From Eisenbergiella porci (GTDB lineage Bacteria > Bacillota > Clostridia > Lachnospirales > Lachnospiraceae), in the NCBI RefSeq assembly GCF_009696275.1, contig NZ_VUMI01000004.1:124001-188000 (forward strand): a stretch of 64,000 nucleotides of DNA. Direction: 5' to 3'. This document shows positions 1 through 64,000 of the stretch, in pieces; the first letter of the stretch is position 1; the number at the start of each line of letters is the position of its first letter. A program made the translations under genes and the position numbers. Below the pieces are notes generated by a model. It did no database searches. It was not told the origin of the DNA and was given only the letters and a program-made list of their open reading frames with translations.

Positions 1-38
1 CCGTTGCACATGTCGATTTCATAGGATTTTGTCTTCAT
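1..38 (-). CDS. N-terminal fragment of a probable MATE-family efflux transporter (runs off the window)
   Basis: On the minus strand an ATG at 38-36 opens a frame reading MKTKSYEIDMCNG before the window ends. An AAAGGAA ribosome binding site lies at 57-51. The EIDMCNG start is one I associate with Lachnospiraceae MATE-type multidrug or sodium antiporters, where it precedes the first membrane helix. Only 12 codons are visible, so the family is an inference. The gene is divergent from clpB, and the shared 240-bp gap would hold both promoters. Confidence 0.45.
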   Translation of the reverse strand, partial: MKTKSYEIDMCN

Positions 39-203
39 GATATGCGGGATTTCCTTTTTTATGTATATTCAGAAAAATTTATAAATTTCCATAATTACCC
101 TGAACGGATAATTATATTACAGATTGTACCTCTGTTTTCGAGGGAAAACAAGGGGGGACATCGTGCCTGCGGATAGTTGGTTACCGTTAATTAAAAAAAG
201 GTG

Positions 204-232
204 TTGACAACAGTTCATACTATTGTTATAGT
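204..232 (+). promoter_or_regulatory. sigma-A promoter of clpB
   Basis: TTGACA at 204-209 and TATAGT at 227-232 are separated by exactly 17 bp, about 48 bp before the clpB start. An imperfect dyad (CTATT...AATAG, 220-240) overlaps the -10. I do not see a clear CIRCE element or CtsR heptads, so the heat-shock regulator cannot be named. Confidence 0.75.
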
Positions 233-279
233 AGTAATAGAACAAATAAAACAAATGCAGATACAGGAGGGCAATGTGT

Positions 280-2880
280 ATGAATATTTCAAAATTTACA
301 CAGAAATCCATGGAAGCCGTGGAACGGTGCCAGAAGCTGGCCTATGAATACGGCAACCAGGAAATAGAAGAAGAACATCTGCTCTATAGCCTCCTTACCA
401 TAGAAGACAGCCTGATACTTAAGCTGATTGAGAAAATGGGTATTCAGAAGGAGCACTTTGTTAACCGGGTGGAGAACGCGGTGAGCAAGCGTGTCAAGGT
501 GCAGGGCGGACAGGTTTATGTGGGAAGGGATCTGAATCAGGTGCTTACCTCCGCAGAGGATGAGGCAAGGCAGATGGGAGACGAATATGTTTCCGTTGAG
601 CATCTTTTCCTGAGCATGATCAAGCATCCAAATAAGGAAATCAAGGCTATCTGGACCGAATACGGCGTTACCAGGGAACGGTTTCTGCAGGCGCTTTCCA
701 CAGTGCGGGGCAACCAGAGGGTAACCAGCGACAATCCGGAGGCTACCTATGATACGCTGGAGAAGTACGGCGAGGACCTGGTGGAGAAGGCGAGGAACCA
801 GAAGCTTGATCCGGTAATCGGCAGGGATGCGGAGATCCGTAACGTTGTCCGTATCCTTTCCAGAAAGAGCAAGAACAATCCGGTCCTTATCGGTGAACCC
901 GGCGTGGGCAAGACGGCTGTTGTGGAGGGCCTTGCCCAGAGAATTGTGCGCGGCGATGTGCCCCAGGGACTGAAGAATAAGAAGATTTTCGCACTGGATA
1001 TGGGCGCGCTGGTGGCGGGCGCGAAATACAGAGGCGAGTTTGAGGAGCGTCTGAAGGCCGTGCTTGAGGACGTGAAGAATAGCGAAGGCCAGATTATACT
1101 TTTCATAGATGAGCTGCATACCATTGTGGGGGCAGGTAAGACGGAAGGAAGCATGGATGCCGGAAATATGCTCAAGCCCATGCTGGCCAGGGGCGAGCTG
1201 CACTGCATCGGCGCCACCACGCTGGACGAGTACCGCCAGTATATTGAAAAGGATGCAGCACTGGAACGCCGTTTCCAGCCTGTTATGGTGGATGAACCCA
1301 CGGTGGAGGACACCATTTCCATCCTCCGCGGACTGAAGGAGAGGTATGAAGTATTCCATGGCGTGAAAATTATGGATAACGCGCTGGTAAGCGCCGCCAT
1401 CCTGTCCAATAGATATATTTCTGACCGTTTCCTGCCGGATAAGGCCATTGACCTGGTGGATGAGGCCTGTGCCCTGATTAAGACGGAGCTGGATTCCATG
1501 CCTACCGAGCTGGATGAACTTCAGCGTAAAATCATGCAGATGGAAATCGAAGAGGCTGCGTTGAAAAAAGAAGAGGATCGGCTGAGCCAGGAGCGTCTTA
1601 CGGACCTGCAGAAGGAACTGGCGGAGCTGAAGGAGGAATTCCAGAACAGAAAGGCCCAGTGGGATAATGAAAAGGCAAGCGTGGAGAAGCTGTCGAAGCT
1701 GCGTGAACAGATAGACGCCATCCAAAGCCAGATAGAAATCGCCCAGAGAGAGGGTAATCTGGAAAAAGCGGCGGAGCTGAGCTACGGCCGGCTGCCGGAG
1801 CTGCGCAGACAGCTGGAGCTGGAAGAAGAGAAGGTTAAAAATGAAGATCTGTCCCTGGTACACGAAAGTGTAAGCGAGGATGAAATTGCCAGAATCGTGT
1901 CCCGGTGGACCGGCATACCGATTTCCAAGCTGACGGAGAGCGAGAGGAACAAGACGCTGCATTTGGACGAGGAGCTTCATAAGAGGGTGATTGGCCAGGA
2001 TGAAGGCGTTACCAAGGTGACGGAGGCAATTATCCGTTCCAAGGCCGGCATTAAAGACCCTACCAAGCCTATTGGCTCCTTCCTGTTCCTGGGACCTACC
2101 GGCGTAGGTAAGACAGAGCTTGCAAAGGCGCTTGCAGCGGCGCTGTTTGATGATGAAAACAATATGGTCCGCATTGATATGAGTGAATATATGGAGAAAT
2201 ACTCCGTGTCCAGGCTGATCGGAGCGCCTCCCGGATACGTAGGCTATGAAGAAGGCGGACAACTGACCGAAGCGGTCAGAAGAAAGCCCTACTCGGTGGT
2301 GCTGTTTGATGAAATAGAGAAAGCCCATCCGGATGTATTCAATGTGCTGCTTCAGGTGCTTGACGACGGCCGGATTACGGATTCCCAGGGAAGGACGGTA
2401 GACTTTAAAAACACCATCCTGATCATGACGTCCAATATCGGAGCCAATTATCTGCTGGAGGGCATCAGCCACGACGGCGAGATTACGGAGGAAACGGAAA
2501 ACTATGTAATGACGGATCTGCGCGCTCATTTCAGGCCGGAGTTCTTGAACCGTCTGGATGAAATCATACTGTTCAAGCCGCTTACCAAAGATAATATCGG
2601 AGGCATAATCCGCCTGATTATCGGGGATTTGAACAAACGTCTTTCCGACAGGGAGCTGACGATTGAACTTACCCCTGCGGCAGAGGAATTTGTTGTGGAT
2701 AATGCATATGATCCGGCATACGGCGCAAGGCCGTTGAAGAGATATATTCAGAAGTATGTGGAGACGCTTTCCGCGAAGCTGATTCTGCAGGACGCAGTGG
2801 GAGAGGGCGATACCATCCTTATAGATGTAAAGGACGGCAGTCTGGAAGCCCACAGGAAGGAAGTTCCCGCCAATATGTAA
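280..2880 (+). CDS. clpB: ClpB/Hsp104-type ATP-dependent disaggregase chaperone
   Basis: ClpB is a cytoplasmic hexameric AAA+ unfoldase that pulls proteins out of aggregates together with DnaK. In order the protein has the Clp N-terminal repeat domain (about 1-145), AAA module 1 with Walker A GEPGVGKT near residue 205 and a DELH Walker B, a coiled-coil middle domain (about 410-530, rich in E, K, L, Q) that separates ClpB from ClpA and ClpC, AAA module 2 with GPTGVGKT near 605, and a C-terminal D2-small domain. Length (866 aa) is normal. The second in-frame ATG (280, [10 protein letters not shown]) sits 9 bp after AGGAGG and fits family starts better than the ATG at 274. It stands alone between its promoter and the terminator at 3002-3040. 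Confidence 0.97.
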
Positions 2881-3001
2881 CAGCGCGGGCAGGCGGCCCA
2901 TAATGCGGCAATCGTTAATGGCCGGCTTCCGGCGGCGGTCCTGGGAACTGGATTTTGCGCCAACCATGAAGGCGTCGGACTGTAAAACTTTAAATGAAAA
3001 T

Positions 3002-3040
3002 AAAATCCCCTCCGGTGAGATATACACCGGAGGGGATTTT
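3002..3040. terminator. bidirectional rho-independent terminator
   Basis: A perfect 16-bp stem (3002-3017 with 3025-3040) has a 7-nt loop, AAAA at the left and TTTT at the right. It can end clpB on the plus strand and the oadB operon on the minus strand. The 120 bp between clpB and this hairpin contain nothing recognisable. Confidence 0.9.
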
Positions 3041-3138
3041 GTAATGGCTCAAAAAATATGGATGCTAAATCCAAACTTGCATTCCAGAAAGTTCAGTTAT
3101 CTGAATTGTTACATTATTTTGCCGGCTGAAATACAATG

Positions 3139-3288
3139 CTATTTTTCAGCCTTATTCTCATCTTCTTTTTTCCCGGCGCCAAGACGGCCCATCAGAGCCA
3201 CGACCAGGCTGATAATAATGATAACGGTGAAAATTCCAACCATACCCTTTCCCATGATGGACAGGGTAATTAAAAAATTATTCCACAT
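3139..3288 (-). CDS. 49-aa OadG-like small membrane subunit
   Basis: The minus-strand frame 3288-3139 encodes 49 residues beginning MWNNFLITLSIMGKGMVGIF, then a hydrophobic helix (about residues 16-34) and a charged tail rich in K and E ending in AEK. An AAGGAGT site lies 8 bp before the ATG. A short N-terminal segment, the sequence GKGMVGIF and one membrane helix match the gamma subunit (OadG) of sodium-pumping decarboxylases, which binds and stabilises the beta subunit, but this version lacks the long Pro/Ala and metal-binding tail. It lies 91 bp downstream of the oadB-type gene and ends at the shared terminator. The OadG identity is inferred from helix, motif and position. Confidence 0.7.
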   Translation of the reverse strand: MWNNFLITLSIMGKGMVGIFTVIIIISLVVALMGRLGAGKKEDENKAEK

Positions 3289-3379
3289 AAAAAATACTCC
3301 TTTCCGTAACAGTAAGTTAACCTGCGGTTAAAAGCGTCCGTCCCACAAACAGGCGGAAGCCAGGCTGAAATCGTCCGTC

Positions 3380-4519
3380 CTACAGATAAGCGGAAACCAG
3401 GCTGATAACCAGGCCGCCCGCGATAACGGAAGCAATCTGGCCGGAAACATTGACGCCGGTCGCCTGCATGATAAGAATATTGCCAGGATCTTCCTTCATG
3501 GCCATCTTCTGTACGACTCTGGCGGACATGGGGAAGGCCGAAATACCGGCGGCGCCTATCATGGGATTGATTTTTTCCTTGCGGAACAGGTTCAGGACCT
3601 TGGCAAAAAGAACGCCGCCGATGGTGTCGAATACGAAAGCCACAAGGCCGAGCACCATGATCAGCAGGGTGTCAAGGCGTACGAAGGCATCCGCTCTCAT
3701 GCTGAAGGAAATGGTGATTCCCAGAAGCAGGGTAATCAGGTTGGCAAGGGAGGTCTGGGCGGTATCGGAAAGATTTCCCAGGACGCCGCATTCACGAAGC
3801 AGGTTGCCGAACATCAGGAAACCGACTAAAGATACAGAGGCGGGGGAAATCAGTCCCACCAGGAAGGTAACAATTATCGGGAAAAGGATCCTGGTGGTCT
3901 TTGTAACCGGTCTGGCCGGTTTGGCGGGCATGCGGATCCGTCTTTCCTTTTTCGTGGTGACCAGACGGATGGCAAAGGGCTGTACAATGGGAACCAGCGC
4001 CATGTAAGAATAAGCGGCGACGGCAATTGGGCCGACATACCTGGAACCCAGAACCTGGGAAACCAGAATGGAGGTGGGGCCGTCGGCAGCGCCGATGATT
4101 CCGATGGATGCGGCATCCTTCAAATCAAAGCCCATCAGAGCGGCGGCGCAGATGGCAAAGAAAATACCAAACTGGGCGGCAGCGCCGAAAAGGAACATGA
4201 CGGGCTGGGAAAGAAGGGGACCGAAGTCAATCATGGCTCCGATACCGATAAACAGCAGAATCGGGAGCGCTTCGGAGGCCTCAATCCCTACGTTGAACAG
4301 CCATTCAATGATACCGTTAACCTCTCCGATGCCGGACATGGTCTGGTTGATGACGCCGGACAGCGGAAGATTGACGAGAATGGCGCCGAAGCCCATGGGC
4401 AGAAGCAGCGCAGGCTCGTACTCCTTTTTGATTGCGAGATAAATGAGCAGGAGGCTGACAAGATACATAATTACCTGCTGGGGGGTGATGGACAGTAATC
4501 CTTCATAAATGAATTCCAT
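3380..4519 (-). CDS. sodium ion-translocating decarboxylase beta subunit (OadB/GcdB/MmdB family)
   Basis: Members of this family are membrane pumps that couple decarboxylation of biotin-bound CO2 to Na+ export. The 379-aa protein is almost entirely hydrophobic helices. IGAADGPTS (residues 142-150) and the GVNVSGQIASVIAGG segment near the C-terminus are the signature regions that carry the Na+-binding residues. Start: ATG with AAAGGATG upstream. No alpha (carboxyltransferase) or biotin carrier gene is adjacent; the only partner visible is the 49-aa gamma-like protein downstream. Transcription should start near 4830 and pass through a structured leader with its own terminator, so expression is probably controlled by attenuation. 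Substrate (oxaloacetate, methylmalonyl-CoA, glutaconyl-CoA or another role) cannot be told. Confidence 0.92.
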   Translation of the reverse strand: MEFIYEGLLSITPQQVIMYLVSLLLIYLAIKKEYEPALLLPMGFGAILVNLPLSGVINQTMSGIGEVNGIIEWLFNVGIEASEALPILLFIGIGAMIDFGPLLSQPVMFLFGAAAQFGIFFAICAAALMGFDLKDAASIGIIGAADGPTSILVSQVLGSRYVGPIAVAAYSYMALVPIVQPFAIRLVTTKKERRIRMPAKPARPVTKTTRILFPIIVTFLVGLISPASVSLVGFLMFGNLLRECGVLGNLSDTAQTSLANLITLLLGITISFSMRADAFVRLDTLLIMVLGLVAFVFDTIGGVLFAKVLNLFRKEKINPMIGAAGISAFPMSARVVQKMAMKEDPGNILIMQATGVNVSGQIASVIAGGLVISLVSAYL

Positions 4520-4652
4520 ACTTTTTCATCCTTTCTTTGTGGTGGTAAAATGTTGCAGGGCTGCAGCGTCATGTACATTTTACGGGAGGCGCCAGGCTCT
4601 TACAGTAATGGTAAAGCAAAAACGCCGCCCGGGGAAATTCCTGTAAAACCAT

Positions 4653-4687
4653 AAAAAAAGAGACCTTCGGCGTACGCCAAAAGTCTC
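4653..4687 (-). terminator. intrinsic terminator within the oadB leader (attenuator)
   Basis: On the minus strand GAGAC-U-UU-U-GGCG pairs with CGCC-G-AA-G-GUCUC and is followed by seven U (4659-4653). It lies 134 bp before the oadB start, so transcripts must read through it for the gene to be expressed. Confidence 0.85.
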
Positions 4688-4830
4688 GTTCTTTCTTCAC
4701 AGAAAGTGTACAACCATGATTCAGCCTGCCTGTCCCGGCATACGGTACTGTAAATCTGCGTTTCCCGTAATGCGGACGGCCTGAATCAGGGTATGTTGAT
4801 TGTACATGGATACTACTCCCCTTTAACTTA
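4653..4830 (-). ncRNA. riboswitch-like leader resembling yybP-ykoY (Mn2+), upstream of oadB-type gene
   Basis: Read on the minus strand, the leader begins UUAAAGGGGAGUAG (to 4813) and its 3' part contains a small hairpin (4706-4691) followed by AACGAGAC (4690-4683). These match from memory the two halves of the conserved internal loop of the yybP-ykoY manganese riboswitch (GGGGAGUAGC ... GCAAGACC). Between them are a 9-bp helix (4798-4806 with 4707-4715) and a 7-bp helix (4781-4787 with 4718-4724). GUUAAAG (4827-4821) can pair with CUUUUGGC (4683-4676), which is also the left arm of the terminator hairpin at 4687-4660, so closing the aptamer would prevent termination (an ON switch). Class assignment is by eye; a sodium or other ion class remains possible. 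Confidence 0.7.
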
Positions 4831-4835
4831 TCTTC

Positions 4836-4865
4836 AGAATAGCATCAAAAAAGAAGCTATGTCAA
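4836..4865 (-). promoter_or_regulatory. promoter of the oadB leader transcript
   Basis: On the minus strand TTGACA (4865-4860) is followed after 18 bp by TATTCT (4841-4836). Initiation would fall just before the conserved GGGGAGUAG of the leader. Confidence 0.65.
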
Positions 4866-5085
4866 GTCCATTTCATAATATGAACAAAATATATACATGA
4901 ATTCAGGGGGGGAATGGCGTGTGTCGCTCTGCCCGGAGCTGGTTTTGTCCCCGGAGACGTCAGCGGCGGTGATGCAGTTCCCCCCTGTCCATGGGACTGT
5001 CTGCCCGGCGTTCTGTTTTCCGGGAGGGATGGGGGCTATTTGCGTGACTCGCATGCAAATATTAGAAGAAAATAAGCCAGGTTTC

Positions 5086-5114
5086 TTGAAAGAAGGGCGG
5101 GGATTGCCTATAAT
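5086..5114 (+). promoter_or_regulatory. promoter of the DUF4250 / RACo-like pair
   Basis: TTGAAA (5086-5091), 17 bp, TATAAT (5109-5114), followed by a 120-bp leader to the DUF4250 ribosome binding site. The stretch 4870-5085 upstream has no convincing gene. Confidence 0.65.
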
Positions 5115-5232
5115 AGGGGAGGCTCCTGCTGGTGAATTTGCGAGGCGGGTGATGGTGCAGGGGATGTTGGTTTGGCTGTGAAAGGATTAGGCGGTTGCGG
5201 CTGATTTTTTGGATGATTATGGAGGTAGTGTT

Positions 5233-5409
5233 ATGGTGATGCCTGAGGATCCGGTGATGCTGTTGAGTTTTGTGAATATGAAGCTCAGGGATTTTTATGG
5301 GAGTCTGGATGCGTTGTGCGAGGAGTGCGGCGTGGATAAGGCCAGGCTTGTGGAAAAACTGAAGAAGATAGATTATGTTTATGATGAGGAGAGAAACCAG
5401 TTTGTCTGA
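5233..5409 (+). CDS. DUF4250 family small protein
   Basis: This 58-aa protein contains PEDPVMLLSFVNMKLRD and later KIDYVYDEERNQFV, the hallmark start and end of DUF4250, a small family common in Clostridia with no known function. The C-terminal half (DALCEECGVDKARLVEKL) looks like a short helix-turn-helix. I chose ATG 5233 because GGAGGT at 5221-5226 sits 6 bp upstream; an upstream ATG at 5209 lacks a site. Its last codons overlap the likely start of the next gene, so the two are probably translated in a coupled way. Confidence 0.85.
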   Translation: MVMPEDPVMLLSFVNMKLRDFYGSLDALCEECGVDKARLVEKLKKIDYVYDEERNQFV

Positions 5410-6910
5410 TAAGAGGATAACGGTAAGGCGGGACGGGGAAGAGCGGGTGATCGAAGCGCCTGTGGGAGCAGGATTTCTCAGTCTTTTGAAGATGCATGGG
5501 TTTCCTTTGGTGTGCTGTAATGGGAAGGGGACGTGCGGGCGGTGCCGGATTTTGTTCGAGGGGCAGAGGGCGCCGCTGCCTGTGGCGGCGGACAGGATCG
5601 CTTTTTCGGCGGAGGAGCTGAGACAAGGGTACCGGCTGGCGTGTATGCACCGGGTACAGGGGGATTGTACTGTGCGGGTGGAGTTCGTGGAAAGCAGGAC
5701 TGTGGAAGCGGTTACGGATCATGGCGGCGGGATAAGGGACGGCAGTGCAGGTGCCGCCAAAGACAGCGGCGCGGCGAATGGAGGAATGCCGGGCCGCAGC
5801 GCAGAGTATCTGATCGCAGTTGACCTGGGGACGACAACGGTGGCCATGCAGGCTGTGGCAGCGGATTCCCTGCGGGAGCTGAGGCGGGGAGGAAGGCTGC
5901 GTATCCTTGGGGAATACAGCTGTATGAATCCGCAGCGCAGGTGGGGGAGTGATGTGATTTCCCGGCTGCAGGCGGCGGAAAGGGGAGAGGCCGGAGAACT
6001 GGCAGAGGCTGTTAGAGATGTCCTGGAAGAGGGTGTGGAACAGCTTTGCGGTGAGCTGGGCGGGAGGCCGGAGAGTATCTGGCTGGCGGGAAATACTTCG
6101 ATGGAGCATCTGCTGATGGAGTTGGATACGCGGACGCTTGGAAGATATCCTTTTACTCCGGTATGCCTGCAGGAAATGTGTCTTACCGGAAGGCAGGGGA
6201 AGGACGGCGTTTCGGGACAGGAGATCCGTTTATTGCCGGGAATATCGGCTTTTGTGGGCGCAGATATTACGGCGGGGCTTCTGGCCTGCGGTTTTGCGGA
6301 GTGTGAAGACGGGGAATGCAGATTGTTTATTGATCTCGGGACGAATGGGGAAATGGCAATCGGCAGGGGAGACAGGCTCATCTGTACGGCTGCCGCGGCC
6401 GGCCCGGCTTTTGAAGGCGGCGCAGGAGTTAATGTGCCGGGAACGGATATGATTGCATTGCTGGCAGAAATGCTGGAGGGCGGTGTGATTGATGAGACAG
6501 GCCTGCTCCAGGAGCCTTTTTTTGATACGGGCTGGCAGAAGGGAGAGCTGCGTATCACACAGCAGGATATCCGCGGGCTGCAGATGGCAAAAGCAGCGGT
6601 ATGCGCGGGTGTGGAGCTGCTGATGGAAGCTATGGGGACGGATGCCTCCCGGATTGACAAAGTCTTTCTGGCCGGCGGTTTCGGTTATTTCCTGGATGTG
6701 GAAAAGGCGGCCCGGATCGGTTTATTCCCTCCGCAGCTGGCGGGAAGGGTGACTGCGGTGGGGAATACCTCGCTTTTGGGAGCCTGCCTTTATGGCGGGG
6801 AGGAATCCCTGCGGGAAAAAGCGGAAGCCATGTGCCGCAGGGCCGAGGTGCTGAATCTGGCGGAAGTGCCGGGATTTGAGCAAAAATATCTGGAACGGCT
6901 GAATTTTTAA
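5402..6910 (+). CDS. RACo-like ASKHA protein with N-terminal [2Fe-2S] domain (DUF4445 family)
   Basis: Family members use ATP and a [2Fe-2S] cluster to re-reduce the inactive Co(II) corrinoid of methyltransferase proteins. The N-terminal ferredoxin domain has cluster cysteines C38 or C39, C45, C48 and C81 (CCNGKGTCGRC, then RLACMH). An ASKHA ATPase fold follows, with AVDLGTTTVA near residue 140, FIDLGTNGEMA near 320 and a final LAGGFG loop. The likely start is TTG 5402 (MSDKRITV), 10 bp after GAGGAG at 5386-5391; the ATGs at 5375-5384 lie inside the preceding gene without a site. No corrinoid protein or methyltransferase is in the window, so the partner is unknown. Length, 502 aa, is a little shorter than classical RACo. 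Confidence 0.88.
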   Translation: MSDKRITVRRDGEERVIEAPVGAGFLSLLKMHGFPLVCCNGKGTCGRCRILFEGQRAPLPVAADRIAFSAEELRQGYRLACMHRVQGDCTVRVEFVESRTVEAVTDHGGGIRDGSAGAAKDSGAANGGMPGRSAEYLIAVDLGTTTVAMQAVAADSLRELRRGGRLRILGEYSCMNPQRRWGSDVISRLQAAERGEAGELAEAVRDVLEEGVEQLCGELGGRPESIWLAGNTSMEHLLMELDTRTLGRYPFTPVCLQEMCLTGRQGKDGVSGQEIRLLPGISAFVGADITAGLLACGFAECEDGECRLFIDLGTNGEMAIGRGDRLICTAAAAGPAFEGGAGVNVPGTDMIALLAEMLEGGVIDETGLLQEPFFDTGWQKGELRITQQDIRGLQMAKAAVCAGVELLMEAMGTDASRIDKVFLAGGFGYFLDVEKAARIGLFPPQLAGRVTAVGNTSLLGACLYGGEESLREKAEAMCRRAEVLNLAEVPGFEQKYLERLNF

Positions 6911-6957
6911 CCGGTGCTTTCCGGTGGGGAATTTTCAGACATTGTATATGTTTGAGT

Positions 6958-6984
6958 GTGACTGTTCAGGACCTTCACAGTTAC
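6958..6984. repeat. copy of dispersed imperfect palindrome (GTAACTGTTCAG...CTCACAGTTAC family)
   Basis: GTGACTGTTCAG, a short spacer and TTCACAGTTAC form an imperfect inverted repeat. Closely related copies occur at 18409-18436 and, in the opposite orientation, at 29830-29856 and 48838-48863. All are intergenic. Confidence 0.6.
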
Positions 6985-7013
6985 GTACGTTTTCGTTGAC
7001 AGTTAAATGAATG

Positions 7014-7125
7014 GAGTAAAAAAACTGCCCGTCAGGGAACCTGTATTTTGCTCCGCAAAACTAAAATCAGGAGTAAAATCATTTCCTTTTCAGAGGACGC
7101 GCATTTTACTCCACAAAAACAGGAG
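7014..7125 (+). repeat. two degenerate copies (57 and 52 bp) of the SD-bearing hairpin repeat
   Basis: Two units (7014-7070 and 7071-7122) each contain a TTTTGCTCCGCAAAA-type hairpin (second copy TTTTACTCCACAAAA) followed by CAGGAG. The second unit aligns over its whole 52 bp with the tandem array at 39683-39838: AAAATC, 10 nt, CAGAGG, 4 nt, GCATTTT, CTCC, CAAAA, AGGAG. The last CAGGAG (7120-7125) is the ribosome binding site of the next gene. Confidence 0.75.
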
Positions 7126-7135
7126 AATAAAAAAG

Positions 7136-8077
7136 ATGAAACTTGTGATTATTGAACCGCTCGGCGTAGAAAAGGAGAAGCTCCTTGCGCTGGCAGAGGA
7201 AAAACTGGAAGGAAAGGTGGAAATCGTATATTATGATACCCGCGTTACGGATACGGAAACGTTGATAGAACGGGCGAAGGATGCGGATATTCTCGCTTTT
7301 TCCAATCTGCCCTTTAAAAAAGAGGTGCTGGAGCACTGTGATAACCTGAAGATGATTTCCGTAGCTTTTACGGGTGTGGATCATGTGGCTATGGATTACT
7401 GCCGGGAAAGAGGAATCCTGGTGAGCAACTGCGCCGGATATTCCAATACGGCGGTGCCGGAGCTTGTGTTCGGCATGGTGCTGAACCTTTACCGGTATAT
7501 TATTGAGTGCAATCAGGCTGTCCGTGAGGGAAAGGATAAGACCGGGCTTGTGGGACAGGAGCTGGAAGGAAAAAAATTCGGCATCATTGGAATGGGCGCA
7601 ATAGGGACAAGGACCGCGCAGCTTGCCAGGGCATTTGGATGTGAGGTTTACGGTTATAACAGGAGCCCCAGAGAAACAGAAGGCGTCACCATGACGGATA
7701 TGGATACTCTTTTGCGGGAATGCGATATTGTATCACTCCATGTACCACTGACCGAACAGACAAAGGGGCTGATAGGTGAGGCGCAGCTTCGTCTGATGAA
7801 GCCCAATGCGATTCTTGTCAATACGGCAAGAGGGCCGGTGGTGGACAGCCAGGCGCTGGCGGCAGCCCTGGAAGAGGGAAGAATTGCCGGAGCGGCAGTG
7901 GATGTATTTGAAACAGAGCCTCCCATCAGCGAGGATCATCCGCTTCTGAAAGCGCCCAGGCTGCTTGCCACGCCTCATGTGGCTTTTGCTACAAAGGAGG
8001 CCCTTTATAAGAGGGCGGTTATTGTATTCGTTAATATTGCATGCTATCTGGACGGGAAGCCGCAGAACGTGATGTAA
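7136..8077 (+). CDS. D-isomer-specific 2-hydroxyacid dehydrogenase
   Basis: Cytoplasmic NAD(P)-dependent oxidoreductase that interconverts a 2-keto acid and a D-2-hydroxyacid. The protein (313 aa) has the flanking catalytic domain, the Rossmann NAD motif GMGAIG near residue 153, the catalytic Arg in NTARGPVVD near 230, a Glu region (ETEPP) and the terminal His in TPHVAFAT near 280. The chosen ATG (7136) follows CAGGAG by 10 bp and gives a family-typical MKLVIIEPLG start; an upstream frame opens at 7007 but reads through repeat sequence. The exact substrate is not readable. It is unlinked to other metabolic genes and its translation depends on the repeat-supplied ribosome binding site. Confidence 0.88.
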   Translation: MKLVIIEPLGVEKEKLLALAEEKLEGKVEIVYYDTRVTDTETLIERAKDADILAFSNLPFKKEVLEHCDNLKMISVAFTGVDHVAMDYCRERGILVSNCAGYSNTAVPELVFGMVLNLYRYIIECNQAVREGKDKTGLVGQELEGKKFGIIGMGAIGTRTAQLARAFGCEVYGYNRSPRETEGVTMTDMDTLLRECDIVSLHVPLTEQTKGLIGEAQLRLMKPNAILVNTARGPVVDSQALAAALEEGRIAGAAVDVFETEPPISEDHPLLKAPRLLATPHVAFATKEALYKRAVIVFVNIACYLDGKPQNVM

Positions 8078-8204
8078 TAAGGACCGCTGTTCGGCAGGTC
8101 AGCGTATTCGCTTCGCGAACCTGCACACGGTACCAGGAAGGAATGATAATTTTCCATCCTGCTGCATATAGTATGAAAGAAAGCGGAAACCAGAGGTCAG
8201 TGTC

Positions 8205-8915
8205 ATGCTGAAGGGAAAAGGATGGATAGCGTTCCTGACGATAGTACTTTTTACGGCGGCTTTGTCCTATTTTGCAAGAGAGAAAAACGGGGCCGCAAGG
8301 CAGGAAGCGTGGTCCTCCCATACACTGGCGGACGCCGGCTATGAGGATGAAGCGCCGTATAAGGGCAAGGTGGCCCTGACCTTTGACGATGGCCCGCATC
8401 CGGTATGTACGCCGCAGCTTTTGGTCGGCCTGAAAAAAAGAGATGTGAAGGTGACTTTTTTTGTGACGGGGGAAAACGTGGAGAGCTATCCTGAAATTGT
8501 AAAAAGAGCCAGCGAGGAAGGTCATCTCATTGGAAACCATACCTTCCATCATGTACAGCTGACTGCGGCAAATTCAGATGATTTTAAAAAAGAAATTATT
8601 TCAACCAACGATATTATCCAGGAGGTGACCGGAAAGGAAACCTCCTTTATCCGTCCGCCCTACGGTTCCTGGGATAAAAAGTATGAAAAGGAGCTGAACA
8701 TGTTTCCTGTGCTCTGGGATGTGGACCCTCTGGACTGGTGCTCCACAAACGTGGATAAAATCGTGAGGAGCGTGCTTGCGGGAACGAAGGAAAACAGCAT
8801 AATCCTGATGCATGATTCCTATGATTCCACGGTGACGGCAGCGCTTCAGGTGGTGGATATCCTGAAAGCGGAAGGGTATGAATTCGTGACGGTTGACGAG
8901 ATTTTGTTTGACTGA
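8205..8915 (+). CDS. membrane-anchored polysaccharide deacetylase (NodB domain)
   Basis: Extracytoplasmic carbohydrate esterase family 4 enzyme that removes acetyl groups from N-acetylglucosamine in peptidoglycan or another polymer. An N-terminal helix (residues 6-23) acts as signal anchor. The NodB motifs are present in order: TFDDGPHP (about 59-66, catalytic Asp and metal-binding Asp), GNHTFHH (metal His pair), RPPYGSWD, the DPLDW segment and LMHDS near the C-terminus. Length (236 aa) is typical of Clostridial homologues. A weak AGAGGT precedes the ATG. It stands alone in a gap-flanked position. Confidence 0.92.
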   Translation: MLKGKGWIAFLTIVLFTAALSYFAREKNGAARQEAWSSHTLADAGYEDEAPYKGKVALTFDDGPHPVCTPQLLVGLKKRDVKVTFFVTGENVESYPEIVKRASEEGHLIGNHTFHHVQLTAANSDDFKKEIISTNDIIQEVTGKETSFIRPPYGSWDKKYEKELNMFPVLWDVDPLDWCSTNVDKIVRSVLAGTKENSIILMHDSYDSTVTAALQVVDILKAEGYEFVTVDEILFD

Positions 8916-9109
8916 AGCTTTGCGGGAATGATATGGGAAAAACAGCGCCGCCTCAGACCGCCTCCATCGTAAGGAGAAGGAAAGGAAGCTGTTTGAAGCG
9001 GCAGGGCAGCTGCCTGCGGCGGCATTGCTTTTCCCCCAGGGGCAGCCTGGTATTTCTTCCGATACTGCAAATCCGGGTTATGAAGTTGTCAGTCATGGTT
9101 ACGAAACTG

Positions 9110-9319
9110 TCAGTCCTGGTTTTCTTTTTTATCCTTTTCTCTCATCTGTTCCATTTCTTTTTCACTCATTTCGGGCGCGCCGAAGGGATATAATTCACGG
9201 TAGGCTTCCAGTGTTTTTTCATGGACGGTGCCGGCGGGAATCAGACCCGTGCAGTCATAGGCGGATACGGCGCTGGTGTAGTCCTGATCTTCGGGAATAT
9301 TGTAATCTTCATCTTTCAT
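9110..9319 (-). CDS. uncharacterised 69-aa acidic protein
   Basis: The minus-strand ATG at 9319 follows GGAGGAAATATCCC, a good ribosome binding site, and gives MKDEDYNIPEDQDY followed by a stretch with SAVSAYDCTGLIPAG and a charged C-terminus rich in E, M, K. It is hydrophilic, has no membrane helix and I do not recognise a domain. The short phrase YDCTGLIPAG looks conserved-peptide-like. The longer frame starting at 9430 lacks a ribosome binding site and is unlikely. A 21-bp direct repeat (about 9077-9119) lies across its 3' end. Confidence 0.6.
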   Translation of the reverse strand: MKDEDYNIPEDQDYTSAVSAYDCTGLIPAGTVHEKTLEAYRELYPFGAPEMSEKEMEQMREKDKKENQD

Positions 9320-9517
9320 GGGATATTTCCTCCTTTTGGATTTTAGTATATGGAAAGCGGATAAAATTATGCGGCGTGTGTCCTGCGGCAGTATTTCAGC
9401 GGCTGTTGATGGAGGGAATTCCTGAAGCATTTTCTTACGGTCAGCGCGGTAAATGCGCAGACCTGCCTGAACCGCTGCCGATGCCTGCCTTTTTTTAAAA
9501 TCCCTGGCCGGCGCCGA

Positions 9518-9546
9518 TTGATTTCACGGTTGCGGGACGTTATAAT
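9518..9546 (+). promoter_or_regulatory. promoter of rarA
   Basis: TTGATT (9518-9523), 17 bp, TATAAT (9541-9546), 45 bp before the rarA ATG. Confidence 0.65.
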
Positions 9547-9591
9547 AGAGGAAGCCGACGCAAAAAAGTACGGCATCAGGAGAAAAATACA

Positions 9592-10968
9592 ATGGATTTA
9601 TTTGATTATATGAGAGAAAACAGTATGGAGAAGGAATCCCCGCTGGCGGCCAGGCTGCGGCCAACAACGCTGGACGAGGTGGTGGGGCAGCAGCATATTA
9701 TCGGAAAGGACAAGCTGCTCTATCGCGCGATCCAGGCGGATAAAATCAGCTCCATCATTTTTTATGGCCCGCCCGGAACAGGGAAAACCACGCTGGCAAA
9801 GGTGATCGCCAATACCACAAGTGCGGAGTTCACCCAGATTAATGCAACTGTCGCCGGGAAAAAGGATATGGAGGAGGTCGTGGCCAGGGCGAAGGATACC
9901 ATGGGCATGTATGGGAAAAAAACGATCCTGTTCATCGATGAAATCCATCGTTTTAATAAAGGGCAGCAGGATTATCTTCTTCCGTTCGTGGAGGACGGAA
10001 CCGTAATTCTGATCGGCGCGACCACGGAGAACCCGTATTTTGAAGTGAACGGCGCTCTGCTTTCGCGTTCCATTATTTTTGAATTAAAGCCTCTGTCCAG
10101 GGAGGATATAAAGGAGCTTCTGCGGCGGGCTGTCTATGACAGGCAGAAGGGGATGGGCGCCTACGACGCGGAGATAGATGAGGACGCCATGGATTTCCTT
10201 GCCGATGTGGCAGGAGGGGATGCCAGGCATGCGCTGAATGCCATAGAGCTGGGGATCATGACCACGCCGCGGGGCGCGGACGGAAAAATCCACGTAACGC
10301 TGGAGGTGGCGGGCGAATGCATCCAGAAGCGTGTGGTGAAATACGATAAGACCGGGGACAACCATTATGATACGATTTCGGCCTTTATCAAAAGCATGCG
10401 GGGGTCGGATCCGGACGCTGCGGTCTATTATCTGGCAAAAATGCTTTATGCCGGGGAAAGTATCACCTTCATTGCGCGCCGTATCATGATTTGCGCTTCG
10501 GAGGATGTGGGAAATGCGGATCCCCAGGCGCTTCAGGTGGCTGTGAGCGCATCGCTGGCGGTGGAGCGGGTAGGCATGCCGGAGGCCCAGATCATTCTGG
10601 CGAATGCGGTGACTTATGTAGCCTGCGCGCCTAAAAGCAACGCAGCGGTGTGCGCCATTGACGCGGCCATGCGTTGTGTCCAGGAAACAGGAAATCTGCC
10701 GGTGCCCCCGCACCTGCAGGATGCCCATTATAAAGGAGCGGCAAAATTGGGACACGGACTTGATTATAAATATGCTCATAATTATCCGAATAATTATGTC
10801 AGACAGCAGTATCTGCCTTATGAACTAAGCGGAAGAGAATTCTACAAACCTTCGGGAAACGGTTATGAAGTGAAAATAAAAGAGCATATGAAGCGCATTA
10901 AAAAGGAAGCGGCGCTGCCGGAAGAAGAAGAAAAATATAACGGCGGGGATGTGCCGAAAAGAGGATAG
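9592..10968 (+). CDS. rarA: RarA/MgsA replication-associated AAA+ ATPase
   Basis: RarA (MgsA/WRNIP1 family) is a tetrameric clamp-loader-like ATPase that acts at stalled replication forks. The protein (458 aa) starts with a short helix, then AAPLRP-like LAARLRPTTLDEVVGQQH, Walker A GPPGTGKT near residue 58, Walker B FIDEIHRF near 115, sensor GATTENP, and the C-terminal oligomerisation domain with the family signature SDPDAAVYYLA and NYVRQQYLP. CAGGAGA lies before the ATG. It is monocistronic and followed by a strong terminator. Confidence 0.95.
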   Translation: MDLFDYMRENSMEKESPLAARLRPTTLDEVVGQQHIIGKDKLLYRAIQADKISSIIFYGPPGTGKTTLAKVIANTTSAEFTQINATVAGKKDMEEVVARAKDTMGMYGKKTILFIDEIHRFNKGQQDYLLPFVEDGTVILIGATTENPYFEVNGALLSRSIIFELKPLSREDIKELLRRAVYDRQKGMGAYDAEIDEDAMDFLADVAGGDARHALNAIELGIMTTPRGADGKIHVTLEVAGECIQKRVVKYDKTGDNHYDTISAFIKSMRGSDPDAAVYYLAKMLYAGESITFIARRIMICASEDVGNADPQALQVAVSASLAVERVGMPEAQIILANAVTYVACAPKSNAAVCAIDAAMRCVQETGNLPVPPHLQDAHYKGAAKLGHGLDYKYAHNYPNNYVRQQYLPYELSGREFYKPSGNGYEVKIKEHMKRIKKEAALPEEEEKYNGGDVPKRG

Positions 10969-10970
10969 TA

Positions 10971-11020
10971 AAAAACCCTGACATATACACAGTATTGTGT
11001 GTGTATGCTAGGGTTTTTTA
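10971..11020. terminator. bidirectional terminator between rarA and DUF4364
   Basis: AAAAACCCT and CATACACACA-type arms pair with TGTGTGTATG and AGGGTTTTTT; both ends carry A or T tracts, so it can serve the convergent rarA and DUF4364 genes. Confidence 0.85.
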
Positions 11021-11023
11021 TAA

Positions 11024-11539
11024 TTAAAATAACTGTTCCGTCAGGTATTGGTAAATTTCCTTGTTTTTCTTCTGCCAGTTGGCGCAGATGGAAGCTGCCA
11101 GCTCCTGGGTAGGGACGGAAATACGGATGTTCACCAGATCCACGTCCTTGTCCTTTGCCACCAGCTGGGCTTCAAATTCTCCGTTTACCAGCTTGTAAAA
11201 ATTCCCCTGGATAGAGGATTCGTTGCGCAGCTCCAGCTTATGATTTTTAAAATAATCGATAATGTCGCTTTTGATGGCATCGCTGATCCGGTTCTCAAAA
11301 TAGTGTAGGGTATCGCGCCCTTCGTCGGTGATCTGCAGCTGTGTCCTGTTCAGTATTGTCCGGGATTCAGCCAGACCGGTTTCCATCAGTTCGGAAATGG
11401 CTGTCTGCAGGGTCAGAAAATTGGTGTATTCCTTATCCAGGACGAATTCACTGATCTGCGCTGTGGTCAGGGGAAATGTGACCCTGTCCAGCATGTACAA
11501 TACAATTAATTTGTAAAGAGTCAAAGGTTCCTGATTCAT
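11024..11539 (-). CDS. DUF4364 family winged-helix-like protein
   Basis: A 171-aa cytoplasmic protein beginning MNQEPLTLYKLIVLYMLDRV, characteristic of DUF4364, a Clostridial family that resembles a winged-helix regulator N-terminally (residues 1-75) with a beta-rich C-terminal half. No catalytic residues are evident. AAGGA lies 8 bp before the ATG. The first 92 bp overlap the 3' end of the radical SAM gene in another frame, so it is probably translated by coupling as the last gene of the malic enzyme operon. Regulatory target unknown. Confidence 0.85.
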   Translation of the reverse strand: MNQEPLTLYKLIVLYMLDRVTFPLTTAQISEFVLDKEYTNFLTLQTAISELMETGLAESRTILNRTQLQITDEGRDTLHYFENRISDAIKSDIIDYFKNHKLELRNESSIQGNFYKLVNGEFEAQLVAKDKDVDLVNIRISVPTQELAASICANWQKKNKEIYQYLTEQLF

Positions 11540-12461
11540 AGCATTGTCCTTGTCTGATTGAGGAGAGCTTCATGCGCTGATGAAGCGTATTCAATACGTT
11601 ACGTTTGTTACGGCTCCAGTCCGGAGCTATCAAAAGGCTTTTCGGGCCGTCGCCGGTTACCCGGTGGATGACGATATCGGGCGAAAGGGCGGCAATGCAT
11701 GTTATTAAAAGGGTAAGGTAGGAATCCAGGGTGAGCACCTGCACCTTACCTGCGCGGTACTCACCGGCCAGGTCGGTATTGTCAAGTATATGCAGAAGCT
11801 GCAGCTTGATTCCGAAAATCCCGCACCCATTAAGGAAACGGATGGTTTCCAGGACCATTTCCGTTGTTTCTTCGGGAAGACCCAGGATTACGTGCACGAT
11901 AACCGGAATTCCGGCGGCGTGCAGTCGGTCACAGGCATGGGTAAAACAGGAAAGCGCATAGCCTCTGCGGATATACCGTGCGGTTTGTTCATGGATGGTC
12001 TGCAGTCCCAGTTCGATCCAGATGAACTTGTCCGGATAATCACTTTTCAGGCCTTCCAGCAGCGCCATGACTTCATTTCCAAGGCAATCCGGCCTTGTTG
12101 CGATAGAGATGCCGGCAATATCCGGTTCGGAAAGCGCCTGCCTGTAAACGGAATCCAGATAGGATACAGGTCCGTAGGTATTAGTATAGGCCTGAAAATA
12201 AGCGATATAGCGGCTGCCTGTCTTTTTGGCCCGAAGAAGCTGTTTGCCGGCTGTCAGCTGTTCAGGGATGGAAAGGGCGCTTCCAGGAGTAAAATCACCG
12301 CTGCCGCCTGCGCTGCAGAAAATACAGCCCCGGGTATCCAGCGTCCCGTCCCGGTTGGGGCAGGTTAAACCTGCATCCAGCGCTATTTTATATAATTTTT
12401 CACCATAGGTGTTCTTACACCAGGCGTCCAGGGAATAATAGGACTTGCCATGATAATCCAT
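11448..12461 (-). CDS. TIGR01212 family (YtqA-like) radical SAM protein
   Basis: Radical SAM enzyme with cluster cysteines C34, C46 and C49 (CPNRDGTLDTRGCIFC, the CX11CX2C spacing of this family) followed by the TIM-barrel core with QAYTNTYGP and GLQTIHEQTARYIRRGY. Homologues usually end soon after a sequence like NKRxVLNxxxxxxxxxxxxQGxxY, found here at about residues 285-305; the remaining 30 residues overlap the DUF4364 gene and may be extra. The start ATG is 4 bp from the end of the malic enzyme gene, so co-transcription is clear. The reaction of the family is not established; a tRNA modification role has been proposed for relatives. Confidence 0.88.
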   Translation of the reverse strand: MDYHGKSYYSLDAWCKNTYGEKLYKIALDAGLTCPNRDGTLDTRGCIFCSAGGSGDFTPGSALSIPEQLTAGKQLLRAKKTGSRYIAYFQAYTNTYGPVSYLDSVYRQALSEPDIAGISIATRPDCLGNEVMALLEGLKSDYPDKFIWIELGLQTIHEQTARYIRRGYALSCFTHACDRLHAAGIPVIVHVILGLPEETTEMVLETIRFLNGCGIFGIKLQLLHILDNTDLAGEYRAGKVQVLTLDSYLTLLITCIAALSPDIVIHRVTGDGPKSLLIAPDWSRNKRNVLNTLHQRMKLSSIRQGQCYESGTFDSLQINCIVHAGQGHISPDHSADQ

Positions 12462-12465
12462 AGTC

Positions 12466-13620
12466 CTATTTCCGGATGTGTGATTTTACAGCTTCGGCTA
12501 CCACTTCCGCAACCTTCGGATTAAAGGCTTCAGGCATGATATTGTCTTCGTTCAGTTCCCCGTCAGGCACAAGGGATGCGATGGCGAGCGCGGCGGCCAG
12601 CTTCATTTCTTCCGTAATCTGTGTGGCCTGGCCTTCCAGCGCGCCCTTGAAAATTCCGGGGAAGGCCACCACATTGTTAACCTGGTTGGGGAAGTCGCTC
12701 CGGCCTGTGCCTACGACTTTTGCGCCCGCAGCTTTTGCAATATCAGGCATGATTTCGGGAACCGGATTGGCCATGGCAAAAAGGATGGCATCCTTGTTCA
12801 TGGAAGAAACCATTTCCGCGGTTACGATTCCGGGAGCAGAAACACCTATAAAGATGTCAGCGCCTTTCATGGCGTCGGCCAGCGTGCCGTTTTCTCCCTG
12901 AAGATTGGTGACCTCCATCATTTTTTCCTGCATCCAGTTCAAATCCTTCGTATCCCTGGAAAGGATGCCGGATTTATCGCACATGATAATATTGGGGAAG
13001 CCATAGGTCAGAAGCAGCCTGGTGATGGCAATTCCTGCACTGCCTGCGCCGTTTACCACGATGCGGCAGTCTTCCTTTTTCTTTCCGGTAACCTTCAGGG
13101 CGTTGATGATTCCTGCGAGAACCACGATAGCTGTTCCATGCTGATCGTCATGGAAAACAGGAATATCCAGGGTGGCTTTCAGCCGTTCTTCAATCTCAAA
13201 GCAGCGGGGAGCGCTGATATCTTCCAGGTTGATTCCTCCGAAGCCGGGAGCCATCCAGGTTACCGCCTTAATGATTTCCTCCGTGTCCTGTGTGTCAAGG
13301 CAGATGGGAACGGCATTGACGCCGCCGAATTCTTTAAAAAGGACGGCCTTCCCTTCCATGACGGGCATAGCGGCATAGGGGCCGATGTTCCCAAGGCCCA
13401 GTACCGCGGAGCCGTCGGAAACCACGGCAATGGTGTTGGCCTTGATGGTATAGGTATAAGCGGCTTCCTTATCATTGGCTATCACCTTGCATGGCTCCGC
13501 CACGCCGGGGGTGTAGGCGAGTGACAGCGCCTCTCTTGATTTAACGGGTGTTTTGGAAACGGTTTCTATTTTACCATTCCATTCTTTATGTAATTCCAGT
13601 GCTTTTTCGTTGGTTGTCAT
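12466..13620 (-). CDS. NAD(P)-dependent malic enzyme
   Basis: Cytoplasmic enzyme converting malate to pyruvate and CO2 with NAD(P)+ reduction. The 384-aa protein is the short bacterial form: SLAYTPGVAEPC near residue 40, the catalytic Lys/Asp-containing VVSDGSAVLGLGNIGP, PVFHDDQHGTA, and the Rossmann motif NGAGSAGIAI. The start MTTNEKALE at 13620 sits 7 bp after GGAGG; the longer frame from 13635 includes that site and is not used. It is the first gene of a three-gene operon (malic enzyme, radical SAM, DUF4364). With the sodium-pump decarboxylase nearby it would contribute to C4-acid metabolism, though the two are not linked in one operon. Confidence 0.95.
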   Translation of the reverse strand: MTTNEKALELHKEWNGKIETVSKTPVKSREALSLAYTPGVAEPCKVIANDKEAAYTYTIKANTIAVVSDGSAVLGLGNIGPYAAMPVMEGKAVLFKEFGGVNAVPICLDTQDTEEIIKAVTWMAPGFGGINLEDISAPRCFEIEERLKATLDIPVFHDDQHGTAIVVLAGIINALKVTGKKKEDCRIVVNGAGSAGIAITRLLLTYGFPNIIMCDKSGILSRDTKDLNWMQEKMMEVTNLQGENGTLADAMKGADIFIGVSAPGIVTAEMVSSMNKDAILFAMANPVPEIMPDIAKAAGAKVVGTGRSDFPNQVNNVVAFPGIFKGALEGQATQITEEMKLAAALAIASLVPDGELNEDNIMPEAFNPKVAEVVAEAVKSHIRK

Positions 13621-13666
13621 GATTTTTCCTCCCATTTGTTTTCCAGCAGGGTAACGCTACAGAAGT

Positions 13667-13695
13667 ATCATATAATATTTGGTTTCGATTCGCAA
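13667..13695 (-). promoter_or_regulatory. promoter of the malic enzyme operon
   Basis: Minus strand TTGCGA (13695-13690), 17 bp, TATGAT (13672-13667), 46 bp before the start codon. Confidence 0.6.
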
Positions 13696-13711
13696 TAGCG
13701 AACCTGGAAGA

Positions 13712-13740
13712 TTGTGTTTTCCGTCAGGATGGAGTAAGAT
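13712..13740 (+). promoter_or_regulatory. promoter of the endonuclease/phosphatase-like gene
   Basis: TTGTGT (13712-13717), 17 bp, TAAGAT (13735-13740), divergent from the malic enzyme promoter. Confidence 0.5.
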
Positions 13741-13769
13741 AAAAGACAGAAAGAGACAGGAGGTATAGA

Positions 13770-14870
13770 ATGGGAAAACAGGGGAAAAAGAAACGGATCT
13801 GGCTGCGTGTACTGCTGGGGATTCTGGCTGCGTTGTTTCTGGTGATTATCGGTTATGTCCTGTACGTGATGATAAGCTATCACAGGCTTCCGGATGACCT
13901 GACGCTGGATGTGAGGACGCCGGAGAATGCGGATACAACCGGTGCGGTTTCCGTTGGTACAGATTATGAAATTATTACCTACAATATCGGCTTTGGCGCT
14001 TACACGCCGGACTACAGTTTTTTTATGGACGGAGGGAAATCCTCAGTTGCAGCCAGTAAGGAAAGCGTGCTTGCCACAGTTTCGGGCGCCGGTGGGCTGG
14101 CGGCGGGCTATGATCCGGACTTCATGATTTTTGAAGAGGTGGATCTTAAAGCCACAAGGAGTTACCATGTGGATGAATATGAGCTGCTGGATAAGTATTT
14201 CGGCGGATATTACTCGGATTTTGCCATCAATTATGATTCAGCGTTTCTGATGGTCCCGCCCTGGGAGCCTCATGGAAAAAGCCTGGCGGGAATCGCTTTT
14301 TATTCAAAATATCCAATTGCATCGGCTGTAAGGAAGAGTTTCCCCATATCCACCTCCTTCAGCAAGTTCCTTGATCTGGACAGATGCTATTCCATCAGCA
14401 GGATCCCTGCAGACAATGGAAAAGAACTGGTTATTTTTTCCCTGCATATGTCTGCTTACGGCAACAGCGATGCTATCCGGGAGGCACAGGTGAATAAGCT
14501 GTGCGGGGACATGCAGGCGGAATATGAGAAGGGGAATTATGTGATATGCGGCGGGGATTTCAATCACGATTTGAAGGCATCCGAGGATACTGAGGAGGAT
14601 CGTGCGTCCTGGGCGTATCCGTTCCCCAGATCCGATTTGCCGGAGGGCTTTTCCTTCAGCATGGATTTTCTGGGAGAAGCGGGAAAGGCGGCTCTTCCGG
14701 ACAGCGCCCGGAATGCGGATATGCCTTATGAGGAAGGTGTGACTTATACGGTGACGCTGGATGGATTTATTATATCGGATAATATTGAACTGAAGGAATA
14801 TGAAAATATCCATACAGGTTATCTATATGCGGATCATGATCCGGTGAGAATGGTATTTTCACTGAAGTAG
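13770..14870 (+). CDS. membrane-anchored endonuclease/exonuclease/phosphatase (EEP) family protein
   Basis: A 366-aa protein with a positively charged N-terminus and one membrane helix (about residues 12-34), then an EEP/DNase I-like metallophosphoesterase fold. Visible elements: ITYNIGFGAY (first strand with metal Asn), FEEVD (metal Glu), SLHMSAYG, CGGDFNHDL (catalytic Asp/Asn pair) and YLYADHDPVRM (terminal Asp-His). The fold covers nucleases, sphingomyelinases and inositol phosphatases, and the anchor implies it acts outside the membrane; substrate is unknown. AGGAGG-like site upstream. No operon partners. Confidence 0.85.
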   Translation: MGKQGKKKRIWLRVLLGILAALFLVIIGYVLYVMISYHRLPDDLTLDVRTPENADTTGAVSVGTDYEIITYNIGFGAYTPDYSFFMDGGKSSVAASKESVLATVSGAGGLAAGYDPDFMIFEEVDLKATRSYHVDEYELLDKYFGGYYSDFAINYDSAFLMVPPWEPHGKSLAGIAFYSKYPIASAVRKSFPISTSFSKFLDLDRCYSISRIPADNGKELVIFSLHMSAYGNSDAIREAQVNKLCGDMQAEYEKGNYVICGGDFNHDLKASEDTEEDRASWAYPFPRSDLPEGFSFSMDFLGEAGKAALPDSARNADMPYEEGVTYTVTLDGFIISDNIELKEYENIHTGYLYADHDPVRMVFSLK

Positions 14871-15098
14871 ACGGCGGTGAAACGAGACGGCACGTTTAGC
14901 ATGTGCCGCCCTGGGATGAAAATGGATGAATGCGGCGGCTGCTGCCGGATGGGAAGGGAGAAAAGCGATAAATTACGGCTCTTTTTATAAGGAAAGAACC
15001 GGTGCGGTAAATATATTTCAATATTTTGCAGATACTATGGTTTGAAAGAAACAGAGGCCGCAAGCGGCAATCAATCAACCTCTATTATGGAGACAGAA

Positions 15099-15602
15099 AT
15101 GAAAAAAAAGACAGGAAGTTCCTCACTGGCCTTTCTGACCGGCATGATTCCCCATCATGAATCCGCCATAGAAATGTCGGAGGAGTATCTGAAGTATGCT
15201 CCTGAGGATGCTCATTTCAGGAAACTGGCAGAGGATATTATAACGGCCCAGACTTCGGAAAACGAGCAGATGAAGAATATGATGGAAGATATAAAAAGCG
15301 GTTATCAGACCGATGGGACGAAAGAGGAAGCCTATCTTAAGGAATATGATGAAATGATGGAAGGACATCATTCAGGTCATGGATCCTCTGATACACAGGA
15401 TTTGGATACGGCTTTTGCAGAAGGCATGGTTATGCACCATTAAATGGCCGTGGATATGGCTGAGACCATCATAAAATATTCGGACAATGATTCGGTAACG
15501 GATTATGCAAATAGTGTAATTGAGCTGCAGGAGCAGGAAATTTCCCAGATGCAGGACTTCCTGGATGGGAAAAACGGCAGCGGAAACACGCACTGGCATT
15601 GA
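15099..15602 (+). pseudogene. DUF305 protein interrupted by a nonsense codon
   Basis: DUF305 proteins are ferritin-like four-helix bundles with two MxxHHxxAxxM motifs, often secreted and metal-associated. The first motif, GMIPHHESAIEM, is intact. The second reads GMVMHH, then TAA at 15441-15443, then in the same frame MAVDMAETIIKYS and 45 more family-like codons to TGA at 15600-15602. The stop occupies the codon that would be Gln (CAA to TAA). No signal peptide or lipobox is visible; the frame is open only from 14991 and lacks a good start, so the 5' end is also damaged. ATG 15099 follows GGAGA by 6 bp. A sequencing error or genuine single-base mutation would both explain the stop. Confidence 0.8.
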
Positions 15603-15684
15603 CGGAGAATAATATTAAACGTTATCTTATATACGTTTTAAACTTATTCAAAATTGATAAAATATCAAGTAAAATACGCGTCCT

Positions 15685-15719
15685 GGAAGCTTTTTGAAAA
15701 AAAAGCTTCCTATTTTTTT
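15685..15719 (+). terminator. rho-independent terminator after the DUF305 remnant
   Basis: GGAAGCTTTTT and AAAAAGCTTCC form an 11-bp stem followed by TATTTTTTT. Confidence 0.9.
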
Positions 15720-16030
15720 GAATGTGGTGTATAATGTGGACACATAAAGTTTACTTTTTAGAGTATCGTATCCCAATACATATCTTGTTGACGTCACATG
15801 TCCGGCTGCCGGATGGCGCCATTGAACAGACGTGGAGAGCTGGCTTTTCATACCTACGATAAGCGGCAGGTCAGCCAGGTGTCATTAATTTATTTCCCGA
15901 TAAAAGAAAGAAATGAATAACAGACAGAAGAATCAGCAGGAAGTCATCCTGTTTATTAGCGGGTTGTATTGAACCAGATTCATTGTATTTAATTTTGAAA
16001 CATTTTGTACTATAAGCACGGAGGAAATTC
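15720..16030 (+). other. long leader/intergenic region before rho
   Basis: No gene is seen in these 311 bp. A TATAAT at about 15730 is a possible -10 without a convincing -35, which would give a leader of nearly 300 nt. Long leaders before rho are known to support autoregulation by premature termination, so the region may be regulatory; no riboswitch class is recognisable. Confidence 0.4.
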
Positions 16031-17947
16031 ATGAGCATGAGAGAAAAGTATCAGTCCCTGGCATTGGCAGATCTTAAGGAAATTGCCAAGTCAAGAGGAA
16101 TCAAGGGCACTTCCGGAATGAAGAAAGCGGACATTATTGAGGCAATGGTGGCCCTTGATGAGGAAGCGGAAGGAAGGCCCGGCACGCCGGTCAGGACGGA
16201 AGAAAAGGGAGACGCTGCAGACAAGGCTGCGGCTGCGCCGAAAAAGAGCCGGAGTGTGTCTGAAAAGCCTTTGGAAAAGACTGCCCCGGAGAAAAGGACG
16301 GCAGAGAAGCCTTCTGAAGTGAAATCGTCAGCGGAAAAAGAAGAAGAGGCAGCGCCTGCGGAAACGGAAGGACAGGCAAGGGTGCAGAATGTACAGCAGG
16401 CGGCACCTCAAGTGCAGAACGCAACCCAGGCACAGAGCGCGGCACAGCCCCAGGCGGTAACGCAGCCGCAGAGCGCCTCACAATCACAGCAGGCGAATCA
16501 GTCCCAGACTGCTTCCCAGAACAGACCGGCGGAGCGCGGGACGGACAGGAAACCGATGCGCCGGAATACGCAGAACGAGAATGGCAGCCGCAGGAACTAC
16601 GGAAACCAGGAGCAGCGGAGTACAAGAACCATTATTATGAATAATAACGACAATCGTCAGAATACCCCGGGATCACAGCAGGGTGAACGCACCTATAACG
16701 GAGAACGCAGCGTTCCCCAGAACAGAAGCTATAATACGGAACGCGCGGAAAGCAGCCAGCAGGATAATCCGATGCCGGTTCAGAATGTAAATGATGACGA
16801 CAAGTTCCCATCCGAGCTGGACAGCGGAGTTGCAGCGCATGGTATTCTGGAAGTAATGCCGGACGGCTACGGATTTATCCGCTGCGCCAATTATCTTCCC
16901 GGAGAAAACGATGTTTATGTGGCGCCCAGCCAGATTCGCAGATTTAATCTGAAGACGGGCGATATCGTAGAAGGCAATACAAGAATCAAAACCCAGAATG
17001 AAAAATTCAGCGCGCTTCTTTATGTGAAATCCATCAATGGATATTCTCCGGATGTGGCGGCGAGAAGATGTAATTTTGAAGATATGACGCCTATTTTCCC
17101 GGAGGAAAGAGTCCGCCTGGAGCTGTCACGCTCTTCAACGGCCATGAGGATCATGGATCTGATGAGTCCTGTGGGAAAAGGGCAGAGAGGTATGATCGTA
17201 TCTCCGCCTAAAGCTGGTAAGACAACGCTGCTCAAGCAGGTTGCGCAGTCCGTAAAAGTAAATAATCCGGACATGCACCTGATCATCCTTCTGATTGATG
17301 AACGGCCTGAGGAAGTTACGGATTTCAGGGAAGCAATTGAAGGACCGAATGTGGAGGTTATTTATTCCACCTTTGATGAGCTGCCTGAGCATCATAAAAG
17401 AGTCTCCGAAATGGTAATCGAACGGGCGAAACGTCTGGTAGAGCATAAGAAAGATGTCATGATCCTTCTGGACAGCATCACCCGTCTGACCAGAGCCTAT
17501 AACCTTGTAATCCCGCCCAGTGGAAGAACTCTTTCCGGCGGTCTTGATCCGGCAGCCCTGCATATGCCGAAACGGTTCTTCGGCGCGGCCAGGAACATGC
17601 GCGGGGGCGGAAGCCTGACCATACTGGCTACGGCGCTTGTGGATACCGGAAGTAAAATGGACGACGTTATTTATGAGGAATTCAAGGGAACCGGCAATAT
17701 GGAAATCGTGCTGGACAGAAAGCTTTCCGAAAGAAGAGTATTTCCTGCCATCGATATTCCCAAATCAGGCACCAGAAGAGAAGATCTGCTGCTTACCCCG
17801 GAAGAACTGGAAGCCATCGGTATTCTGCGTAAAGCGCTTAACAGCCTGAAGCCGGAAGAAGCTGTGGATAAGATTCTTGATATGTTCGCACGTACAAGAA
17901 ATAATACCGATTTTGTAAATCTTGTGAAAAAAATGAAGTTTATCTGA
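16031..17947 (+). CDS. rho: transcription termination factor Rho with large disordered Q/N-rich insertion
   Basis: Rho is the hexameric RNA-dependent helicase that ends transcription. Residues 1-42 form the SAP-like Rho N-terminal domain. Residues about 45-265 are an insertion of low complexity: first charged (E, K, A, P), then rich in Q, N, S, A (about 118-165), then R/N/Q-rich. The cold-shock RNA-binding domain follows ([16 protein letters not shown], from about 272), and the ATPase with P-loop SPPKAGKTT near 392, [11 protein letters not shown] and the R-loop/Q-loop region GGGSLTI. At 638 aa it is some 200 residues longer than E. coli Rho. GGAGG lies just before ATG 16031. The insertion varies between species and may drive phase separation or autoregulation. 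Confidence 0.95.
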
Positions 17948-18010
17948 TATCCGGAATTACTGTCGGGCAGAAATATTGCTGTTTTTTTGCTGCTTTTTGC
18001 TTATTTTTAC

Positions 18011-18039
18011 TTGCATTGACAGAAAAGCTATGCTACAAT
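18011..18039 (+). promoter_or_regulatory. extended -10 promoter of rpmE
   Basis: TTGCAT (18011-18016), 17 bp, TACAAT (18034-18039) preceded by TGC, giving an extended -10. A TTGACA at 18016 lies in the spacer, only 12 bp from the -10, and is probably not the -35. Confidence 0.55.
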
Positions 18040-18141
18040 TAAAAAGCTGTTTACAGGTTAATCTGTATCCGGCGGCCGAAAGGCAAGTGGATGAGAACGA
18101 AATAACAATAAGGGAACACAATAAATAGAAGAGGTGAAATC

Positions 18142-18348
18142 ATGAAAGAAGGAATCCATCCTGGATATTACCAGGCAACAGTAACCTGCAACTGCGGAAA
18201 CACATTCGTAACAGGTTCTACCAAACCGGAACTTCACGTGGAAGTATGCTCCAAGTGCCATTCATTCTACACAGGCCAGCAGAAGGCTGCTCAGGCTCGT
18301 GGACGTATTGACAAGTTCAACAGAAAGTACGGCGTGGAAAACAAATAA
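18142..18348 (+). CDS. rpmE: 50S ribosomal protein L31 (zinc-binding form)
   Basis: This 68-aa protein starts [19 protein letters not shown] and carries four cysteines (C16, C18, C36, C39) in the CxC...CxxC arrangement of zinc-containing L31. It bridges the two subunits of the ribosome. GAGGTG precedes the ATG. Because the zinc ligands are intact, this is the C+ paralogue used when zinc is plentiful. It has its own promoter and terminator, typical for the rho-rpmE neighbourhood. Confidence 0.97.
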
Positions 18349-18360
18349 GAGCTGCGAAAA

Positions 18361-18395
18361 AAGGTTGAGGTTATTTAATCTCAACCTTCTTTTTC
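18361..18395 (+). terminator. terminator of rpmE
   Basis: AAGGTTGAG pairs with CTCAACCTT across a 10-nt loop and is followed by CTTTTT. Confidence 0.85.
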
Positions 18396-18408
18396 ATATA
18401 TATACCGC

Positions 18409-18436
18409 GTAACTGTTCAGTATCCCTCACAGTTAC
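18409..18436. repeat. copy of dispersed imperfect palindrome
   Basis: GTAACTGTTCAG, TATCC, CTCACAGTTAC. This is the clearest copy of the family also found at 6958, 29830 (reverse) and 48838 (reverse). Confidence 0.65.
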
Positions 18437-18480
18437 TGTCCCGCACCAAATCCAACACAACCCGTAAGGGAGGAATTAAT

Positions 18481-19548
18481 ATGAGTAAAAAGAACTGCGG
18501 ACACTATTCCGGCATCGGCGGCCAGGCCGTTCTGGAAGGCGTCATGATGAAAAATAAAGATGAATACGCCGTAGCAGTCAGAAAGCCGGACGGAAACATC
18601 GAAGTCAAGAAAGAAAAATATGCCGGAGCCCTGGCCGGCAGCAAGCTTACAAAGCTGCCGTTTGTCAGAGGGGTTTTTAATTTTATAGATTCCCTTGTGC
18701 TGGGAATGCAGACTCTGACCTATTCCGCCAGCTTTTACGAAGATGATGAAGCGGAAGAGACCAAAACGGACAAGCTGCTGAACAAAGTAACCAAAGGAAA
18801 TGCGGAAAAGGTATTCATGGGATTTACGGTAGCCTTCTCCATTGTTCTGGCGGTGGCGATTTTTATCGCACTTCCCTATGGAATCAGCCTGTTGTTTCAT
18901 TCCTATGTCAGGAATGCTTCTCTTCTCGCCATTCTGGAAGGCGTGGTGCGTCTTGCCATTTTCCTGGCATATGTGGCCATTATCGCTTCCATGAAGGATA
19001 TCAGAAGGGTTTACCAGTACCATGGTGCGGAGCACAAATGCATTAACTGCCTGGAAAAGGGGCGTCCTCTTACCGTCAAGGATGCAATGAGAAGCTCCAG
19101 GCTCCATAAAAGGTGCGGAACAAGTTTTCTTTTGTTTGTCATGCTGATAAGCATTATCCTTTTCATGTTCATCCGGGTGGAGAACCCTGCGCTCAGGCTT
19201 GTGGTCAGGATTCTTCTGATTCCTGTAATTGCCGGGATTTCCTATGAAGTAATCCGCCTTGCGGGAAGAAATGACAATGTAATCATCAATCTGATTTCAA
19301 AACCCGGAATGTGGCTTCAGAAACTGACCACCAGAGAACCGGATGAAAGTATGATTGAAGTGGCGATTGCCTCTGTAAATGCGGTTTTTGACTGGAAGGC
19401 ATATCTGAAGGAGGAATTCGGGTATGAAGTGGATGAGTCATGGCTGATGGAGGATGATCAGCCGGAGGATTTCGATGAGGATGAGGACGGGGCGGGTGAC
19501 GCTTCTGATGGGAAAGAAACCAAAACCGGGGAGCCGGCGCTGCAATGA
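18481..19548 (+). CDS. DUF1385 (YqhQ-like) integral membrane protein
   Basis: A 355-aa protein opening with the DUF1385 signature GIGGQAVLEGVMMK (residues 11-24), followed by a soluble segment and about four membrane helices (around 105-130, 137-160, 215-235, 238-258). A conserved YHGAEHKCINCLE block near 180 with His and Cys residues could bind metal. The tail is very acidic (D/E). The biochemical role of the family is unknown. It is translationally coupled to prmC by an ATGA overlap, and the rpmE-DUF1385-prmC-prfA order recurs in Clostridia, suggesting a link to translation. Confidence 0.92.
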   Translation: MSKKNCGHYSGIGGQAVLEGVMMKNKDEYAVAVRKPDGNIEVKKEKYAGALAGSKLTKLPFVRGVFNFIDSLVLGMQTLTYSASFYEDDEAEETKTDKLLNKVTKGNAEKVFMGFTVAFSIVLAVAIFIALPYGISLLFHSYVRNASLLAILEGVVRLAIFLAYVAIIASMKDIRRVYQYHGAEHKCINCLEKGRPLTVKDAMRSSRLHKRCGTSFLLFVMLISIILFMFIRVENPALRLVVRILLIPVIAGISYEVIRLAGRNDNVIINLISKPGMWLQKLTTREPDESMIEVAIASVNAVFDWKAYLKEEFGYEVDESWLMEDDQPEDFDEDEDGAGDASDGKETKTGEPALQ

Positions 19549-20396
19549 ACTACAGAGAATGCTATGAATGGGGCCGGCAGAGCCTGAAGGCGGCCGGAAT
19601 TGAAGAAGCTGATCTGGATGCCAGACTGCTCCTGGAAACAATATGCCATACGGACAGGAATACGCTGCTGGTTCACGGGGACAGACAGGTGTCCCATGAA
19701 GAGGAGAGCGCTTATAACGACTGGATATCCAGTCGCGCCCGGCACATCCCTCTCCAGTACATTACCGGCGAACAGGAATTTATGGGGCTTACCTTTCTGG
19801 TAAACGAGCATGTGCTCATTCCCAGACAGGACACGGAAATCCTGGTAGAAGAAGTATTACGGCAGCTGACGGACGGCAGCAGGATACTTGACATGTGTAC
19901 CGGATCAGGCTGTATTTTACTGAGCCTGCTCCATTATTCCAATGACTGCCAGGGGACCGGGGCCGATATTTCCAAGGAAGCGCTTGCGGTTGCCCGGGAA
20001 AATGCGGACCAGCTGGGAATACAGGCCCGGTTTGTGGAAGGGAATCTTTTTGAAAATATTGATGGAAAATATGATTTTATCGTATCCAATCCGCCTTACA
20101 TTCCAACTGCCGTCATTGATGGACTGATGGAAGAGGTCAGGCTGCATGAACCGTTGACGGCACTGGACGGAAAAGAAGACGGACTTATTTTTTACAGAAG
20201 GATACTTGAGGACGGTACTGAGCATCTGATGCGGGGCGGCGGTCTTTATTTTGAAATCGGCTTTGATCAGGGAGCTGCCGTAAAAAAAATGATGGAAGAG
20301 GCCGGGTTTCATGAGGTACAGGTGACAAAGGATTTTGCCGGACTGGACCGGGTGGTATCCGGATTTTGGTATGGGACGGACACCCTGCCACAGTAA
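19545..20396 (+). CDS. prmC: release factor glutamine methyltransferase PrmC
   Basis: PrmC methylates the Gln of the GGQ motif in release factors RF1 and RF2 using S-adenosylmethionine. The 283-aa protein has the N-terminal helical substrate-binding domain (1-85), the SAM-binding LDMCTGSGCILLSL near residue 112 and the catalytic NPPY near 182. Its ATG overlaps the DUF1385 stop, and its substrate gene prfA follows directly, a classic pairing. Confidence 0.96.
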   Translation: MNYRECYEWGRQSLKAAGIEEADLDARLLLETICHTDRNTLLVHGDRQVSHEEESAYNDWISSRARHIPLQYITGEQEFMGLTFLVNEHVLIPRQDTEILVEEVLRQLTDGSRILDMCTGSGCILLSLLHYSNDCQGTGADISKEALAVARENADQLGIQARFVEGNLFENIDGKYDFIVSNPPYIPTAVIDGLMEEVRLHEPLTALDGKEDGLIFYRRILEDGTEHLMRGGGLYFEIGFDQGAAVKKMMEEAGFHEVQVTKDFAGLDRVVSGFWYGTDTLPQ

Positions 20397-20453
20397 ATGT
20401 ATAAGAAAAGCCGCCCGATATGCGGCTGTTTATCAGGAAGGAATGGTATAAAA

Positions 20454-21527
20454 ATGTTTGACAGGCTGGAAGACCTGCTTCAGCGATATGAGGAAATCAT
20501 GAACGAACTGAATGAGCCTACCGTAACGGCCAACCAGGACCGGTTCAGGGCTTTGATGAAGGAACAAAGTGATTTGACTCCTATTGTGGAAAGCTACAGA
20601 GAATATAAGAAAGCAAAACAGGATGCGGAGGACAGCCTCTTTATGCTGGAATCCGAATCCGATGAAGAAATGCGCGAACTGCTCAAAGAAGAACACAGCG
20701 AAGCAAAAAAACGCATACAGGAGCTGGAACAGGAACTGAAGATCCTTCTGCTCCCCAAAGACCCCAATGATGATAAAAACGTTATTGTAGAAATCCGCGC
20801 CGGCGCCGGCGGAGATGAGGCAGCGCTTTTTGCCGCCGAAATGTACCGCCTTTACGTAAAATACGCGGAACGGAACCGTTGGAAGGTGGAAACCGTAGGC
20901 GTTGACGAAATCGGAATCGGCGGCATGAAGGAAGTCAGCTTCATGATCAACGGAAAAGGAGCCTACTCCAAACTCAAATACGAAAGCGGCGTACACCGCG
21001 TACAACGCGTCCCGGAAACCGAATCCGGCGGCCGCATCCACACCTCCACCATAACCGTGGCTGTAATGCCCGAAGTAGAAGATGTGGACGTTGTCATTGA
21101 CGATAAAGACATACGAATCGACGTAATGCGCGCCTCCGGAAACGGCGGCCAGTGCGTCAACACCACAGACTCCGCCGTACGACTGACCCACTACCCCACA
21201 GGAATCGTTGTATACAGCCAGACAGAGAAATCACAGCTTCAGAACAAAGCAAAAGCATTCGCACTGCTCCGTGCCAAGCTGTATGACATTGAACAGCAGA
21301 AAGCACACGATGCAGAAGCGGAACTGAGAAGGAGCCAGATTGGTACGGGGGACAGATCAGAAAAAATAAGGACCTATAACTTCCCCCAGGGAAGGGTTAC
21401 GGACCATAGAATAAAGCTGACGCTTTATAAGATTGATGATATTATGAATGGGGATATTGATGAATTGTTGGATAGTTTGATCGCAGCCGACCAGGCGGCG
21501 AAGCTCCTGAAGATGAACACCCAATAA
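20454..21527 (+). CDS. prfA: peptide chain release factor 1
   Basis: RF1 reads UAA and UAG stop codons and triggers peptide release. The 357-aa protein has the long N-terminal coiled coil (1-95), the RAGAGGDEA segment, the PxT-type codon recognition loop ([14 protein letters not shown]) and the catalytic GGQ in GNGGQCVN near residue 230. I start at ATG 20454 ([10 protein letters not shown]), 9 bp after an AGGAAGGA site, not at the ATG directly after prmC. From about 20750 to 21250 codons end unusually often in C compared with neighbours, a local codon-use shift. Confidence 0.96.
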
Positions 21528-21558
21528 CCCTCACATCCCCGATACCCAGCCAGACGCC

Positions 21559-21619
21559 GTAAAAAGCCATAAGGCCCCGCTGCCTGCTTGCAGAGCAACG
21601 GGGCCTTATGGCTTTTTAC
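21559..21619. terminator. long-stem bidirectional terminator after prfA
   Basis: A perfect 21-bp inverted repeat (21559-21579 with 21599-21619), GTAAAAAGCC...GGCTTTTTAC, with a 19-nt loop. It is unusually long for a terminator. Confidence 0.8.
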
Positions 21620-21776
21620 AAAGCTTCGCGCAGCGAAGCGCGAGAAAGCCCGCAGGGATTACTCGCAGGCGTCAGGCGTCCTCCTTCCATCACCCTTCCC
21701 CTTCGCCATCTGTCCGCCCATACAGGGGTGAGAGTGCGCAGCATTCTCACCCCTGCCCAACATTACAAACCAACTA

Positions 21777-21824
21777 TTTACAAACTATAGATTTTACAAA
21801 CTATAGATTTTACAAACTATAGAT
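21777..21824 (+). repeat. three perfect 16-bp direct repeats (iterons) upstream of a promoter
   Basis: TTTACAAACTATAGAT is repeated three times without interruption and abuts the -35 box at 21825. Confidence 0.85.
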
Positions 21825-21853
21825 TTGACAGAATTGCCATGAAATCGTAGAAT
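21825..21853 (+). promoter_or_regulatory. strong promoter of the deoxyribosyltransferase-like gene
   Basis: TTGACA (21825-21830), 17 bp, TAGAAT (21848-21853). The -35 directly follows the third iteron, so a factor bound to the repeats could activate or block it. Confidence 0.7.
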
Positions 21854-21926
21854 AAAACAAATGGAAAAGAGTTAACCCATATCAGACAAACAAGACGGCC
21901 CCAGGACTGATTGAATTGGAGAAAAA

Positions 21927-22322
21927 ATGAAATTTTACATAGCTTCAAGCCTTAAAAATTATAAACAAGTGCGTGACCTTTCATGCTTGCTGAAAAGTGC
22001 CGGTTGGGAACATACCTATGACTGGACATTACATTGCCCGGCGAAAGAAACAGACGCGGAAACGCTAAGGACCATTGGTGAAAAGGAATATGAAGCGATA
22101 AAGCAGTCTGATGTTGTCATAATATTAACTCCGGAGGGGAGAGGAACTCATACGGAATTCGGTATAGCGATTGCACTAAATAAAAAAGTTTATTTATGCC
22201 ACCATGATGATACATATTTTAAATGCGATGATAATACATCAACGTTTTATTGGCTTACACAAGTAGTCCAGCTTATCGGAAATACAGAAGATATTGCGAG
22301 TAAACTGCTAAAATCATACTAA
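21927..22322 (+). CDS. nucleoside 2-deoxyribosyltransferase-like protein
   Basis: A 131-aa protein beginning MKFYIASSLKNYKQVRDL with the segment GWEHTYDWT and a central IKQSDVVIILTPEGRGTHTEFGIAIAL, the fold pattern of the nucleoside 2-deoxyribosyltransferase/DNPH1 superfamily, in which a Glu in the last helix motif (TEFG) acts as nucleophile and the Asp of SDVV helps bind the sugar. Such enzymes cleave or exchange the base of deoxynucleosides or their monophosphates. GGAG precedes the ATG. Expression comes from the iteron-flanked promoter. First gene of the accessory array. Confidence 0.75.
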   Translation: MKFYIASSLKNYKQVRDLSCLLKSAGWEHTYDWTLHCPAKETDAETLRTIGEKEYEAIKQSDVVIILTPEGRGTHTEFGIAIALNKKVYLCHHDDTYFKCDDNTSTFYWLTQVVQLIGNTEDIASKLLKSY

Positions 22323-22391
22323 ACAATAATCTCATACATAATAACACCATAAAACCATCTTCAATAAGACACCACTGAAAGGCTCCCGATT

Positions 22392-22910
22392 ATGCAACAG
22401 TACATCCTGCAAACACCCAGACTCATCCTCAGGCCGCTCACAGCCGCAGATGCGGAAGAAGTTTTTATCTGGTGCTCGGACCCGCTGGTAAACCGTTTCA
22501 TGCCTTACGCCCTTTACACGAAAACAGAAGACGTACGCAGATGGCTGGAAACCGTGGAAAAAAACGAAAAACAATACGAATTTGGCTTTGTGTGCAAAGA
22601 AAATAGCCGGTTAATCGGCAGCGGCGGCATAGGCCCGGCGGAAGACAATACACAGTGGGAAATTGGCTACAACCTCCGTTCTGACTGCTGGAACCAAGGC
22701 TATGCCACGGAGGCGGCAAAAGCTATGATTGACTTTGCATACCAAGAATTTGATATACATGACTTCAGCGCAAATCATGCGGTGGCAAACCCGGCGTCAG
22801 GAAGAGTCATGGAAAAATGCGGTATGTATTTTGACCATTATGGAAAATACAGCTGTTTTGACGGGAGTGAAACCTTCCCGGCAAAATTTTATAAACTCCA
22901 TCTTGATTGA
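22392..22910 (+). CDS. GNAT N-acetyltransferase (RimJ/RimL type)
   Basis: A 172-aa acetyl-CoA-dependent acetyltransferase with the N-terminal TPRLILRPLTAADAEE typical of the RimJ/RimL branch, the EIGYNLRSDCWNQGYATEA acetyl-CoA loop (about 92-110) and ASGRVMEKCGM near 135. Members acetylate protein N-termini or small molecules; the target is unknown. GAAAGG-type site before the ATG. The first third uses C-ending codons more than neighbours, as in prfA upstream. Confidence 0.88.
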   Translation: MQQYILQTPRLILRPLTAADAEEVFIWCSDPLVNRFMPYALYTKTEDVRRWLETVEKNEKQYEFGFVCKENSRLIGSGGIGPAEDNTQWEIGYNLRSDCWNQGYATEAAKAMIDFAYQEFDIHDFSANHAVANPASGRVMEKCGMYFDHYGKYSCFDGSETFPAKFYKLHLD

Positions 22911-23240
22911 CTTTTTGATCGATTCAGCCGGCCCGGGACTATCCCGAAAAGCCATCGTATCTGCGTTTTCAATCCACATGCAGTTATGGAGCTTTCTGGG
23001 ATATTCCCGGTTTTTTCATTCCCTCATTTCAAAGAGTTTGAATAGTTATGAAACATTAAAGATATCTACTGCAGAAATTAAGAATTCTATACTAAAATAT
23101 AAAATAAAGCTCAACTCCACACAGTTACAAAAAACAAATAACAATTTTCCATATATTTCATCCGACTAAAAAGGAGTTTGCTATGGATAAAAAATTAGCT
23201 GTTGTTGTGTAAATTAAATGGGTTATAAACACTGCGAATA
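22911..23240. other. 330-bp stretch without a convincing gene; orphan start signal
   Basis: An AAAGGAG site followed by ATG at 23183 gives only nine codons (MDKKLAVVV, stop). Since the kinase-like frame that follows has no ribosome binding site, this may be the original start of that gene separated by a small deletion or frameshift. No terminator, RNA or repeat is evident in the rest. Confidence 0.45.
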
Positions 23241-24170
23241 TTGCCGGGAATTACCCAACAAATTGAACTTGATGGAATTACCTTCCGATTGAAAACTTGG
23301 TGTGATTTTAGCTGGCTGAGGTCTTATGGAACAGCCTTCAGGGTGATTGACGCAACAGGATCGGGATGCCTTTGTATAGTTATGCAGAAAGGGAGTCAGA
23401 GATATTTCCTGAAAATAGCAGGTGCGGATACTATTTATGCAGAAGTTCCACCAGATGAATCCATAAGAGTTTTAAAGAATGCGGCAGACTTATACCAGGA
23501 GCTTGCACATCCAAATCTTATACACCTCATAGAATATTTTCCACATGAGAATTTATATGTGGCAGTATTTGATTGGGTGGAAGGGGAATGCCTCTTTGAT
23601 TTCTGGAATTTTGAGAAATATACACAGAATAAGCAGCTGATAAGGCCCAGCGACAGGTTCCATACACTTTCAGCCAGAAAGAAGCTGCAGTGCGCTGAGG
23701 TTCTGTTCTCCTATCTTGAAAAAACTGCCGAAAAAGGTTATGTTGCCGTTGATTTCTATGACGGCAGTATTATGTATGACTTTAATACTGATCAAACAAT
23801 GATATGCGATATCGATTTTTTTAGAAAAATGCCGGCCTATAACAATATGGGAGAAAAACTTTTTGGAACAAAAAGGCTCAAGTCACCGGAGGAATATATT
23901 TTAGGAGCAAAGCTTGATGAAAAAACCAATGTATTTACGCTGGGAGCTTTGCTATTTGATTTCTTTGGTGAATTCAGCAGCTCAGACATTGCGGAGCGAT
24001 ACATGAAAAATGCTTTTTCCCCTTGTGACCGTGAAAAATGGGAATTGAATACTGCATGCTATGAAGCGGCAGGAAAAGCAGTCAGCGCCGAGAGAAACAG
24101 CAGATATAGAACTATCCGGGAATTTCATTTGGTATGGGAAAAGGCTGTGAATTCTGATACAGATATTTAA
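23241..24170 (+). CDS. serine/threonine kinase-like protein with damaged or unusual start
   Basis: A 309-aa protein with a eukaryotic-like kinase pattern: GSGCLCIV glycine-loop region, a Lys in YFLKIAG (about 56), LAHPNLIHLIEYF (helix C/strand 4 region), a catalytic loop VAVDFYDGSIMYD near 172 and the DID metal motif near 194 in place of DFG. Similar proteins in Bacillota are annotated as protein kinases but substrates are unknown. The frame starts at TTG 23241 with no Shine-Dalgarno sequence and a stop at 23226, so the true N-terminus is uncertain and the gene may be inactive. Confidence 0.65.
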   Translation: MPGITQQIELDGITFRLKTWCDFSWLRSYGTAFRVIDATGSGCLCIVMQKGSQRYFLKIAGADTIYAEVPPDESIRVLKNAADLYQELAHPNLIHLIEYFPHENLYVAVFDWVEGECLFDFWNFEKYTQNKQLIRPSDRFHTLSARKKLQCAEVLFSYLEKTAEKGYVAVDFYDGSIMYDFNTDQTMICDIDFFRKMPAYNNMGEKLFGTKRLKSPEEYILGAKLDEKTNVFTLGALLFDFFGEFSSSDIAERYMKNAFSPCDREKWELNTACYEAAGKAVSAERNSRYRTIREFHLVWEKAVNSDTDI

Positions 24171-24410
24171 GCATTGGAATCCGGCCAGGATAAATTTCTA
24201 TGAAGAAAAACCATTTATTCTTTATCCTGATGCTCATTTTACAGATGCTGTTACAGTGATGTTATTATTTCTGCAAAGTTCTGAAAGAGAAACGCTTTTT
24301 TGGCATAGAAGTTTACTATAGACGAGATTTTCACTGATAAACATCGTCAGATGCTTATTTTTTTATAGAAAACGGGGACAATAACAGCAGAAAAAAGTCA
24401 GGAGGTCTCC
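24171..24410. other. 240-bp intergenic stretch, no gene supported
   Basis: Contains an open frame without a start codon and a 19-codon hydrophobic peptide frame at 24200 without a ribosome binding site. Neither is convincing. Confidence 0.4.
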
Positions 24411-24587
24411 ATGAAAAAAGCAAAGGACGATAAACGTATTTCAACCATACCGGACGGCGTTTATGAGGCAGGCGTGGTGGGGCATGGCCCAAGCCATGAT
24501 AAAAACAGCCATGAAAATACGCCTTCAACAGATGCCCAGGGAAACGGGTATCCCATGTATGAAGCAAAAAACAGGACAGGCAGATAA
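24411..24587 (+). CDS. 58-aa uncharacterised hydrophilic protein
   Basis: ATG 24411 follows AGGAGGTCTCC, a very good ribosome binding site. The product begins MKKAKDDKRISTIPDGVYEA, continues with GVVGHGPSHDKNSHENTPS and ends ARNRTGR-like. It is rich in H, N, G, K and D, has no helix-forming core and looks like a small, possibly disordered conserved protein. I do not recognise a family. The strong initiation site is the main evidence that it is real. Confidence 0.6.
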   Translation: MKKAKDDKRISTIPDGVYEAGVVGHGPSHDKNSHENTPSTDAQGNGYPMYEAKNRTGR

Positions 24588-24840
24588 CTGGCCTGTTCTC
24601 TACATAAATTCTATTTCACCCCTTAATATAAGAAAAACTTCATAGTATTGCCAGGAAATATTTGATATACTGAATAAATAGCGGATACTGTTCTGTTACG
24701 CACTTTTTTCTGAGTATTCTGAAATCTTTGTGCAACAGACATCAATGCGGCATCATACCGCGGAGAATTTTTTTACGGACAGCTGCAGTAAGGACAGAAA
24801 AAGGATGAACTGCGATATATGGCAAGATAATGGAGGAAGC

Positions 24841-25257
24841 ATGAAATTTAAAGGAAAAGTAGCCGCCTGGTTCTGGCTGATTATCATTGCGGTAAATGCG
24901 GTATGTATATACGAACTGCTTTTTGCCCCTGATAATGTACCCATATTATTATTTTCGCTGGCTCTGTGCGATATTATTTTTATACCAATCGTTGTGCGCA
25001 ACTATGTGGTAATCGAGGAAGAAAACCTGAAGCTGTTTTTCGGTTTTGGAAAGGATTCCATGCGGATTGCTGACATTGTGGAAATCAAAGGTTCCTATTG
25101 CCCGATTTCTTCCAGTGCCGCTTCTTTGGATCGTCTTTTTATCAAGGGGAAAAGACAGGAAATGGTGATAGCGGTGAGGGATAAAGCGGCGTTGGTAGCT
25201 GAATTGAAAATGAGGAATCCCGCGATACGGGTGTGCAGTGTACCGGGAGTACAGTAA
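24841..25257 (+). CDS. two-helix membrane protein with PH-like domain
   Basis: A 138-aa protein with two membrane helices (about 8-27 and 30-52) followed by a beta-rich segment (YVVIEEENLKLFFGFGKDSMRIADIVEIKG) typical of bacterial PH-like domains of the YdbS/YdbT type. Function of such proteins is unknown; some act in envelope stress or export. ATG 24841 follows ATGGAGGAAGC; the frame that opens at 24730 is unlikely to be used. Confidence 0.7.
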   Translation: MKFKGKVAAWFWLIIIAVNAVCIYELLFAPDNVPILLFSLALCDIIFIPIVVRNYVVIEEENLKLFFGFGKDSMRIADIVEIKGSYCPISSSAASLDRLFIKGKRQEMVIAVRDKAALVAELKMRNPAIRVCSVPGVQ

Positions 25258-25309
25258 TGAACGGCCTTTTCTATTCTGAGGCTGAAAATTGAGAGCAGGG
25301 GATACATAT

Positions 25310-25729
25310 ATGATGGAAATACAGGTTGGAGCATTGATTTTTGCGGGAATGGGGTTGCTGTTCCTGTTGATTGGGATTTTTTTGATGAAAGTGTTTGGCA
25401 GGAAGCGGAAGACCGCCTCGATGGTTACCACGGCGCGGGTAGTGGATGTGGAATGCAGAAGAGACAGTGGTGGCAGCACATATTATTATCCGGTATTTGA
25501 ATACTATGCCGGAGGCAGAATGCAGCGGGTAGTATCGACTTTTGGAAGCAGCCCCTGCCGGTATCAGACAGGAGAAGAAACGGAACTATATTATGATCCG
25601 GAAAAACCGGAAAAATTCTGGTGCGAACGCGATACAAAAATGATGAAGCTGCTTTGCGGTATTTTCATGGGAATCGGCGGGATTTTTCTTGTATTGGGCA
25701 TCGTTTTTATGGTAACCGGAGCATTCTGA
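25310..25729 (+). CDS. DUF3592 domain membrane protein
   Basis: A 139-aa protein with one helix at each end (about 7-27 and 112-135) and a central beta domain with TTARVVDVECRR, YYYPVFEYYAGG and ELYYDPEKPEKFW, the DUF3592 pattern. The family is widespread and uncharacterised. AGGGGA precedes ATG 25310; the frame continues upstream to a TTG without a site. Follows the PH-like gene by 52 bp, so the two small membrane proteins may be co-expressed. Confidence 0.8.
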   Translation: MMEIQVGALIFAGMGLLFLLIGIFLMKVFGRKRKTASMVTTARVVDVECRRDSGGSTYYYPVFEYYAGGRMQRVVSTFGSSPCRYQTGEETELYYDPEKPEKFWCERDTKMMKLLCGIFMGIGGIFLVLGIVFMVTGAF

Positions 25730-25790
25730 CTGTAATGGCAGAGAAATTTGGTGGAAGCAGGGGAAAAAGGAAAAGCAGGGGGATAAAGAG

Positions 25791-26126
25791 ATGGATGTGC
25801 GTATTAAAGTATTAAAGACAGAATTTTATGAGGATATTGCAGATGAATATCTGAGCGAAGGAAGGGCGGTTGGTCCGTGTCCGATTCTGAAGGAAGGGGA
25901 TACATTTCTTTATAAATCCGGAGAGGAGGCAGTCATGCCGGAAGGCTTCTGCCCTTGGGCATGGGTGGACTTATACGCAGCTATTTCCCGCAGGGCAATC
26001 GATCGTGCGCCCAGGGAAGCCGGGAAGGAATACTGGTATAAGCATGAAAATAAGACAATAGAATGCTGCACTGATGGTGTGCGTCCGGTGATTTTTTTGC
26101 TGGAGGCGGTTCCGGAGGAGGAATGA
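25791..26126 (+). CDS. TIGR04076 family protein
   Basis: A 111-aa cytoplasmic protein with the family pattern: N-terminal RIKVLKTEFYEDI, a Cys in GPCPILKEGDTF (about 30), and PEGFCPWAWVDLY near 52-64 followed by RAIDRAP. The family is found in anaerobes and has no known function; the conserved Cys residues hint at metal or redox chemistry. AAAGAGATGGATG places the start. Confidence 0.85.
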   Translation: MDVRIKVLKTEFYEDIADEYLSEGRAVGPCPILKEGDTFLYKSGEEAVMPEGFCPWAWVDLYAAISRRAIDRAPREAGKEYWYKHENKTIECCTDGVRPVIFLLEAVPEEE

Positions 26127-26156
26127 TGTGTATGGCAGACTGGCCGGGGAGGAAAA

Positions 26157-26813
26157 ATGGCATCACGGCTTTTGCATTATCTAATAGCATCAGAACTTGC
26201 TGAAAGGCAGGAAATAAAGGATAAGAACCGTTTTTGTATCGGCGCTTTGCTGCCTGACCTGTCGGGGCATGAGGATGGAAGTTACAATACGGCGCATTTT
26301 TGGGTGGAGCTGGAGAAAGAAAATAAAAAAGGGATTAACTGGCTTTTATTTAGAGACAGGTATGAGGAACAGATGGAAAAAGACAGCTTATACCTTGGTT
26401 ATTACTGTCATCTGATTATGGACAGTATATGGTTTTGTTCCATTGCCGACAAGTATATCAGAAATTATCCGCCGGAAATAAAAAAGGCCCGTTATAAGGC
26501 AGGATATCGGGATTATCAGAGGCTGAATTATCTGTTGGGGGAAAAATACAATGTGCGTTATAACATATACAACATAGCGGCTGAAGAAATTAATGAAATA
26601 AAGGGAGAGCTTCTTGAAAATTTTCTTTGTGCCCTGAAAGATGATATTCAATATGCATCGGAAGCCAAGGTGGAGGAGCTTGAAATTTATAAATTGGAGC
26701 TAATGGAAGAATATATTAATAAATCGGTAGCACTGTGTGAGAGTGAAATGGCGGCGTTTTTTCGGGGAGAGGAAAGAGAGCGGCCGGAAAATTATTATGT
26801 AAATATCATATAA
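26157..26813 (+). CDS. zinc-dependent phospholipase C-like / HD-like uncharacterised protein
   Basis: A 218-aa soluble protein starting MASRLLHYLIASELAE, followed by GALLPDLSGHEDGSYNTAHF and LGYYCHLIMDSIWF. The distributed His and Asp residues (H7, D34, H38, H46, H84, D88) resemble the metal ligands of the bacterial zinc-dependent phospholipase C family and its many uncharacterised Clostridial relatives. No signal peptide is seen, so it is probably cytoplasmic. GGGGAGGAAAA before ATG 26157 is a strong site. Confidence 0.6.
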   Translation: MASRLLHYLIASELAERQEIKDKNRFCIGALLPDLSGHEDGSYNTAHFWVELEKENKKGINWLLFRDRYEEQMEKDSLYLGYYCHLIMDSIWFCSIADKYIRNYPPEIKKARYKAGYRDYQRLNYLLGEKYNVRYNIYNIAAEEINEIKGELLENFLCALKDDIQYASEAKVEELEIYKLELMEEYINKSVALCESEMAAFFRGEERERPENYYVNII

Positions 26814-26865
26814 TTTAATATTCCAAAACAGTATAAATTTAATGTGGAAAAGGTGAGGAGGAAAA

Positions 26866-27732
26866 ATGCGTTCAGAAAAAGAAATGCTTGATTTGATTAT
26901 AAAAACTGCAGAAGAGGATCCGCGTGTCAGGGCGGCATATTTGGAAGGATCCCGCGTTAACCCTAACGTTCCCAAGGATATTTTTCAGGATTACGATGTG
27001 GTATATGTTGTAAACGAGACGAAATCCTTCCGTGAGGACAGGCAATGGATTGACAGATTCGGGGAACGGTTGTTTATGCAATATCCGGAAGATAGCATAT
27101 ATTTCAGTTCTGATGTGGAAAACTGTTATGGCTGGCTGATGCAGTTTACGGATGGAAACAGGCTGGATCTGCATGTCAGTACCATGAAGGCGGTACAGAG
27201 CAGCCTTAAAATCTATCGGATACTGGTAGATAAGGATGGTATCCTGCCGGAAGCAAAGCCGGCCTCGGATGAGATTTACTGGGTGAAAAAGCCGACGGAA
27301 GAGCAGTTTTATTTTACCTGTAATGAGTTCTGGTGGTGTCTGGATAACGTGGCGAAGGGACTTTGGAGGGAGGAACTTCCCTATGTAATGGATATGATTC
27401 ATCTGTATATCCGGCCGATGCTTACCAGAATTCTGGAATGGAAAATCGGCAGGGATAACAATTTTTCCGTCAGCGTGGGAAAGTCGGCAAAATATATGAA
27501 ACGGTATTTGCCGGAGGAAACCTATAAAAGGTATCTGTTAACTTATTCCCAGGCAGAAACAGAGGCTGTTTGGGATGCAGTTTTTATTATGTGCGATCTA
27601 TTCAGGCAGACAGAGGAAGAACTGGCTGAGAAAATGAACTTCCATTTTGATGCGGCGGAGGCGGATAATTGCAGGGCATATCTGGAGCATGTGAGAAAAC
27701 TGCCTGCAGATGCGAGGGTAATATATGAATAA
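26866..27732 (+). CDS. AadE-like aminoglycoside 6-adenylyltransferase
   Basis: Nucleotidyltransferase of the ANT(6)/AadE/AadK family, which inactivates streptomycin by adenylylation. The 288-aa length is typical. EGSRVNPNVPKD (about 27-38), FQDYDVVYVV with the catalytic Asp pair near 42-44, and a third Asp in RLDLHVS near 101 are visible, then the helical C-terminal domain. GGAGGAAAA precedes the ATG. Chromosomal homologues in gut Clostridia do not always confer resistance, so activity is open. Confidence 0.85.
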   Translation: MRSEKEMLDLIIKTAEEDPRVRAAYLEGSRVNPNVPKDIFQDYDVVYVVNETKSFREDRQWIDRFGERLFMQYPEDSIYFSSDVENCYGWLMQFTDGNRLDLHVSTMKAVQSSLKIYRILVDKDGILPEAKPASDEIYWVKKPTEEQFYFTCNEFWWCLDNVAKGLWREELPYVMDMIHLYIRPMLTRILEWKIGRDNNFSVSVGKSAKYMKRYLPEETYKRYLLTYSQAETEAVWDAVFIMCDLFRQTEEELAEKMNFHFDAAEADNCRAYLEHVRKLPADARVIYE

Positions 27733-27820
27733 AAGCGTAACAGTTCAAGAAGATGCGTCGTTTTGAATAAATAGAAAAAACGATAGTTTTCTGATGATTT
27801 TTGGATGGAAGGGCTATAAA

Positions 27821-28591
27821 ATGAATTACAGAATGAAGGAATCGATTAGCAAAGAAGAAAAGACCTTTATCTTTGAACATCTTCTTGCTTACAATCTTAA
27901 TCATATAGAGGATAAAAATCCAAAGGAACTGGGAATCTTTGCGGACGAAGAAAATGGCAGGCGGATAGGCGGGCTGCTTGGCTCCACACATGGGAACTGG
28001 CTGAAGGTTGATTTCCTATGGGTGGATGAGGAAGCCCGCGGGAAGGGAATTGGAAGCGTTCTGTTGGAGAAGGCTGAAGATGAGGCCAGGAACAGAGGGT
28101 GCAGATATGTTTTTCTGGATACCTTCAGTTTCCAGGCTCCTGGTTTCTATACGAAAAAAGGATATGAGCAGGTTTTTGTGCTGGAGGAGTATCCCCGTAC
28201 AGGAAAAAGATTTTATTACACAAAGGAACTGGTGCAGGAAAAGGCAGAAGGGCAGAGGGATAACCGTCAAAGGCTGAGAGAGTTTTTCCAGGCTGAGAAT
28301 GAAAGAAACTGGAAGGTATACGAACAGTTCATCGCAGAGGACATCGTGTGGGAGCTTCATTCGGACATGGGAAATACAGAAAGTATCCGTGGTGCAAAAG
28401 CTTATCTGCAGCGGATCAGGGAAGCCTATCGTAATTCCTCAGTTACTTTTTCCTGTGAAAAAATGGCTGTCAGCGCTGATGGAAATAGAATTGCCTGTAT
28501 GCTTGTCAATGTTGCCGGGGAAAAATCCAATGATGTTTTTGAATTCAGTGATGGGAAGATTATAAAGGAAATTGAATTTATTTTAGGCTAA
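27821..28591 (+). CDS. GNAT acetyltransferase fused to a SnoaL/NTF2-like domain
   Basis: A 256-aa two-domain protein. Residues 1-140 are a GNAT with the acetyl-CoA loop EEARGKGIGSVLL near 70 and the FQAPGFYTKKGYEQV signature near 110-125. Residues about 148-256 form a SnoaL/NTF2-like cone (LREFFQAENERNWKVYEQF, EDIVWELHS, SIRGAKAYLQRIREAY). The second domain may bind a small ligand. ATG 27821 follows GGAAGGG. A second acetyltransferase remnant follows in the same frame after the TAA. Confidence 0.82.
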   Translation: MNYRMKESISKEEKTFIFEHLLAYNLNHIEDKNPKELGIFADEENGRRIGGLLGSTHGNWLKVDFLWVDEEARGKGIGSVLLEKAEDEARNRGCRYVFLDTFSFQAPGFYTKKGYEQVFVLEEYPRTGKRFYYTKELVQEKAEGQRDNRQRLREFFQAENERNWKVYEQFIAEDIVWELHSDMGNTESIRGAKAYLQRIREAYRNSSVTFSCEKMAVSADGNRIACMLVNVAGEKSNDVFEFSDGKIIKEIEFILG

Positions 28592-28606
28592 ACTGTACGA
28601 TATGGG

Positions 28607-29008
28607 TTGGAACTTTCCGTGGATATGTCTGCCGTTGAAAAAGAATCCGGAGATTACTATGAAAAAGCCCTCAGGGACGGCAGTCATGCGGCCTATCTGG
28701 TTTTTGACGCTGAGCTGTTTGTCGGGGCCGGAGGTATCAGTTTTTATCGGGTGATGCCCACCTTTCACAATCCATCGGGCAACAAAGCATACATTATGAA
28801 TATGTATACGCACCCGGATTACAGACGCCGCGGGATAGCCTCAGCGGTTCTTGAGTTGCTTGTGAAAGAAGCGCTGACAAGAAGAGTAGAGCATATTTCA
28901 CTGGAAGCCACCTCAATGGGAAGGCCCCTATATACAAAATATGGATTTGTTCCGATGAAGGATGAGATGATCCTTCCTGAGGAATTTGTGAATGGCGGAA
29001 AACTATAA
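28607..29008 (+). pseudogene. 5'-truncated GNAT acetyltransferase
   Basis: The frame contains a good GNAT core: IMNMYTHPDYRRRGIASAVLELL (acetyl-CoA loop RRRGIA) and YTKYGFVPM. The first 40 or so residues of a normal GNAT (first strand and helix) are missing. The frame is continuous with that of the preceding fusion gene, separated only by its TAA; the only start is a TTG at 28607 without a ribosome binding site. A deletion that removed the 5' end is the simplest reading. Confidence 0.65.
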
Positions 29009-29070
29009 ATAACAGGAAACTATGAATAGCAGAAATCTATGAATGACAGGAAAATATGAATGAGAAAAAC
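29002..29070 (+). repeat. degenerate 17-18 bp tandem repeat with recurring ATGAAT
   Basis: Four units of the type ACTATGAATAGCAGAAAT lie between the GNAT remnant and the SAP-domain gene. Three include an ATG, none with its own ribosome binding site. Confidence 0.55.
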
Positions 29071-29086
29071 AGCGGGAGGAAGTATT

Positions 29087-29248
29087 TTGAGTGACAGGCC
29101 CGATTTACAGAAAGATTTGGACAGTAAAATATTTCGCAGCTATTATTATTTAAAGGAAGAACTGACTGCATTCTGCAGGGCGGAGGGGCTTCCTGTTTCG
29201 GGAGGGAAAAAAGAGCTGACAGAGCGTATTGCCCGCTATTTGCTTTAA
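29087..29248 (+). CDS. small SAP-domain protein
   Basis: A 53-aa product from TTG 29087, 6 bp after GGGAGGA (29074-29080), reading MSDRPDLQKDLDSKIFRSYY and then LKEELTAFCRAEGLPVSGGKKELTERIARYLL. The helix-turn-helix with GLPVSGGKKELTERI is a SAP nucleic-acid binding motif. Bacterial relatives usually carry a further 80-120 residues, so this may be a minimal or C-terminally truncated form. An alternative ATG at 29060 has no site. Confidence 0.65.
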   Translation: MSDRPDLQKDLDSKIFRSYYYLKEELTAFCRAEGLPVSGGKKELTERIARYLL

Positions 29249-29296
29249 ACAGCCTGGCTCTGATTCCGGCGCAGAAGAAAAAAGGAAGAGGAGAAT

Positions 29297-29731
29297 ATGA
29301 TTAGAAAGTTCAGAAATGAAGACTTGGAACAGATTATGCAGTTGTGGCTGCAGTCCAACATACAGGCACATAGCTTTATAGAGAAAACATATTGGAAATC
29401 ACATTACAATGAGGTCAGGAAGATGCTGCCCGAGGCTGAGATTTATGTTTTTGACAGCGGGGAAGGCATCCTTGGCTTTCTGGGGCTGCAGGAAGATTAT
29501 ATCGCAGGAATTTTCGTGGAGGAAAACAGCCGGGGACGTGGTATTGGAAAACATCTGCTTCATTGCGCCAAGCAGAATCGCGACAGCCTTTCTCTGCATG
29601 TTTTCACGAAAAATGAACGTGCCGTGCGGTTTTATGAGAAGGAGGGATTTAAAATAACAGGGGAACAGAGTGATGAAGAGACCGGTGAACGGGAATATGT
29701 AATGGAGTGGGAAAAGGTAAGTACTTTGTAA
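29297..29731 (+). CDS. GNAT N-acetyltransferase (YjaB-like)
   Basis: A 144-aa acetyltransferase: MIRKFRNEDLEQIMQLW start, central FLGLQEDYIAGIFVEE, acetyl-CoA loop NSRGRGIGKHLL near 76-87 and NERAVRFYEKEGF near 107-119. This arrangement is seen in YjaB/YiaC-type lysine or small-molecule acetyltransferases. AAGAGGAGA precedes ATG 29297. Target unknown. Confidence 0.88.
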   Translation: MIRKFRNEDLEQIMQLWLQSNIQAHSFIEKTYWKSHYNEVRKMLPEAEIYVFDSGEGILGFLGLQEDYIAGIFVEENSRGRGIGKHLLHCAKQNRDSLSLHVFTKNERAVRFYEKEGFKITGEQSDEETGEREYVMEWEKVSTL

Positions 29732-29766
29732 CTGTTCAGCAGTTCAGCACATTTACTGTGCTGAAC
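29728..29766. repeat. hairpin-bearing copy of the GTAACTGTTCAG repeat family
   Basis: GTAACTGTTCAG is followed by GTTCAGCAC, ATTTACT, GTGCTGAAC, a perfect 9-bp hairpin. The hairpin loop ATTTACT recurs at 48906-48912. A reverse-orientation copy of the parent palindrome is at 29830-29856. Confidence 0.6.
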
Positions 29767-29897
29767 GTAAGAAAGTGATTCAAGAGTGCAAAATCCATCG
29801 TCAAAGGTGATTTAGGATGGATTTTAGCAGTAACTGTGAGGGTACTGGACAATTACGGAAATACTTCATGAAGACGAACCGGAAAGAGGAGAAGAAA

Positions 29898-30233
29898 ATG
29901 ACACCGAATGAATATCAGAGGCTTGCAATGACCACATTAAATTCCTCTCTTGAGAAGAAGGATATCCTCATTAACGGCGTTATGGGACTGTGCGGTGAAG
30001 CCGGGGAAGCAATTGATATTGTAAAAAAGCATTTGTCGCAGGGGCACGAGCTGGACAGGGAGCACTTAATAAAGGAGTTGGGTGATATCGCCTGGTATCT
30101 GGCGGAAACCGCTACTGCGCTGGATGTGAGCCTTGAGGAGGTCCTGCAGGGAAATATCAGGAAGCTGAAGAAAAGATATCCCGAAGGTTTTTCTGTACAG
30201 GATTCAAAGGAAAGGGACAGGGACGATTTGTAA
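29898..30233 (+). CDS. MazG-type nucleotide pyrophosphohydrolase
   Basis: A 111-aa all-alpha NTP pyrophosphatase of the MazG-like superfamily, which clears noncanonical or excess NTPs. The metal-binding signature is visible: LCGEAGEAIDIVKK (EAGE, near 36-40) and KELGDIAWYL (ExxD, near 62-65). The start ATG 29898 follows GAGGAGAAGAAA; the upstream extension begins inside the repeat. A second MazG-like protein lies at 31023. Confidence 0.85.
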   Translation: MTPNEYQRLAMTTLNSSLEKKDILINGVMGLCGEAGEAIDIVKKHLSQGHELDREHLIKELGDIAWYLAETATALDVSLEEVLQGNIRKLKKRYPEGFSVQDSKERDRDDL

Positions 30234-30266
30234 CCGGAAGCGCAGATTTTTACCAGGAGATAAAAG

Positions 30267-30962
30267 ATGAAAAATTATCAGAGAGAGTACCCGTTGTTTT
30301 CCCTCTGCGGATTAAACTGTGCGTTGTGCCCCATGCACCTCAATCAGTATTGCCCTGGCTGCGGCGGCGGGGAGGGGAACCAGTCCTGCGCCATATTCCG
30401 CTGCGCCAGGGAACACGGCTGCCCGGAATATTGTTTCCAGTGCAGTGAATATCCCTGTGAAAAATATGACAGTGTGATGGAGTATGACTCCTTTCTGCCT
30501 CACAGAAACATGCGGAAGGATATGGAGCGGGCCAAAAGCGGAGGAATTGAAGCCTATCAGACGGAACTGGAAGAAAAGGAGTTAATTTTGCAGGAACTGC
30601 TGGACAACTATAACGATGGGCGCAGGAAAACCTTTTACATGCTGGCAGTGTACCTGCTGGAGCTGCAGGATCTCAGGGATGCGATGGAACAGATTTTGCG
30701 TGAAACGTCAGGGAGAGGAACACAGGAAAAGGCGATAGGAACGCAAGGTAAGGCAAAAGGAACACAGGAAAAGGCGATAGGAACGCAAGGTAAGGCAAAA
30801 GGAACGCAGGAAAAGGTGAAAGGAACAATACAGGGAACGGTGCAGGAGATGACGCTGAAGGAAAAAGCCGCGGCTGCGGCCGGATGTTTTCAGGCGATTG
30901 CACAGGAAAAGGGAATTGTCCTGAAGCTGAATAAGAAGCCTGCGAAGAAAAAAACGGAGTAA
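30267..30962 (+). CDS. DUF3795 cysteine-rich protein with 7-residue repeat insertion
   Basis: A 231-aa protein. The first 110 residues are cysteine-rich (CGLNCALCPMHLNQYCPGCGGG, then CAIFRCAREHGCPEYCFQCSEYPC), the DUF3795 pattern, likely binding zinc or an iron-sulfur cluster. Residues about 150-185 are a tandem array of the heptapeptides GTQEKAI and GTQGKAK, encoded by two perfect 42-bp DNA repeats (30717-30758 and 30759-30800) plus decayed copies. The tail is lysine-rich. AGGAGATAAAAG precedes the ATG. Function unknown. Confidence 0.82.
   Translation: MKNYQREYPLFSLCGLNCALCPMHLNQYCPGCGGGEGNQSCAIFRCAREHGCPEYCFQCSEYPCEKYDSVMEYDSFLPHRNMRKDMERAKSGGIEAYQTELEEKELILQELLDNYNDGRRKTFYMLAVYLLELQDLRDAMEQILRETSGRGTQEKAIGTQGKAKGTQEKAIGTQGKAKGTQEKVKGTIQGTVQEMTLKEKAAAAAGCFQAIAQEKGIVLKLNKKPAKKKTE
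30717..30800 (+). repeat. two perfect 42-bp tandem repeats inside the DUF3795 gene
   Basis: Each unit is made of two diverged 21-bp halves (GGAACACAGGAAAAGGCGAT.. and GGAACGCAAGGTAAGGCAAA..). Length is a multiple of three, so copy number can change without a frameshift. Confidence 0.9.
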
Positions 30963-31022
30963 TGGAAGGATTAAATAAACGATAAGATATAGCTGAAAAA
31001 TGAATGGAAGAAGGAGAAAATT

Positions 31023-31355
31023 ATGGGAATGACATTTCAGGAGGCAATTCAGCTTTACAGGGATATTTACCACAGATTTGAAAAGGTAGAGGGAAAGCCG
31101 TGGGGAGTAAACGGCGCGATGATAGAATTGACCAAACAGATGGGCGATTTGTCAAAATGTATTATGCTTCAGGAAAACTATTATGCTTATCAGGGAGAAA
31201 AGCCGGAGAATCTGGAAGAGAGCATCGGGAATGAGCTTGCAGATATTCTGGGGCAGCTTATCCGGATTGCCGACTGCTATGGCATTGATTTGGAAGAAGC
31301 GTACAAGGCAGCCAGGGCAGATGAGGATATGGATCTGAAGAGAAGGGGCGTCTGA
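31023..31355 (+). CDS. MazG-like family protein
   Basis: A 110-aa helical protein with the MazG-like pattern: MIELTKQMGDLSKCIM and ESIGNELADILGQLIRIADCYGIDLEEAY. The ExxD pair in NELAD is visible (about 77-81) while the first metal motif is weaker (ELTKQMGD), so catalysis is less sure than for the paralogue at 29898. AAGGAGAAAATT precedes the ATG. Likely nucleotide housecleaning. Confidence 0.78.
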   Translation: MGMTFQEAIQLYRDIYHRFEKVEGKPWGVNGAMIELTKQMGDLSKCIMLQENYYAYQGEKPENLEESIGNELADILGQLIRIADCYGIDLEEAYKAARADEDMDLKRRGV

Positions 31356-31399
31356 AAGTAAGAAACATTGGCGGCAGAGGAAAAAGGGGAGGAACGTAT

Positions 31400-31720
31400 A
31401 TGTATGGTTGGTTAAATGTGGGAAGCCTGCTTTTGGGCCTGGCCGCACTTATAATACCGGTAATTATTATTGTCCGATACAAAAAGAGGGGAAACAGAAA
31501 CCAGCCGGTTTTATATACCGAGAGTATGTGCGCCTGTGCTTTGTCTCTGTTTTTTCAGATATGCTACAATGACCATCTGGTAAAAATTAAAGACTGGCCG
31601 GCACTTTCCGATACCTCGGAGGCGGTAGTGTCAGGGGCGCTGAACCTTCTTCTGGGAACCATTTTATTTAATGTATTTGCGTTTGTGATTTGTTACGGGA
31701 AAAAGACTGATAGAAAATAA
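31400..31720 (+). CDS. small conserved membrane protein
   Basis: A 106-aa protein with three predicted helices (about 5-25, 43-58, 77-99). The motif ACALSLFFQICYNDHLVKIKDWPALSDTSEAV is the recognisable core of a small Bacillota membrane family without known function. GGGGAGGAACGTAT precedes the ATG. It is followed after 15 bp by the Nudix gene. Confidence 0.75.
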   Translation: MYGWLNVGSLLLGLAALIIPVIIIVRYKKRGNRNQPVLYTESMCACALSLFFQICYNDHLVKIKDWPALSDTSEAVVSGALNLLLGTILFNVFAFVICYGKKTDRK

Positions 31721-31735
31721 GCGGGAGGGTAATAT

Positions 31736-32227
31736 ATGGAGGAACATTTCAAGGTTTATTCCGCTGTATTTCCAATAATTATAAAAAGATATGAAGGACA
31801 GATGCAGGTACTGCTTTCTATGAGAAAAAATACAGGCTATATGGATGGTAGGTGGGACTTTGCTGGCAGCGGCCATGTGGATAAAAATGAGTCTGCAAAA
31901 CAGGCTGTGGCAAGAGAATGCCTGGAAGAATTAGGTATAATTGTAAAGCAAGATAATATTCATTTTGCACACCTATCACATCGTGTTGGACTGAATGGAG
32001 AACGTACTTATTTTGATATTTATTTCACAGTGGATAGTTTTATTGGCGAACCATTTATAGCAGAACCTGAAAAATGTTCAGAATTGCAGTGGTTTGCAAT
32101 TGACAGGCTTCCGGACGAAATAATAGAAATAAGAAAACAGGCTTTACAGTTATACCTTGAGGCTGTACCTTATGATGAAGTTATAACCGGAAATACGGAG
32201 GAACATTCATGCTGCCGGAAAGACTGA
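31736..32227 (+). CDS. Nudix hydrolase
   Basis: A 163-aa Nudix protein with a complete Nudix box GHVDKNESAKQAVARECLEELGI (G, 5 residues, E, 7 residues, REUXEEXGU) near residues 38-60 for metal-dependent hydrolysis of nucleoside diphosphates linked to another group. The C-terminal half with SHRVGLNGERTYFDIYF resembles 8-oxo-dGTP or diadenosine-type hydrolases, but specificity cannot be assigned. The last codons overlap the start of a second Nudix gene by 19 bp. Confidence 0.88.
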   Translation: MEEHFKVYSAVFPIIIKRYEGQMQVLLSMRKNTGYMDGRWDFAGSGHVDKNESAKQAVARECLEELGIIVKQDNIHFAHLSHRVGLNGERTYFDIYFTVDSFIGEPFIAEPEKCSELQWFAIDRLPDEIIEIRKQALQLYLEAVPYDEVITGNTEEHSCCRKD

Positions 32228-32742
32228 AAAGAAGAGTCATTTATGAAAGTGACTGGATAGATTTATATGCGGATACTGTTCGTATGCCCGACGGAAGTAT
32301 AATAGAACCTTACCATGTCCTGCATTATCCCCATAATTCGGTCAGTGTTGTTATCTATAATAATAAAGATGAGATTCTCATGCTCCGCTCTAAAAGATAT
32401 ACTGCAGGAGGTCTGGAATGGGAAATTCCGGCGGGCAGAGTTGAGAAAAATGAATCCCCTGAGGACGCAGCGCGAAGGGAATGCATGGAAGAGACGGGCT
32501 GTGAGCTTGAAGATTTATCGTATTTGGGATATCAGAACCCTCAGAATGGTATGACGGATTTCCGGGTTCATATGTATGCAGCCCATGTCAGTACGGAGAA
32601 CGGTAATTTTGACAAGAATGAAGTCGATAGCAAACTATGGGTAAAAAGGGATGAGGTAATGGATTGGCTGAAAAATAATGTTATCCGTTGTGGAGTGTCA
32701 ATGCTTACTTTACTATACGCTGACCGTTTTTATGAAAAATAG
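32209..32742 (+). CDS. Nudix hydrolase, ADP-ribose pyrophosphatase-like
   Basis: A 177-aa Nudix enzyme with box GRVEKNESPEDAARRECMEETGC near residues 72-94 and an N-terminal beta domain (RRVIYESDWIDLYADTVRMPDG) like ADP-ribose pyrophosphatases of the NudF type. The following sequence YLGYQNPQNGMTDFRVHMY fits this branch. GGAGG lies in the end of the preceding Nudix gene, so translation is coupled. Confidence 0.88.
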   Translation: MLPERLKRRVIYESDWIDLYADTVRMPDGSIIEPYHVLHYPHNSVSVVIYNNKDEILMLRSKRYTAGGLEWEIPAGRVEKNESPEDAARRECMEETGCELEDLSYLGYQNPQNGMTDFRVHMYAAHVSTENGNFDKNEVDSKLWVKRDEVMDWLKNNVIRCGVSMLTLLYADRFYEK

Positions 32743-32789
32743 AGTTAGGCTAGGGGAACGTACGGTGTTTGGAAGAAAGGGAATATAGC

Positions 32790-33320
32790 ATGAGAAAAGT
32801 AGTTTTGTATCTTGGAATGAGTCTGGACGGATATATCGCGGACAAAAACGGCGGTGTGGGCTGGATGGAGGAGGATGATACGGGGAGCCTGGAGGAGAGC
32901 AGCTACCCGGATTTTGTTCAGACAGTGGATACCGTCCTGATGGGATATACCACCTATCATCAGATAAGGACGGAGCTTTCGCCGGATAACTGGGCATATG
33001 CGGGAATGCAGACATATGTATTCACACATCGCAGTGAGCAGGATGAGGAGGAAATACATTTTACAGATAAAGGACCTGAAGAGCTTGTCCGACGGCTGAG
33101 AGAACAGAAAGGGAAGGATATCTGGCTCTGCGGAGGCGCTGATTTGGTGAAGCAGTTCGTGGAAGCGGACCTGGTAGATCAGTACAGGATTACCGTGCTG
33201 CCTGTGCTGCTGGGTGATGGTATCCGTTTATTTGGAGGCGGAGGCCGGCAAAGAAAGCTGAAGCTGACAGGGACAGAGCGGTATGGCGGTATGACAGAAC
33301 TTATTTATGAAAAACAGTAA
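32790..33320 (+). CDS. RibD C-terminal/DHFR-like reductase family protein
   Basis: A 176-aa NADPH-dependent reductase-like protein (YyaP/YwjB type) starting MRKVVLYLGMSLDGYIAD, with VDTVLMGYTTYHQI, TYVFTH, DIWLCGGADLVKQF and a final LFGGG. The domain has the dihydrofolate reductase fold; true substrates of this branch are unknown. ATG 32790 follows AAAGGGAATATAGC. The preceding Nudix gene ends 47 bp upstream. Confidence 0.85.
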   Translation: MRKVVLYLGMSLDGYIADKNGGVGWMEEDDTGSLEESSYPDFVQTVDTVLMGYTTYHQIRTELSPDNWAYAGMQTYVFTHRSEQDEEEIHFTDKGPEELVRRLREQKGKDIWLCGGADLVKQFVEADLVDQYRITVLPVLLGDGIRLFGGGGRQRKLKLTGTERYGGMTELIYEKQ

Positions 33321-33330
33321 CCGCCCGGCG

Positions 33331-33380
33331 GCATTTTTCTGCATGCATGGCATTTTTATGCATGCCTGGCATGCATATGC
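33331..33380 (+). repeat. 19-bp direct repeat rich in GCATGC
   Basis: GCATTTTTCTGCATGCATG (33331-33349) and GCATTTTTATGCATGCCTG (33350-33368) are followed by further GCATGCATATGC. Nested palindromes could fold before the DUF4003 ribosome binding site. Confidence 0.6.
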
Positions 33381-33404
33381 TCCGGCGTGCATAAAGGAGA
33401 GGAA

Positions 33405-34388
33405 ATGAAGGAAAGTACAGAAAACAGATGCCGACAATTCATAAAAAATAAAGAAGTAATCAGGAAGGAATTCAGCTGGGAAAGCACCTATATGTATCCT
33501 CTTTGCGCGGCGATTTTCACTATGAACGGCAAGGAGGCGGACGGTGGGCAGCTGAAGGCATGTACAGAGCTGCTCAGGCAGCATACGGGCATGTTTTCCA
33601 ATTTCCGAAGCACTGCCAGACTGCCAATCGCATCCTTGATGGCAGTATCAGGGAATCCGGAAAGTACGATTTCGAATGCGCTGAAGGTATATGGGATGCT
33701 GAAGGAGGAGTTTTTCGGTTCTGCTTATCTGCCTCTGACGGCGATGGTAATTGCGCAGATGGCCGAGCCTTTTGATTATGAACATATAGTAAAACGAACC
33801 CGCGCGTTATATAAGGAAATGAAATCAGAGCATCCGCTGCTTACCTCCTCGGAGGACAGCTCCTTTGCCGCGCTGCTTTCACTATCGGAGAGGGATGACA
33901 GTACATTGCTATCGGAAGCGCAGAGGTGCTATGAGCTTTTGAAGCCGCAGTTTTTTTCAGGAAATGCGGTTCAGTCGCTGAGTCATGTTCTTGCGCTGGG
34001 AGACGGAAGGGCGGAAGAAAAATGCAGCCGGACGCTGCTGCTCTATGACCGGCTGAAGGAACGGGGATACAAATACGGAACGGATTATGAGCTGCCGACG
34101 CTTGGTGTGCTGGCACTGTCGGAAAGCGATTTGATGGAAATCGTGACGGAAATGACGGATACGGATGATTTTCTGGCAAAGCAGAAGGGACTGGGCAACT
34201 GGAGCATCGGGAGAAAACAGCGGCTGATGTATACGGGAATGCTGGTACAGGGAGAGTATGTAAAGACAGACGGCCTGGAGACCGCTGCGATCAACGGGAC
34301 GATTTCCATGATTGTGGCACAGCAGGCAGCCATGTGCGCAGCCGTCGCGGCCTCCACGGCAGCCGCCGCCTCCAATTCCTCCTCATAA
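33405..34388 (+). CDS. DUF4003 family protein
   Basis: A 327-aa soluble protein of the DUF4003 family: RKEFSWESTYMYPLCAAIF near the start, a middle with RSTARLPIASLMAVSGNPE, and later YKYGTDYELPTLGVLALS and QKGLGNWSIGRKQRLMYTGML. The C-terminus is an Ala-rich stretch (AAMCAAVAASTAAAA). No function is known. ATG 33405 follows AAGGAGAGGA; the frame from 33387 starts with GTG inside that site. Confidence 0.85.
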   Translation: MKESTENRCRQFIKNKEVIRKEFSWESTYMYPLCAAIFTMNGKEADGGQLKACTELLRQHTGMFSNFRSTARLPIASLMAVSGNPESTISNALKVYGMLKEEFFGSAYLPLTAMVIAQMAEPFDYEHIVKRTRALYKEMKSEHPLLTSSEDSSFAALLSLSERDDSTLLSEAQRCYELLKPQFFSGNAVQSLSHVLALGDGRAEEKCSRTLLLYDRLKERGYKYGTDYELPTLGVLALSESDLMEIVTEMTDTDDFLAKQKGLGNWSIGRKQRLMYTGMLVQGEYVKTDGLETAAINGTISMIVAQQAAMCAAVAASTAAAASNSSS

Positions 34389-34532
34389 GTCAAATTCCTC
34401 CAAGCTATGGGACATCAAATTTGAAACGTCGTGAACGGCGGTATTTGACTCTCGCGGCAGCCGTCAAAGGGATGTACGAGTGCATCACGTTGGCTCGTTG
34501 ATCGCGGAAATAAAAAAGAAAAGAGAAAGTGT

Positions 34533-35183
34533 ATGGAAATTATCATCAGACAGGAGCTCCCGGAGGAGTATTGGGAGACGGAATATATGACTAAAAAAGC
34601 GTTCTGGAATCTGCATTTTCCGGGCTGCAATGAGCATTATCTTGTCCACCGGCTGCGTTCTGACAAGGCGTATATCCCGGAACTGAGCAGGGTTGCCGTG
34701 TCAGACGGCAAAATTGTGGGAACCATCATGTATTCCGCTGCCAGGATCGAGGGCGCGGAGGGGAGCAGTAATGAGGTGCTTTGCTTCGGGCCGCTTTGCG
34801 TTGATCCGGCAATGCAGAATATGGGGATTGGCGGCCTGCTTTTGAATACGACAATGCAGCTTGCCAGAGAGGAAGGATATCCGGGAATTGTGATTTTTGG
34901 GGAACCGGGCTATTATCCTAAATTTGGTTTTCAAACCTGTGATCATTATGAGATTACCACCGCGGAAGGTAAAAATTTTGACGCATTTATGGGAATTGAG
35001 CTGGTGCCCGGAGGCCTGCGCAGCATGCCGGGAAGGTTTTTTGAAGCGGAGGTGTTTGAGAGCCTGACCGAAGAGGACACGGAAGCGTTTGATAAAGGCT
35101 TTCCTTATATGGAAAAGCTGAGGCTGCCCGGACAGTGGGATTATGATGCCGGGACCAAGCAGAAAGATGGGGAAGAAGCATGA
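34533..35183 (+). CDS. GNAT N-acetyltransferase with C-terminal extension
   Basis: A 216-aa protein. The GNAT core (residues 1-150) has FGPLCVDPAMQNMGIGGLLL (acetyl-CoA loop near 92-105) and IVIFGEPGYYPKFGFQT near 125-140. About 65 extra residues follow, including MGIELVPGGLRSMPGRFFE, as in the YhbS-like branch. Its TGA overlaps the ATG of the nitroreductase gene (ATGA), so they form an operon. Confidence 0.88.
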   Translation: MEIIIRQELPEEYWETEYMTKKAFWNLHFPGCNEHYLVHRLRSDKAYIPELSRVAVSDGKIVGTIMYSAARIEGAEGSSNEVLCFGPLCVDPAMQNMGIGGLLLNTTMQLAREEGYPGIVIFGEPGYYPKFGFQTCDHYEITTAEGKNFDAFMGIELVPGGLRSMPGRFFEAEVFESLTEEDTEAFDKGFPYMEKLRLPGQWDYDAGTKQKDGEEA

Positions 35184-35956
35184 TTTTTATAGACTCGTCA
35201 AAATGTACGGGCTGCGGGCAGTGTACGCGGGTATGCCCATTTACGGTACTGCGGCTGAACCAGGAGGGAAAGGCGGAAAATACCGGGAAAAAGTGTATTG
35301 CCTGTATGCATTGCGCGGCGATTTGCCCGGCGGAAGCAATAACTTATGATTCCCGGCCCGCTGTGGCGGAAAAGACCCAGCCTTTGCCGGAGGACTGCAG
35401 TACAACGGTAAAACAGCTGATATACCAGCGCCGTTCCTACCGCAGGTTTTTAAAGAAAAAAGTTCCCGGGGATATCCTGCGGGCTGCGCTGGATGCGGCG
35501 GAGAATGCGCCCAGCGCCAAGAATGAGCATCCGGTCCGGTGGATAATTCTGGAGAGTGAGGAAATCAGGCAGTGCATCATGGACTGGATTCTGGAATATT
35601 GCAGGGAAAACCAGGTCTCAATGGAATTGATTTCAGAATATGCCAATGGTAATAATCCGGTAATGGGGGAAAATGCGGTTATTATCATCGGAATATGCCG
35701 GAGAAATTCCATAAATCCCGCGCAGGATACGGCAATAGCCCTGACTTCGGCAGAGCTGCTGCTCCAGGCTGAGGGGATCGGCACTTGCTGGGGCGGCTAT
35801 CTTACCCGTTTCCTGAATCTCATTCCGGAATGCCGCATGGTCCTGGAAATTCCGGAGGGCTATGAAGTATACGGGACGCTGCTGGCAGGCTATCCCGACC
35901 GTCAGAATTACCGTTACCTGCCTGCCAGGAAAAAGGCGGAGATAAAAATCATCTGA
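35180..35956 (+). CDS. ferredoxin-nitroreductase fusion protein
   Basis: A 258-aa redox protein. Residues 1-60 bind two [4Fe-4S] clusters (CTGCGQCTRVCPF and CIACMHCAAICPA). Residues 75-258 are an FMN nitroreductase domain: RRSYRRFLKKKVP, NAPSAKNEHPVRW and GTCWGGYLTRFLN. Such fusions in anaerobes pass electrons from ferredoxin to flavin to reduce nitroaromatics or unidentified substrates. Translation is coupled to the GNAT gene by a 4-bp overlap. Confidence 0.92.
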   Translation: MIFIDSSKCTGCGQCTRVCPFTVLRLNQEGKAENTGKKCIACMHCAAICPAEAITYDSRPAVAEKTQPLPEDCSTTVKQLIYQRRSYRRFLKKKVPGDILRAALDAAENAPSAKNEHPVRWIILESEEIRQCIMDWILEYCRENQVSMELISEYANGNNPVMGENAVIIIGICRRNSINPAQDTAIALTSAELLLQAEGIGTCWGGYLTRFLNLIPECRMVLEIPEGYEVYGTLLAGYPDRQNYRYLPARKKAEIKII

Positions 35957-36005
35957 TTTAAACGGAAACGGCGGTGGCCTGATTTTCCGGAAGGGAAAGA
36001 GGTAT

Positions 36006-36614
36006 ATGGAAGGATTATATATTATCGGAGGCTCTCCTTGCAGCGGCAAGAGCACCATAGCGGAAATGATTGCCGAAAAGTATGATTTTATCTACTTTAA
36101 GGTGGACGATTATCTGGAACAGTATATGAAAAAGGCGCAGGAGGATGGGAAGCCGCTTTCTGAAAGGGCCATGCAGATGTCCCCGGAGGAAACCTGGATG
36201 CGCAGCCCCCGGTTACAGACGGAGGAGGAGCTGGAAATCTACAGAGAGATTTTTACATATATATGGGAAGCTTTGAGCACTTTTCCAGAGAAAAAGAAAA
36301 TCATAACGGAAGGAGCGGCATTTTTGCCGGAGCTCGTTTCTGCTGTGGGAGTGGATAAAAAGCATTATATCAATATTGTTCCGGTGAAGGATTTCCAGTA
36401 CCATTTTTACAGCCAGAGGCCCTGGGTTCCCTATATTTTAGAGGGCTGTACAGATAAGAAAAAGGCTTTTGAAAACTGGATGGAGAGAGACGCGCTTTTT
36501 GCGGAAGCGGTGCATGCGGATGCAAAGCAGAGAGGGTATGCCTGCCTGGTAACGGACGGAAGCATTGGAATTGATGAAATGTTCCGGACGGTATGCAACC
36601 TGTTTGAATTATAA
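36006..36614 (+). CDS. P-loop small-molecule kinase-like protein
   Basis: A 202-aa P-loop protein with Walker A GGSPCSGKST (residues 8-17), FKVDDYLEQYM after it and a conserved IITEGAAFLPELV near 100. The size and pattern resemble AAA_33/chloramphenicol- or gluconate-kinase-like proteins, which phosphorylate metabolites or antibiotics. The substrate is not identifiable. GGAAAGAGG precedes the ATG. Ends at a terminator. Confidence 0.78.
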   Translation: MEGLYIIGGSPCSGKSTIAEMIAEKYDFIYFKVDDYLEQYMKKAQEDGKPLSERAMQMSPEETWMRSPRLQTEEELEIYREIFTYIWEALSTFPEKKKIITEGAAFLPELVSAVGVDKKHYINIVPVKDFQYHFYSQRPWVPYILEGCTDKKKAFENWMERDALFAEAVHADAKQRGYACLVTDGSIGIDEMFRTVCNLFEL

Positions 36615-36619
36615 TAAAG

Positions 36620-36665
36620 AAGCTGCCATTTCCGGGAGTTTTTTCCGGGGCTGGCAGTTTTTTCT
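36620..36665 (+). terminator. terminator after the kinase-like gene
   Basis: AAGCTGCCA with inner CCGG pairs with CCGG and TGGCAGTT, then TTTTCTTTT. Confidence 0.75.
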
Positions 36666-36801
36666 TTTACTGTGTAATCCATAGAAAAATACGGGAAATA
36701 ATAGTATAATAGAAACAGTCGCAGCAGTATGGAGAGCTGAACTGCTGCAAACAGATTATGCTGAGAAAAACTGGCGGAGAAGCCAGAGGAGGAGGTAATA
36801 G

Positions 36802-37536
36802 ATGGAGGAAAGAATAGCCACTTTGCGCAGAATCCTGGATGAAAGCAGCTGTACGGTAGCCCTGTGCGGATCGGGAATGATGGAAGAAGGGGGATATATC
36901 GGAGTAAAAAATCCGGACAAAGCGTATGATATTGAAAAGAAATACGGATATTCGCCGGAAGAGATTTTTACCAGTGCGTTTTATAATACGCGGCCGAAGC
37001 TGTTTTTCGATTTCTATAAGCAGGAGATGCTGAACGGCGGCCCGGAGCCTACGGAATCAGAGGCTGTGCTTGAAAAGATGGAGCAGGATGGGAAGCTTCA
37101 GTGTATTATTACAAGCAATATTTATGAGTTGTGCCAGAGGTCCGGTTGTAAAAATGTGATAGAGCTGCACGGAAGTATTTACCATAATATCTGCCAACGG
37201 TGCGGCAGGGAGTATCCTGTGGAGTATATCAAACAGGCGCATGGGATTCCTGTATGCGAGGACTGTCAGATTCCCATTCGCCCCGGTTTGTTTTTCTTCC
37301 GGGAAATGGCCGACAGTCAGCTGGTAACGCAGGCGGTGGAGGAGATTAACCGGGCGGAGGTTCTGCTGCTGCTGGGAACCAATCTGAATTCGGAGGTATT
37401 TTCCCACTATATCAAATATTTCCAGGGAAAATATCTTGTGATTATACATCAGCGGAGCCATTATCTGGATGACAATGCGGATATGGTTTTTATTGATCAG
37501 CCGAAGAATATTCTGTCCAGGCTGGGATATGTGTAA
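36802..37536 (+). CDS. atypical Sir2-family NAD-dependent deacylase-like protein
   Basis: A 244-aa sirtuin fold protein. The zinc ribbon has CQRC and CEDC (about 132-135 and 152-155), and the catalytic His is present in IELHGSIYHN. Several signatures are altered: the NAD-binding GAGxSxxSGIPxFR is GSGMMEEGGYIGVKN, TQNID is TSNIYEL, and RPxVVxFGE is RPGLFFFRE. A late LLLGTNLNSEV is normal. It may be a deacylase with unusual specificity, an ADP-ribosyltransferase, or only a NAD binder. GGAGGAGGTAATAG precedes the ATG. Confidence 0.78.
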   Translation: MEERIATLRRILDESSCTVALCGSGMMEEGGYIGVKNPDKAYDIEKKYGYSPEEIFTSAFYNTRPKLFFDFYKQEMLNGGPEPTESEAVLEKMEQDGKLQCIITSNIYELCQRSGCKNVIELHGSIYHNICQRCGREYPVEYIKQAHGIPVCEDCQIPIRPGLFFFREMADSQLVTQAVEEINRAEVLLLLGTNLNSEVFSHYIKYFQGKYLVIIHQRSHYLDDNADMVFIDQPKNILSRLGYV

Positions 37537-37599
37537 TCTTGTCGTATAATCCTGTAGGTGCTTATCAAATGGGGGATGCCTGCATAATGGAATAGAGAG

Positions 37600-37637
37600 A
37601 AATGGCCGGAGAAAGGAAGGATCCCGGCCATTTTTGA
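37600..37637 (+). terminator. terminator after the sirtuin gene
   Basis: AAATGGCCGG (37600-37609) pairs with CCGGCCATTT (37624-37633), followed by TTGATTTG. Confidence 0.8.
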
Positions 37638-37708
37638 TTTGTTTTTAGAAGGAAGAATATGCGTTCCAGGCTGTCCGTTTGGCGGTTGCAGTGAGGGGTG
37701 AAGCGGGG

Positions 37709-38476
37709 TTACAGTTTCACCGCTTTTATAATAAAAGAGAGCGGCATTTTCTTTGCCCTGAAAGGCGAATAGTAGGAATCCGAAAATTCATATTCCTGGG
37801 AAAGGGTTTCGGCGTCTGTTTCCTCAACAAGTTTTTCCACCTTAAAGCCGGCACCAGCCAGGGCATTGATCCAGCCGGACATCTTATGGTTATGAATGGT
37901 GACAGGATTTCCGCGCTGGATATAGGAAAAAGGATTTTCATCAAGATATGAGCCATTTAGTACCAGCTTTTCCCCCTCCGCATCGATGCAGCGCATAAGC
38001 GGATGATCCCATGAAAAAATGAGAATGCCGCCCCTCTTCAAATAACAGGAAATCCTGTCTATGGTAGTATTCAAATCCACAGTCCATCCCAGGGCATAAA
38101 TAGAATAGACCACGTCAAAATAGTCTGTGGGAAGATCGCAGTCAGATTCCATGGGCGCGTTGATAAGGTGAGGCTCATATCCTGACTGTGTCAGATAGGT
38201 ACGGGCATTTTCAAGCTGTCTGGTGGACATGTCAAGACCCCATATTTCTTCGGCTCCATGTTCTTTGCACCATTTCAGGGAATGGCCGCTTCCGCAGCCG
38301 ATATCAAGAACTTTTTTTCCGGTAAGGGCAGGAAATAACTGCAGCTCTTCCTCTGAAGGGACAAGGCGGCCGTAGCTGGGAAGGGCTGTGCTTCCAAACC
38401 AGGAGTCAGCCATAGCATCCCAGCTGTTTTTATTTTGTTCCAGTATTTTGGTACTGTTTATGTTTTTTTCTATCAT
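37709..38476 (-). CDS. class I SAM-dependent methyltransferase
   Basis: A 255-aa methyltransferase with the SAM-binding motif KKVLDIGCGSGHSLKW near residue 55, acidic loop IWGLDMS near 80, DVVYSIYALGW near 120 and LKRGGILIFSWDH near 147. The pattern is of Methyltransf_11 enzymes on small molecules. ATG 38476 overlaps the TGA of an upstream gene remnant (ATGA), with AAGGAG 7 bp upstream, indicating a former operon. Confidence 0.88.
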   Translation of the reverse strand: MIEKNINSTKILEQNKNSWDAMADSWFGSTALPSYGRLVPSEEELQLFPALTGKKVLDIGCGSGHSLKWCKEHGAEEIWGLDMSTRQLENARTYLTQSGYEPHLINAPMESDCDLPTDYFDVVYSIYALGWTVDLNTTIDRISCYLKRGGILIFSWDHPLMRCIDAEGEKLVLNGSYLDENPFSYIQRGNPVTIHNHKMSGWINALAGAGFKVEKLVEETDAETLSQEYEFSDSYYSPFRAKKMPLSFIIKAVKL

Positions 38477-38628
38477 GTTGTTTCTCCTTGGGCGGTAATC
38501 CAATCATTCAAATCGATATCCAGATAGCTTTGTATTTCCTGTTTCAGGGATTCTGACAGGGTATCGGCGCGTCTGTGGGAACGGACATAAGGATTTATGT
38601 AACGTTTTTTGGCAGCTATTCTAATGTT
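38473..38628 (-). pseudogene. C-terminal remnant of an unidentified gene coupled to the methyltransferase
   Basis: On the minus strand the frame from 38628 encodes NIRIAAKKRYINPYVRSHRR, continues ADTLSESLKQEIQSYLDIDL and ends in ETT with TGA overlapping the methyltransferase ATG. The amino-acid composition and the stop-start overlap look genuinely coding, but there is no start codon or ribosome binding site. It overlaps the last 13 bp of the GNAT gene upstream. I do not recognise the family. Confidence 0.5.
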
Positions 38629-39140
38629 TTAGAAAGATAAAGAACCAAATCATCATTATTGCAGCAATTACCGTAAGGCACACAGATTTGATTCTGATAC
38701 CACACGCCGGTGCCGTCAGGAACATAACCTCTTTTTACATACATGCGCTGTGCGCTGCCATAGCCGGAATGGAGGCCCACACCCAGACATACGGTATCCG
38801 AACGGGTTTTGGCGAGCTTTTCCGCAATGTCCATCAGGCGGCGGCCGATCCCGCGGCAGCGGTATTTTTCCAGGACGCCGAAGTCAACAATTTCCGGTAT
38901 GTTCCTGTTTGCAAAAGCGCCGGCAGGCGGATTCCAGTAGACATTGATATAGCCTGCGGGAGCGCCCTTATATTCGGCTGTCAGAGCGAGGCAGTCCCCT
39001 TTTTCCTGATCGGCAATACGCATTTTGTATTTATCCGGGGAGGCATGCCAGCCCTGTTTGATTTCTTCATCACTGAAGATTTGAGGATCCGGTTCCCGCA
39101 TTTCCCGGATAAGAATGTCATTTTCATTCAAATAAAGCAT
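38616..39140 (-). CDS. GNAT N-acetyltransferase
   Basis: A 174-aa acetyltransferase: N-terminal MLYLNENDILIREM, a substrate region FADREIP-like NRNIPEIVDFGVLEKYRCRGIGRRLMDIAEKL with acetyl-CoA loop RCRGIG near 110-115, and YGSAQRMYVKRGYVPDGTG near 140. GGGAGGAATTTCT precedes the ATG. Its 3' end abuts the gene remnant described above, so the downstream junction may be a deletion scar. Confidence 0.85.
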   Translation of the reverse strand: MLYLNENDILIREMREPDPQIFSDEEIKQGWHASPDKYKMRIADQEKGDCLALTAEYKGAPAGYINVYWNPPAGAFANRNIPEIVDFGVLEKYRCRGIGRRLMDIAEKLAKTRSDTVCLGVGLHSGYGSAQRMYVKRGYVPDGTGVWYQNQICVPYGNCCNNDDLVLYLSKTLE

Positions 39141-39682
39141 AGAAATTCCTCCCTTGCTGGTACATAATTGATGAAAATTTGTTCCGCCGTATACAACGGC
39201 CTTTTTTGTAGTAGAGGTAGCAGGCGGAACAATACACGCAGCTTTTTTGTAAATGTAATGTCAGTATACAGGGTAGTTCTGCAAATGGCAACATGAGAGC
39301 AGAAACAGTAACACGAAAATAAAAGCTCTGGATATTACGATATGAAATTAGGGAAATTGAATAATTGGGATAAGTTTTTCGGTGAAAAAAGCCAGAAGTG
39401 ACCTGAGATGCCGGGATACTGGATAATTTATGTAAAACGGCAGAATACTAGAAACAGATGTAGATAAATTTTTATCAGAAAAATTTTTTGGATTTCTGTT
39501 GACGGTTTGGCTTCCGGTTTTTATAATAAACTTTCAAAAAACTTTTATAGTGAGCGTTTATGCTGTGATAAAGCGGTCAGGAAGGCCATCAAATCTGTGC
39601 TCACGATAAAAGTGTTTCAGGAAGATACGGACTCAGACGATAAAATACGCCTGAGTCTTTTCATGCCGGAGCAAAGCAAAAA
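39141..39682. other. 540-bp AT-rich intergenic region, no gene supported
   Basis: The long frame 39507-39836 runs into the 52-bp repeat array and is not protein-like. A TTGACG...TATAAT-like arrangement near 39498-39528 could be the promoter for the RmlD-like gene: TTGACG, 22 bp, TATAAT, so weak. Otherwise nothing is recognised. Confidence 0.4.
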
Positions 39683-39838
39683 GGAAAATCCTCTGCTTGC
39701 CAGAGGGCTCGCATTTTGCTCCGCAAAACCAGGAGGAAAATCCTCTGCTCGCCAGAGGGCTCGCATTTTGCTCCGCAAAACTAGGAGGAAAATCCTCTGC
39801 TCGCCAGAGGGCTCGCATTTTGCTCCGCAAAACTAGGA
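39683..39838 (+). repeat. three tandem 52-bp SD-bearing hairpin repeats
   Basis: Units 39683-39734, 39735-39786 and 39787-39838 are nearly identical. Each has a CCTCTG...CAGAGG hairpin, GCATTTTGCTCCGCAAAA (a TTTTGC/GCAAAA hairpin) and a terminal AGGAGG. The last AGGAGG is the ribosome binding site of the RmlD-like gene at 39847. Related units occur at 7014-7122. Confidence 0.92.
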
Positions 39839-39846
39839 GGATTGAT

Positions 39847-40695
39847 ATGCTGCTGCAACATGAGAGAATATGGATAACGGGGGCACAGGGGCAGGTGGGA
39901 AGCGCTTTTGCCAGGATGCTTGATACAACAGAGCTGGATGTGCTTCTTACGGATATTGACGAGGTGGATATCACGGATATGGACGCTGTGAGGAACTATG
40001 CCGAAATGTACAGGCCGGATTGTGTCATTAACTGTGCCGGAATCTGCGGTCCGGCGTTCTGTGAGGAGAACAGCGATCTGGCCTATAAGGTAAATGCCGT
40101 CGGCGCGCGGAATTTGAGTGTTGCCGCCAGAAGCGTGCACGCGGAGCTGGTGCAGATATCCACAGATGATATTTTTGACGGGAGGGCTTCGGAGCCTTAT
40201 AACGAATTTTCAACGCCCATGCCGGTAACGGTATATGGGAAATCAAAGCTGGCCGGAGAGGAGTTTGTAAAAACCATTGCGCCCAAATTCCTGATTATCC
40301 GCAGCTCCTGGGTTTACGGAGACGGGGAAAATTTTGTGACGCAGCTGTTGCGGAGAGCGGAAACGGAAAGCTGCATAAGGGTGCCCGGGGATCAGCTGGG
40401 AGCGCCTACAAGCGCGGATGAGGTGGCAAAGGTGATTTACCGGCTGCTGGAAAAGGATGCCTATGGTCTGTACCATGCGGTCTGCGGCGGTGTGTGCAGC
40501 CGGTATGAATTTGCCAGGCGCATCCTTACGCTTGCAGGGAAAAATACGGAAATCCTGAAGGCGGACAGCGCCGGGGAAAACGGTCATCCGTCTTATGCGG
40601 TGCTGGATAATCTGATGCTGCGCCTGGATGACATTGAGCTTCCGGTATCCTGGGAAGAGGCGCTTCGTGCCTATATGAATAAAATGCGGCGGTGA
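39847..40695 (+). CDS. RmlD-like SDR (dTDP-4-dehydrorhamnose reductase family)
   Basis: A 282-aa extended short-chain dehydrogenase. The NAD(P) motif GAQGQVG is at about 12-18, the catalytic Tyr-Lys in VYGKSKLAGE near 129-133, and IRSSWVYGDGENFV near 150, the RmlD substrate-binding pattern. It could act in rhamnose or similar nucleotide-sugar synthesis, but no other sugar genes are nearby; methionine adenosyltransferase beta-like relatives share the fold. ATG 39847 is 6 bp from the repeat-derived GGAGG. Confidence 0.88.
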   Translation: MLLQHERIWITGAQGQVGSAFARMLDTTELDVLLTDIDEVDITDMDAVRNYAEMYRPDCVINCAGICGPAFCEENSDLAYKVNAVGARNLSVAARSVHAELVQISTDDIFDGRASEPYNEFSTPMPVTVYGKSKLAGEEFVKTIAPKFLIIRSSWVYGDGENFVTQLLRRAETESCIRVPGDQLGAPTSADEVAKVIYRLLEKDAYGLYHAVCGGVCSRYEFARRILTLAGKNTEILKADSAGENGHPSYAVLDNLMLRLDDIELPVSWEEALRAYMNKMRR

Positions 40696-40775
40696 GGATG
40701 CCGGGCGGCTGTGACAACACTGTAAACAGAAGTAACCGTTCCGTAATCGGGACGGTTGCAAAAGGAAGAGGATCG

Positions 40776-42038
40776 ATGAAGAAAAAGAAACGGAATCTGA
40801 CAACCATTATATTTATAGCATTGATTTTAGGGGCGGCTGTGGGGCTGGCGTTGAATCTTTGGGCGCCTCAGGGGTATGTGAGGGATGAGGTGATTGTCAA
40901 CGGTATTTTTTATGTGATAGGGCAGGGGTTTATCCGGCTGATGCAGATGCTGGTGGTTCCGCTGGTTTTCTGCTCCCTTGTCTGCGGCAGCATGGCAATT
41001 GGAGATACCAGGCGGCTGGGAAAGGTCGGTATGAAGACCATTGCTTTTTATCTGTTGACCACGGCTATCGCCATTACGGTAGCCATATTGCTGGCAAGCC
41101 TGATCAATCCGGGGACAGGGCTGGATATGGGGAGGATAGAGACAACGGAAACTGCTGTGGGGGAAAAGCTGAGCATGGCGGATACCCTGCTTCAAATTAT
41201 CCCAACCAATCCGCTGGGGGCGCTGGCAAGCGGGGAGATGCTGCCTATCATTCTGTTTGCGCTGATAATCGGCGTGATTCTTGCGCACAGGGGAGAAAAA
41301 GCGGATACGGTTTCTTCCTTTTTCAGCCAGTTTAATGATATAATGATGGATATGACCATGGGGGTGATGAAGCTGGCTCCGGTGGGAGTATTCTGCCTGA
41401 TTGCCAGAACCTTTGCCGGGCTGGGGCTGGATGCCTTTTTGCCGTTGCTGAAATATATGCTGGCTGTGTTTCTCGCCCTGGCGCTGCAGGGGCTTGTGGT
41501 TTACCAGGTGCTGCTGAAGCTGTTTACCGGCCTCAGCCCGGTGCGTTTTTTGAAAAAATTCGCTCCGGTTATGGCGTTTGCCTTTTCCACGGCGACCTCC
41601 AATGCCACCATCCCGCTTTCCATCGATACGCTTCACCGGAAGATGGGCGTGAGCAAAAAGATTTCTTCCTTCACGATTCCGCTTGGGGCCACCATCAATA
41701 TGGACGGCACGGCTATCATGCAGGGAGTGGCGGTGGTGTTTGCTGCGCAGGCCTTCCATATCCAGCTGAGCGCAGCAGATTTCCTGACGGTAATCGCTAC
41801 GGCCACGCTGGCGTCCATCGGTACGGCGGGCGTGCCAAGCGTGGGGCTGATTACACTGTCCATGGTTTTTAATTCCGTAGGTCTGCCGGTGGAGGCAATC
41901 GGCCTGATTATGGGGATTGACAGAATTCTGGATATGACCAGGACAGCGGTCAACATTACAGGGGATGCGGTCTGCACCACCATTGTGGCCAGGCAGGATA
42001 ATGCAGTGGATGTGGAGATTTTCAACAAAATGGTTTAG
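40776..42038 (+). CDS. dicarboxylate/amino acid:cation symporter (DAACS, GltP/DctA type)
   Basis: A 420-aa membrane transporter that couples uptake of glutamate, aspartate or C4-dicarboxylates to Na+ or H+. Visible family features: eight helices, the hairpin-1 serine-rich region TATSNATIPLSI near 270, helix 7 NMDGTAIMQG near 305-314 (Na+ site), and MTRTAVNITGDA near 390-401 (substrate Asp/Arg site). ATG 40776 follows GGAAGAGG. A hairpin AACCGTTCC/GGACGGTT lies just upstream (40734-40757). Confidence 0.94.
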   Translation: MKKKKRNLTTIIFIALILGAAVGLALNLWAPQGYVRDEVIVNGIFYVIGQGFIRLMQMLVVPLVFCSLVCGSMAIGDTRRLGKVGMKTIAFYLLTTAIAITVAILLASLINPGTGLDMGRIETTETAVGEKLSMADTLLQIIPTNPLGALASGEMLPIILFALIIGVILAHRGEKADTVSSFFSQFNDIMMDMTMGVMKLAPVGVFCLIARTFAGLGLDAFLPLLKYMLAVFLALALQGLVVYQVLLKLFTGLSPVRFLKKFAPVMAFAFSTATSNATIPLSIDTLHRKMGVSKKISSFTIPLGATINMDGTAIMQGVAVVFAAQAFHIQLSAADFLTVIATATLASIGTAGVPSVGLITLSMVFNSVGLPVEAIGLIMGIDRILDMTRTAVNITGDAVCTTIVARQDNAVDVEIFNKMV

Positions 42039-42088
42039 TGCCAAATTCCCCCATTCAGCCTGGCAGCGCCATCCGGGGAGGGAAAAGT

Positions 42089-43117
42089 ATGGAGAAAAAA
42101 GCGCCGGACACAACGCCGGTTGTATTGATGAATTTTACCCATGTGTATGAGCAGGAAAGCTTCTATAAAAAGGAGCCGCATTGTTGGATTGATCTGACGG
42201 ATCTGGAGGGTGTGAACGGGTACTGCGATGAAAATGCGGGAAAGGCCATCCGGGAGCGGATTGCCAGGCTGTCTCCTTATGGGCTGCATTTTATTGATTC
42301 CGGAAATTATCATTATGTGAGCAAGTTCTGGACGGACAGGATACGGGAGGATTTCGTGCTGGTCCTGTTTGATCATCATACGGATATGCAGCCTTCCCGG
42401 TTTGGGGAGCTGCTCAGCTGCGGTTCCTGGGTGAAGGATGTGCTGGATGAAAATCCTTTTGTCCGGAAAGCGGTCATAATCGGCGCGGATAAGCATTATC
42501 TGGACCATATTGATGAAGCATACCGCGACAGGCTGGTTTGTTTTACTACGGATTCGCTTGGTATGGGGAAAAACTGGCGGGCATTTGCTCAGGCGCATGT
42601 GCGGCTCCCTGTTTTTATATCCATTGATAAGGATGTGCTTTCACCAAAGGAGGAGATTACGGACTGGGATCAGGGAAATATGAGTCTGGCCATGCTGGAG
42701 GGAATTCTCCAAATCCTGATTCGCAGGCACAGGATCCTTGGGATCGATATTTGCGGGGAATGTCCTGAACTTCTGGGAGAAGGTCTGGAAGCGGTTCGGG
42801 TGAACGACACCGTCAATGAAAAGCTGGTCAATTTTCTGAAAGATCAGATTTTCATGAAGAACAACCGGGCCGTGATCTGCCGGATTGAAGAGCCGGATTT
42901 TGGCTGTGAGGAACGGCCGGAGGGCAGGCCGGCGGCCTGCCGGGTATTCCTGAAGGAGCTGCCGGAAAATGGAGATGGCAGCCGGTGCAAAGACAAAGTT
43001 TTTGCCATGCTGATGGAGGAAAAGCTCCTGGAGGAACGCGGACTGGCGGAAGGAATGAAGGTGGTGCTGGATGAGGACGGCACGTTGGTAAAGGTTTTGG
43101 AAACTGGCGGTCTTTGA
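42089..43117 (+). CDS. arginase-fold (ureohydrolase-like) protein
   Basis: A 342-aa protein with the arginase/histone deacetylase-like metal motifs: LVLFDHHTDMQ near 92-102 (DxHxD) and PVFISIDKDVLSP near 176-188 (DxD). The last 80 residues form a separate tail with a beta-like segment. The usual first His motif is not obvious, so the substrate need not be arginine or agmatine. GGAGGGAAAAGT precedes ATG 42089. It may form an operon with the symporter 50 bp upstream. Confidence 0.78.
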   Translation: MEKKAPDTTPVVLMNFTHVYEQESFYKKEPHCWIDLTDLEGVNGYCDENAGKAIRERIARLSPYGLHFIDSGNYHYVSKFWTDRIREDFVLVLFDHHTDMQPSRFGELLSCGSWVKDVLDENPFVRKAVIIGADKHYLDHIDEAYRDRLVCFTTDSLGMGKNWRAFAQAHVRLPVFISIDKDVLSPKEEITDWDQGNMSLAMLEGILQILIRRHRILGIDICGECPELLGEGLEAVRVNDTVNEKLVNFLKDQIFMKNNRAVICRIEEPDFGCEERPEGRPAACRVFLKELPENGDGSRCKDKVFAMLMEEKLLEERGLAEGMKVVLDEDGTLVKVLETGGL

Positions 43118-43168
43118 AAGGCCGGTGGAGAAAAGGATAGCGCGCCGGGGGCGCAGAGGGGAGCGGGA

Positions 43169-43900
43169 ATGAAAAGTGCGGTTTTTTATGGGCATATGAT
43201 TGGCTACGGAACGACCGTAAATGGCGGCTTTGCGGAGTACTGTGCGGTGAATTGCCGTCAGGTCTACCGGCTGGGGGAAAATACCTCTTTTGAGCAGGGC
43301 GCCATGGCGGAGCCGGCGGCATGCTGCCTGCATGGTCTGGATATGTGTGAAATCAGGCCGGGACATCATGTGGTGGTTATCGGAGGCGGCATGATAGGGC
43401 TTCTTATGGTGCAGCTGGCAAAGCTGGCCGGGGCAGCCAGAGTAGCGCTGCTGGAGCCTGTGGAAGGAAAGCGTGAGGTGGCAGGAAGGCTGGGCGCGGA
43501 TCTGTGCATCGATCCGCTGCATGAGAATGTAAAGGACGCGCTGACGGCTGCGGGAATGACCTGGATTAATACGGTGATTGAATGTGTGGGAAGGCCCTTC
43601 ACCATGGAACAGGCAATTGAAATTGCCGGGAATAAAGCGGTGGTAATGATGTTCGGGCTGACAAAGCCGGAAGACACAATAGCGATTAAACCGTTTCAGA
43701 TTTTTCAGAAAGAGCTGGTGCTGAAGGCATCCTATATCAATCCTTATACCCAGAAGCGGGCACTGGAACTTATTGATTCCGGACGTCTTGATGTGAGCAG
43801 CATGGTTTCTGAGGTGTGTGGGCTGGATCGTCTGGAGGATATTCTGAGCAAGCCTGAAATTCGTGCTAAGGGGAAATACATTATTTCTCCGGAAAAATAA
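43169..43900 (+). pseudogene. alcohol dehydrogenase lacking most of its catalytic domain (in-frame deletion)
   Basis: The frame begins MKSAVFYG, a standard start for zinc-type alcohol/polyol dehydrogenases, then jumps to HMIGYGTTVNGGFAEYCAV, which in full-length relatives lies about 100 residues further on. The NAD domain is intact (VVVIGGGMIGLLMVQLAK near 70) through to the usual C-terminus. At 243 aa it is about 100 residues short, and the missing part carries the catalytic Cys and His zinc ligands and the structural zinc loop. It is still open and has GGGAGCGGG before the ATG, so a protein may be made, but dehydrogenase activity is unlikely. Confidence 0.75.
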
Positions 43901-43913
43901 AACTGGTTTTGCA

Positions 43914-43953
43914 GAAAAAAATGTGGAGCCGGGTCCTTGCAGGGGCCGGCTCC
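43914..43953 (-). terminator. terminator of the PepSY lipoprotein gene
   Basis: GGAGCCGG (43925-43932) pairs with CCGGCTCC (43946-43953); read on the minus strand it is followed by a run of seven T (43921-43915). Confidence 0.7.
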
Positions 43954-43999
43954 GTTGGAGTCAGTGATTGTGGTGCCGGTTATCCTCTGCAAAGCCTTA

Positions 44000-44743
44000 T
44001 CAGTCGTACACTGATTCGGATTCCCATTCCAGGATGGTTCCGGTTGCCGCATCAATATCAAATTCATATTTCATTTCATTGTAGACGATTTTCACTTCAT
44101 ATTTCATTATTCCGTCATCATAATCCGTCTTGATGCGCAGGTTGCTGTCCGTGGCGCCGGGCACCTTTTCCAACGCAATTTTCTTGGCGTCGGCTTCGCT
44201 TATGGAGCCGGCCGGGAGGGCGGCGTTTTCGCCAGATGCGGAAGAACTGGCGGAATGCCCGTTATGGGTTTCAAAATCAAAGCTGCGGATTGCGCCGGTA
44301 ACAGCGTCAATGTCGTAATCGTACTCCGTATTCCCTGAAACAAATTCAACCTCATACTCTGTAACGCCGTGATCGGTATCCAGTTTTATTTTGAAATAGG
44401 AAATATCCTCTTCCTTAAGGCCGGCATGCTCCAGGGCAATTTTTTTGGCATCCTCTTCACTGATATAAGCAGCCTGGCCTTCGGTACCTCCGTCTGCGGC
44501 TGCTGCGGCCTTTATTCCGCTGTCGGCTATGGGAACACTGTCTCCTGCAGCAGGAAGCGGCGTATCGCTGTTTTGCTTTTCCGTGACTGAAACGGTGGAG
44601 CCGGAAGCGTCTGCCGCCAATGTTTCCTGGGTGGTGGTGATTTCCTGGGTTACTGTATTTTCGTTGTCCCGGCCTGTGCAGGCTGTGAGCAGGACTGCTG
44701 ATATTCCAAACATACAAGGCAGTAGAAATAAATGTTTTTTCAT
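44000..44743 (-). CDS. PepSY-domain lipoprotein
   Basis: A 247-aa lipoprotein: signal peptide with lipobox LLTAC (Cys at about 22), a Thr/Ser/Ala-rich linker (25-90), then two PepSY domains, each starting with a DAKKIALE helix and ending with YDYDIDAVTGAIRSF or YEFDIDAATGTILEW. PepSY domains bind or inhibit peptidases or act as small extracellular sensors. The protein is exported and membrane-tethered. AAGGAGTTC precedes the ATG. Genes like this often sit with two-component systems; one (46614-48689) is 1.9 kb away. Confidence 0.92.
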   Translation of the reverse strand: MKKHLFLLPCMFGISAVLLTACTGRDNENTVTQEITTTQETLAADASGSTVSVTEKQNSDTPLPAAGDSVPIADSGIKAAAAADGGTEGQAAYISEEDAKKIALEHAGLKEEDISYFKIKLDTDHGVTEYEVEFVSGNTEYDYDIDAVTGAIRSFDFETHNGHSASSSASGENAALPAGSISEADAKKIALEKVPGATDSNLRIKTDYDDGIMKYEVKIVYNEMKYEFDIDAATGTILEWESESVYD

Positions 44744-44864
44744 AATGAACTCCTTTCTTATTTTCCCTTTTGTTAAACTAATCTTATAATGTCAAGATTA
44801 AAGGAAAATTAAAAAGAATAAAAAATTATTGTTTAACCGCAGCCTGCAGAAAAGGGATGGACAA

Positions 44865-45395
44865 TTAAATCTGCTGCAAAAAATCATTGAATATTTGAAC
44901 GTGAAGTTCTTCATCAAGCGACAGGCGCGCGAGCATTTTTGAAACGCAGGGATCCTTGATTTCCTGCGACTGTTCTGCATATGCCTGAGCGGCAAAACAC
45001 TCTGATTTGGCGTTATTGGAAAGAAGGGTGCGAAGGTCGCAGCTGTAGTTTATCATATTTCCGCACCAGTAGGAGTTGTTCATTGTGGAACGGCATTCCG
45101 GTTCGCCGCCAAGAAGCGCAATCAGCTGGCCGATGATGGCATAGTGGTGCTGTTCCACCGCGGCCAGGCGTTTTATGACGCAGCGAATGGTTTCATAATC
45201 ATTTTCGATAGTCCAGGACTGGTACAGATAGGTGTGCACGGTGGTCATTTCACTGGCGGCAGAGGCGAGGTCAGGCATGAGTAACTGGGCGTACTGCGGA
45301 TTTTTTTCCTGAACGGCGATGGGAGGATACCAGTTGGAGTGTATTACCGGAATGCAGTCAGGGTTGCTGCAGATGCTGTATTTGATGTTGTTCAT
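44865..45395 (-). CDS. ferritin-like protein
   Basis: A 176-aa four-helix protein with carboxylate-histidine motifs: SEMTTVHTYLYQSW (Glu near 48), AAVEQHHYAIIGQ (ExxH near 81), SECFAAQAYAEQ and LDEELHVQIFNDF (ExxH near 161). This is the di-iron arrangement of ferritin/rubrerythrin/manganese catalase-like proteins. The Cys-containing N-terminus (SICSNPDCIP) is unusual. It could store iron, handle peroxide or be related to spore-coat manganese catalase. AGAACATC-type weak site before the ATG. Confidence 0.78.
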   Translation of the reverse strand: MNNIKYSICSNPDCIPVIHSNWYPPIAVQEKNPQYAQLLMPDLASAASEMTTVHTYLYQSWTIENDYETIRCVIKRLAAVEQHHYAIIGQLIALLGGEPECRSTMNNSYWCGNMINYSCDLRTLLSNNAKSECFAAQAYAEQSQEIKDPCVSKMLARLSLDEELHVQIFNDFLQQI

Positions 45396-45655
45396 GAGAT
45401 GTTCTCCTGGGAAAAAGTATCGATATTAATTAGTAATTTGTATGTGAAGGCAGAGGGATATAGAATTACTTTGTTTTAAATCGGCTGTTTTTTGAGATAG
45501 TATATTTATTTACAGGCGTATGTTAAAATAGAACAATGACCTGTTACATTTTTCAGATGTATTGGAATGGAAAAATCGACGGCGCAGAGCTTTGGCCCCG
45601 TATGCCATAGGCTGGTACCGGGGACGCATGGCAAGGATATAACAAAGGAGTAATC

Positions 45656-46651
45656 ATGCTTCATAATAAAAAGCAAAACTGGAAACCGTTTGACATGAAT
45701 AAGAAGCCCGTAAAGCAGTATCCGTTTCTGGTGCCGCTCATTTGGGGCGCCTCCTGGCTGATGACCAGGAGGTTCAGGCTGAAAATTGAGAAAGAAAATA
45801 TGGAGCATATCCGGCCGCCCTATCTTGTGCTTTCTACGCATCAGGGTTTTTCCGATTATTATATTGCGCCGCTGGTACTGTTCCCTCACCGTGCGAATTA
45901 TGTATCGGATATGGAGGGCTTCGCGGCCTTTGGCGAATGGCTGTACCGGAGTATCGGCTGTATTGGAAAGAGAAGATATGTTTCCGATGTGGCGGTAGTA
46001 AAAAACATCTATTACGCTTTACATAACAAAAAGCAGATTGTTGCTGTTTTTCCGGAATCCAGACATTCCAATGTGGGAACCACCTCCAGGATTCCGGGAA
46101 ATATGGGGAAGCTGGCCAAACTGATGAAGGCGCCGGTGGTGACGCTGTCGGTTCACGGAAGCTATCTTGCCGGCCCCTTCTGGGACGAAGAGCACATAAG
46201 GACGGTGCCCATGGAGGCCAGGCTTACCTGTATTTACACGGCACAGGAGCTGGAGAGGGCCGGGGATGAGGAGGTTCAGCAGAAAATAGAGGAAAAATTA
46301 CAGTATGACGAATACCGCTGGCAGAAGGAAAAGGGGATTGCCATCCGTTATAAAAACCGGGCGGAAGGGCTTCATATGGCGCTTTATCAGTGCCGGGCCT
46401 GCAAAACGTCTTTTCGTATGGAGAGCTGCGGCTGTGTGCTGCGCTGTTCCGCCTGTGGGAAGGAGTGGGAAATGGACGAGTACGGGCAGCTGCTGCGGGG
46501 AGAGGAAACACAGAGGATTCCCGACTGGTATGAGTGGCAGCGCAGGAACGTGGAGGAGGAAATTCTTCGGGGAGAGTACCGCTGTGACCTGTCTGTTCGG
46601 CTATGGGAAGCCGTTACTTTTCCGCATTTTTTGGCTGCGCGGGAAATGTAA
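45656..46651 (+). CDS. PlsC-type acyltransferase with zinc ribbon, probably 3'-truncated
   Basis: A 331-aa 1-acylglycerol-phosphate acyltransferase-like protein: acyltransferase motif I LSTHQGFSDYY (HX4D near 62-67), motif III VFPESRHSN near 128 and motif IV PVVTLS near 160. A zinc ribbon follows (CRAC near 245 and CSAC near 260). Relatives I know continue about 100 residues beyond the RIPDWYEWQRRNVEEEILRGEY block; here the frame ends after 30 more residues, the last 13 codons being antisense to the 3' end of the histidine kinase gene. This suggests a deletion joined the two genes. AAAGGAG precedes the start. Confidence 0.8.
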   Translation: MLHNKKQNWKPFDMNKKPVKQYPFLVPLIWGASWLMTRRFRLKIEKENMEHIRPPYLVLSTHQGFSDYYIAPLVLFPHRANYVSDMEGFAAFGEWLYRSIGCIGKRRYVSDVAVVKNIYYALHNKKQIVAVFPESRHSNVGTTSRIPGNMGKLAKLMKAPVVTLSVHGSYLAGPFWDEEHIRTVPMEARLTCIYTAQELERAGDEEVQQKIEEKLQYDEYRWQKEKGIAIRYKNRAEGLHMALYQCRACKTSFRMESCGCVLRCSACGKEWEMDEYGQLLRGEETQRIPDWYEWQRRNVEEEILRGEYRCDLSVRLWEAVTFPHFLAAREM

Positions 46652-47990
46652 ACGTGAATCGGGTGCCTTCTCCGGGACTGCTTTCCACGGAAATTGTGCC
46701 CTTGTGAGCCTGCGTGATCCATTTGACCATGGGAAGCCCCAGGCCGGAACCCTGCCGTTCCCCGGAGCTTCTGGCGGAATCTACCTGATAAAAACGGTTC
46801 CATATTTTATCCAGCTTATCCTTTTCAATGCCGATTCCGTCATCGGCAACAGAGCCGGTAATGTATCCGCTGCCGGAGGAAAGGGTAATGAGCGTATGGC
46901 CGTTCTGCCGTCCATAGGTGATGCTGTTGGAAATCAGATTGATAAAAAGGCGCATCATCATGGTTTCATCTCCGCAAAACAGGATATCGGGCTGGATATC
47001 GGTTTCCAGCGTGATGTTTCTTGCAGCAGCAAGGCTGCGCTGTTCTTCCGTTATGATTTCGGCCAGCTCGCTCAGGTTCAGGATTTCGGGATGAAGCTGC
47101 TGCTTTCCGCTGTCTGCGCGGGCCAGGGTGAGGAGCTGGGAAATCAGGTTGGACATTTTGCGGGCCTGGTTCGTTATGGCCCGGATGCAGCCTCTGGTTT
47201 CCTCAGGGGTGGTATCTTCCCGGGAGGCATATTCGCATTGGGAGAGGATGACGGCTACGGGGGTGCGGAGCTCGTGGGAGACATCCGAGGTAAACTGTTT
47301 TTCATTTTCAAAGGAGGCCTGGAGCTTATCCATCATACGGTCGAAGGTATGGGCCATTTTGTGGACCTCATCCTTTCCTTCCCCTACCCTTATCCTTCGG
47401 GAGAGGTCGTTCCCTTCGCTGATCTGCCGGGCAGTCTCAGTCATGTCGGCCAGGGGGGCAAGGGTTTTGCGGATGATCAGGTAGCCGCCCGCCGCGATGC
47501 AGAGAACGAAAAACGGCAGGAAAATAAGCGCCAGCCGCACCAGGATATGGAGGGCGGCATCCGTCTGTGTCTGGGAGGCGATGCCGCGTACCCACAGATT
47601 GCCGTAGCCGTCAATTTTCTGGCAGTAATCGTAGACATACCAGAGATTCTGGCCGGAGGTCACCTGCTGGATTTCATCCATGATAAGCATGGGGGCACCG
47701 TGGAATAAAGAAGGCGTCCGGCCATACAGCAGAGCGCCCTGCGCGCTGTAAACGGAAATATAGATGCCTTCTCCCAGGAAATTAATATCCTTGTCAAATT
47801 CAAGGACGCCGTCCTCATATTCTATTTCATGAAAGCTTCTGGTTACCGTATCCTTCAGCCGAAGCTGGGCATTGGAAAGCACCTGGCTGCTGCTGATGGA
47901 AAAAAGAAGCCAGAGTATGACGATTATGAGGATGGTCATGAAGACGGTATACCAGAGTGTGATTTTAAACTTTATGGATAAATTTTTCAT
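46614..47990 (-). CDS. membrane sensor histidine kinase
   Basis: A 458-aa HisKA-type kinase: helix 1 (about 11-31), an extracytoplasmic sensor loop (32-160) with no recognised ligand fold, helix 2 (about 162-184), HAMP (185-237), the phosphoacceptor in FTSDVSHELRTPVAV (His near 247), N-box ISNSITYG, G1 DDGIGIEKDKL, and G2 GSGLGLPMVKW. It starts 27 bp downstream of its response regulator. The 3' end overlaps the convergent acyltransferase gene by 38 bp. Confidence 0.93.
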   Translation of the reverse strand: MKNLSIKFKITLWYTVFMTILIIVILWLLFSISSSQVLSNAQLRLKDTVTRSFHEIEYEDGVLEFDKDINFLGEGIYISVYSAQGALLYGRTPSLFHGAPMLIMDEIQQVTSGQNLWYVYDYCQKIDGYGNLWVRGIASQTQTDAALHILVRLALIFLPFFVLCIAAGGYLIIRKTLAPLADMTETARQISEGNDLSRRIRVGEGKDEVHKMAHTFDRMMDKLQASFENEKQFTSDVSHELRTPVAVILSQCEYASREDTTPEETRGCIRAITNQARKMSNLISQLLTLARADSGKQQLHPEILNLSELAEIITEEQRSLAAARNITLETDIQPDILFCGDETMMMRLFINLISNSITYGRQNGHTLITLSSGSGYITGSVADDGIGIEKDKLDKIWNRFYQVDSARSSGERQGSGLGLPMVKWITQAHKGTISVESSPGEGTRFTFTFPAQPKNAEK

Positions 47991-48017
47991 CGTATCCCTT
48001 TCGCTGGCGGCTTCGTT

Positions 48018-48689
48018 TTAAGCTTCCTTCAGTACGTAGCCCACGCCCCGGACCGTATGGATGAGCTTGGGGGAGAAGCCGTCGTCTATTTTTTTGCGCA
48101 GATAGCGGATGTAGACATCCACTACGTTGGAGCCGCCTTCGTAATCGTAATTCCATATATGCTGTTCTATTTTTTCTCGGGTCAGGACAATGCCCTGATT
48201 GCAGATCAGATATTCAAGGATGGAGAATTCTTTGGAGGATAGGGTGATCTGCACGCTGCCGCGGGCCGCGGTCCTGGCATCACAGTCCACAACAAGGTCG
48301 GCAATCCGGTAGCAGTTGTCCGGTCGGCCGCCTTCACGGCGCAACATGGCACGGATGCGCGCCAGCAGCTCTTCGAAGGCAAAGGGTTTTACCAGGTAAT
48401 CATCCGCGCCGCCATCCAGTCCGGCTACACGGTCGGGCACGCTGTCCAGCGCGGTCAGCAGGAGCACGGGGGTTTTATTTCCTGCGCTTCGCAGCTTCTT
48501 CAGCACTTCCAGCCCGTTTATCCCGGGCATCATGATATCCAGAATTATGGCGTCGTATTCAGCCATGGCCAGGCAGTCAAGGGCTTCCCGGCCGTTTTGG
48601 CAGGAATCCACAGAGTAGTGGTTTTTAATCAGAGTTTTTGTGATGACATCGTTCAGATCCTTTTCGTCTTCTGCAACCAGTAAACGCAT
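48018..48689 (-). CDS. OmpR-family response regulator
   Basis: A 223-aa regulator: receiver domain with acid pocket EDEKD (8-12), phosphoacceptor Asp in IILDIMMPG (near 51), Thr near 79 and KPF Lys near 101, then a winged-helix DNA-binding domain (about 125-223) with VDVYIRYLRKKID and the final TVRGVGYVL. It is the first gene of the pair with the histidine kinase. GGAGGCTCTC lies just before the ATG. Confidence 0.94.
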   Translation of the reverse strand: MRLLVAEDEKDLNDVITKTLIKNHYSVDSCQNGREALDCLAMAEYDAIILDIMMPGINGLEVLKKLRSAGNKTPVLLLTALDSVPDRVAGLDGGADDYLVKPFAFEELLARIRAMLRREGGRPDNCYRIADLVVDCDARTAARGSVQITLSSKEFSILEYLICNQGIVLTREKIEQHIWNYDYEGGSNVVDVYIRYLRKKIDDGFSPKLIHTVRGVGYVLKEA

Positions 48690-49045
48690 GAGAGCCTCCT
48701 TTTTTTAATTAATGGTGTCAGATGTATATGCTTATTTTTTAATTATGCATGGGAATAATGAAAGTAATATTAAAAAGGGCCAGTTAAAAATATTTTGCAG
48801 CAGCAGGTTTCTGTCTGAAGTATATCATTTTTGGCAATAACTGTGAAGGAATGGAAAAGTTACGGAAATATGGTTATAGTTGTAACAGTTCAGGCAGATT
48901 TGCGCATTTACTGCGCAAACCGTGCGAAAACGTGGTGGCAGCAGTATCCGCCCCTCGCCGAAGGCGACTTATAATGGGCGGATGCAGTAACAGTTCAGCC
49001 GAAGGCTGAACTGTTACTTATAGTTTTGCCTGGAAAAAGAAAGGG
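48690..49045. other. intergenic mosaic of palindromic repeats
   Basis: No gene is seen. The stretch contains a reverse copy of the GTAACTGTTCAG palindrome (48838-48863), a partial forward copy GTAACAGTTCAG (48882-48893), the hairpin TTTGCGC/GCGCAAA (48899-48919), nested hairpins ATCCGCCC/GGGCGGAT with TCGCC-GAA-GGCGA inside (about 48938-48984), and a perfect 15-bp hairpin with GAA loop (48986-49018). Confidence 0.7.
48986..49018. repeat. perfect 15-bp inverted repeat with GAA loop
   Basis: AGTAACAGTTCAGCC, GAA, GGCTGAACTGTTACT. No T-run follows, so it is not a standard terminator; it shares the GTAACAGTTCAG core with the dispersed palindrome family. Confidence 0.85.
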
Positions 49046-49080
49046 TTGACAAATATAACTGTAATTAATATAATTACAGT
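49046..49080 (+). promoter_or_regulatory. consensus promoter overlapped by a perfect dyad operator
   Basis: TTGACA (49046-49051), 17 bp, TATAAT (49069-49074), matching the consensus at every position. ACTGTAATT (49058-49066) and AATTACAGT (49072-49080) form a perfect inverted repeat spanning the -10. Such a strong promoter buried in a dyad implies repression. The factor is unknown; a Fur/PerR- or ArsR-type protein would fit the AT-rich dyad. Confidence 0.8.
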
Positions 49081-49117
49081 ATAACAGGTTAACTGGTGCA
49101 GCAAACGGAGGATATGC

Positions 49118-49651
49118 ATGAAGAAAAGAATGAAAAAAAGGCTGGCGGGTATTATAACAGCAGGTGTGATTGCAGGGACGCTTACTGCATGCGCAGCTGC
49201 CGGGAAGCAGAGCGGAACGGTGGAAACGCAGCAAATGGCGGAGGGCATGCAGGCAGAACAGGGTATGGAAGCAGGACAGGGCGCGCTGCCGGGTGGGAGT
49301 GGGCAGACAGAACAGGAGGATACAATGCGGGCGGAATATCATAAAATATCAGCAGAGGATGCAAAGAAGAGGATGGATTCGGGAGATGATATTATCATTC
49401 TGGATGTGAGGACACAGGCAGAATACGATGAAAGCCATATCCCGGGGGCTATCCTGATTCCTAATGAAACCATCGGAAACGGTAAGCCGGAGCTGCTGCC
49501 GGATACAGATAATGAGATCCTGGTATACTGCAGGAGCGGCAACCGCAGCGCCCAGGCGGCGAAAAAGCTGGTGGAGGCAGGATATACGCAGATTTATGAT
49601 TTTGGAGGAATTATGGATTGGCCTTATGATACTGTGAGCGGAGAAGAATAG
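49118..49651 (+). CDS. rhodanese-domain lipoprotein
   Basis: A 177-aa lipoprotein: signal peptide with lipobox LTACA (Cys at about 25), a Q/G/A/E-rich linker to residue 70, and a single rhodanese domain with IIILDVRTQAEYDESHIPGA and the active-site loop VYCRSGNRS (Cys near 132). It should transfer sulfane sulfur, or bind thiol or metal substrates, outside the cell membrane. Expression is from the dyad-overlapped consensus promoter, so it is likely induced by a specific stress. GGAGGATATGC precedes the ATG. Confidence 0.9.
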   Translation: MKKRMKKRLAGIITAGVIAGTLTACAAAGKQSGTVETQQMAEGMQAEQGMEAGQGALPGGSGQTEQEDTMRAEYHKISAEDAKKRMDSGDDIIILDVRTQAEYDESHIPGAILIPNETIGNGKPELLPDTDNEILVYCRSGNRSAQAAKKLVEAGYTQIYDFGGIMDWPYDTVSGEE

Positions 49652-49732
49652 GGCGGGCATAAAAGAATGACTGGTATTATGGAAAACGGCGGCTGTCCAT
49701 GCGGGCAGCCGCTGTTTGACGTTCTTGTTTCA

Positions 49733-50502
49733 TCAGTTCTGGCTGATGAGGATTTCGGCTATTTCCAGATCGTTTCTTGAGGCATCTTCGGATATCAGGG
49801 ATATTACTTTTTTGACGTAAGTGCTGTCCAGTTCCAATTCTTCGGATATGGCGGAAATGGTGAGGCCTTTTGAAAACTTCTTTCTTATAAGGGAAACAAT
49901 CTTTCTTTCCCCTTGGGAGAGTCCTCTTTTCAGCCCTATTTCAATTCCATCATCGACCAGCATTTGTCCCAGTTCAGTCATAAATATCATCTCCTTTACT
50001 TTGCCTAAATCCTTTTTGCTTAAGAATTTAAGCGCTAACGTATACATTACGGCCTGCATTTTTTCCAGTTCCGTTTTCGTTACGGCATTTGAAGCGGATT
50101 GGAGAAAATGCAGGCTTTTTACGATTCTTTCTCCAATCGTCAGACGTCCGGACATCAGAGGGCTTAAAAGCAGCGGGACCAAATCCTCTTTCTCAAGAGG
50201 AACTCCCTGCTTTTCTTTTGCCTCCAGAAGCGTCTGAGATCCTCTGTTGTGATGGAATCACTTTCAAATTCCAGATGGATCCAGGTATTATCTGCCGATA
50301 CATAGTTGAAATCCTGGTACATCTGCCGCGCCTCAAGCTTTATCAGTTCGGTTGGGGCAACATATTTGGCTTTGCCGGTAATTCCGAGCAGAGGCATCAG
50401 TTCCTCGCCAAAATACTGCGCGGCGGTCTTCAGGGCCAGATCTTCATGATGAAGATTCCTGGACTCCGTCTGTGGTTCAGACTTTTTTTGTTCTTGCTGC
50501 AC
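49733..50502 (-). pseudogene. Rpn-family (PD-(D/E)XK) recombination-promoting nuclease, internally deleted and frameshifted
   Basis: The minus-strand 5' part (from about GTG 50502) reads family-like LHHEDLALKTAAQYFGEEL and DNTWIHLEFESDSITTEDLRRF. Near 50230 the frame breaks; the other frame resumes with LLEAKEKQGVPLEKEDLVPLLLSPLMSG and continues to a normal C-terminal helical region ending at 49733. About 50-60 residues between the catalytic strand and the C-terminal domain are missing. Rpn proteins are transposase-like nucleases that stimulate RecA-independent recombination. A more complete paralogue lies at 58915. Confidence 0.75.
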
Positions 50503-50788
50503 ACGGCCTCCTTTTCCTGTAAGCCATGTGTAAATGTCTATCTTCCATTCAATTATAACTGAAAATCCGACACCGGACAACCGATTCTTACTTTTTCTTT
50601 TGTTTTAAATTTATAGTGGAAATAAAGAATAAAATGAAATGTTGTCCGACTGGACAGATAAATTAATTTGATAAGAGGAAGAAAAGGTGATTTGGGCAGA
50701 TAGGATTTACACATATTATCCGGCCGCCGGTGTTGGTTAAGTTTATCATAATTTTGTCATAAATGAAAGGGAATAGTTATACTTTTTG

Positions 50789-50835
50789 TTGACAGCCTAA
50801 CGAATGTTAGATATAATGCACCTAACAGTTGTTAG
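50789..50835 (+). promoter_or_regulatory. consensus promoter with two CTAACNNNNGTTAG operators (TetR autoregulation)
   Basis: TTGACA (50789-50794), 17 bp, TATAAT (50812-50817). Palindromes CTAACGAATGTTAG (50797-50810, in the spacer) and CTAACAGTTGTTAG (50822-50835, after the -10) are 25 bp apart centre to centre. They precede a TetR gene directly, so it very likely represses itself and the downstream SDR. Confidence 0.88.
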
Positions 50836-50846
50836 AGGAGGGGAGA

Positions 50847-51470
50847 ATGATGGCGGCAGACAGTACAAAGGAACGGATTCTGGATATTTCATTGCAGCTT
50901 TTTTCTCAGTATGGCTTCAGCGCTGTATCCATAAGGGATATCTGTGGGCAGGTACATATTAAGGAAAGCTCTGTTTATTATCATTTTACGAATAAGAGGG
51001 CTATTTTAGAGGAGCTGGGAAATCGGTTTGAAATGATTGCGGGAGGGCTGATGCAGCGGCTGGACGACGCAGTTGCGCAGCTGCAGGGAGAGGGCGGGAG
51101 CGGTATATCCGGCGGCGCGGCAGCGGAGGTATTTTTCCATGACTATCTGATGGATGATTTCTGCAATCGCTATATCAGGCTTCTGCATATGGAGCGCAGC
51201 GGCAGCGAGGCTATGAGGCAGGCATATGATAAATGGATTTTCGAAGAACCGCTGAGGTTTCAGGAAAGGATATTTAATGCATTAATTGAGAAAAAATGGA
51301 TTCCGGCGGCGGACGGTGAATATCTGGCGCTGAAATATTACGCGCCGATTTATCTTTTTTTCCAGCGATACCTGTTGGGAGGAGAACTGACGGAAGCTAA
51401 GAAAAAGCTTTTCCTTGAAAAAGCAGAGGAACATATCACGGAATTTTTCAAAGAAATGGGAGGCGTCTGA
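50847..51470 (+). CDS. TetR/AcrR-family repressor
   Basis: A 207-aa regulator. The N-terminal HTH (about 8-52) has RILDISLQLFSQYGFSAVSIRDIC followed by IKESSVYYHFTNKRAILEEL, a standard TetR DNA-binding unit; the C-terminal helical domain would bind an unknown inducer. ATG 50847 follows GAGGAGGGGAGA. It is the first gene of an operon with the SDR, whose ATG starts at the base after its stop codon. Confidence 0.92.
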   Translation: MMAADSTKERILDISLQLFSQYGFSAVSIRDICGQVHIKESSVYYHFTNKRAILEELGNRFEMIAGGLMQRLDDAVAQLQGEGGSGISGGAAAEVFFHDYLMDDFCNRYIRLLHMERSGSEAMRQAYDKWIFEEPLRFQERIFNALIEKKWIPAADGEYLALKYYAPIYLFFQRYLLGGELTEAKKKLFLEKAEEHITEFFKEMGGV

Positions 51471-52235
51471 ATGGCAAACATAATTTTGACAGGGGGAAAT
51501 CAGGGAATTGGGTATTTTATGGCGGAGAAATTCCTTCAAAACGGGGACTGCGTTGCAGTGCTGGATCTGGAAAATGACAATTTGCGGGAATTGAAAAAGG
51601 AGTATCCCGGCAGGCTGCTTGACTGTATCTGTGATATGAGGGACGCAGGCGGCGTCGTCGAAACGGTGAACCGGATCGCAGCTTCTTTTCATATCATTGA
51701 TATTGCGATCCATAATGCCTGCCGGTGTACCTTTGATTCCATGGCCGATACGGCTGATGAGATTTATCAGGAAGTGTTTGACGTGAACTATTTTGGCGCG
51801 CTGCGGCTGTCCCGGGCGGTGCTTCCTCACATGAGGGCACAGCATTGCGGGAGGGTGGTATTTACAAGCTCCAGCGTAGGTGTGATGGGGTTTGCAAATA
51901 TCAGTCCCTATGCATCCAGCAAAGGCGCAGTGGAGGCGCTGGCTAAGTGTCTGAGCCTGGAATATGAGAAAGAGGGGATAACCTTCCATATTCTCCATCC
52001 GCCGCTTACGCGGACGAAATCCTCGGCTCCGTTCCCTTTTCCTGCGGAATATAAGGCGGATCCTAAAACCGTGGGATATGGGCTGGCGGAGAATATCAAT
52101 GGCAAAGGCTTTGTTATCTGCCACAGCTTTCTTCAAAAGGTGCAGACGGAGCTGTGTTATCTTTTCTCATTGAGGATGGGCAGGCTTATGAGTGGAAAAA
52201 TGGCGGCGCTTTCCGGGAGGGAAGGTAATACTTGA
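51471..52235 (+). CDS. short-chain dehydrogenase/reductase
   Basis: A 254-aa classical SDR: cofactor motif TGGNQGIG (residues 7-14), acidic DLEND near 37, NAC-type IHNACR near 83, catalytic Ser in FTSSSVGVMG near 132 and the YASSKGAVEAL Tyr-Lys near 145-149. The C-terminal 60 residues are longer than usual and hydrophobic (LQKVQTELCYLFSLRMGRLM), possibly membrane-associating. Substrate unknown; TetR control suggests detoxification or lipid/ketone reduction. Confidence 0.88.
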   Translation: MANIILTGGNQGIGYFMAEKFLQNGDCVAVLDLENDNLRELKKEYPGRLLDCICDMRDAGGVVETVNRIAASFHIIDIAIHNACRCTFDSMADTADEIYQEVFDVNYFGALRLSRAVLPHMRAQHCGRVVFTSSSVGVMGFANISPYASSKGAVEALAKCLSLEYEKEGITFHILHPPLTRTKSSAPFPFPAEYKADPKTVGYGLAENINGKGFVICHSFLQKVQTELCYLFSLRMGRLMSGKMAALSGREGNT

Positions 52236-52299
52236 AATATATCATAGTAACTTCAGAATGTAGCGCTTCAGGAAATCTTCAACAACCAAGGAGGACCAA

Positions 52300-53869
52300 A
52301 TGTCAGATATCAGTATTATCGGCGCCGCCGAAGGCAATCTGAAAAATATTTCGCTGGACATCCCCAGAAATAAGCTTGTGGTATTCACGGGCCTTTCCGG
52401 TTCCGGTAAATCCACGCTTCTCATCGATGTTCTCTACAATGAATGCCAGAGGCAGTATCTGGAAGCAATGGCCTTTCAGGGCATTCAAAAGCCGAAGGTG
52501 GAACGCGTGCGGGGCGCATCCCCGGCAATAGTGATTACCCAGACGGATGCGAACAGGAATCCCCGTTCCACGGTAGGCACCATGTCGGATATTTATACGG
52601 ATTTGCGTATGGTTTATGAAAAGCTGGGCAGGATTCATGCCATAAAAAAAGAACGGACAGTGGATGAAAAGCTGTCTTTGGAGGACGGCGCGGTAAAATA
52701 CTGGGAAAAGCAGTACGGGAAATTCCAGCTTTCTGTGCTTCGCCAGGCATTTTCCCATTATGGGGTTCCTGTGGAGCCGGGGACTTTATATCCCATATTA
52801 TGGCGGCGGCTGGCGGATAAGAACGGGGACGTAAAACAGCTGGAGGATTACTTTGAGGTGAAGGAGTGTCCCGACTGCAGAGGGGAGCGGCTTTGTGAGC
52901 TGAGCAGGAGTGTAACCGTGCAGGGGCTCCGTCTGCCGCAGCTGTCTCTTTTTTCCCTGGACAGGCTGTATGCCTGGGTACGGGAGCTGCATGCGTCCCT
53001 GGATGAAAAACAGATGGAATTTGTGAGGGATTATCTGACCGATATGGAAACCAAAATCAGCCGTTTCCTTAAGGTGGGGCTGGGATATCTTTCCCTGGAC
53101 AGGCAGACGATTACTCTGTCAGGCGGGGAACTGCAGAGGCTGCACTGGATTCGGAGATCGCAGGGCTGATTTATATCCTGGATGAACCTACGGCCGGCCT
53201 GCATCCTAATGACACGGCCGGCCTTGTGGCAATTCTTAAAAGGCTCCGGGATTTGGATAACACGGTGCTTGTGATAGAGCATGATGTGGATGTAATCGCC
53301 TCTGCCGATTACCTTGTGGATATCGGCCCCGGTTCCGGAAAATTCGGCGGGGAAATTGTGGCGGAAGGGACGCTGGAAGAGATAAAACAACAAAAAGAAA
53401 TTTAAAGCAGCTTTGTGTGGATCTCCCCACAGGCTGCCTGGTCGGCGTAACCGGGCCTTCCGGTTCCGGTAAATCCACGCTGGTCTTTGAGGTGCTTGCT
53501 AAAGGAAGGGCGGATACACAGAAAAACCGGGTGCTGGGCAAAGAACAGTTTAACCGGGTGGTTGAGATTGGGCAGGCGTCAATTTCCAGAATGAAGCGAT
53601 CGAATGTGGCCACCTATACTGAGGTTTACACAAAGATACGGGCGGTTTTTGCCGGTACGCAGGCCGCAGTAAACGCCGGTTTTTCTGCAAAGCATTTTTC
53701 CTTTAATACGGCCGGGGGCAGATGCGGGAATTGTGAGGGACTGGGGTATGTGGACAACAATATGCTGTTTTTTGCCAATACGCAAGTGGTCTGTCCGGGC
53801 TGCGGAGGGAACCGTTTCAAAGAAGAGATCCTTGCGGTAAAATATAAGGGCCTACGCAGCTGCGGATGA
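52300..53869 (+). pseudogene. UvrA-like ABC ATPase with multiple internal deletions
   Basis: Homologues are about 740-aa tandem ABC ATPases related to UvrA and linked to drug resistance in some Bacillota. The start is good (AAGGAGG, MSDISIIGAAEGNLKNISLD; Walker A GLSGSGKST). Compared with the family I recall, segments are missing after LGRIH (zinc-finger module) and after PVEPGT, both in frame. After SGGELQRL (near 53150) a small deletion shifts the frame; family sequence resumes LDSEIAGLIYILDEPTAGLHP. Near 53400 another piece is lost, then NLKQLCVDLPTGCLVGVTGPSGSGKST continues to KYKGL near 53850, where it ends. The gene cannot encode a full ATPase. Confidence 0.75.
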
Positions 53870-53918
53870 GCTGCTGGTTATGTTCCACTACAACTTTTTT
53901 ATGGAAGCAGAGTCATAG
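53852..53918 (+). pseudogene. short coding-like remnant of unknown origin
   Basis: Directly after the UvrA-like remnant a frame reads AYAAADELLVMFHYNFFMEA and stops at TAG 53916-53918. It looks like the end of another protein joined by deletion. I do not recognise it. Confidence 0.3.
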
Positions 53919-53920
53919 TT

Positions 53921-54666
53921 TTAATTATTGTAATACTGTGCCTGAGCATTCCACAGCTCATGGTATTTTCCCCCGGTATCTGCCGCCAGTTCCTCATGGC
54001 TCCCCAGCTGTACGATCTGCCCGTTTTCAAAAACGGCGATTTCATCGCAGAACCGGCAGGAGGACAGGCGGTGGCTGATGTAGATGGCAGTCCTGTTTCC
54101 CACGATATCATTGAATTTTGAATAAATTTCCGACTCTGCGATTGGGTCAAGGGCGGCGGTGGGTTCATCCAGCACAATGAACGGCGCATCCTTATAAAGC
54201 GCCCTGGCCAGCGCAATTTTCTGCGCTTCACCGCCGGAGATTTCCACGCCGTTTTCCTCAAAGTCCTTATACAGGCATGTCTTCAGCCCGTCAGGCATGG
54301 AGGTACGGCGGTTAACAAACCCGGCCGCATCAAGGCAGGCTTCCACGGAAAAGATTTTCATGTATTCCTCATAATCATATTTCCTGATGTCAATGCCGTT
54401 GAGCAGGATTTCTCCTTCCGTGGGATCGTAAAGGTGGCAGAGCAGCTTGATAAAGGTGGTTTTTCCGGAGCCGTTCATACCAACCACCGCCAACCGCTCG
54501 CCAACGCGGAATTTCAGGTTGATATGGCGCAGGGCGCAGGTATCGGAGCCGGGATATTGGAAGGAAACATCCCGGAATTCAATTTCATATTCATTGTCGC
54601 TGCCTGGAATATTCTTTCAAATCCGAAAAAAACATGGTATTTCAGGGGTTCTTTCTTCTTTTTCAT
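53921..54666 (-). pseudogene. ABC exporter remnant: N-terminus joined to the nucleotide-binding domain
   Basis: The minus-strand ATG 54666 (GGAGGAGATACATC upstream) starts MKKKKEPLKYHVFFGFERIF, a usual exporter N-terminus. About 300 residues of membrane domain are missing; after a frame change the sequence resumes DNEYEIEFRDVSFQYPGSDT and runs through Walker A GMNGSGKTT, signature ISGGEAQKIALARAL, Walker B FIVLDEPTAALDP and SHRLSSCRFCD. Within this domain IFSVEACLDAAGF skips the Q-loop block that normally follows FSV, an additional deletion of about 25 residues in frame. The protein could neither cross the membrane nor couple ATP hydrolysis. Confidence 0.8.
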
Positions 54667-54780
54667 GATGTATCTCCTCCTCTTGTCAAAGTATAACGCA
54701 GGTACGGGCCAAATGTCAGCATCAGCACGAATGGTATGCGTACTGGCACAAACGGCAGAATGTGCGCCCAGGCTCCAGAC
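54663..54780 (-). pseudogene. C-terminal remnant of a gene upstream of the ABC exporter
   Basis: The frame ending AHILPFVPVRIPFVLMLTFG, PYLRYTLTRGGDTS, TGA overlaps the ABC remnant's ATG (ATGA), a former operon partner. It is hydrophobic and may be the last helix of a membrane protein. Its 5' part has been replaced by the HIT gene. Confidence 0.45.
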
Positions 54781-55110
54781 AGGTCCTCCTGTGGGGGTGT
54801 CTCCGGATCTTCTGGGAAAAATATGCCAATGCATGTGACGTCCGGTTCCGGATCCGAGAAGCTCATAATTCAATTTATCCGGCTGGAATGCATTATAAAC
54901 CGCCTCTGCCACAAGGGACATTTCCCGGAGAAATTCCATTCGGAAGGCTTGTTCCAGGAAATGCAGCTCCGTTGCGTGTTCTTTGCACAGAAAGAGCGTA
55001 TATCCTTTTATCCGCTGATGGTCGCCGATAACCACATAGCCTGTGTTAAGTTCTCTTACAAAATATGGGTTTTTCCCTGCTTTAATCCAGTCAATTCTTT
55101 CACATATCAT
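54775..55110 (-). pseudogene. HIT-family protein, 3' end lost by fusion
   Basis: The minus-strand frame from ATG 55110 encodes MICERIDWIKAGKNPYFVRE through HMHWHIFPRRSGDTPTGGPVW, a normal HIT nucleotide hydrolase with the HxHxH motif near residues 92-96. After GPVW (about 54775) the family sequence ends and the frame runs on out of register through neighbouring remnants to 54514. About 35 C-terminal residues are missing. The catalytic core is present, so partial function cannot be excluded. Confidence 0.65.
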
Positions 55111-55255
55111 ACAGTCATTTATGCAGACAGCCCTCCGTGCTGAAAATTATTGTGTTGTTCAGAGTTGTTTTATTGTTATTTTACCATGGCATACCGGGGA
55201 ATGGAAGGCCGTACTTTTTCCATAAGAAGGGTTCTAGTATCATTGTATTAATGGC

Positions 55256-55284
55256 TTGACACAGTGATGCGAAAGTGATACTAT
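55256..55284 (+). promoter_or_regulatory. promoter of the HTH-ABC exporter operon
   Basis: TTGACA (55256-55261), 17 bp, TACTAT (55279-55284). Downstream, TATGATAATAAT and TATGATAATGAT (between about 55307 and 55340) form a direct repeat that may be the operator of the HTH regulator. Confidence 0.65.
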
Positions 55285-55366
55285 CAGGATAACAAAACAA
55301 TCTCATATATGATAATAATACTATTTATGATAATGATTGATACTGCAGCAGAAAGGATATGAGCCA

Positions 55367-55885
55367 ATGAACCAGCAGGATTTTACGAAAATAATTATGA
55401 ATCCCGTAAGGCAGCGCATCGTTCAGTATCTGATTCTTCATGAGGAAGGCACGGTATCCTCTATCAGGGAAGAGCTGAACGATATTCCGCCGGCCAGCCT
55501 GTACCGGCATATCAAAATACTGTATGAAGCAGGTGGGATTGAGGTCGTGCGGGAGCGTAAGATACGGGGAACGGTGGAAAAAACCTATGCGCTGGTAAAA
55601 AATCCGGCAGGGGAGTACAGCCGGGAAGGTGCGGCGCAGATGATTCAGGCGGCGCTCTTTTCTCTGGCCGCTTTCTTTTCCCGCTATTTTGCACAGGAGG
55701 AGAACGACCCGAGGAAGGATTTGCTGAGCCTGTCCACCTCCACCCTGCTTCTTACCGATGAGGAATTTATGGAGATGACCGCTAAAATAGGGGCGGTATT
55801 CAACGATTATATTTACAATAAACCGGAGGAAGGCCGGAAAATCAGGCGGTTTACGCTGATCTCTTCTCCAAGCGAGGAAGAGTAG
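55367..55885 (+). CDS. ArsR-like HTH transcriptional regulator
   Basis: A 172-aa regulator. The winged helix (about 5-75) has NPVRQRIVQYLILHEEGTV, PASLYRHIKILYEAGGIEVVRE and RGTVEKTYAL. The C-terminal helical domain (FFSRYFAQEENDPRKDLLSLS) may bind a ligand. ATG 55367 follows AAAGGAT. It precedes an ABC-2 exporter on the same strand, 45 bp away, and probably regulates it, as PadR/ArsR-like regulators often do. Confidence 0.85.
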   Translation: MNQQDFTKIIMNPVRQRIVQYLILHEEGTVSSIREELNDIPPASLYRHIKILYEAGGIEVVRERKIRGTVEKTYALVKNPAGEYSREGAAQMIQAALFSLAAFFSRYFAQEENDPRKDLLSLSTSTLLLTDEEFMEMTAKIGAVFNDYIYNKPEEGRKIRRFTLISSPSEEE

Positions 55886-55930
55886 CGGCGATCTGGTTAA
55901 CTGAACTGTCAGGAAGAATAGGAGAATATT

Positions 55931-56644
55931 ATGTTGGAGATCATCAATTTTTCAAAAACCTATAAAGGCGGGAAAAAAGCCGTATCCAACCTGAACCTGG
56001 AAATCCTGCCCGGGGATATTTACGGTTTCATAGGCCACAACGGCGCGGGGAAAACCACGACCATTAAGGCTGTAGTGGGAATCCTGGATTTTGAGGAAGG
56101 GGAAATCCGCATTGACGGGCATTCCGTAAAGGAGGAGCCGCTTGTATGCAAATCCCTTCTGGCTTATATACCGGATAATCCGGACCTGTATGAACATCTG
56201 ACCGGTATTCAGTATCTGGATTTTATTGCGGATATTTTTCAGGTTCCTTCTGCGGTAAGGACGGAGCGGATCGGGGAATATGCGGAGCAGTTCGGAATCA
56301 CGGAAAGCCTGGGTGATCTGATTTCTTCTTATTCCCACGGCATGAAGCAGAAGCTGGCCATCATCTCCGCACTGATTCATAAGCCCCGGCTTCTGGTGCT
56401 GGATGAACCCTTTGTGGGGCTGGACCCTTCCGCCTCCGTGGTGCTCAAGCAGAATATGCATGCCCTTTGTGAGGAGGGAAGCGCTATTTTCTTTTCCACG
56501 CATGTGCTGGATGTGGCGGAAAAGCTGTGTAATAAAATCGCCATCATCAAGGAAGGCGTGCTGGTGGCTGCCGGCGAAACTGCCGGGCTGACACAGGGTA
56601 AATCACTGGAGGAAGTATTTATGGAGGTGGTCAGACATGATTAG
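55931..56644 (+). CDS. ABC transporter ATP-binding protein (ABC-2 type exporter)
   Basis: A 237-aa single ATPase domain: Walker A GHNGAGKTT near 37-45, Q-loop IPDNPDLYEHLT, signature SYSHGMKQKLA near 137, Walker B LLVLDEPFVGLDP near 158, and H-loop FSTHVLD near 193. It works with the permease encoded next, whose start overlaps its end by 8 bp. GGAGAATATT precedes the ATG. Likely exports a drug, peptide or lipid. Confidence 0.94.
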   Translation: MLEIINFSKTYKGGKKAVSNLNLEILPGDIYGFIGHNGAGKTTTIKAVVGILDFEEGEIRIDGHSVKEEPLVCKSLLAYIPDNPDLYEHLTGIQYLDFIADIFQVPSAVRTERIGEYAEQFGITESLGDLISSYSHGMKQKLAIISALIHKPRLLVLDEPFVGLDPSASVVLKQNMHALCEEGSAIFFSTHVLDVAEKLCNKIAIIKEGVLVAAGETAGLTQGKSLEEVFMEVVRHD

Positions 56645-58247
56645 CACGAGTATCCGTCTGTTAAGGATTCAGCTGCTGAAGGACTTCGGAATCAATGAAG
56701 TCATGCATTGCAGGGATGCGAGGAAAAAACGAAAGCTGGTTTTCATGCTGTGCATTTTCATATTCTGCGGGGGGCTGCTTGCCTTCTATGTCGCGGGGGC
56801 AGCGTGGGTTCTGTGTGTTTCCGGGGCACAGGACAGCGTTCCCGGCTTTGTGGTTGCGGTGTCGAGTATGGCTATTTTCATCTTTACCCTGTTCAAAGCG
56901 GGACCGGTGCTGTTTGCCGCCGGGGATTATGAGATGCTGACGGCCCTTCCGTTGAAGCCGTCGGCGATAATTATGAGCCGCTTGCTTCATATGTATCTAA
57001 GCTCCCTGCTTTTGTCGGCGCTTACCATAGCGCCGGCAGGCGCGGTATATGGCTTGACGGCGGCGCCTTCCCCTGTTGTTTATGTGCGGATGTTTATCAG
57101 CCTCTTTTTTGTCCCGTTGGTTCCCCTGACAGCGGCGTCTCTGATTGGAACTTTAATCATGGCCATTGGTTCCCGCGTGCGGCATAAAAATTTGGTGATT
57201 ATTTTACTGTCCATGACTTTTACTCTGGGAATCCTGGCGGTAACCATGCTTTTTTCCTCACGGGCGGAAAATATGGAGCTTCAGGATATGGCGGGGATGA
57301 TACGCGGTGCAGTAGAGCAGGTAAACGGCATGTATCCGCTGACCGGTCTGTATACAGCGGGGATTACCGGCGTAAATCCGGCGGCGCTGGCCGGATTTGC
57401 GGCCAAATCCATGGGGATTTTCCTCCTGTTCATCGCATTGGTGCAGTGGAAGTATGTACAGATAAGCAGTACGCTGCGTACGCATGAGGCAAAGAAGAAT
57501 TACAGGCTGCAGAGCCTGAAGCAGCGTTCCGTGCTGGGCGCTTTGTACAAAAAAGAGATAAAGCGTTATTTTGCCTCTAATATATACGTAATGAATACGA
57601 TGGTTGGATATATACTTATGGTAGCGGCAGCGATTGGGCTTGCGGCGGCGGGGATGGATAAGCTGGAAAGCTATCTGCAGTTGGAAGGGGTGGGAGGCAC
57701 CCTGCCTGTCAGCCTGGGAAGCATGCTCCCCTTTCTTTTGTCACTGATGGTGATGATGGGGGGCACTACCTCAAGCTCCATTTCCATAGAAGGAAAGCAG
57801 TGGTGGATTCCCAGGTCGCTGCCCATTCCCTCCGGTTTGATTTTGGATGGTAAAATGCTGGTGAATCTGACGCTTGCCGTGCCTTCCATTCTGCTGGCAG
57901 GAACGATTCTGACGGTTTCCGGCCAGACCGGGGGCCTGAAGCCTGTCTGGATATTCCTGGTTCCGCTGGTCTATGCCTGTTTTTCTTCGGTTCTGGGGAT
58001 TACCATTAACCTGAAAATGCCGGTATTCAACTGGGACAATGAAACGACGGTAGTAAAGCAGAGCGCTTCCACTTTTGTGTCCGTTCTGGGAGGAATGCTG
58101 CTGGCCCTGGTTCCCATCGGACTGCGCTTTGCGTTGGCAGGGGTTCCGGCCGACCTTTTCCTGGGAGGGGTGACGGTGCTTGTTTTACTGATAACCGTTA
58201 TTCTTTATGGAAAGAACAGAAGATATGATCTGCGGAAAATTGGATAA
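56637..58247 (+). CDS. ABC-2 type permease (YthQ-like)
   Basis: A 536-aa membrane protein with about 12 helices arranged in two halves separated by a cytoplasmic stretch (about 280-320, THEAKKNYRLQSLKQRSVLGALYKKEIKRYF). It begins with a cytoplasmic helix ISTSIRLLRIQLLKDFGINE. The KKEIKRYFAS block is typical of ABC-2 permeases of the YthQ/EcsB-like group. It pairs with the upstream ATPase. A terminator follows. Confidence 0.88.
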   Translation: MISTSIRLLRIQLLKDFGINEVMHCRDARKKRKLVFMLCIFIFCGGLLAFYVAGAAWVLCVSGAQDSVPGFVVAVSSMAIFIFTLFKAGPVLFAAGDYEMLTALPLKPSAIIMSRLLHMYLSSLLLSALTIAPAGAVYGLTAAPSPVVYVRMFISLFFVPLVPLTAASLIGTLIMAIGSRVRHKNLVIILLSMTFTLGILAVTMLFSSRAENMELQDMAGMIRGAVEQVNGMYPLTGLYTAGITGVNPAALAGFAAKSMGIFLLFIALVQWKYVQISSTLRTHEAKKNYRLQSLKQRSVLGALYKKEIKRYFASNIYVMNTMVGYILMVAAAIGLAAAGMDKLESYLQLEGVGGTLPVSLGSMLPFLLSLMVMMGGTTSSSISIEGKQWWIPRSLPIPSGLILDGKMLVNLTLAVPSILLAGTILTVSGQTGGLKPVWIFLVPLVYACFSSVLGITINLKMPVFNWDNETTVVKQSASTFVSVLGGMLLALVPIGLRFALAGVPADLFLGGVTVLVLLITVILYGKNRRYDLRKIG

Positions 58248-58263
58248 ACAACCTTAGGAGGAC

Positions 58264-58333
58264 ACTGCTGCCCCGGATATCAGACGGAAAGCTCTTAAAG
58301 AGTTCTGGATGGTATGTGGGGCAGCAGTTTTTG
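58264..58333 (+). terminator. terminator of the ABC exporter operon
   Basis: ACTGCTGCCCC (58264-58274) pairs with GGGGCAGCAGT (58319-58329), with an inner GCTCTT/AAGAGT-like stem, then TTTTTG. Confidence 0.8.
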
Positions 58334-58379
58334 CAGGAAAGGGCATAGGAAATCAGGAATCCTGGTGGTGGGGCAGACT

Positions 58380-58640
58380 GTCCGAAAACTTAGGCTAATC
58401 TGACATGAGATTTTGGCAGAGGCATCTGCCCTAACAGCAGATGATTCACATATAAAAATGCGTACCTTGACAAGCTTGGATTAGAAAAAATGATGGAACT
58501 GATGAAAGCAGGCAGCTGCTGAGACATCTTTATATACTTTATTCAGTTGTTGAGGTCAGATATTAATTTCGAGGGAAATGTATCTGGCATTTTTAATACA
58601 AAAAATGGCTTTAGATTGAAGAAAAACAAGGTTTTCGGAC
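58380..58640. mobile_element. possible MITE-like remnant with short inverted ends
   Basis: GTCCGAAAACTT (58380-58391) is matched in inverse orientation by AAGGTTTTCGGAC (58628-58640), one mismatch. The 260-bp interior is AT-rich, has no gene, and includes a coding-like scrap AYLDKLGLEKMMELMKAGSC ending in TGA. No target duplication is evident. The rest of 58340-58914 shows nothing else but a small CAGCAG/CTGCTG hairpin near 58799. Confidence 0.35.
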
Positions 58641-58914
58641 GGCCTGTGGGGGGAAATGAAGCTTTGTGAGGGAAAGAAAAAATTTCTGACACAGGGGCTG
58701 TTTTCTCTCAGTTTCTTGATACTTCGGAAAAGCTTTTGAAAAACGTTTAGTTTTGTGTTGATAATATTAAATTAGTATGTTATTATTATTTCGTCACACA
58801 GCAGTATCTATGCTGCTGCAGTATTCGGCCGTCCGGCCGTTCTTTCATTTCGGCGCTTCCCTTTCGAAGCAATAATCCGTAAATGGCATAAAACTTAATA
58901 CAGGAGGAATATTT

Positions 58915-60036
58915 ATGGAAAACAAGCTCAGAAATTATTTTCCGCTTATCAGGGAAAGAAAGGAGGTGTTGAAAGAAATCGATGAAAGCAGCGGGCTGCA
59001 GGCGCTGTTCCGGAGCTGGGCGTCTGAACAGCAGGAAGAGTTCCTGGATTTTTGTACGGGTATGAAGGGCGTAAAGATCCTTTATGATTCTTTTTTTAAG
59101 GAAATCATGAGTCCGGAATATACACCCGGCAGGCTGAACCATTTTCTGTCTCTGCTGCTGGGGAAAAAGGTAGTGATCCGTCAGGTGCTTCCCAATGAGG
59201 GAGGCAGGATTGCGGACGAAAATACCTTATTAGTCACGGATATCCTGGTGGAATTCGAGGACGGAAGCCTGGCGGATGTGGAGATTCAGAAGCTGGGCTA
59301 TGCCTTTCCGGGAGAACGCAGCGCCTGCTATGCTGCGGATCTGCTGCTGAGGCAGTATAAAAGGGCACGGGATAAGAGGAACAGGGAAAAGGGTAAGTTC
59401 AGTTATAAAGACATCAAAAACGTATATGTCATAGTGCTTTTTGAGAAAAGCCCTGTGGAATTTCATTCTATGGAAAAGGAATATCTGCATAAATCAGACT
59501 GGAGCTTTGATACAGGGCTTGAGTTAGATTTGTTACAGAATTTTATCTTTATTACGCTTGACATATTCCAAAAAAACATGGAAAATAAAAGTATAGAAAA
59601 CGAACTGGAGGCGTGGCTGATGTTCTATAGCACGCAGGATCCGGAACGGATAATCGAGCTGATAAATAAATACCCGATGTTCAGACAGATGTATGGGGAC
59701 GTATATGAAGTCTGCCGGAATATGGAGAAGGTGATGGGAATGTTTTCAGAAGAACTAAGAGAGATGGATCGGAACACAGTGCAGTATATGATAGACGAGA
59801 TGCAGGCGACAATAGATGCACAGTCCGCTGCGTTGGAAGAAGAAAAAAAGAAATATGAGGAAGAGATAAAGAGATACGAAGAGGAACAGAAAAGACACGA
59901 GGAAGAGCAGAAAAGACATGATGAAGAAAATAACAAACTGCTGGAGATGATTACGGCTCAGGCTGCCGCACTTGAGAAGGCTTTAAAACGAATAGAAGAA
60001 CTGGAAAGAAAAAATGGTTCTGATTCCATAAAATAA
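58915..60036 (+). CDS. Rpn-family PD-(D/E)XK nuclease/transposase-like protein with coiled-coil tail
   Basis: A 373-aa protein. The N-terminal half has the nuclease core TDILVEFEDGSLADVEIQKLGY near 104-125 (Asp, then ExQ), YAADLLLRQYKRARDK and IKNVYVIVLFEKSP, as in the Rpn/PDDEXK_2 family. The C-terminal 80 residues are a highly charged coiled coil with repeated KRYEEEQKRHEEEQKRH, which varies widely in this family. Members promote horizontal recombination or act in phage defence. CAGGAGGAATATTT precedes the ATG. Monocistronic, terminator downstream. Confidence 0.85.
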   Translation: MENKLRNYFPLIRERKEVLKEIDESSGLQALFRSWASEQQEEFLDFCTGMKGVKILYDSFFKEIMSPEYTPGRLNHFLSLLLGKKVVIRQVLPNEGGRIADENTLLVTDILVEFEDGSLADVEIQKLGYAFPGERSACYAADLLLRQYKRARDKRNREKGKFSYKDIKNVYVIVLFEKSPVEFHSMEKEYLHKSDWSFDTGLELDLLQNFIFITLDIFQKNMENKSIENELEAWLMFYSTQDPERIIELINKYPMFRQMYGDVYEVCRNMEKVMGMFSEELREMDRNTVQYMIDEMQATIDAQSAALEEEKKKYEEEIKRYEEEQKRHEEEQKRHDEENNKLLEMITAQAAALEKALKRIEELERKNGSDSIK

Positions 60037-60141
60037 GCCTTCATAGTGTTTGTTGGAACCGTATGTTTGTAGCTGAATATTTCATATTATAAATGTGCAG
60101 CCAGATATAGGTCCTGATTTTTTTCCTGAAAAACTGTAAAG

Positions 60142-60203
60142 AATAGCATCCAGACTCTGCGTTATATATGCTATCGGCGCGGGTAGGGATGCTATTTTCT
60201 TTT
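60142..60203 (+). terminator. terminator after the Rpn-family gene
   Basis: AATAGCATCC (60142-60151) pairs with GGATGCTATT (60187-60196), followed by TTCTTTT. Confidence 0.8.
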
Positions 60204-60302
60204 AGTTATTAAAAAAGATAATAGAAACAGTTATCAACTATAATAATATAAATGCAATCCGCTCAGGAACTATGATAAAATCCTTTTGGGGGATGGGATA
60301 GT

Positions 60303-60676
60303 ATGCAGAAGAATAAAGTACACAAAATGGAAACAGGGAAGTTTCCCCTGAGAAGGATCATTGATAACAATCTGTTTTTTCTGAAGCTGATTCATAAGGC
60401 ATCACCATGGTTTTTAAGTTCCTCTGTGGTGATTATGGCTGTGGAAGCATGTGTTGAATTCGTTTCGGATACATTTATGCTGCGCTTTGCGCTGAATTAA
60501 TAAATGAGGGCAGACCATTTCGTTCCCATTGCCTTTCAACAACGAGACATGCAGATCGTATTTATATGATTGACAGCGGAAAGCTGGTTAAATGCGGAAC
60601 TCACGAGGAATTGACTGCCGCGGGCGGCAGATATGCATATATGTTCCGGCTGCAGGCGGAAAAATACAGGGGGTGA
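60303..60676 (+). pseudogene. ABC exporter reduced to its two ends
   Basis: The frame from ATG 60303 encodes an exporter N-terminus (METGKFPLRRIIDNNLFFLK, then a first helix, ending DTFMLRFALN and a stop). After a 1-nt shift family sequence continues INEGRPFRS and then jumps directly to SHCLSTTRHADRIYMIDSGK and the end YMFRLQAEKYRG, TGA 60674-60676. Nearly 500 residues, including membrane domain and most of the ATPase, are missing. This is a second hollowed-out ABC exporter besides 53921-54666. Confidence 0.8.
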
Positions 60677-60840
60677 GGATTCAGGAGGATTTGGCTCTGG
60701 CCATTAAGCCATAGATTTGGTAAAATGTAACCGTTCGGTAAAGTCTGGATTATTACGGAAAAATAGTAAATGCGCTGCCCGGCCGGACAGATACGAAAAA
60801 TATTTGTATGCTTTAAATGTAAGAAAGCGAGGATTAAAAA

Positions 60841-62211
60841 ATGGAAAACTCAAGCTTCACTACAGAAGAAATTACGGAAGGCCTGTTCCGTTTTATCGAC
60901 AACAGCCCCACCGCCTTCCATGCGGTACAAAATGCGGCCAGGATGCTGGAGGAAGCCGGTTATAAGAAAATTGTCTGTGAAACGGCGATCGGTATCAGGG
61001 CGGGAGGAAGATATTATGCCACGCGGAATGATTCCGCGCTGATCGCCTTCCGTATTCCCGCAGGTGAAATGAAAGGCCTGCGTATCGCTGCGTCCCACAG
61101 CGATTCGCCCTGCTTTAAGGTGAAGGAAACGCCGGAAATGGATGTGGAAGGCCATTATGTAAAGCTGAATACGGAAGGCTACGGCGGCATGATCATGTCC
61201 ACCTGGCTGGACCGTCCTCTATCTGTGGCAGGCAGGGCTATTCTTATGGAAAACGGCAGGCCGGTTACGAAGCTTGTGAATATTGACAGAGATCTCTGCA
61301 TCATTCCCAATGTGGCAATCCATTTCAACCGGGAAATCAACAAGGGCTTTGCCTATAATCCCCAGGTGGATCTGCTTCCCCTGTACGGCGGCGTAAATCC
61401 GGAGGCGTCTTCTGAAAACGAAGAAGAGAATAAGGGAAAGCTGAAAAAGAAGAGCCTTAAGGCGCTTTGCGCAGAATCGCTGGGAGTTTCAGAGGAAGAC
61501 ATCCTGGCATCGGATCTGTATCTGTATACAAGGGAAAAAGGAAGAAGAATGGGAGTGGACGGTGAATTTATTGTGTCTCCCAGACTGGATGATCTGCAGT
61601 GTGCCTATGGAACACTCGCAGGATTTCTTGCAGCAGATGACGGGAAAAAGACGGAAAAGGAAGCAAAAAAAGAGGCGCAGGGGGAATACGGAGCTGTCTA
61701 TGCCCTTTTTGACAATGAAGAAATCGGGAGCGGAACCAAGCAGGGGGCGGATTCCACCTTCCTTTCAGATGTTATCCAGTGTATCTGTGACGCACTGGAA
61801 CTGAGCGGTTCCGCCAGAAGGGATCTTCTTGCCGGCAGCTTCCTGCTTTCCGCGGACAATGCCCACGGCGTACATCCCAACCATCCAGAAAAATCGGATC
61901 CTACCAACCGCCCCTACTTAAACGGCGGCATTGTCCTGAAGTTCCAGGGCAGCCAGAAATATACCACAGACGCCTATTCTGCGGCGGTGGTGAGAAATAT
62001 CTGTAAGGAACAGGGCGTGCCCTGCCAGAATTTTGCAAACAGGGCCGATGTGGCGGGAGGCTCGACGCTGGGCAACATCTCCTCCGCACACGTATCCATT
62101 CCGGCGGCGGATATCGGACTTGCCCAGCTCGCCATGCATTCCGCGCTGGAAACAGCGGGCGTGAAGGATACGGAGTATCTGGTAAGGCTGTGCCAGGGCC
62201 TTTTCCTGTAA
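60841..62211 (+). CDS. M18-family aminopeptidase (aspartyl aminopeptidase type)
   Basis: A 456-aa cytosolic metallopeptidase that removes N-terminal residues, typically acidic ones. Family features: FIDNSPTAFHAVQNAARMLEEAGY at the start, the first zinc His in ASHSDSPCFKVK near 80, STWLDRPLSVAGR, DDLQCAYGTLAG near 245, FDNEEIGSGTKQGADS with catalytic Glu near 290 and NAHGVHPNHPEKSDP near 340 and a final His near 430. GCGAGG-type site before the ATG. Confidence 0.94.
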   Translation: MENSSFTTEEITEGLFRFIDNSPTAFHAVQNAARMLEEAGYKKIVCETAIGIRAGGRYYATRNDSALIAFRIPAGEMKGLRIAASHSDSPCFKVKETPEMDVEGHYVKLNTEGYGGMIMSTWLDRPLSVAGRAILMENGRPVTKLVNIDRDLCIIPNVAIHFNREINKGFAYNPQVDLLPLYGGVNPEASSENEEENKGKLKKKSLKALCAESLGVSEEDILASDLYLYTREKGRRMGVDGEFIVSPRLDDLQCAYGTLAGFLAADDGKKTEKEAKKEAQGEYGAVYALFDNEEIGSGTKQGADSTFLSDVIQCICDALELSGSARRDLLAGSFLLSADNAHGVHPNHPEKSDPTNRPYLNGGIVLKFQGSQKYTTDAYSAAVVRNICKEQGVPCQNFANRADVAGGSTLGNISSAHVSIPAADIGLAQLAMHSALETAGVKDTEYLVRLCQGLFL

Positions 62212-62280
62212 AAATTTATTTTCGCGGGCGATGAGCCTAACCAACGCGCCTGTGCGATTACCTGGCGATTGTCCCGGGAG

Positions 62281-63621
62281 TCAGCTCCCCCGCCGTCCAT
62301 GGCGTTTCAGGTTTGAGGCCCCGTTACCTGCGGCGGGGGATTTGACTGTAATTGTAAAGGTGGTGCCGCCGCCCGGCGTGTCGGAAACGAAAATGCCGCC
62401 GTGGTGGGCATCCATGATTTCTTTGGCGATGGAAAGCCCCAGTCCGAAATGCCCCGCACTTTGGCGGGAGGTGTCGGAACGGTAAAAACGGTCGAATAGA
62501 TGAGATTTTTCTTCGTCTGGGATTCCGGGGCCGTTGTCCATGACACAAAAGGAGGTAAGCTTTTCCTGCTGCTTCATGGAAAGCGTAATATTGCTCCCTT
62601 TGGGACAGAAGCTGAAAGCATTATGAAGAAAAATAGATAGCACCTGACGGATGCGTTCCGAATCGCATCGGATGGGTGCTGTTTTTTCCTCCGGAAGCCG
62701 GACGGACAGGCGGAAGCCTTTTTCATGGGCCAGTGGCTCAAAGGCTTCAAAGGTATTCAGGAGCAGAGTGTCAGGCTCACATTCCTCAGGGCGCAGGGGG
62801 AAGGAATGGCTGTCGGCGCCGGCCAGCATGAGCAGATCGGAAATGAGGCGCGACATGGCCGCGCCCTCGTTTTCTATGGTATGGAAAAAGGATTCCTGTT
62901 CGGCAGGCGAAGCTTTTTGGCAGGCAGAGGCGGCGGAAAGGATCACGGAAAGGGGCGTGCGCAGCTCATGGGAAGCTGCCGCCACAAACTGGATCTGGCT
63001 GTCTCTGCTTTTTTGCAGCGGAACCAGCAATCTGCCTGTAAAAAAGTAGGCAAAGAGAATCAGGACCAGGGAGGAAAAAGCCACCAGCATAAAAAAAGTA
63101 TGCCGCTGCGCCTTTATTTGTTCCTGCAGTGGGGCCAGGGATTCTAGAATCAGTATCGTCAGCTTCCCCGTATTCCTGGAGGATAAGGCGATACAGCCGA
63201 AATAATCATCCTGTCCCTGCCCGGCTGAGGAAAATCGGAACTCCTGATGGGTGATGGTAAAGGCAAGGGGCGTGGGAAACGTTTCGGCATTTTCCTGGTA
63301 ATAGGCCCAGCCGGCCTCCAGGGCCGCCTTTCTGCTGCCGCCGCCATCCTGCTGTCCCCAGAGAAAATCCTTGTCGTTATCATGGATGCTGATTATGTAT
63401 TTTCCCCCGCCCTCTAACTTGGAAAGCCATTCATGTGTGATGACCGTCTGATTTTCCAGATTGGAGAGCAGAGTGTTCATATCGTTGCGGAAAGAAGCAA
63501 AGCTGTTTTCCTTCAGGTTTTTTTCGGAGATATACAGATAGCTGCAGGCCATAAAAATAAGGACCAGGATGGTGATTCCTGCGCAAAGCAGCGTAAGGCG
63601 CCGGTGTACTTGTCGGAACAT
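62281..63621 (-). CDS. membrane sensor histidine kinase
   Basis: A 446-aa kinase: helix 1 (about 10-30), extracytoplasmic sensor (31-175), helix 2 (about 177-198), dimerisation domain with phosphoacceptor in FVAAASHELRTPLSV (His near 220), N-box region FLHNAFSFCPKG, G1 DNGPGIPDEEKS and G2 GHFGLGLSIAKE. It follows its response regulator (63669 onward) by 47 bp on the minus strand. Signal unknown. The proline/arginine-rich C-terminus is short. Confidence 0.93.
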   Translation of the reverse strand: MFRQVHRRLTLLCAGITILVLIFMACSYLYISEKNLKENSFASFRNDMNTLLSNLENQTVITHEWLSKLEGGGKYIISIHDNDKDFLWGQQDGGGSRKAALEAGWAYYQENAETFPTPLAFTITHQEFRFSSAGQGQDDYFGCIALSSRNTGKLTILILESLAPLQEQIKAQRHTFFMLVAFSSLVLILFAYFFTGRLLVPLQKSRDSQIQFVAAASHELRTPLSVILSAASACQKASPAEQESFFHTIENEGAAMSRLISDLLMLAGADSHSFPLRPEECEPDTLLLNTFEAFEPLAHEKGFRLSVRLPEEKTAPIRCDSERIRQVLSIFLHNAFSFCPKGSNITLSMKQQEKLTSFCVMDNGPGIPDEEKSHLFDRFYRSDTSRQSAGHFGLGLSIAKEIMDAHHGGIFVSDTPGGGTTFTITVKSPAAGNGASNLKRHGRRGS

Positions 63622-63668
63622 ATTAACCTCTGTTTCTGCGGCGGCTGCCGCAAAGCATATTATGTATC

Positions 63669-64000
63669 TCAGTCCTCCATGCGGTAGCCTATCCCACGCA
63701 CGGTTTTCAGCTGTATGCGGCTGCCCACGCTTTTCAGGCGTCTGCGGAGAAAATAAATATAATTGTCAAGATTTCCCTCTTCCACATCCGTATCAGGCCC
63801 CCAGACCCGGCAGAGAAGAAGCTGACGGGAAAGCGACTGGCCGCTATTTCTCAGAAAGGCCTCCAGGAGCGCGGCTTCCCTCCGGGAGAGGGAGCAGGAT
63901 CCGTCGGGGCCGTCCAGCCTTAATTCCTCCGGAGAATAGCTGATGTCATCAAAGGAAAGCTTCCGCCCCTCCTCCATCCGCCTGGGCCGTCTGCTGATGC
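63669..64000 (-). CDS. response regulator, C-terminal part (runs off the window)
   Basis: The visible 110 residues are an OmpR-type winged helix: RKLSFDDISYSPEELRLDGP, LSRREAALLEAFLRNSGQSLSR, NLDNYIYFLRRRLKSVG and the closing TVRGIGYRMED. The frame continues past 64000 (ISRRPRRMEE), so the receiver domain lies outside. It is the partner of the histidine kinase downstream. Confidence 0.9.
   Translation of the reverse strand, partial: ISRRPRRMEEGRKLSFDDISYSPEELRLDGPDGSCSLSRREAALLEAFLRNSGQSLSRQLLLCRVWGPDTDVEEGNLDNYIYFLRRRLKSVGSRIQLKTVRGIGYRMED

Follow-up and report, generated by a model that had tools for sequence, protein, structure and literature searches.

Behind a structured leader that carries a terminator, Eisenbergiella porci encodes an oadB-type gene and a 49-aa helix protein (Table 1). 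The leader is related to the Mn2+ riboswitch yybP-ykoY; we find it reasonably probable that the two genes behind it are transcribed at high Mn2+, and predict that their products form a Mn2+ exporter of the secondary-transporter kind. This reading draws on the observed gene order, the conservation and covariation of the leader, the identity of its loops, a strand shared with the terminator, residues that mark the OadB clade, the missing alpha and carrier genes, and the presence of the same RNA class before mntP. A broader proposal, to which we would give an even chance, is that a branch of the decarboxylase sodium pumps lacking biotin chemistry serves as a dedicated Mn2+ exporter. It would comprise an OadB and a helix of 35-50 aa, with a new Asp and Gln adapting the former Na+ sites to Mn2+. 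In many Clostridia it would be controlled by Mn2+ riboswitches with a three-way junction, a form missed by the present Rfam model.

Table 1. Coordinates of the oadB locus and its leader, in order of transcription
Feature	Position	Strand	Basis
Sigma-70-like promoter: TTGACA 4865-4860, 18-nt spacer, TATTCT 4841-4836	4836..4865	-	10/12 consensus
Leader of the manganese-riboswitch type, lacking P2 (junction predicted three-way)	4674..4828	-	Covariance models R3, R1
P1.1 5' strand (AAAG) and loop L1 5' strand (GGGAGUAG)	4813..4824	-	Sequence motif
P3 arm: GUACAA 4805-4800 with UUGUAC 4713-4708, UCA with UGG	4708..4805	-	Pairing
L3 loop UCAACAUAC	4791..4799	-	RF00080 consensus GUCAACAUAC
P4 hairpin CUUUCU-GUGA-AGAAAG	4691..4706	-	Pairing
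L1 3' strand ACGAGAC (4689-4683) and P1.1 3' strand UUUU	4679..4689	-	Sequence motif
Intrinsic terminator: 12-bp stem 4687-4660, -18.0 kcal/mol, then T7	4653..4687	-	Fold
Orphan oadB-type gene, 379 aa	3380..4519	-	PF03977 497.6 bits
49-aa one-helix OadG-like micro-subunit, short tail	3139..3288	-	Weak profile matches

Orphan OadB proteins form a separate clade

The OadB of the window (the whole 64-kb stretch of DNA analysed) matches TIGR01109 (405.9 bits) as well as PF03977, and its homology is full-length. The original prediction that it lacks an alpha or biotin-carrier partner was borne out: none was recognized among the ORFs around the gene, and the same holds across the sampled clade. Orphan OadBs form a clade of their own; tblastn at 1e-6 on stretches around each locus detected an alpha subunit at 0/105 and a biotin carrier at 1/105 orphan loci, versus 12/12 and 12/12 canonical loci. 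Two positions, D298 and Q361, are invariant in all 106 orphan-clade OadBs, where the 12 canonical proteins uniformly have G and V. E83 is likewise an invariant mark of the clade, and A144 (canonical G) and I97 (canonical T) are nearly so.

The Na+-site equivalents D146, S327 and N357 (D203, S382 and N412) are also present in 106/106 orphan-clade proteins, E35 (E40) is invariant in the sampled clade, and the equivalents of Y229, N373 and G377 are kept in the window OadB. Because the Na+-site residues are kept, Na+ transport alone has to be weighed. The orphan OadB could still be a Na+ transporter that, under Mn2+ stress, acts as an alternative beta subunit for an alpha and carrier encoded elsewhere, or alters the Na+ gradient driving Mn2+ exporters of the Na+/Ca2+ type; we regard this as unlikely, though not negligibly so. 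Beyond the invariant residues, it would be favored by the Na/Ca exchangers within the same regulon and by the carrier match that ends 24 bases upstream of oadB at L157, a locus whose OadB is 63% identical and orphan-like. The genome of the window also holds a single PF02436 (alpha-type) match and a carrier, both at C67, but this alpha adjoins a canonical OadB of its own, and alpha is absent from the examined stretch at every one of the 105 orphan loci. Biotin ligase, present in 78/80 orphan-oadB genomes, keeps a carboxybiotin link open, and a test of biotin independence by its absence therefore decides nothing. In the beta subunit of Na+-translocating decarboxylases, Glu40, Arg304 and Asn311 are essential for function. 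The E40 equivalent is kept, and the R304 position varies in both orphan and canonical groups. The Asn311 position, essential in the S. typhimurium oxaloacetate decarboxylase (OAD), was counted against this alternative in that it is T in the window; it is N in 61/87 orphans, 16/19 intermediates and 12/12 canonical proteins.

The small partner bears on the same question. As had been predicted, an OadG-like helix protein of 49 aa lies beside oadB, though its scores fall under both curated cut-offs (OAD_gamma, 22.9 bits against 27; NCBIfam OadG_rel_small, 20 bits against 25). A motif-bearing ORF lies within 450 nt downstream of oadB in 74/80 relatives, and the micro-subunits end 23-49 residues past the start of their motif. 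According to PMC7274780, residues 61-84 of the S. typhimurium gamma tail bind alpha; the micro-subunit ends short of this tail, which argues against a role as partner of a distant alpha subunit.

The leader is related to yybP-ykoY riboswitches

P1, P3 and P4 are present in the window leader and hairpin P2 is absent, so that the junction is predicted to be three-way rather than four-way. The L1 motif GGGGAGUAG at 4821-4813 is also present in the RF00080 consensus, and the P3 extension is long in Eisenbergiella porci. By our own assignment from the alignment, the UCA of L3 would correspond to U39-C40-A41 of the L. lactis Mn2+ riboswitch, where A41 coordinates Mn2+ through its N7 (PMC9190785). 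The sequence GAGACUUUU is common to the L1/P1.1 3' strand and the 5' arm of the terminator (4687-4676). The minus strand of 4640-4860 folds at -78.1 kcal/mol; shuffled sequences average -53 (z -5.89), and 0/200 of them folded as well. In ligand-free computed folds the terminator form (-75.4 kcal/mol) is better than the P1-enforced form (-51.5 kcal/mol) by 23.9, which we counted against a riboswitch reading. The candidate sigma-70-like promoter lies immediately upstream of P1; there are five such sites in 3000-5100, against 2.2 expected.

An Rfam search of the window returned no family at gathering score and only chance-level matches at E<=10. RF00080 had no match at E<=10 in 4500-5100, and the Na+-I (DUF1646) and Li+ riboswitches had none at gathering in the window and none at E<=10 near the leader, so that the Rfam check proposed earlier for these three classes matched none of them. 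The yybP-ykoY-type assignment of the original prediction is nonetheless right in substance, on the strength of the leader's sequence and binding loops, the covariation of its helices and the genes downstream; the Rfam model misses this leader, in which P2 is absent. At gathering score RF00080 called none of 20 chosen relative leaders, and its best score among oadB leaders was 44.1 bits (E 5.9e-11; gathering score 45 bits), upstream of a Blautia oadB. It likewise fails to call the leader of the genome's own mntP, and would thus undercount the class in Clostridia. Across the whole genome RF00080 gave three weak matches (18.8, 11.1 and 8.9 bits); the best, L001, was set aside, as the surrounding ORFs look mobile-element-like from the ORF list. 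We kept the leaders as two subtypes, with and without P2, which one joint P2-based alignment had mixed. Covariance model R3, made of five P2-less leaders all from outside the genus of the window, scores the window leader at 71.1 bits (E 1.4e-17) and matches leaders at 13/13 loci of that genus; R1, the oadB-leader model, scores it at 27.8 bits (E 3.1e-5). For both models it is the sole match in 64 kb.

By Pfam, the 30 best R1 matches in 393 Clostridia are followed by MntP (16), P-type ATPase (7), Na/Ca exchanger (5) and ABC (2) genes; among them is the genome's own mntP (66.3 bits), whose leader has P2. The 30 best R3 matches in 396 genomes of the family are followed by oadB (11), Na/Ca exchanger (10), P-type ATPase (7) and Na/Pi (1) genes and one contig end; the oadB genes include L179, whose reading frame is broken as recorded, the Na/Ca exchangers include L177 and L193, and L196 is the contig end. 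The gene order is leader-mntP-oadB at L161 and oadB-leader-mntP-ATPase at L103, and a CNNM/CorC gene lies directly upstream of oadB at L057, L087 and L090. This genomic context supports the ion-homeostasis unit originally predicted; Mn2+ movement by the protein, and its energy source, are predictions.

The same neighborhoods admit a yybP-type variant that senses another ion (Ca2+, Mg2+, another divalent, or Na+), with OadB handling that ion, which we consider quite improbable. P2 is lost in the leader subgroup of the window, Na/Ca exchangers and CNNM/CorC genes are in the regulon or adjoin it, and a review expects some yybP variants to sense other divalent ions (PMC7266159). Yet the L1 5' strand and L3 agree with the RF00080 consensus, and the leader retains the adenosine responsible for Mn2+ selection in L. 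lactis (PMC9190785). Moreover, the P2-less type is also found upstream of P-type ATPases in other genomes, and a P2-bearing leader lies upstream of mntP in the same genome.

The survey of other oadB-only loci that had been suggested found such leaders within 700 nt upstream of 44/80 orphan oadB genes, versus 0/12 ordinary oadB genes. A simple motif rule picks out these 44 upstream regions and three other places in 1,066,304 bases (both strands), all three preceding metal-transport genes or an oadB-containing operon. Across the 80 oadB loci, model R2, which draws on 12 of these leaders, gave 48 matches at E<=1, namely the 44 motif-rule leaders and four others, with none elsewhere; two of the four head oadB-containing operons (L041, L057) and two precede adjacent metal-transport genes (L103, L066). 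The weakest R2 matches have E 0.2-0.7. As to helix covariation, two counts of double-change cells, 50 and 59, compare with shuffled values of 17.1 +- 4.5 and 18.8 +- 3.6, respectively. At the remaining 34/80 orphan loci, including records named Bacteroidetes and Spirochaetae, no leader was found upstream of the gene or operon. The original prediction had held that a missing covariance-model match together with a lack of conservation before oadB would tell against it; the match is missing for Rfam's own model only, and otherwise the reverse was found, as in the R3 match. Chance resemblance, meaning a structured terminator leader without metal sensing, would fit the missing Rfam match but is scarcely credible given an R3 E-value from a model holding no leader of the genus, covariation above shuffled, and a leader before 44/80 oadB genes against three other places in 1.07 Mb.

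Proposed mechanism and significance

We propose that Mn2+ docks L1 onto L3 and stabilizes P1; the stabilized P1 would withhold GAGACUUUU from the terminator, and RNA polymerase would read through. OadB and the micro-subunit may together make up a carrier of the elevator type, like the beta-gamma pair of OAD but no longer tied to carboxybiotin. Within it, Asp298 and Gln361 could form a putative divalent-metal site with Asp146, Ser327 and Asn357, which would move Mn2+ outward against Na+ or H+.

We found no paper in the open-access PMC literature that pairs OadB with a riboswitch; for yybP-ykoY with oxaloacetate decarboxylase, the open PMC literature gave only work on the Na+ class, and the word 'decarboxylase' is absent from the main text of a 2013 regulon survey (PMC3766115). 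Should export be shown, orphan OadB would add a new family to the manganese exporters, derived from a kind of protein known as a decarboxylation-driven Na+ pump. Genes now named sodium ion-translocating decarboxylase subunit beta by NCBIfam's model would thereby gain a function, and the finding would suggest that a Mn2+ riboswitch can work without the P2 hairpin.

Comparison with known systems

The window leader resembles yybP-ykoY (RF00080) in its L1 and L3 sequences, in a P1 that overlaps the terminator, in P3 with L3, and in P4, and related leaders precede MntP, P-type ATPase and Na/Ca exchanger genes. It differs in lacking P2, in scoring under the gathering score, and in lying upstream of an OadB-type gene. 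Both loops, which hold Mn2+ in known structures, are kept: L1 as GGGGAGUAG with ACGAGAC, its 3' strand being poorly shown in the consensus and resting on the oadB leaders, and L3 as UCAACAUAC with its invariant adenosine (L. lactis A41). As in an RF00080 ON switch, P1 and the terminator are predicted to be mutually exclusive, their strands overlapping. The Na+-I (DUF1646) riboswitch has been reported upstream of some oxaloacetate decarboxylase genes, the gene named in that report being pycB, called oxaloacetate decarboxylase (PMC9337991); the window leader, in contrast, has no Rfam match at gathering score.

Among proteins, the window OadB shares full-length homology and the Na+-site equivalents with the beta subunit of the Na+-translocating decarboxylase (S. 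typhimurium, 6iva), but belongs to its own clade, carries the D298, Q361 and E83 marks, and has no adjoining alpha. Its partner resembles OadG/gamma (PF04277) and OadG_rel_small (NF040909) as a single hydrophobic helix beside an OadB-type gene with weak profile scores, and differs in falling under both curated cut-offs and in its short C-terminal tail. Finally, orphan OadB and MntP (PF02659) are different protein families that share the same RNA class upstream, in this genome too, and their genes lie in one row at L161 and L103.

A manganese-riboswitch-type leader precedes orphan oadB genes

Our analysis suggests that the orphan oadB locus in the window most likely comprises a Mn2+-switched leader driving an OadB-type Mn2+ carrier, as we infer from leader comparisons, gene order and protein relationships. 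An inverted repeat (AAAATCCCCTCCGGTG/CACCGGAGGGGATTTT) at 3040-3002, between the convergent ends of the micro-subunit gene and an 868-aa ORF that presumably resembles ClpB, is perhaps a terminator common to both.

Layout of the orphan oadB locus (window coordinates)
Feature	Position	Strand	Placement
Promoter-like pair	4865-4836	-	Ahead of leader
Terminator	4687-4653	-	Between leader and oadB
oadB-type gene	4519-3380	-	3' of terminator
Single-helix gene, 49 aa (micro-subunit)	3288-3139	-	3' of oadB
ORF, 868 aa	274-2880	+	Convergent with micro-subunit gene

The original prediction assigned the leader to the yybP-ykoY Mn2+ class. An Rfam scan gave no match to any family at gathering score in the 64 kb, and none to the manganese model near the leader at E ≤ 10. 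The assignment is nevertheless borne out by the L1/L3-type motifs of the Rfam yybP-ykoY model, RF00080 (GGGGAGUAG and GUCAACAUAC in the consensus; GGGGAGUAG and UCAACAUAC in the window leader), and by a Blautia oadB leader (L071) that scores 44.1 bits against RF00080, just below the 45-bit gathering score. Among 47 genomes searched, seven further RF00080 matches of 43 to 17 bits lie directly before oadB, as judged from positions against locus ranges (L073, L058, L065, L050, L042, L096, L055), and the other 39 genomes have no such match before oadB. By our reading of the alignment, L071 and L073 carry helices P2 and P4, many leaders carry P2 and no P4, and the Eisenbergiella type carries P4 and no P2.

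The leader also proved to be conserved before other oadB genes, at 13/13 same-genus loci and, by a motif rule applied ≤700 nt upstream of oadB, at 44 of 80 orphan loci in named genomes (the best 80 of 579 confirmed; best-segment identity 71-97%; upstream sequence below 700 nt at four). These 44 leaders lie 57-416 nt from the oadB start. The rule found no leader at 12 ordinary OadB loci and only three extra places in the 1,066,304 bases scanned. One, at L103, separates oadB and its accompanying small ORF from mntP and a P-type ATPase gene; one lies ahead of a P-type ATPase gene 2 kb from oadB (L066); and one opens a row formed by a Na/Pi cotransporter gene and oadB (L041).

Three covariance models were built from oadB leaders, using 17 that have P2 (R1), 12 that belong to another subtype (R2) and five that lack P2, none of these five from the window's genus (R3). 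The window leader is the sole match in the 64 kb to both R3 (71.1 bits, E 1.4e-17) and R1 (27.8 bits, E 3.1e-5), these E-values being rough only. Over the same best 80 of 579 confirmed loci, R2 at E ≤ 1 gave 48 matches (the 44 leaders plus L041, L057, L103 and L066), R1 47 and R3 28, with the leaders used to build each model matching it by construction. In both larger alignments double changes far exceeded those in shuffles and slid controls, an excess over the slid controls that is favored by structures derived from the member sequences. Neither the motif rule nor R2 found a leader before oadB or the operon head at 34 of these 80 loci (best 80 of 579 confirmed), which suggests that other organisms control oadB by other means. 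Three leaderless orphan OadBs, 71-73% identical, come from records named Bacteroidales, Spirochaetae and Bacteroidetes (L108, L109, L110), possibly through gene transfer or misbinning. At L179:1672-2890, an oadB 3' of a P2-less leader is split into two ORFs in the record, by a real frame break or a sequencing error.

Related leaders precede metal-efflux genes

R1, made solely from oadB leaders, matched in 103 of 393 Clostridia genomes, and the genes 3' of its 30 best matches there encode MntP (16), P-type ATPases (7), Na/Ca exchangers (5) and ABC transporters (2). Among these genes is the mntP that shares a genome with the window; its leader (C65:26354-26451; L124:1501-1598) scores 66.3 bits by R1 and has no RF00080 match, so Rfam seems to undercount Clostridia Mn2+ riboswitches. 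When 20 R1 loci were compared with Rfam, five gave RF00080 at E ≤ 0.01 (24.5-38.1 bits, none above 45), and L124 was not one of the five. Within the family, 49 of the 396 genomes contain an R3 match; the 30 best R3 matches precede oadB (11, counting the window and the broken frame of L179), Na/Ca exchangers (10), P-type ATPases (7), a Na/Pi cotransporter (1) and a contig end (1), several of these loci or genomes being already in the earlier samples and so partly not independent evidence. This tally suggests that the P2-less form is tied to metal-efflux genes generally, not to oadB alone.

Two R1-type leaders precede ABC transporter ATPase genes, which are not obvious candidates for Mn2+ efflux (L134, L141), and a tandem pair of R1-type leaders (69.4 and 36.5 bits; L116, G113:C60:4832-5069) lies ahead of a P-type ATPase gene. 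RF02617 (SSRC10, 'Streptococcus sRNA 10') matches 5 of 20 Clostridia leaders (L119, L120, L122, L128, L132), which precede mntP or Na/Ca exchanger genes, at up to 43.2 bits against a gathering score of 56; SSRC10 may be a streptococcal Mn2+ riboswitch leader.

Orphan OadBs form a distinct clade with a short partner

Decarboxylase partners were sought at 105 orphan loci, made up of 80 from named genomes, 6 relatives and 19 fetched by place, the last a biased sample picked partly for leader matches. In the stretches examined, alpha was found at 0/105 and carrier at 1/105, against 12/12 for each at ordinary loci. The single carrier-like match (L157:2628-3023, minus strand) ends 24 bases before an intermediate OadB (63% identical). 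A single further OadB in the window's genome reaches E ≤ 0.001; it is 48% identical and is encoded on contig C67, adjoining a biotin carrier and the genome's sole PF02436 (alpha-type) match. A biotin ligase occurs in 78/80 orphan-oadB genomes (best 80 of 579 confirmed).

In a midpoint-rooted FastTree phylogeny, orphans and intermediates (106 including the window) split from 12 canonical OadBs (support 0.75 and 1.0, respectively). Relative to this canonical sample of 12 sequences only, D298 (canonical G), Q361 (V) and E83 (G, S or A) mark 106/106 members, and I97 (T) and A144 (G) 105/106. The Na+-site residues that PMC7274780 gives for S. typhimurium OadB (D203, S382, N412) are retained as D146, S327 and N357. 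A motif-bearing small ORF lies 3' of oadB at 74/80 loci (best 80 of 579 confirmed); at two of the remaining six, fewer than 150 bases of sequence remain, and L052 shows a near-motif.

Metal-transport or Na/Pi genes lie beside oadB in the stretch examined at 12/105 orphan loci: MntP (L103, L161), P-type ATPase (L103, L099, L066), CNNM/CorC directly before oadB (L057, L087, L090) or before the leader (L022, L063, L075), Na/Pi (L041) and a partial Na/Ca match (L150). A P-type match of 23-33% identity at L089 was left out. L161 reads leader-mntP-oadB, its 200-aa ORF being called MntP through 35-40% matches to Pfam-tested MntPs. Ordinary loci had 0/12, but over a short stretch. CNNM/CorC genes near oadB or leader recur at L187, L190, L194 (the L022 genome) and L196. 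A Na/Pi cotransporter gene lies 3' of the leader in two genomes (L041, L176), hinting at a Mn2+-phosphate link.

Proposed mechanism and comparison with known systems

At low Mn2+, GAGACUUUUGGC would pair with GCCGAAGGUCUC (12 bp, computed at -18.0 kcal/mol) and stop transcription; the computed ligand-free fold favors the terminator form (-75.4 vs -51.5 kcal/mol with P1 enforced). With Mn2+ present, L1 would dock onto L3, P1 would retain the GAGACUUUU strand and transcription would continue. The OadB made from this transcript would join its small partner in a carrier resembling OAD beta-gamma but lacking alpha, and this carrier would export Mn2+; because the Na+ sites are retained, our guess for the driving ion is Na+ antiport.

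Searches of the open-access literature found no report of a yybP-ykoY RNA coupled to an orphan OadB. Variants of the yybP-type riboswitch may sense other divalent ions, according to PMC7266159. In the L. lactis Mn2+ riboswitch, PMC9190785 names as ligands the phosphates of G9, U39, C40, U44 and C45 and N7 of the invariant A41; U39-A41 would correspond to UCA in the window leader. With consensus loop motifs and UCA present and P2 absent, the leader appears to have retained the binding loops and lost one hairpin. The S. typhimurium gamma subunit binds alpha through a tail at residues 61-84, according to PMC7274780, whereas the small ORF of orphan loci ends 23-49 residues past the motif start.
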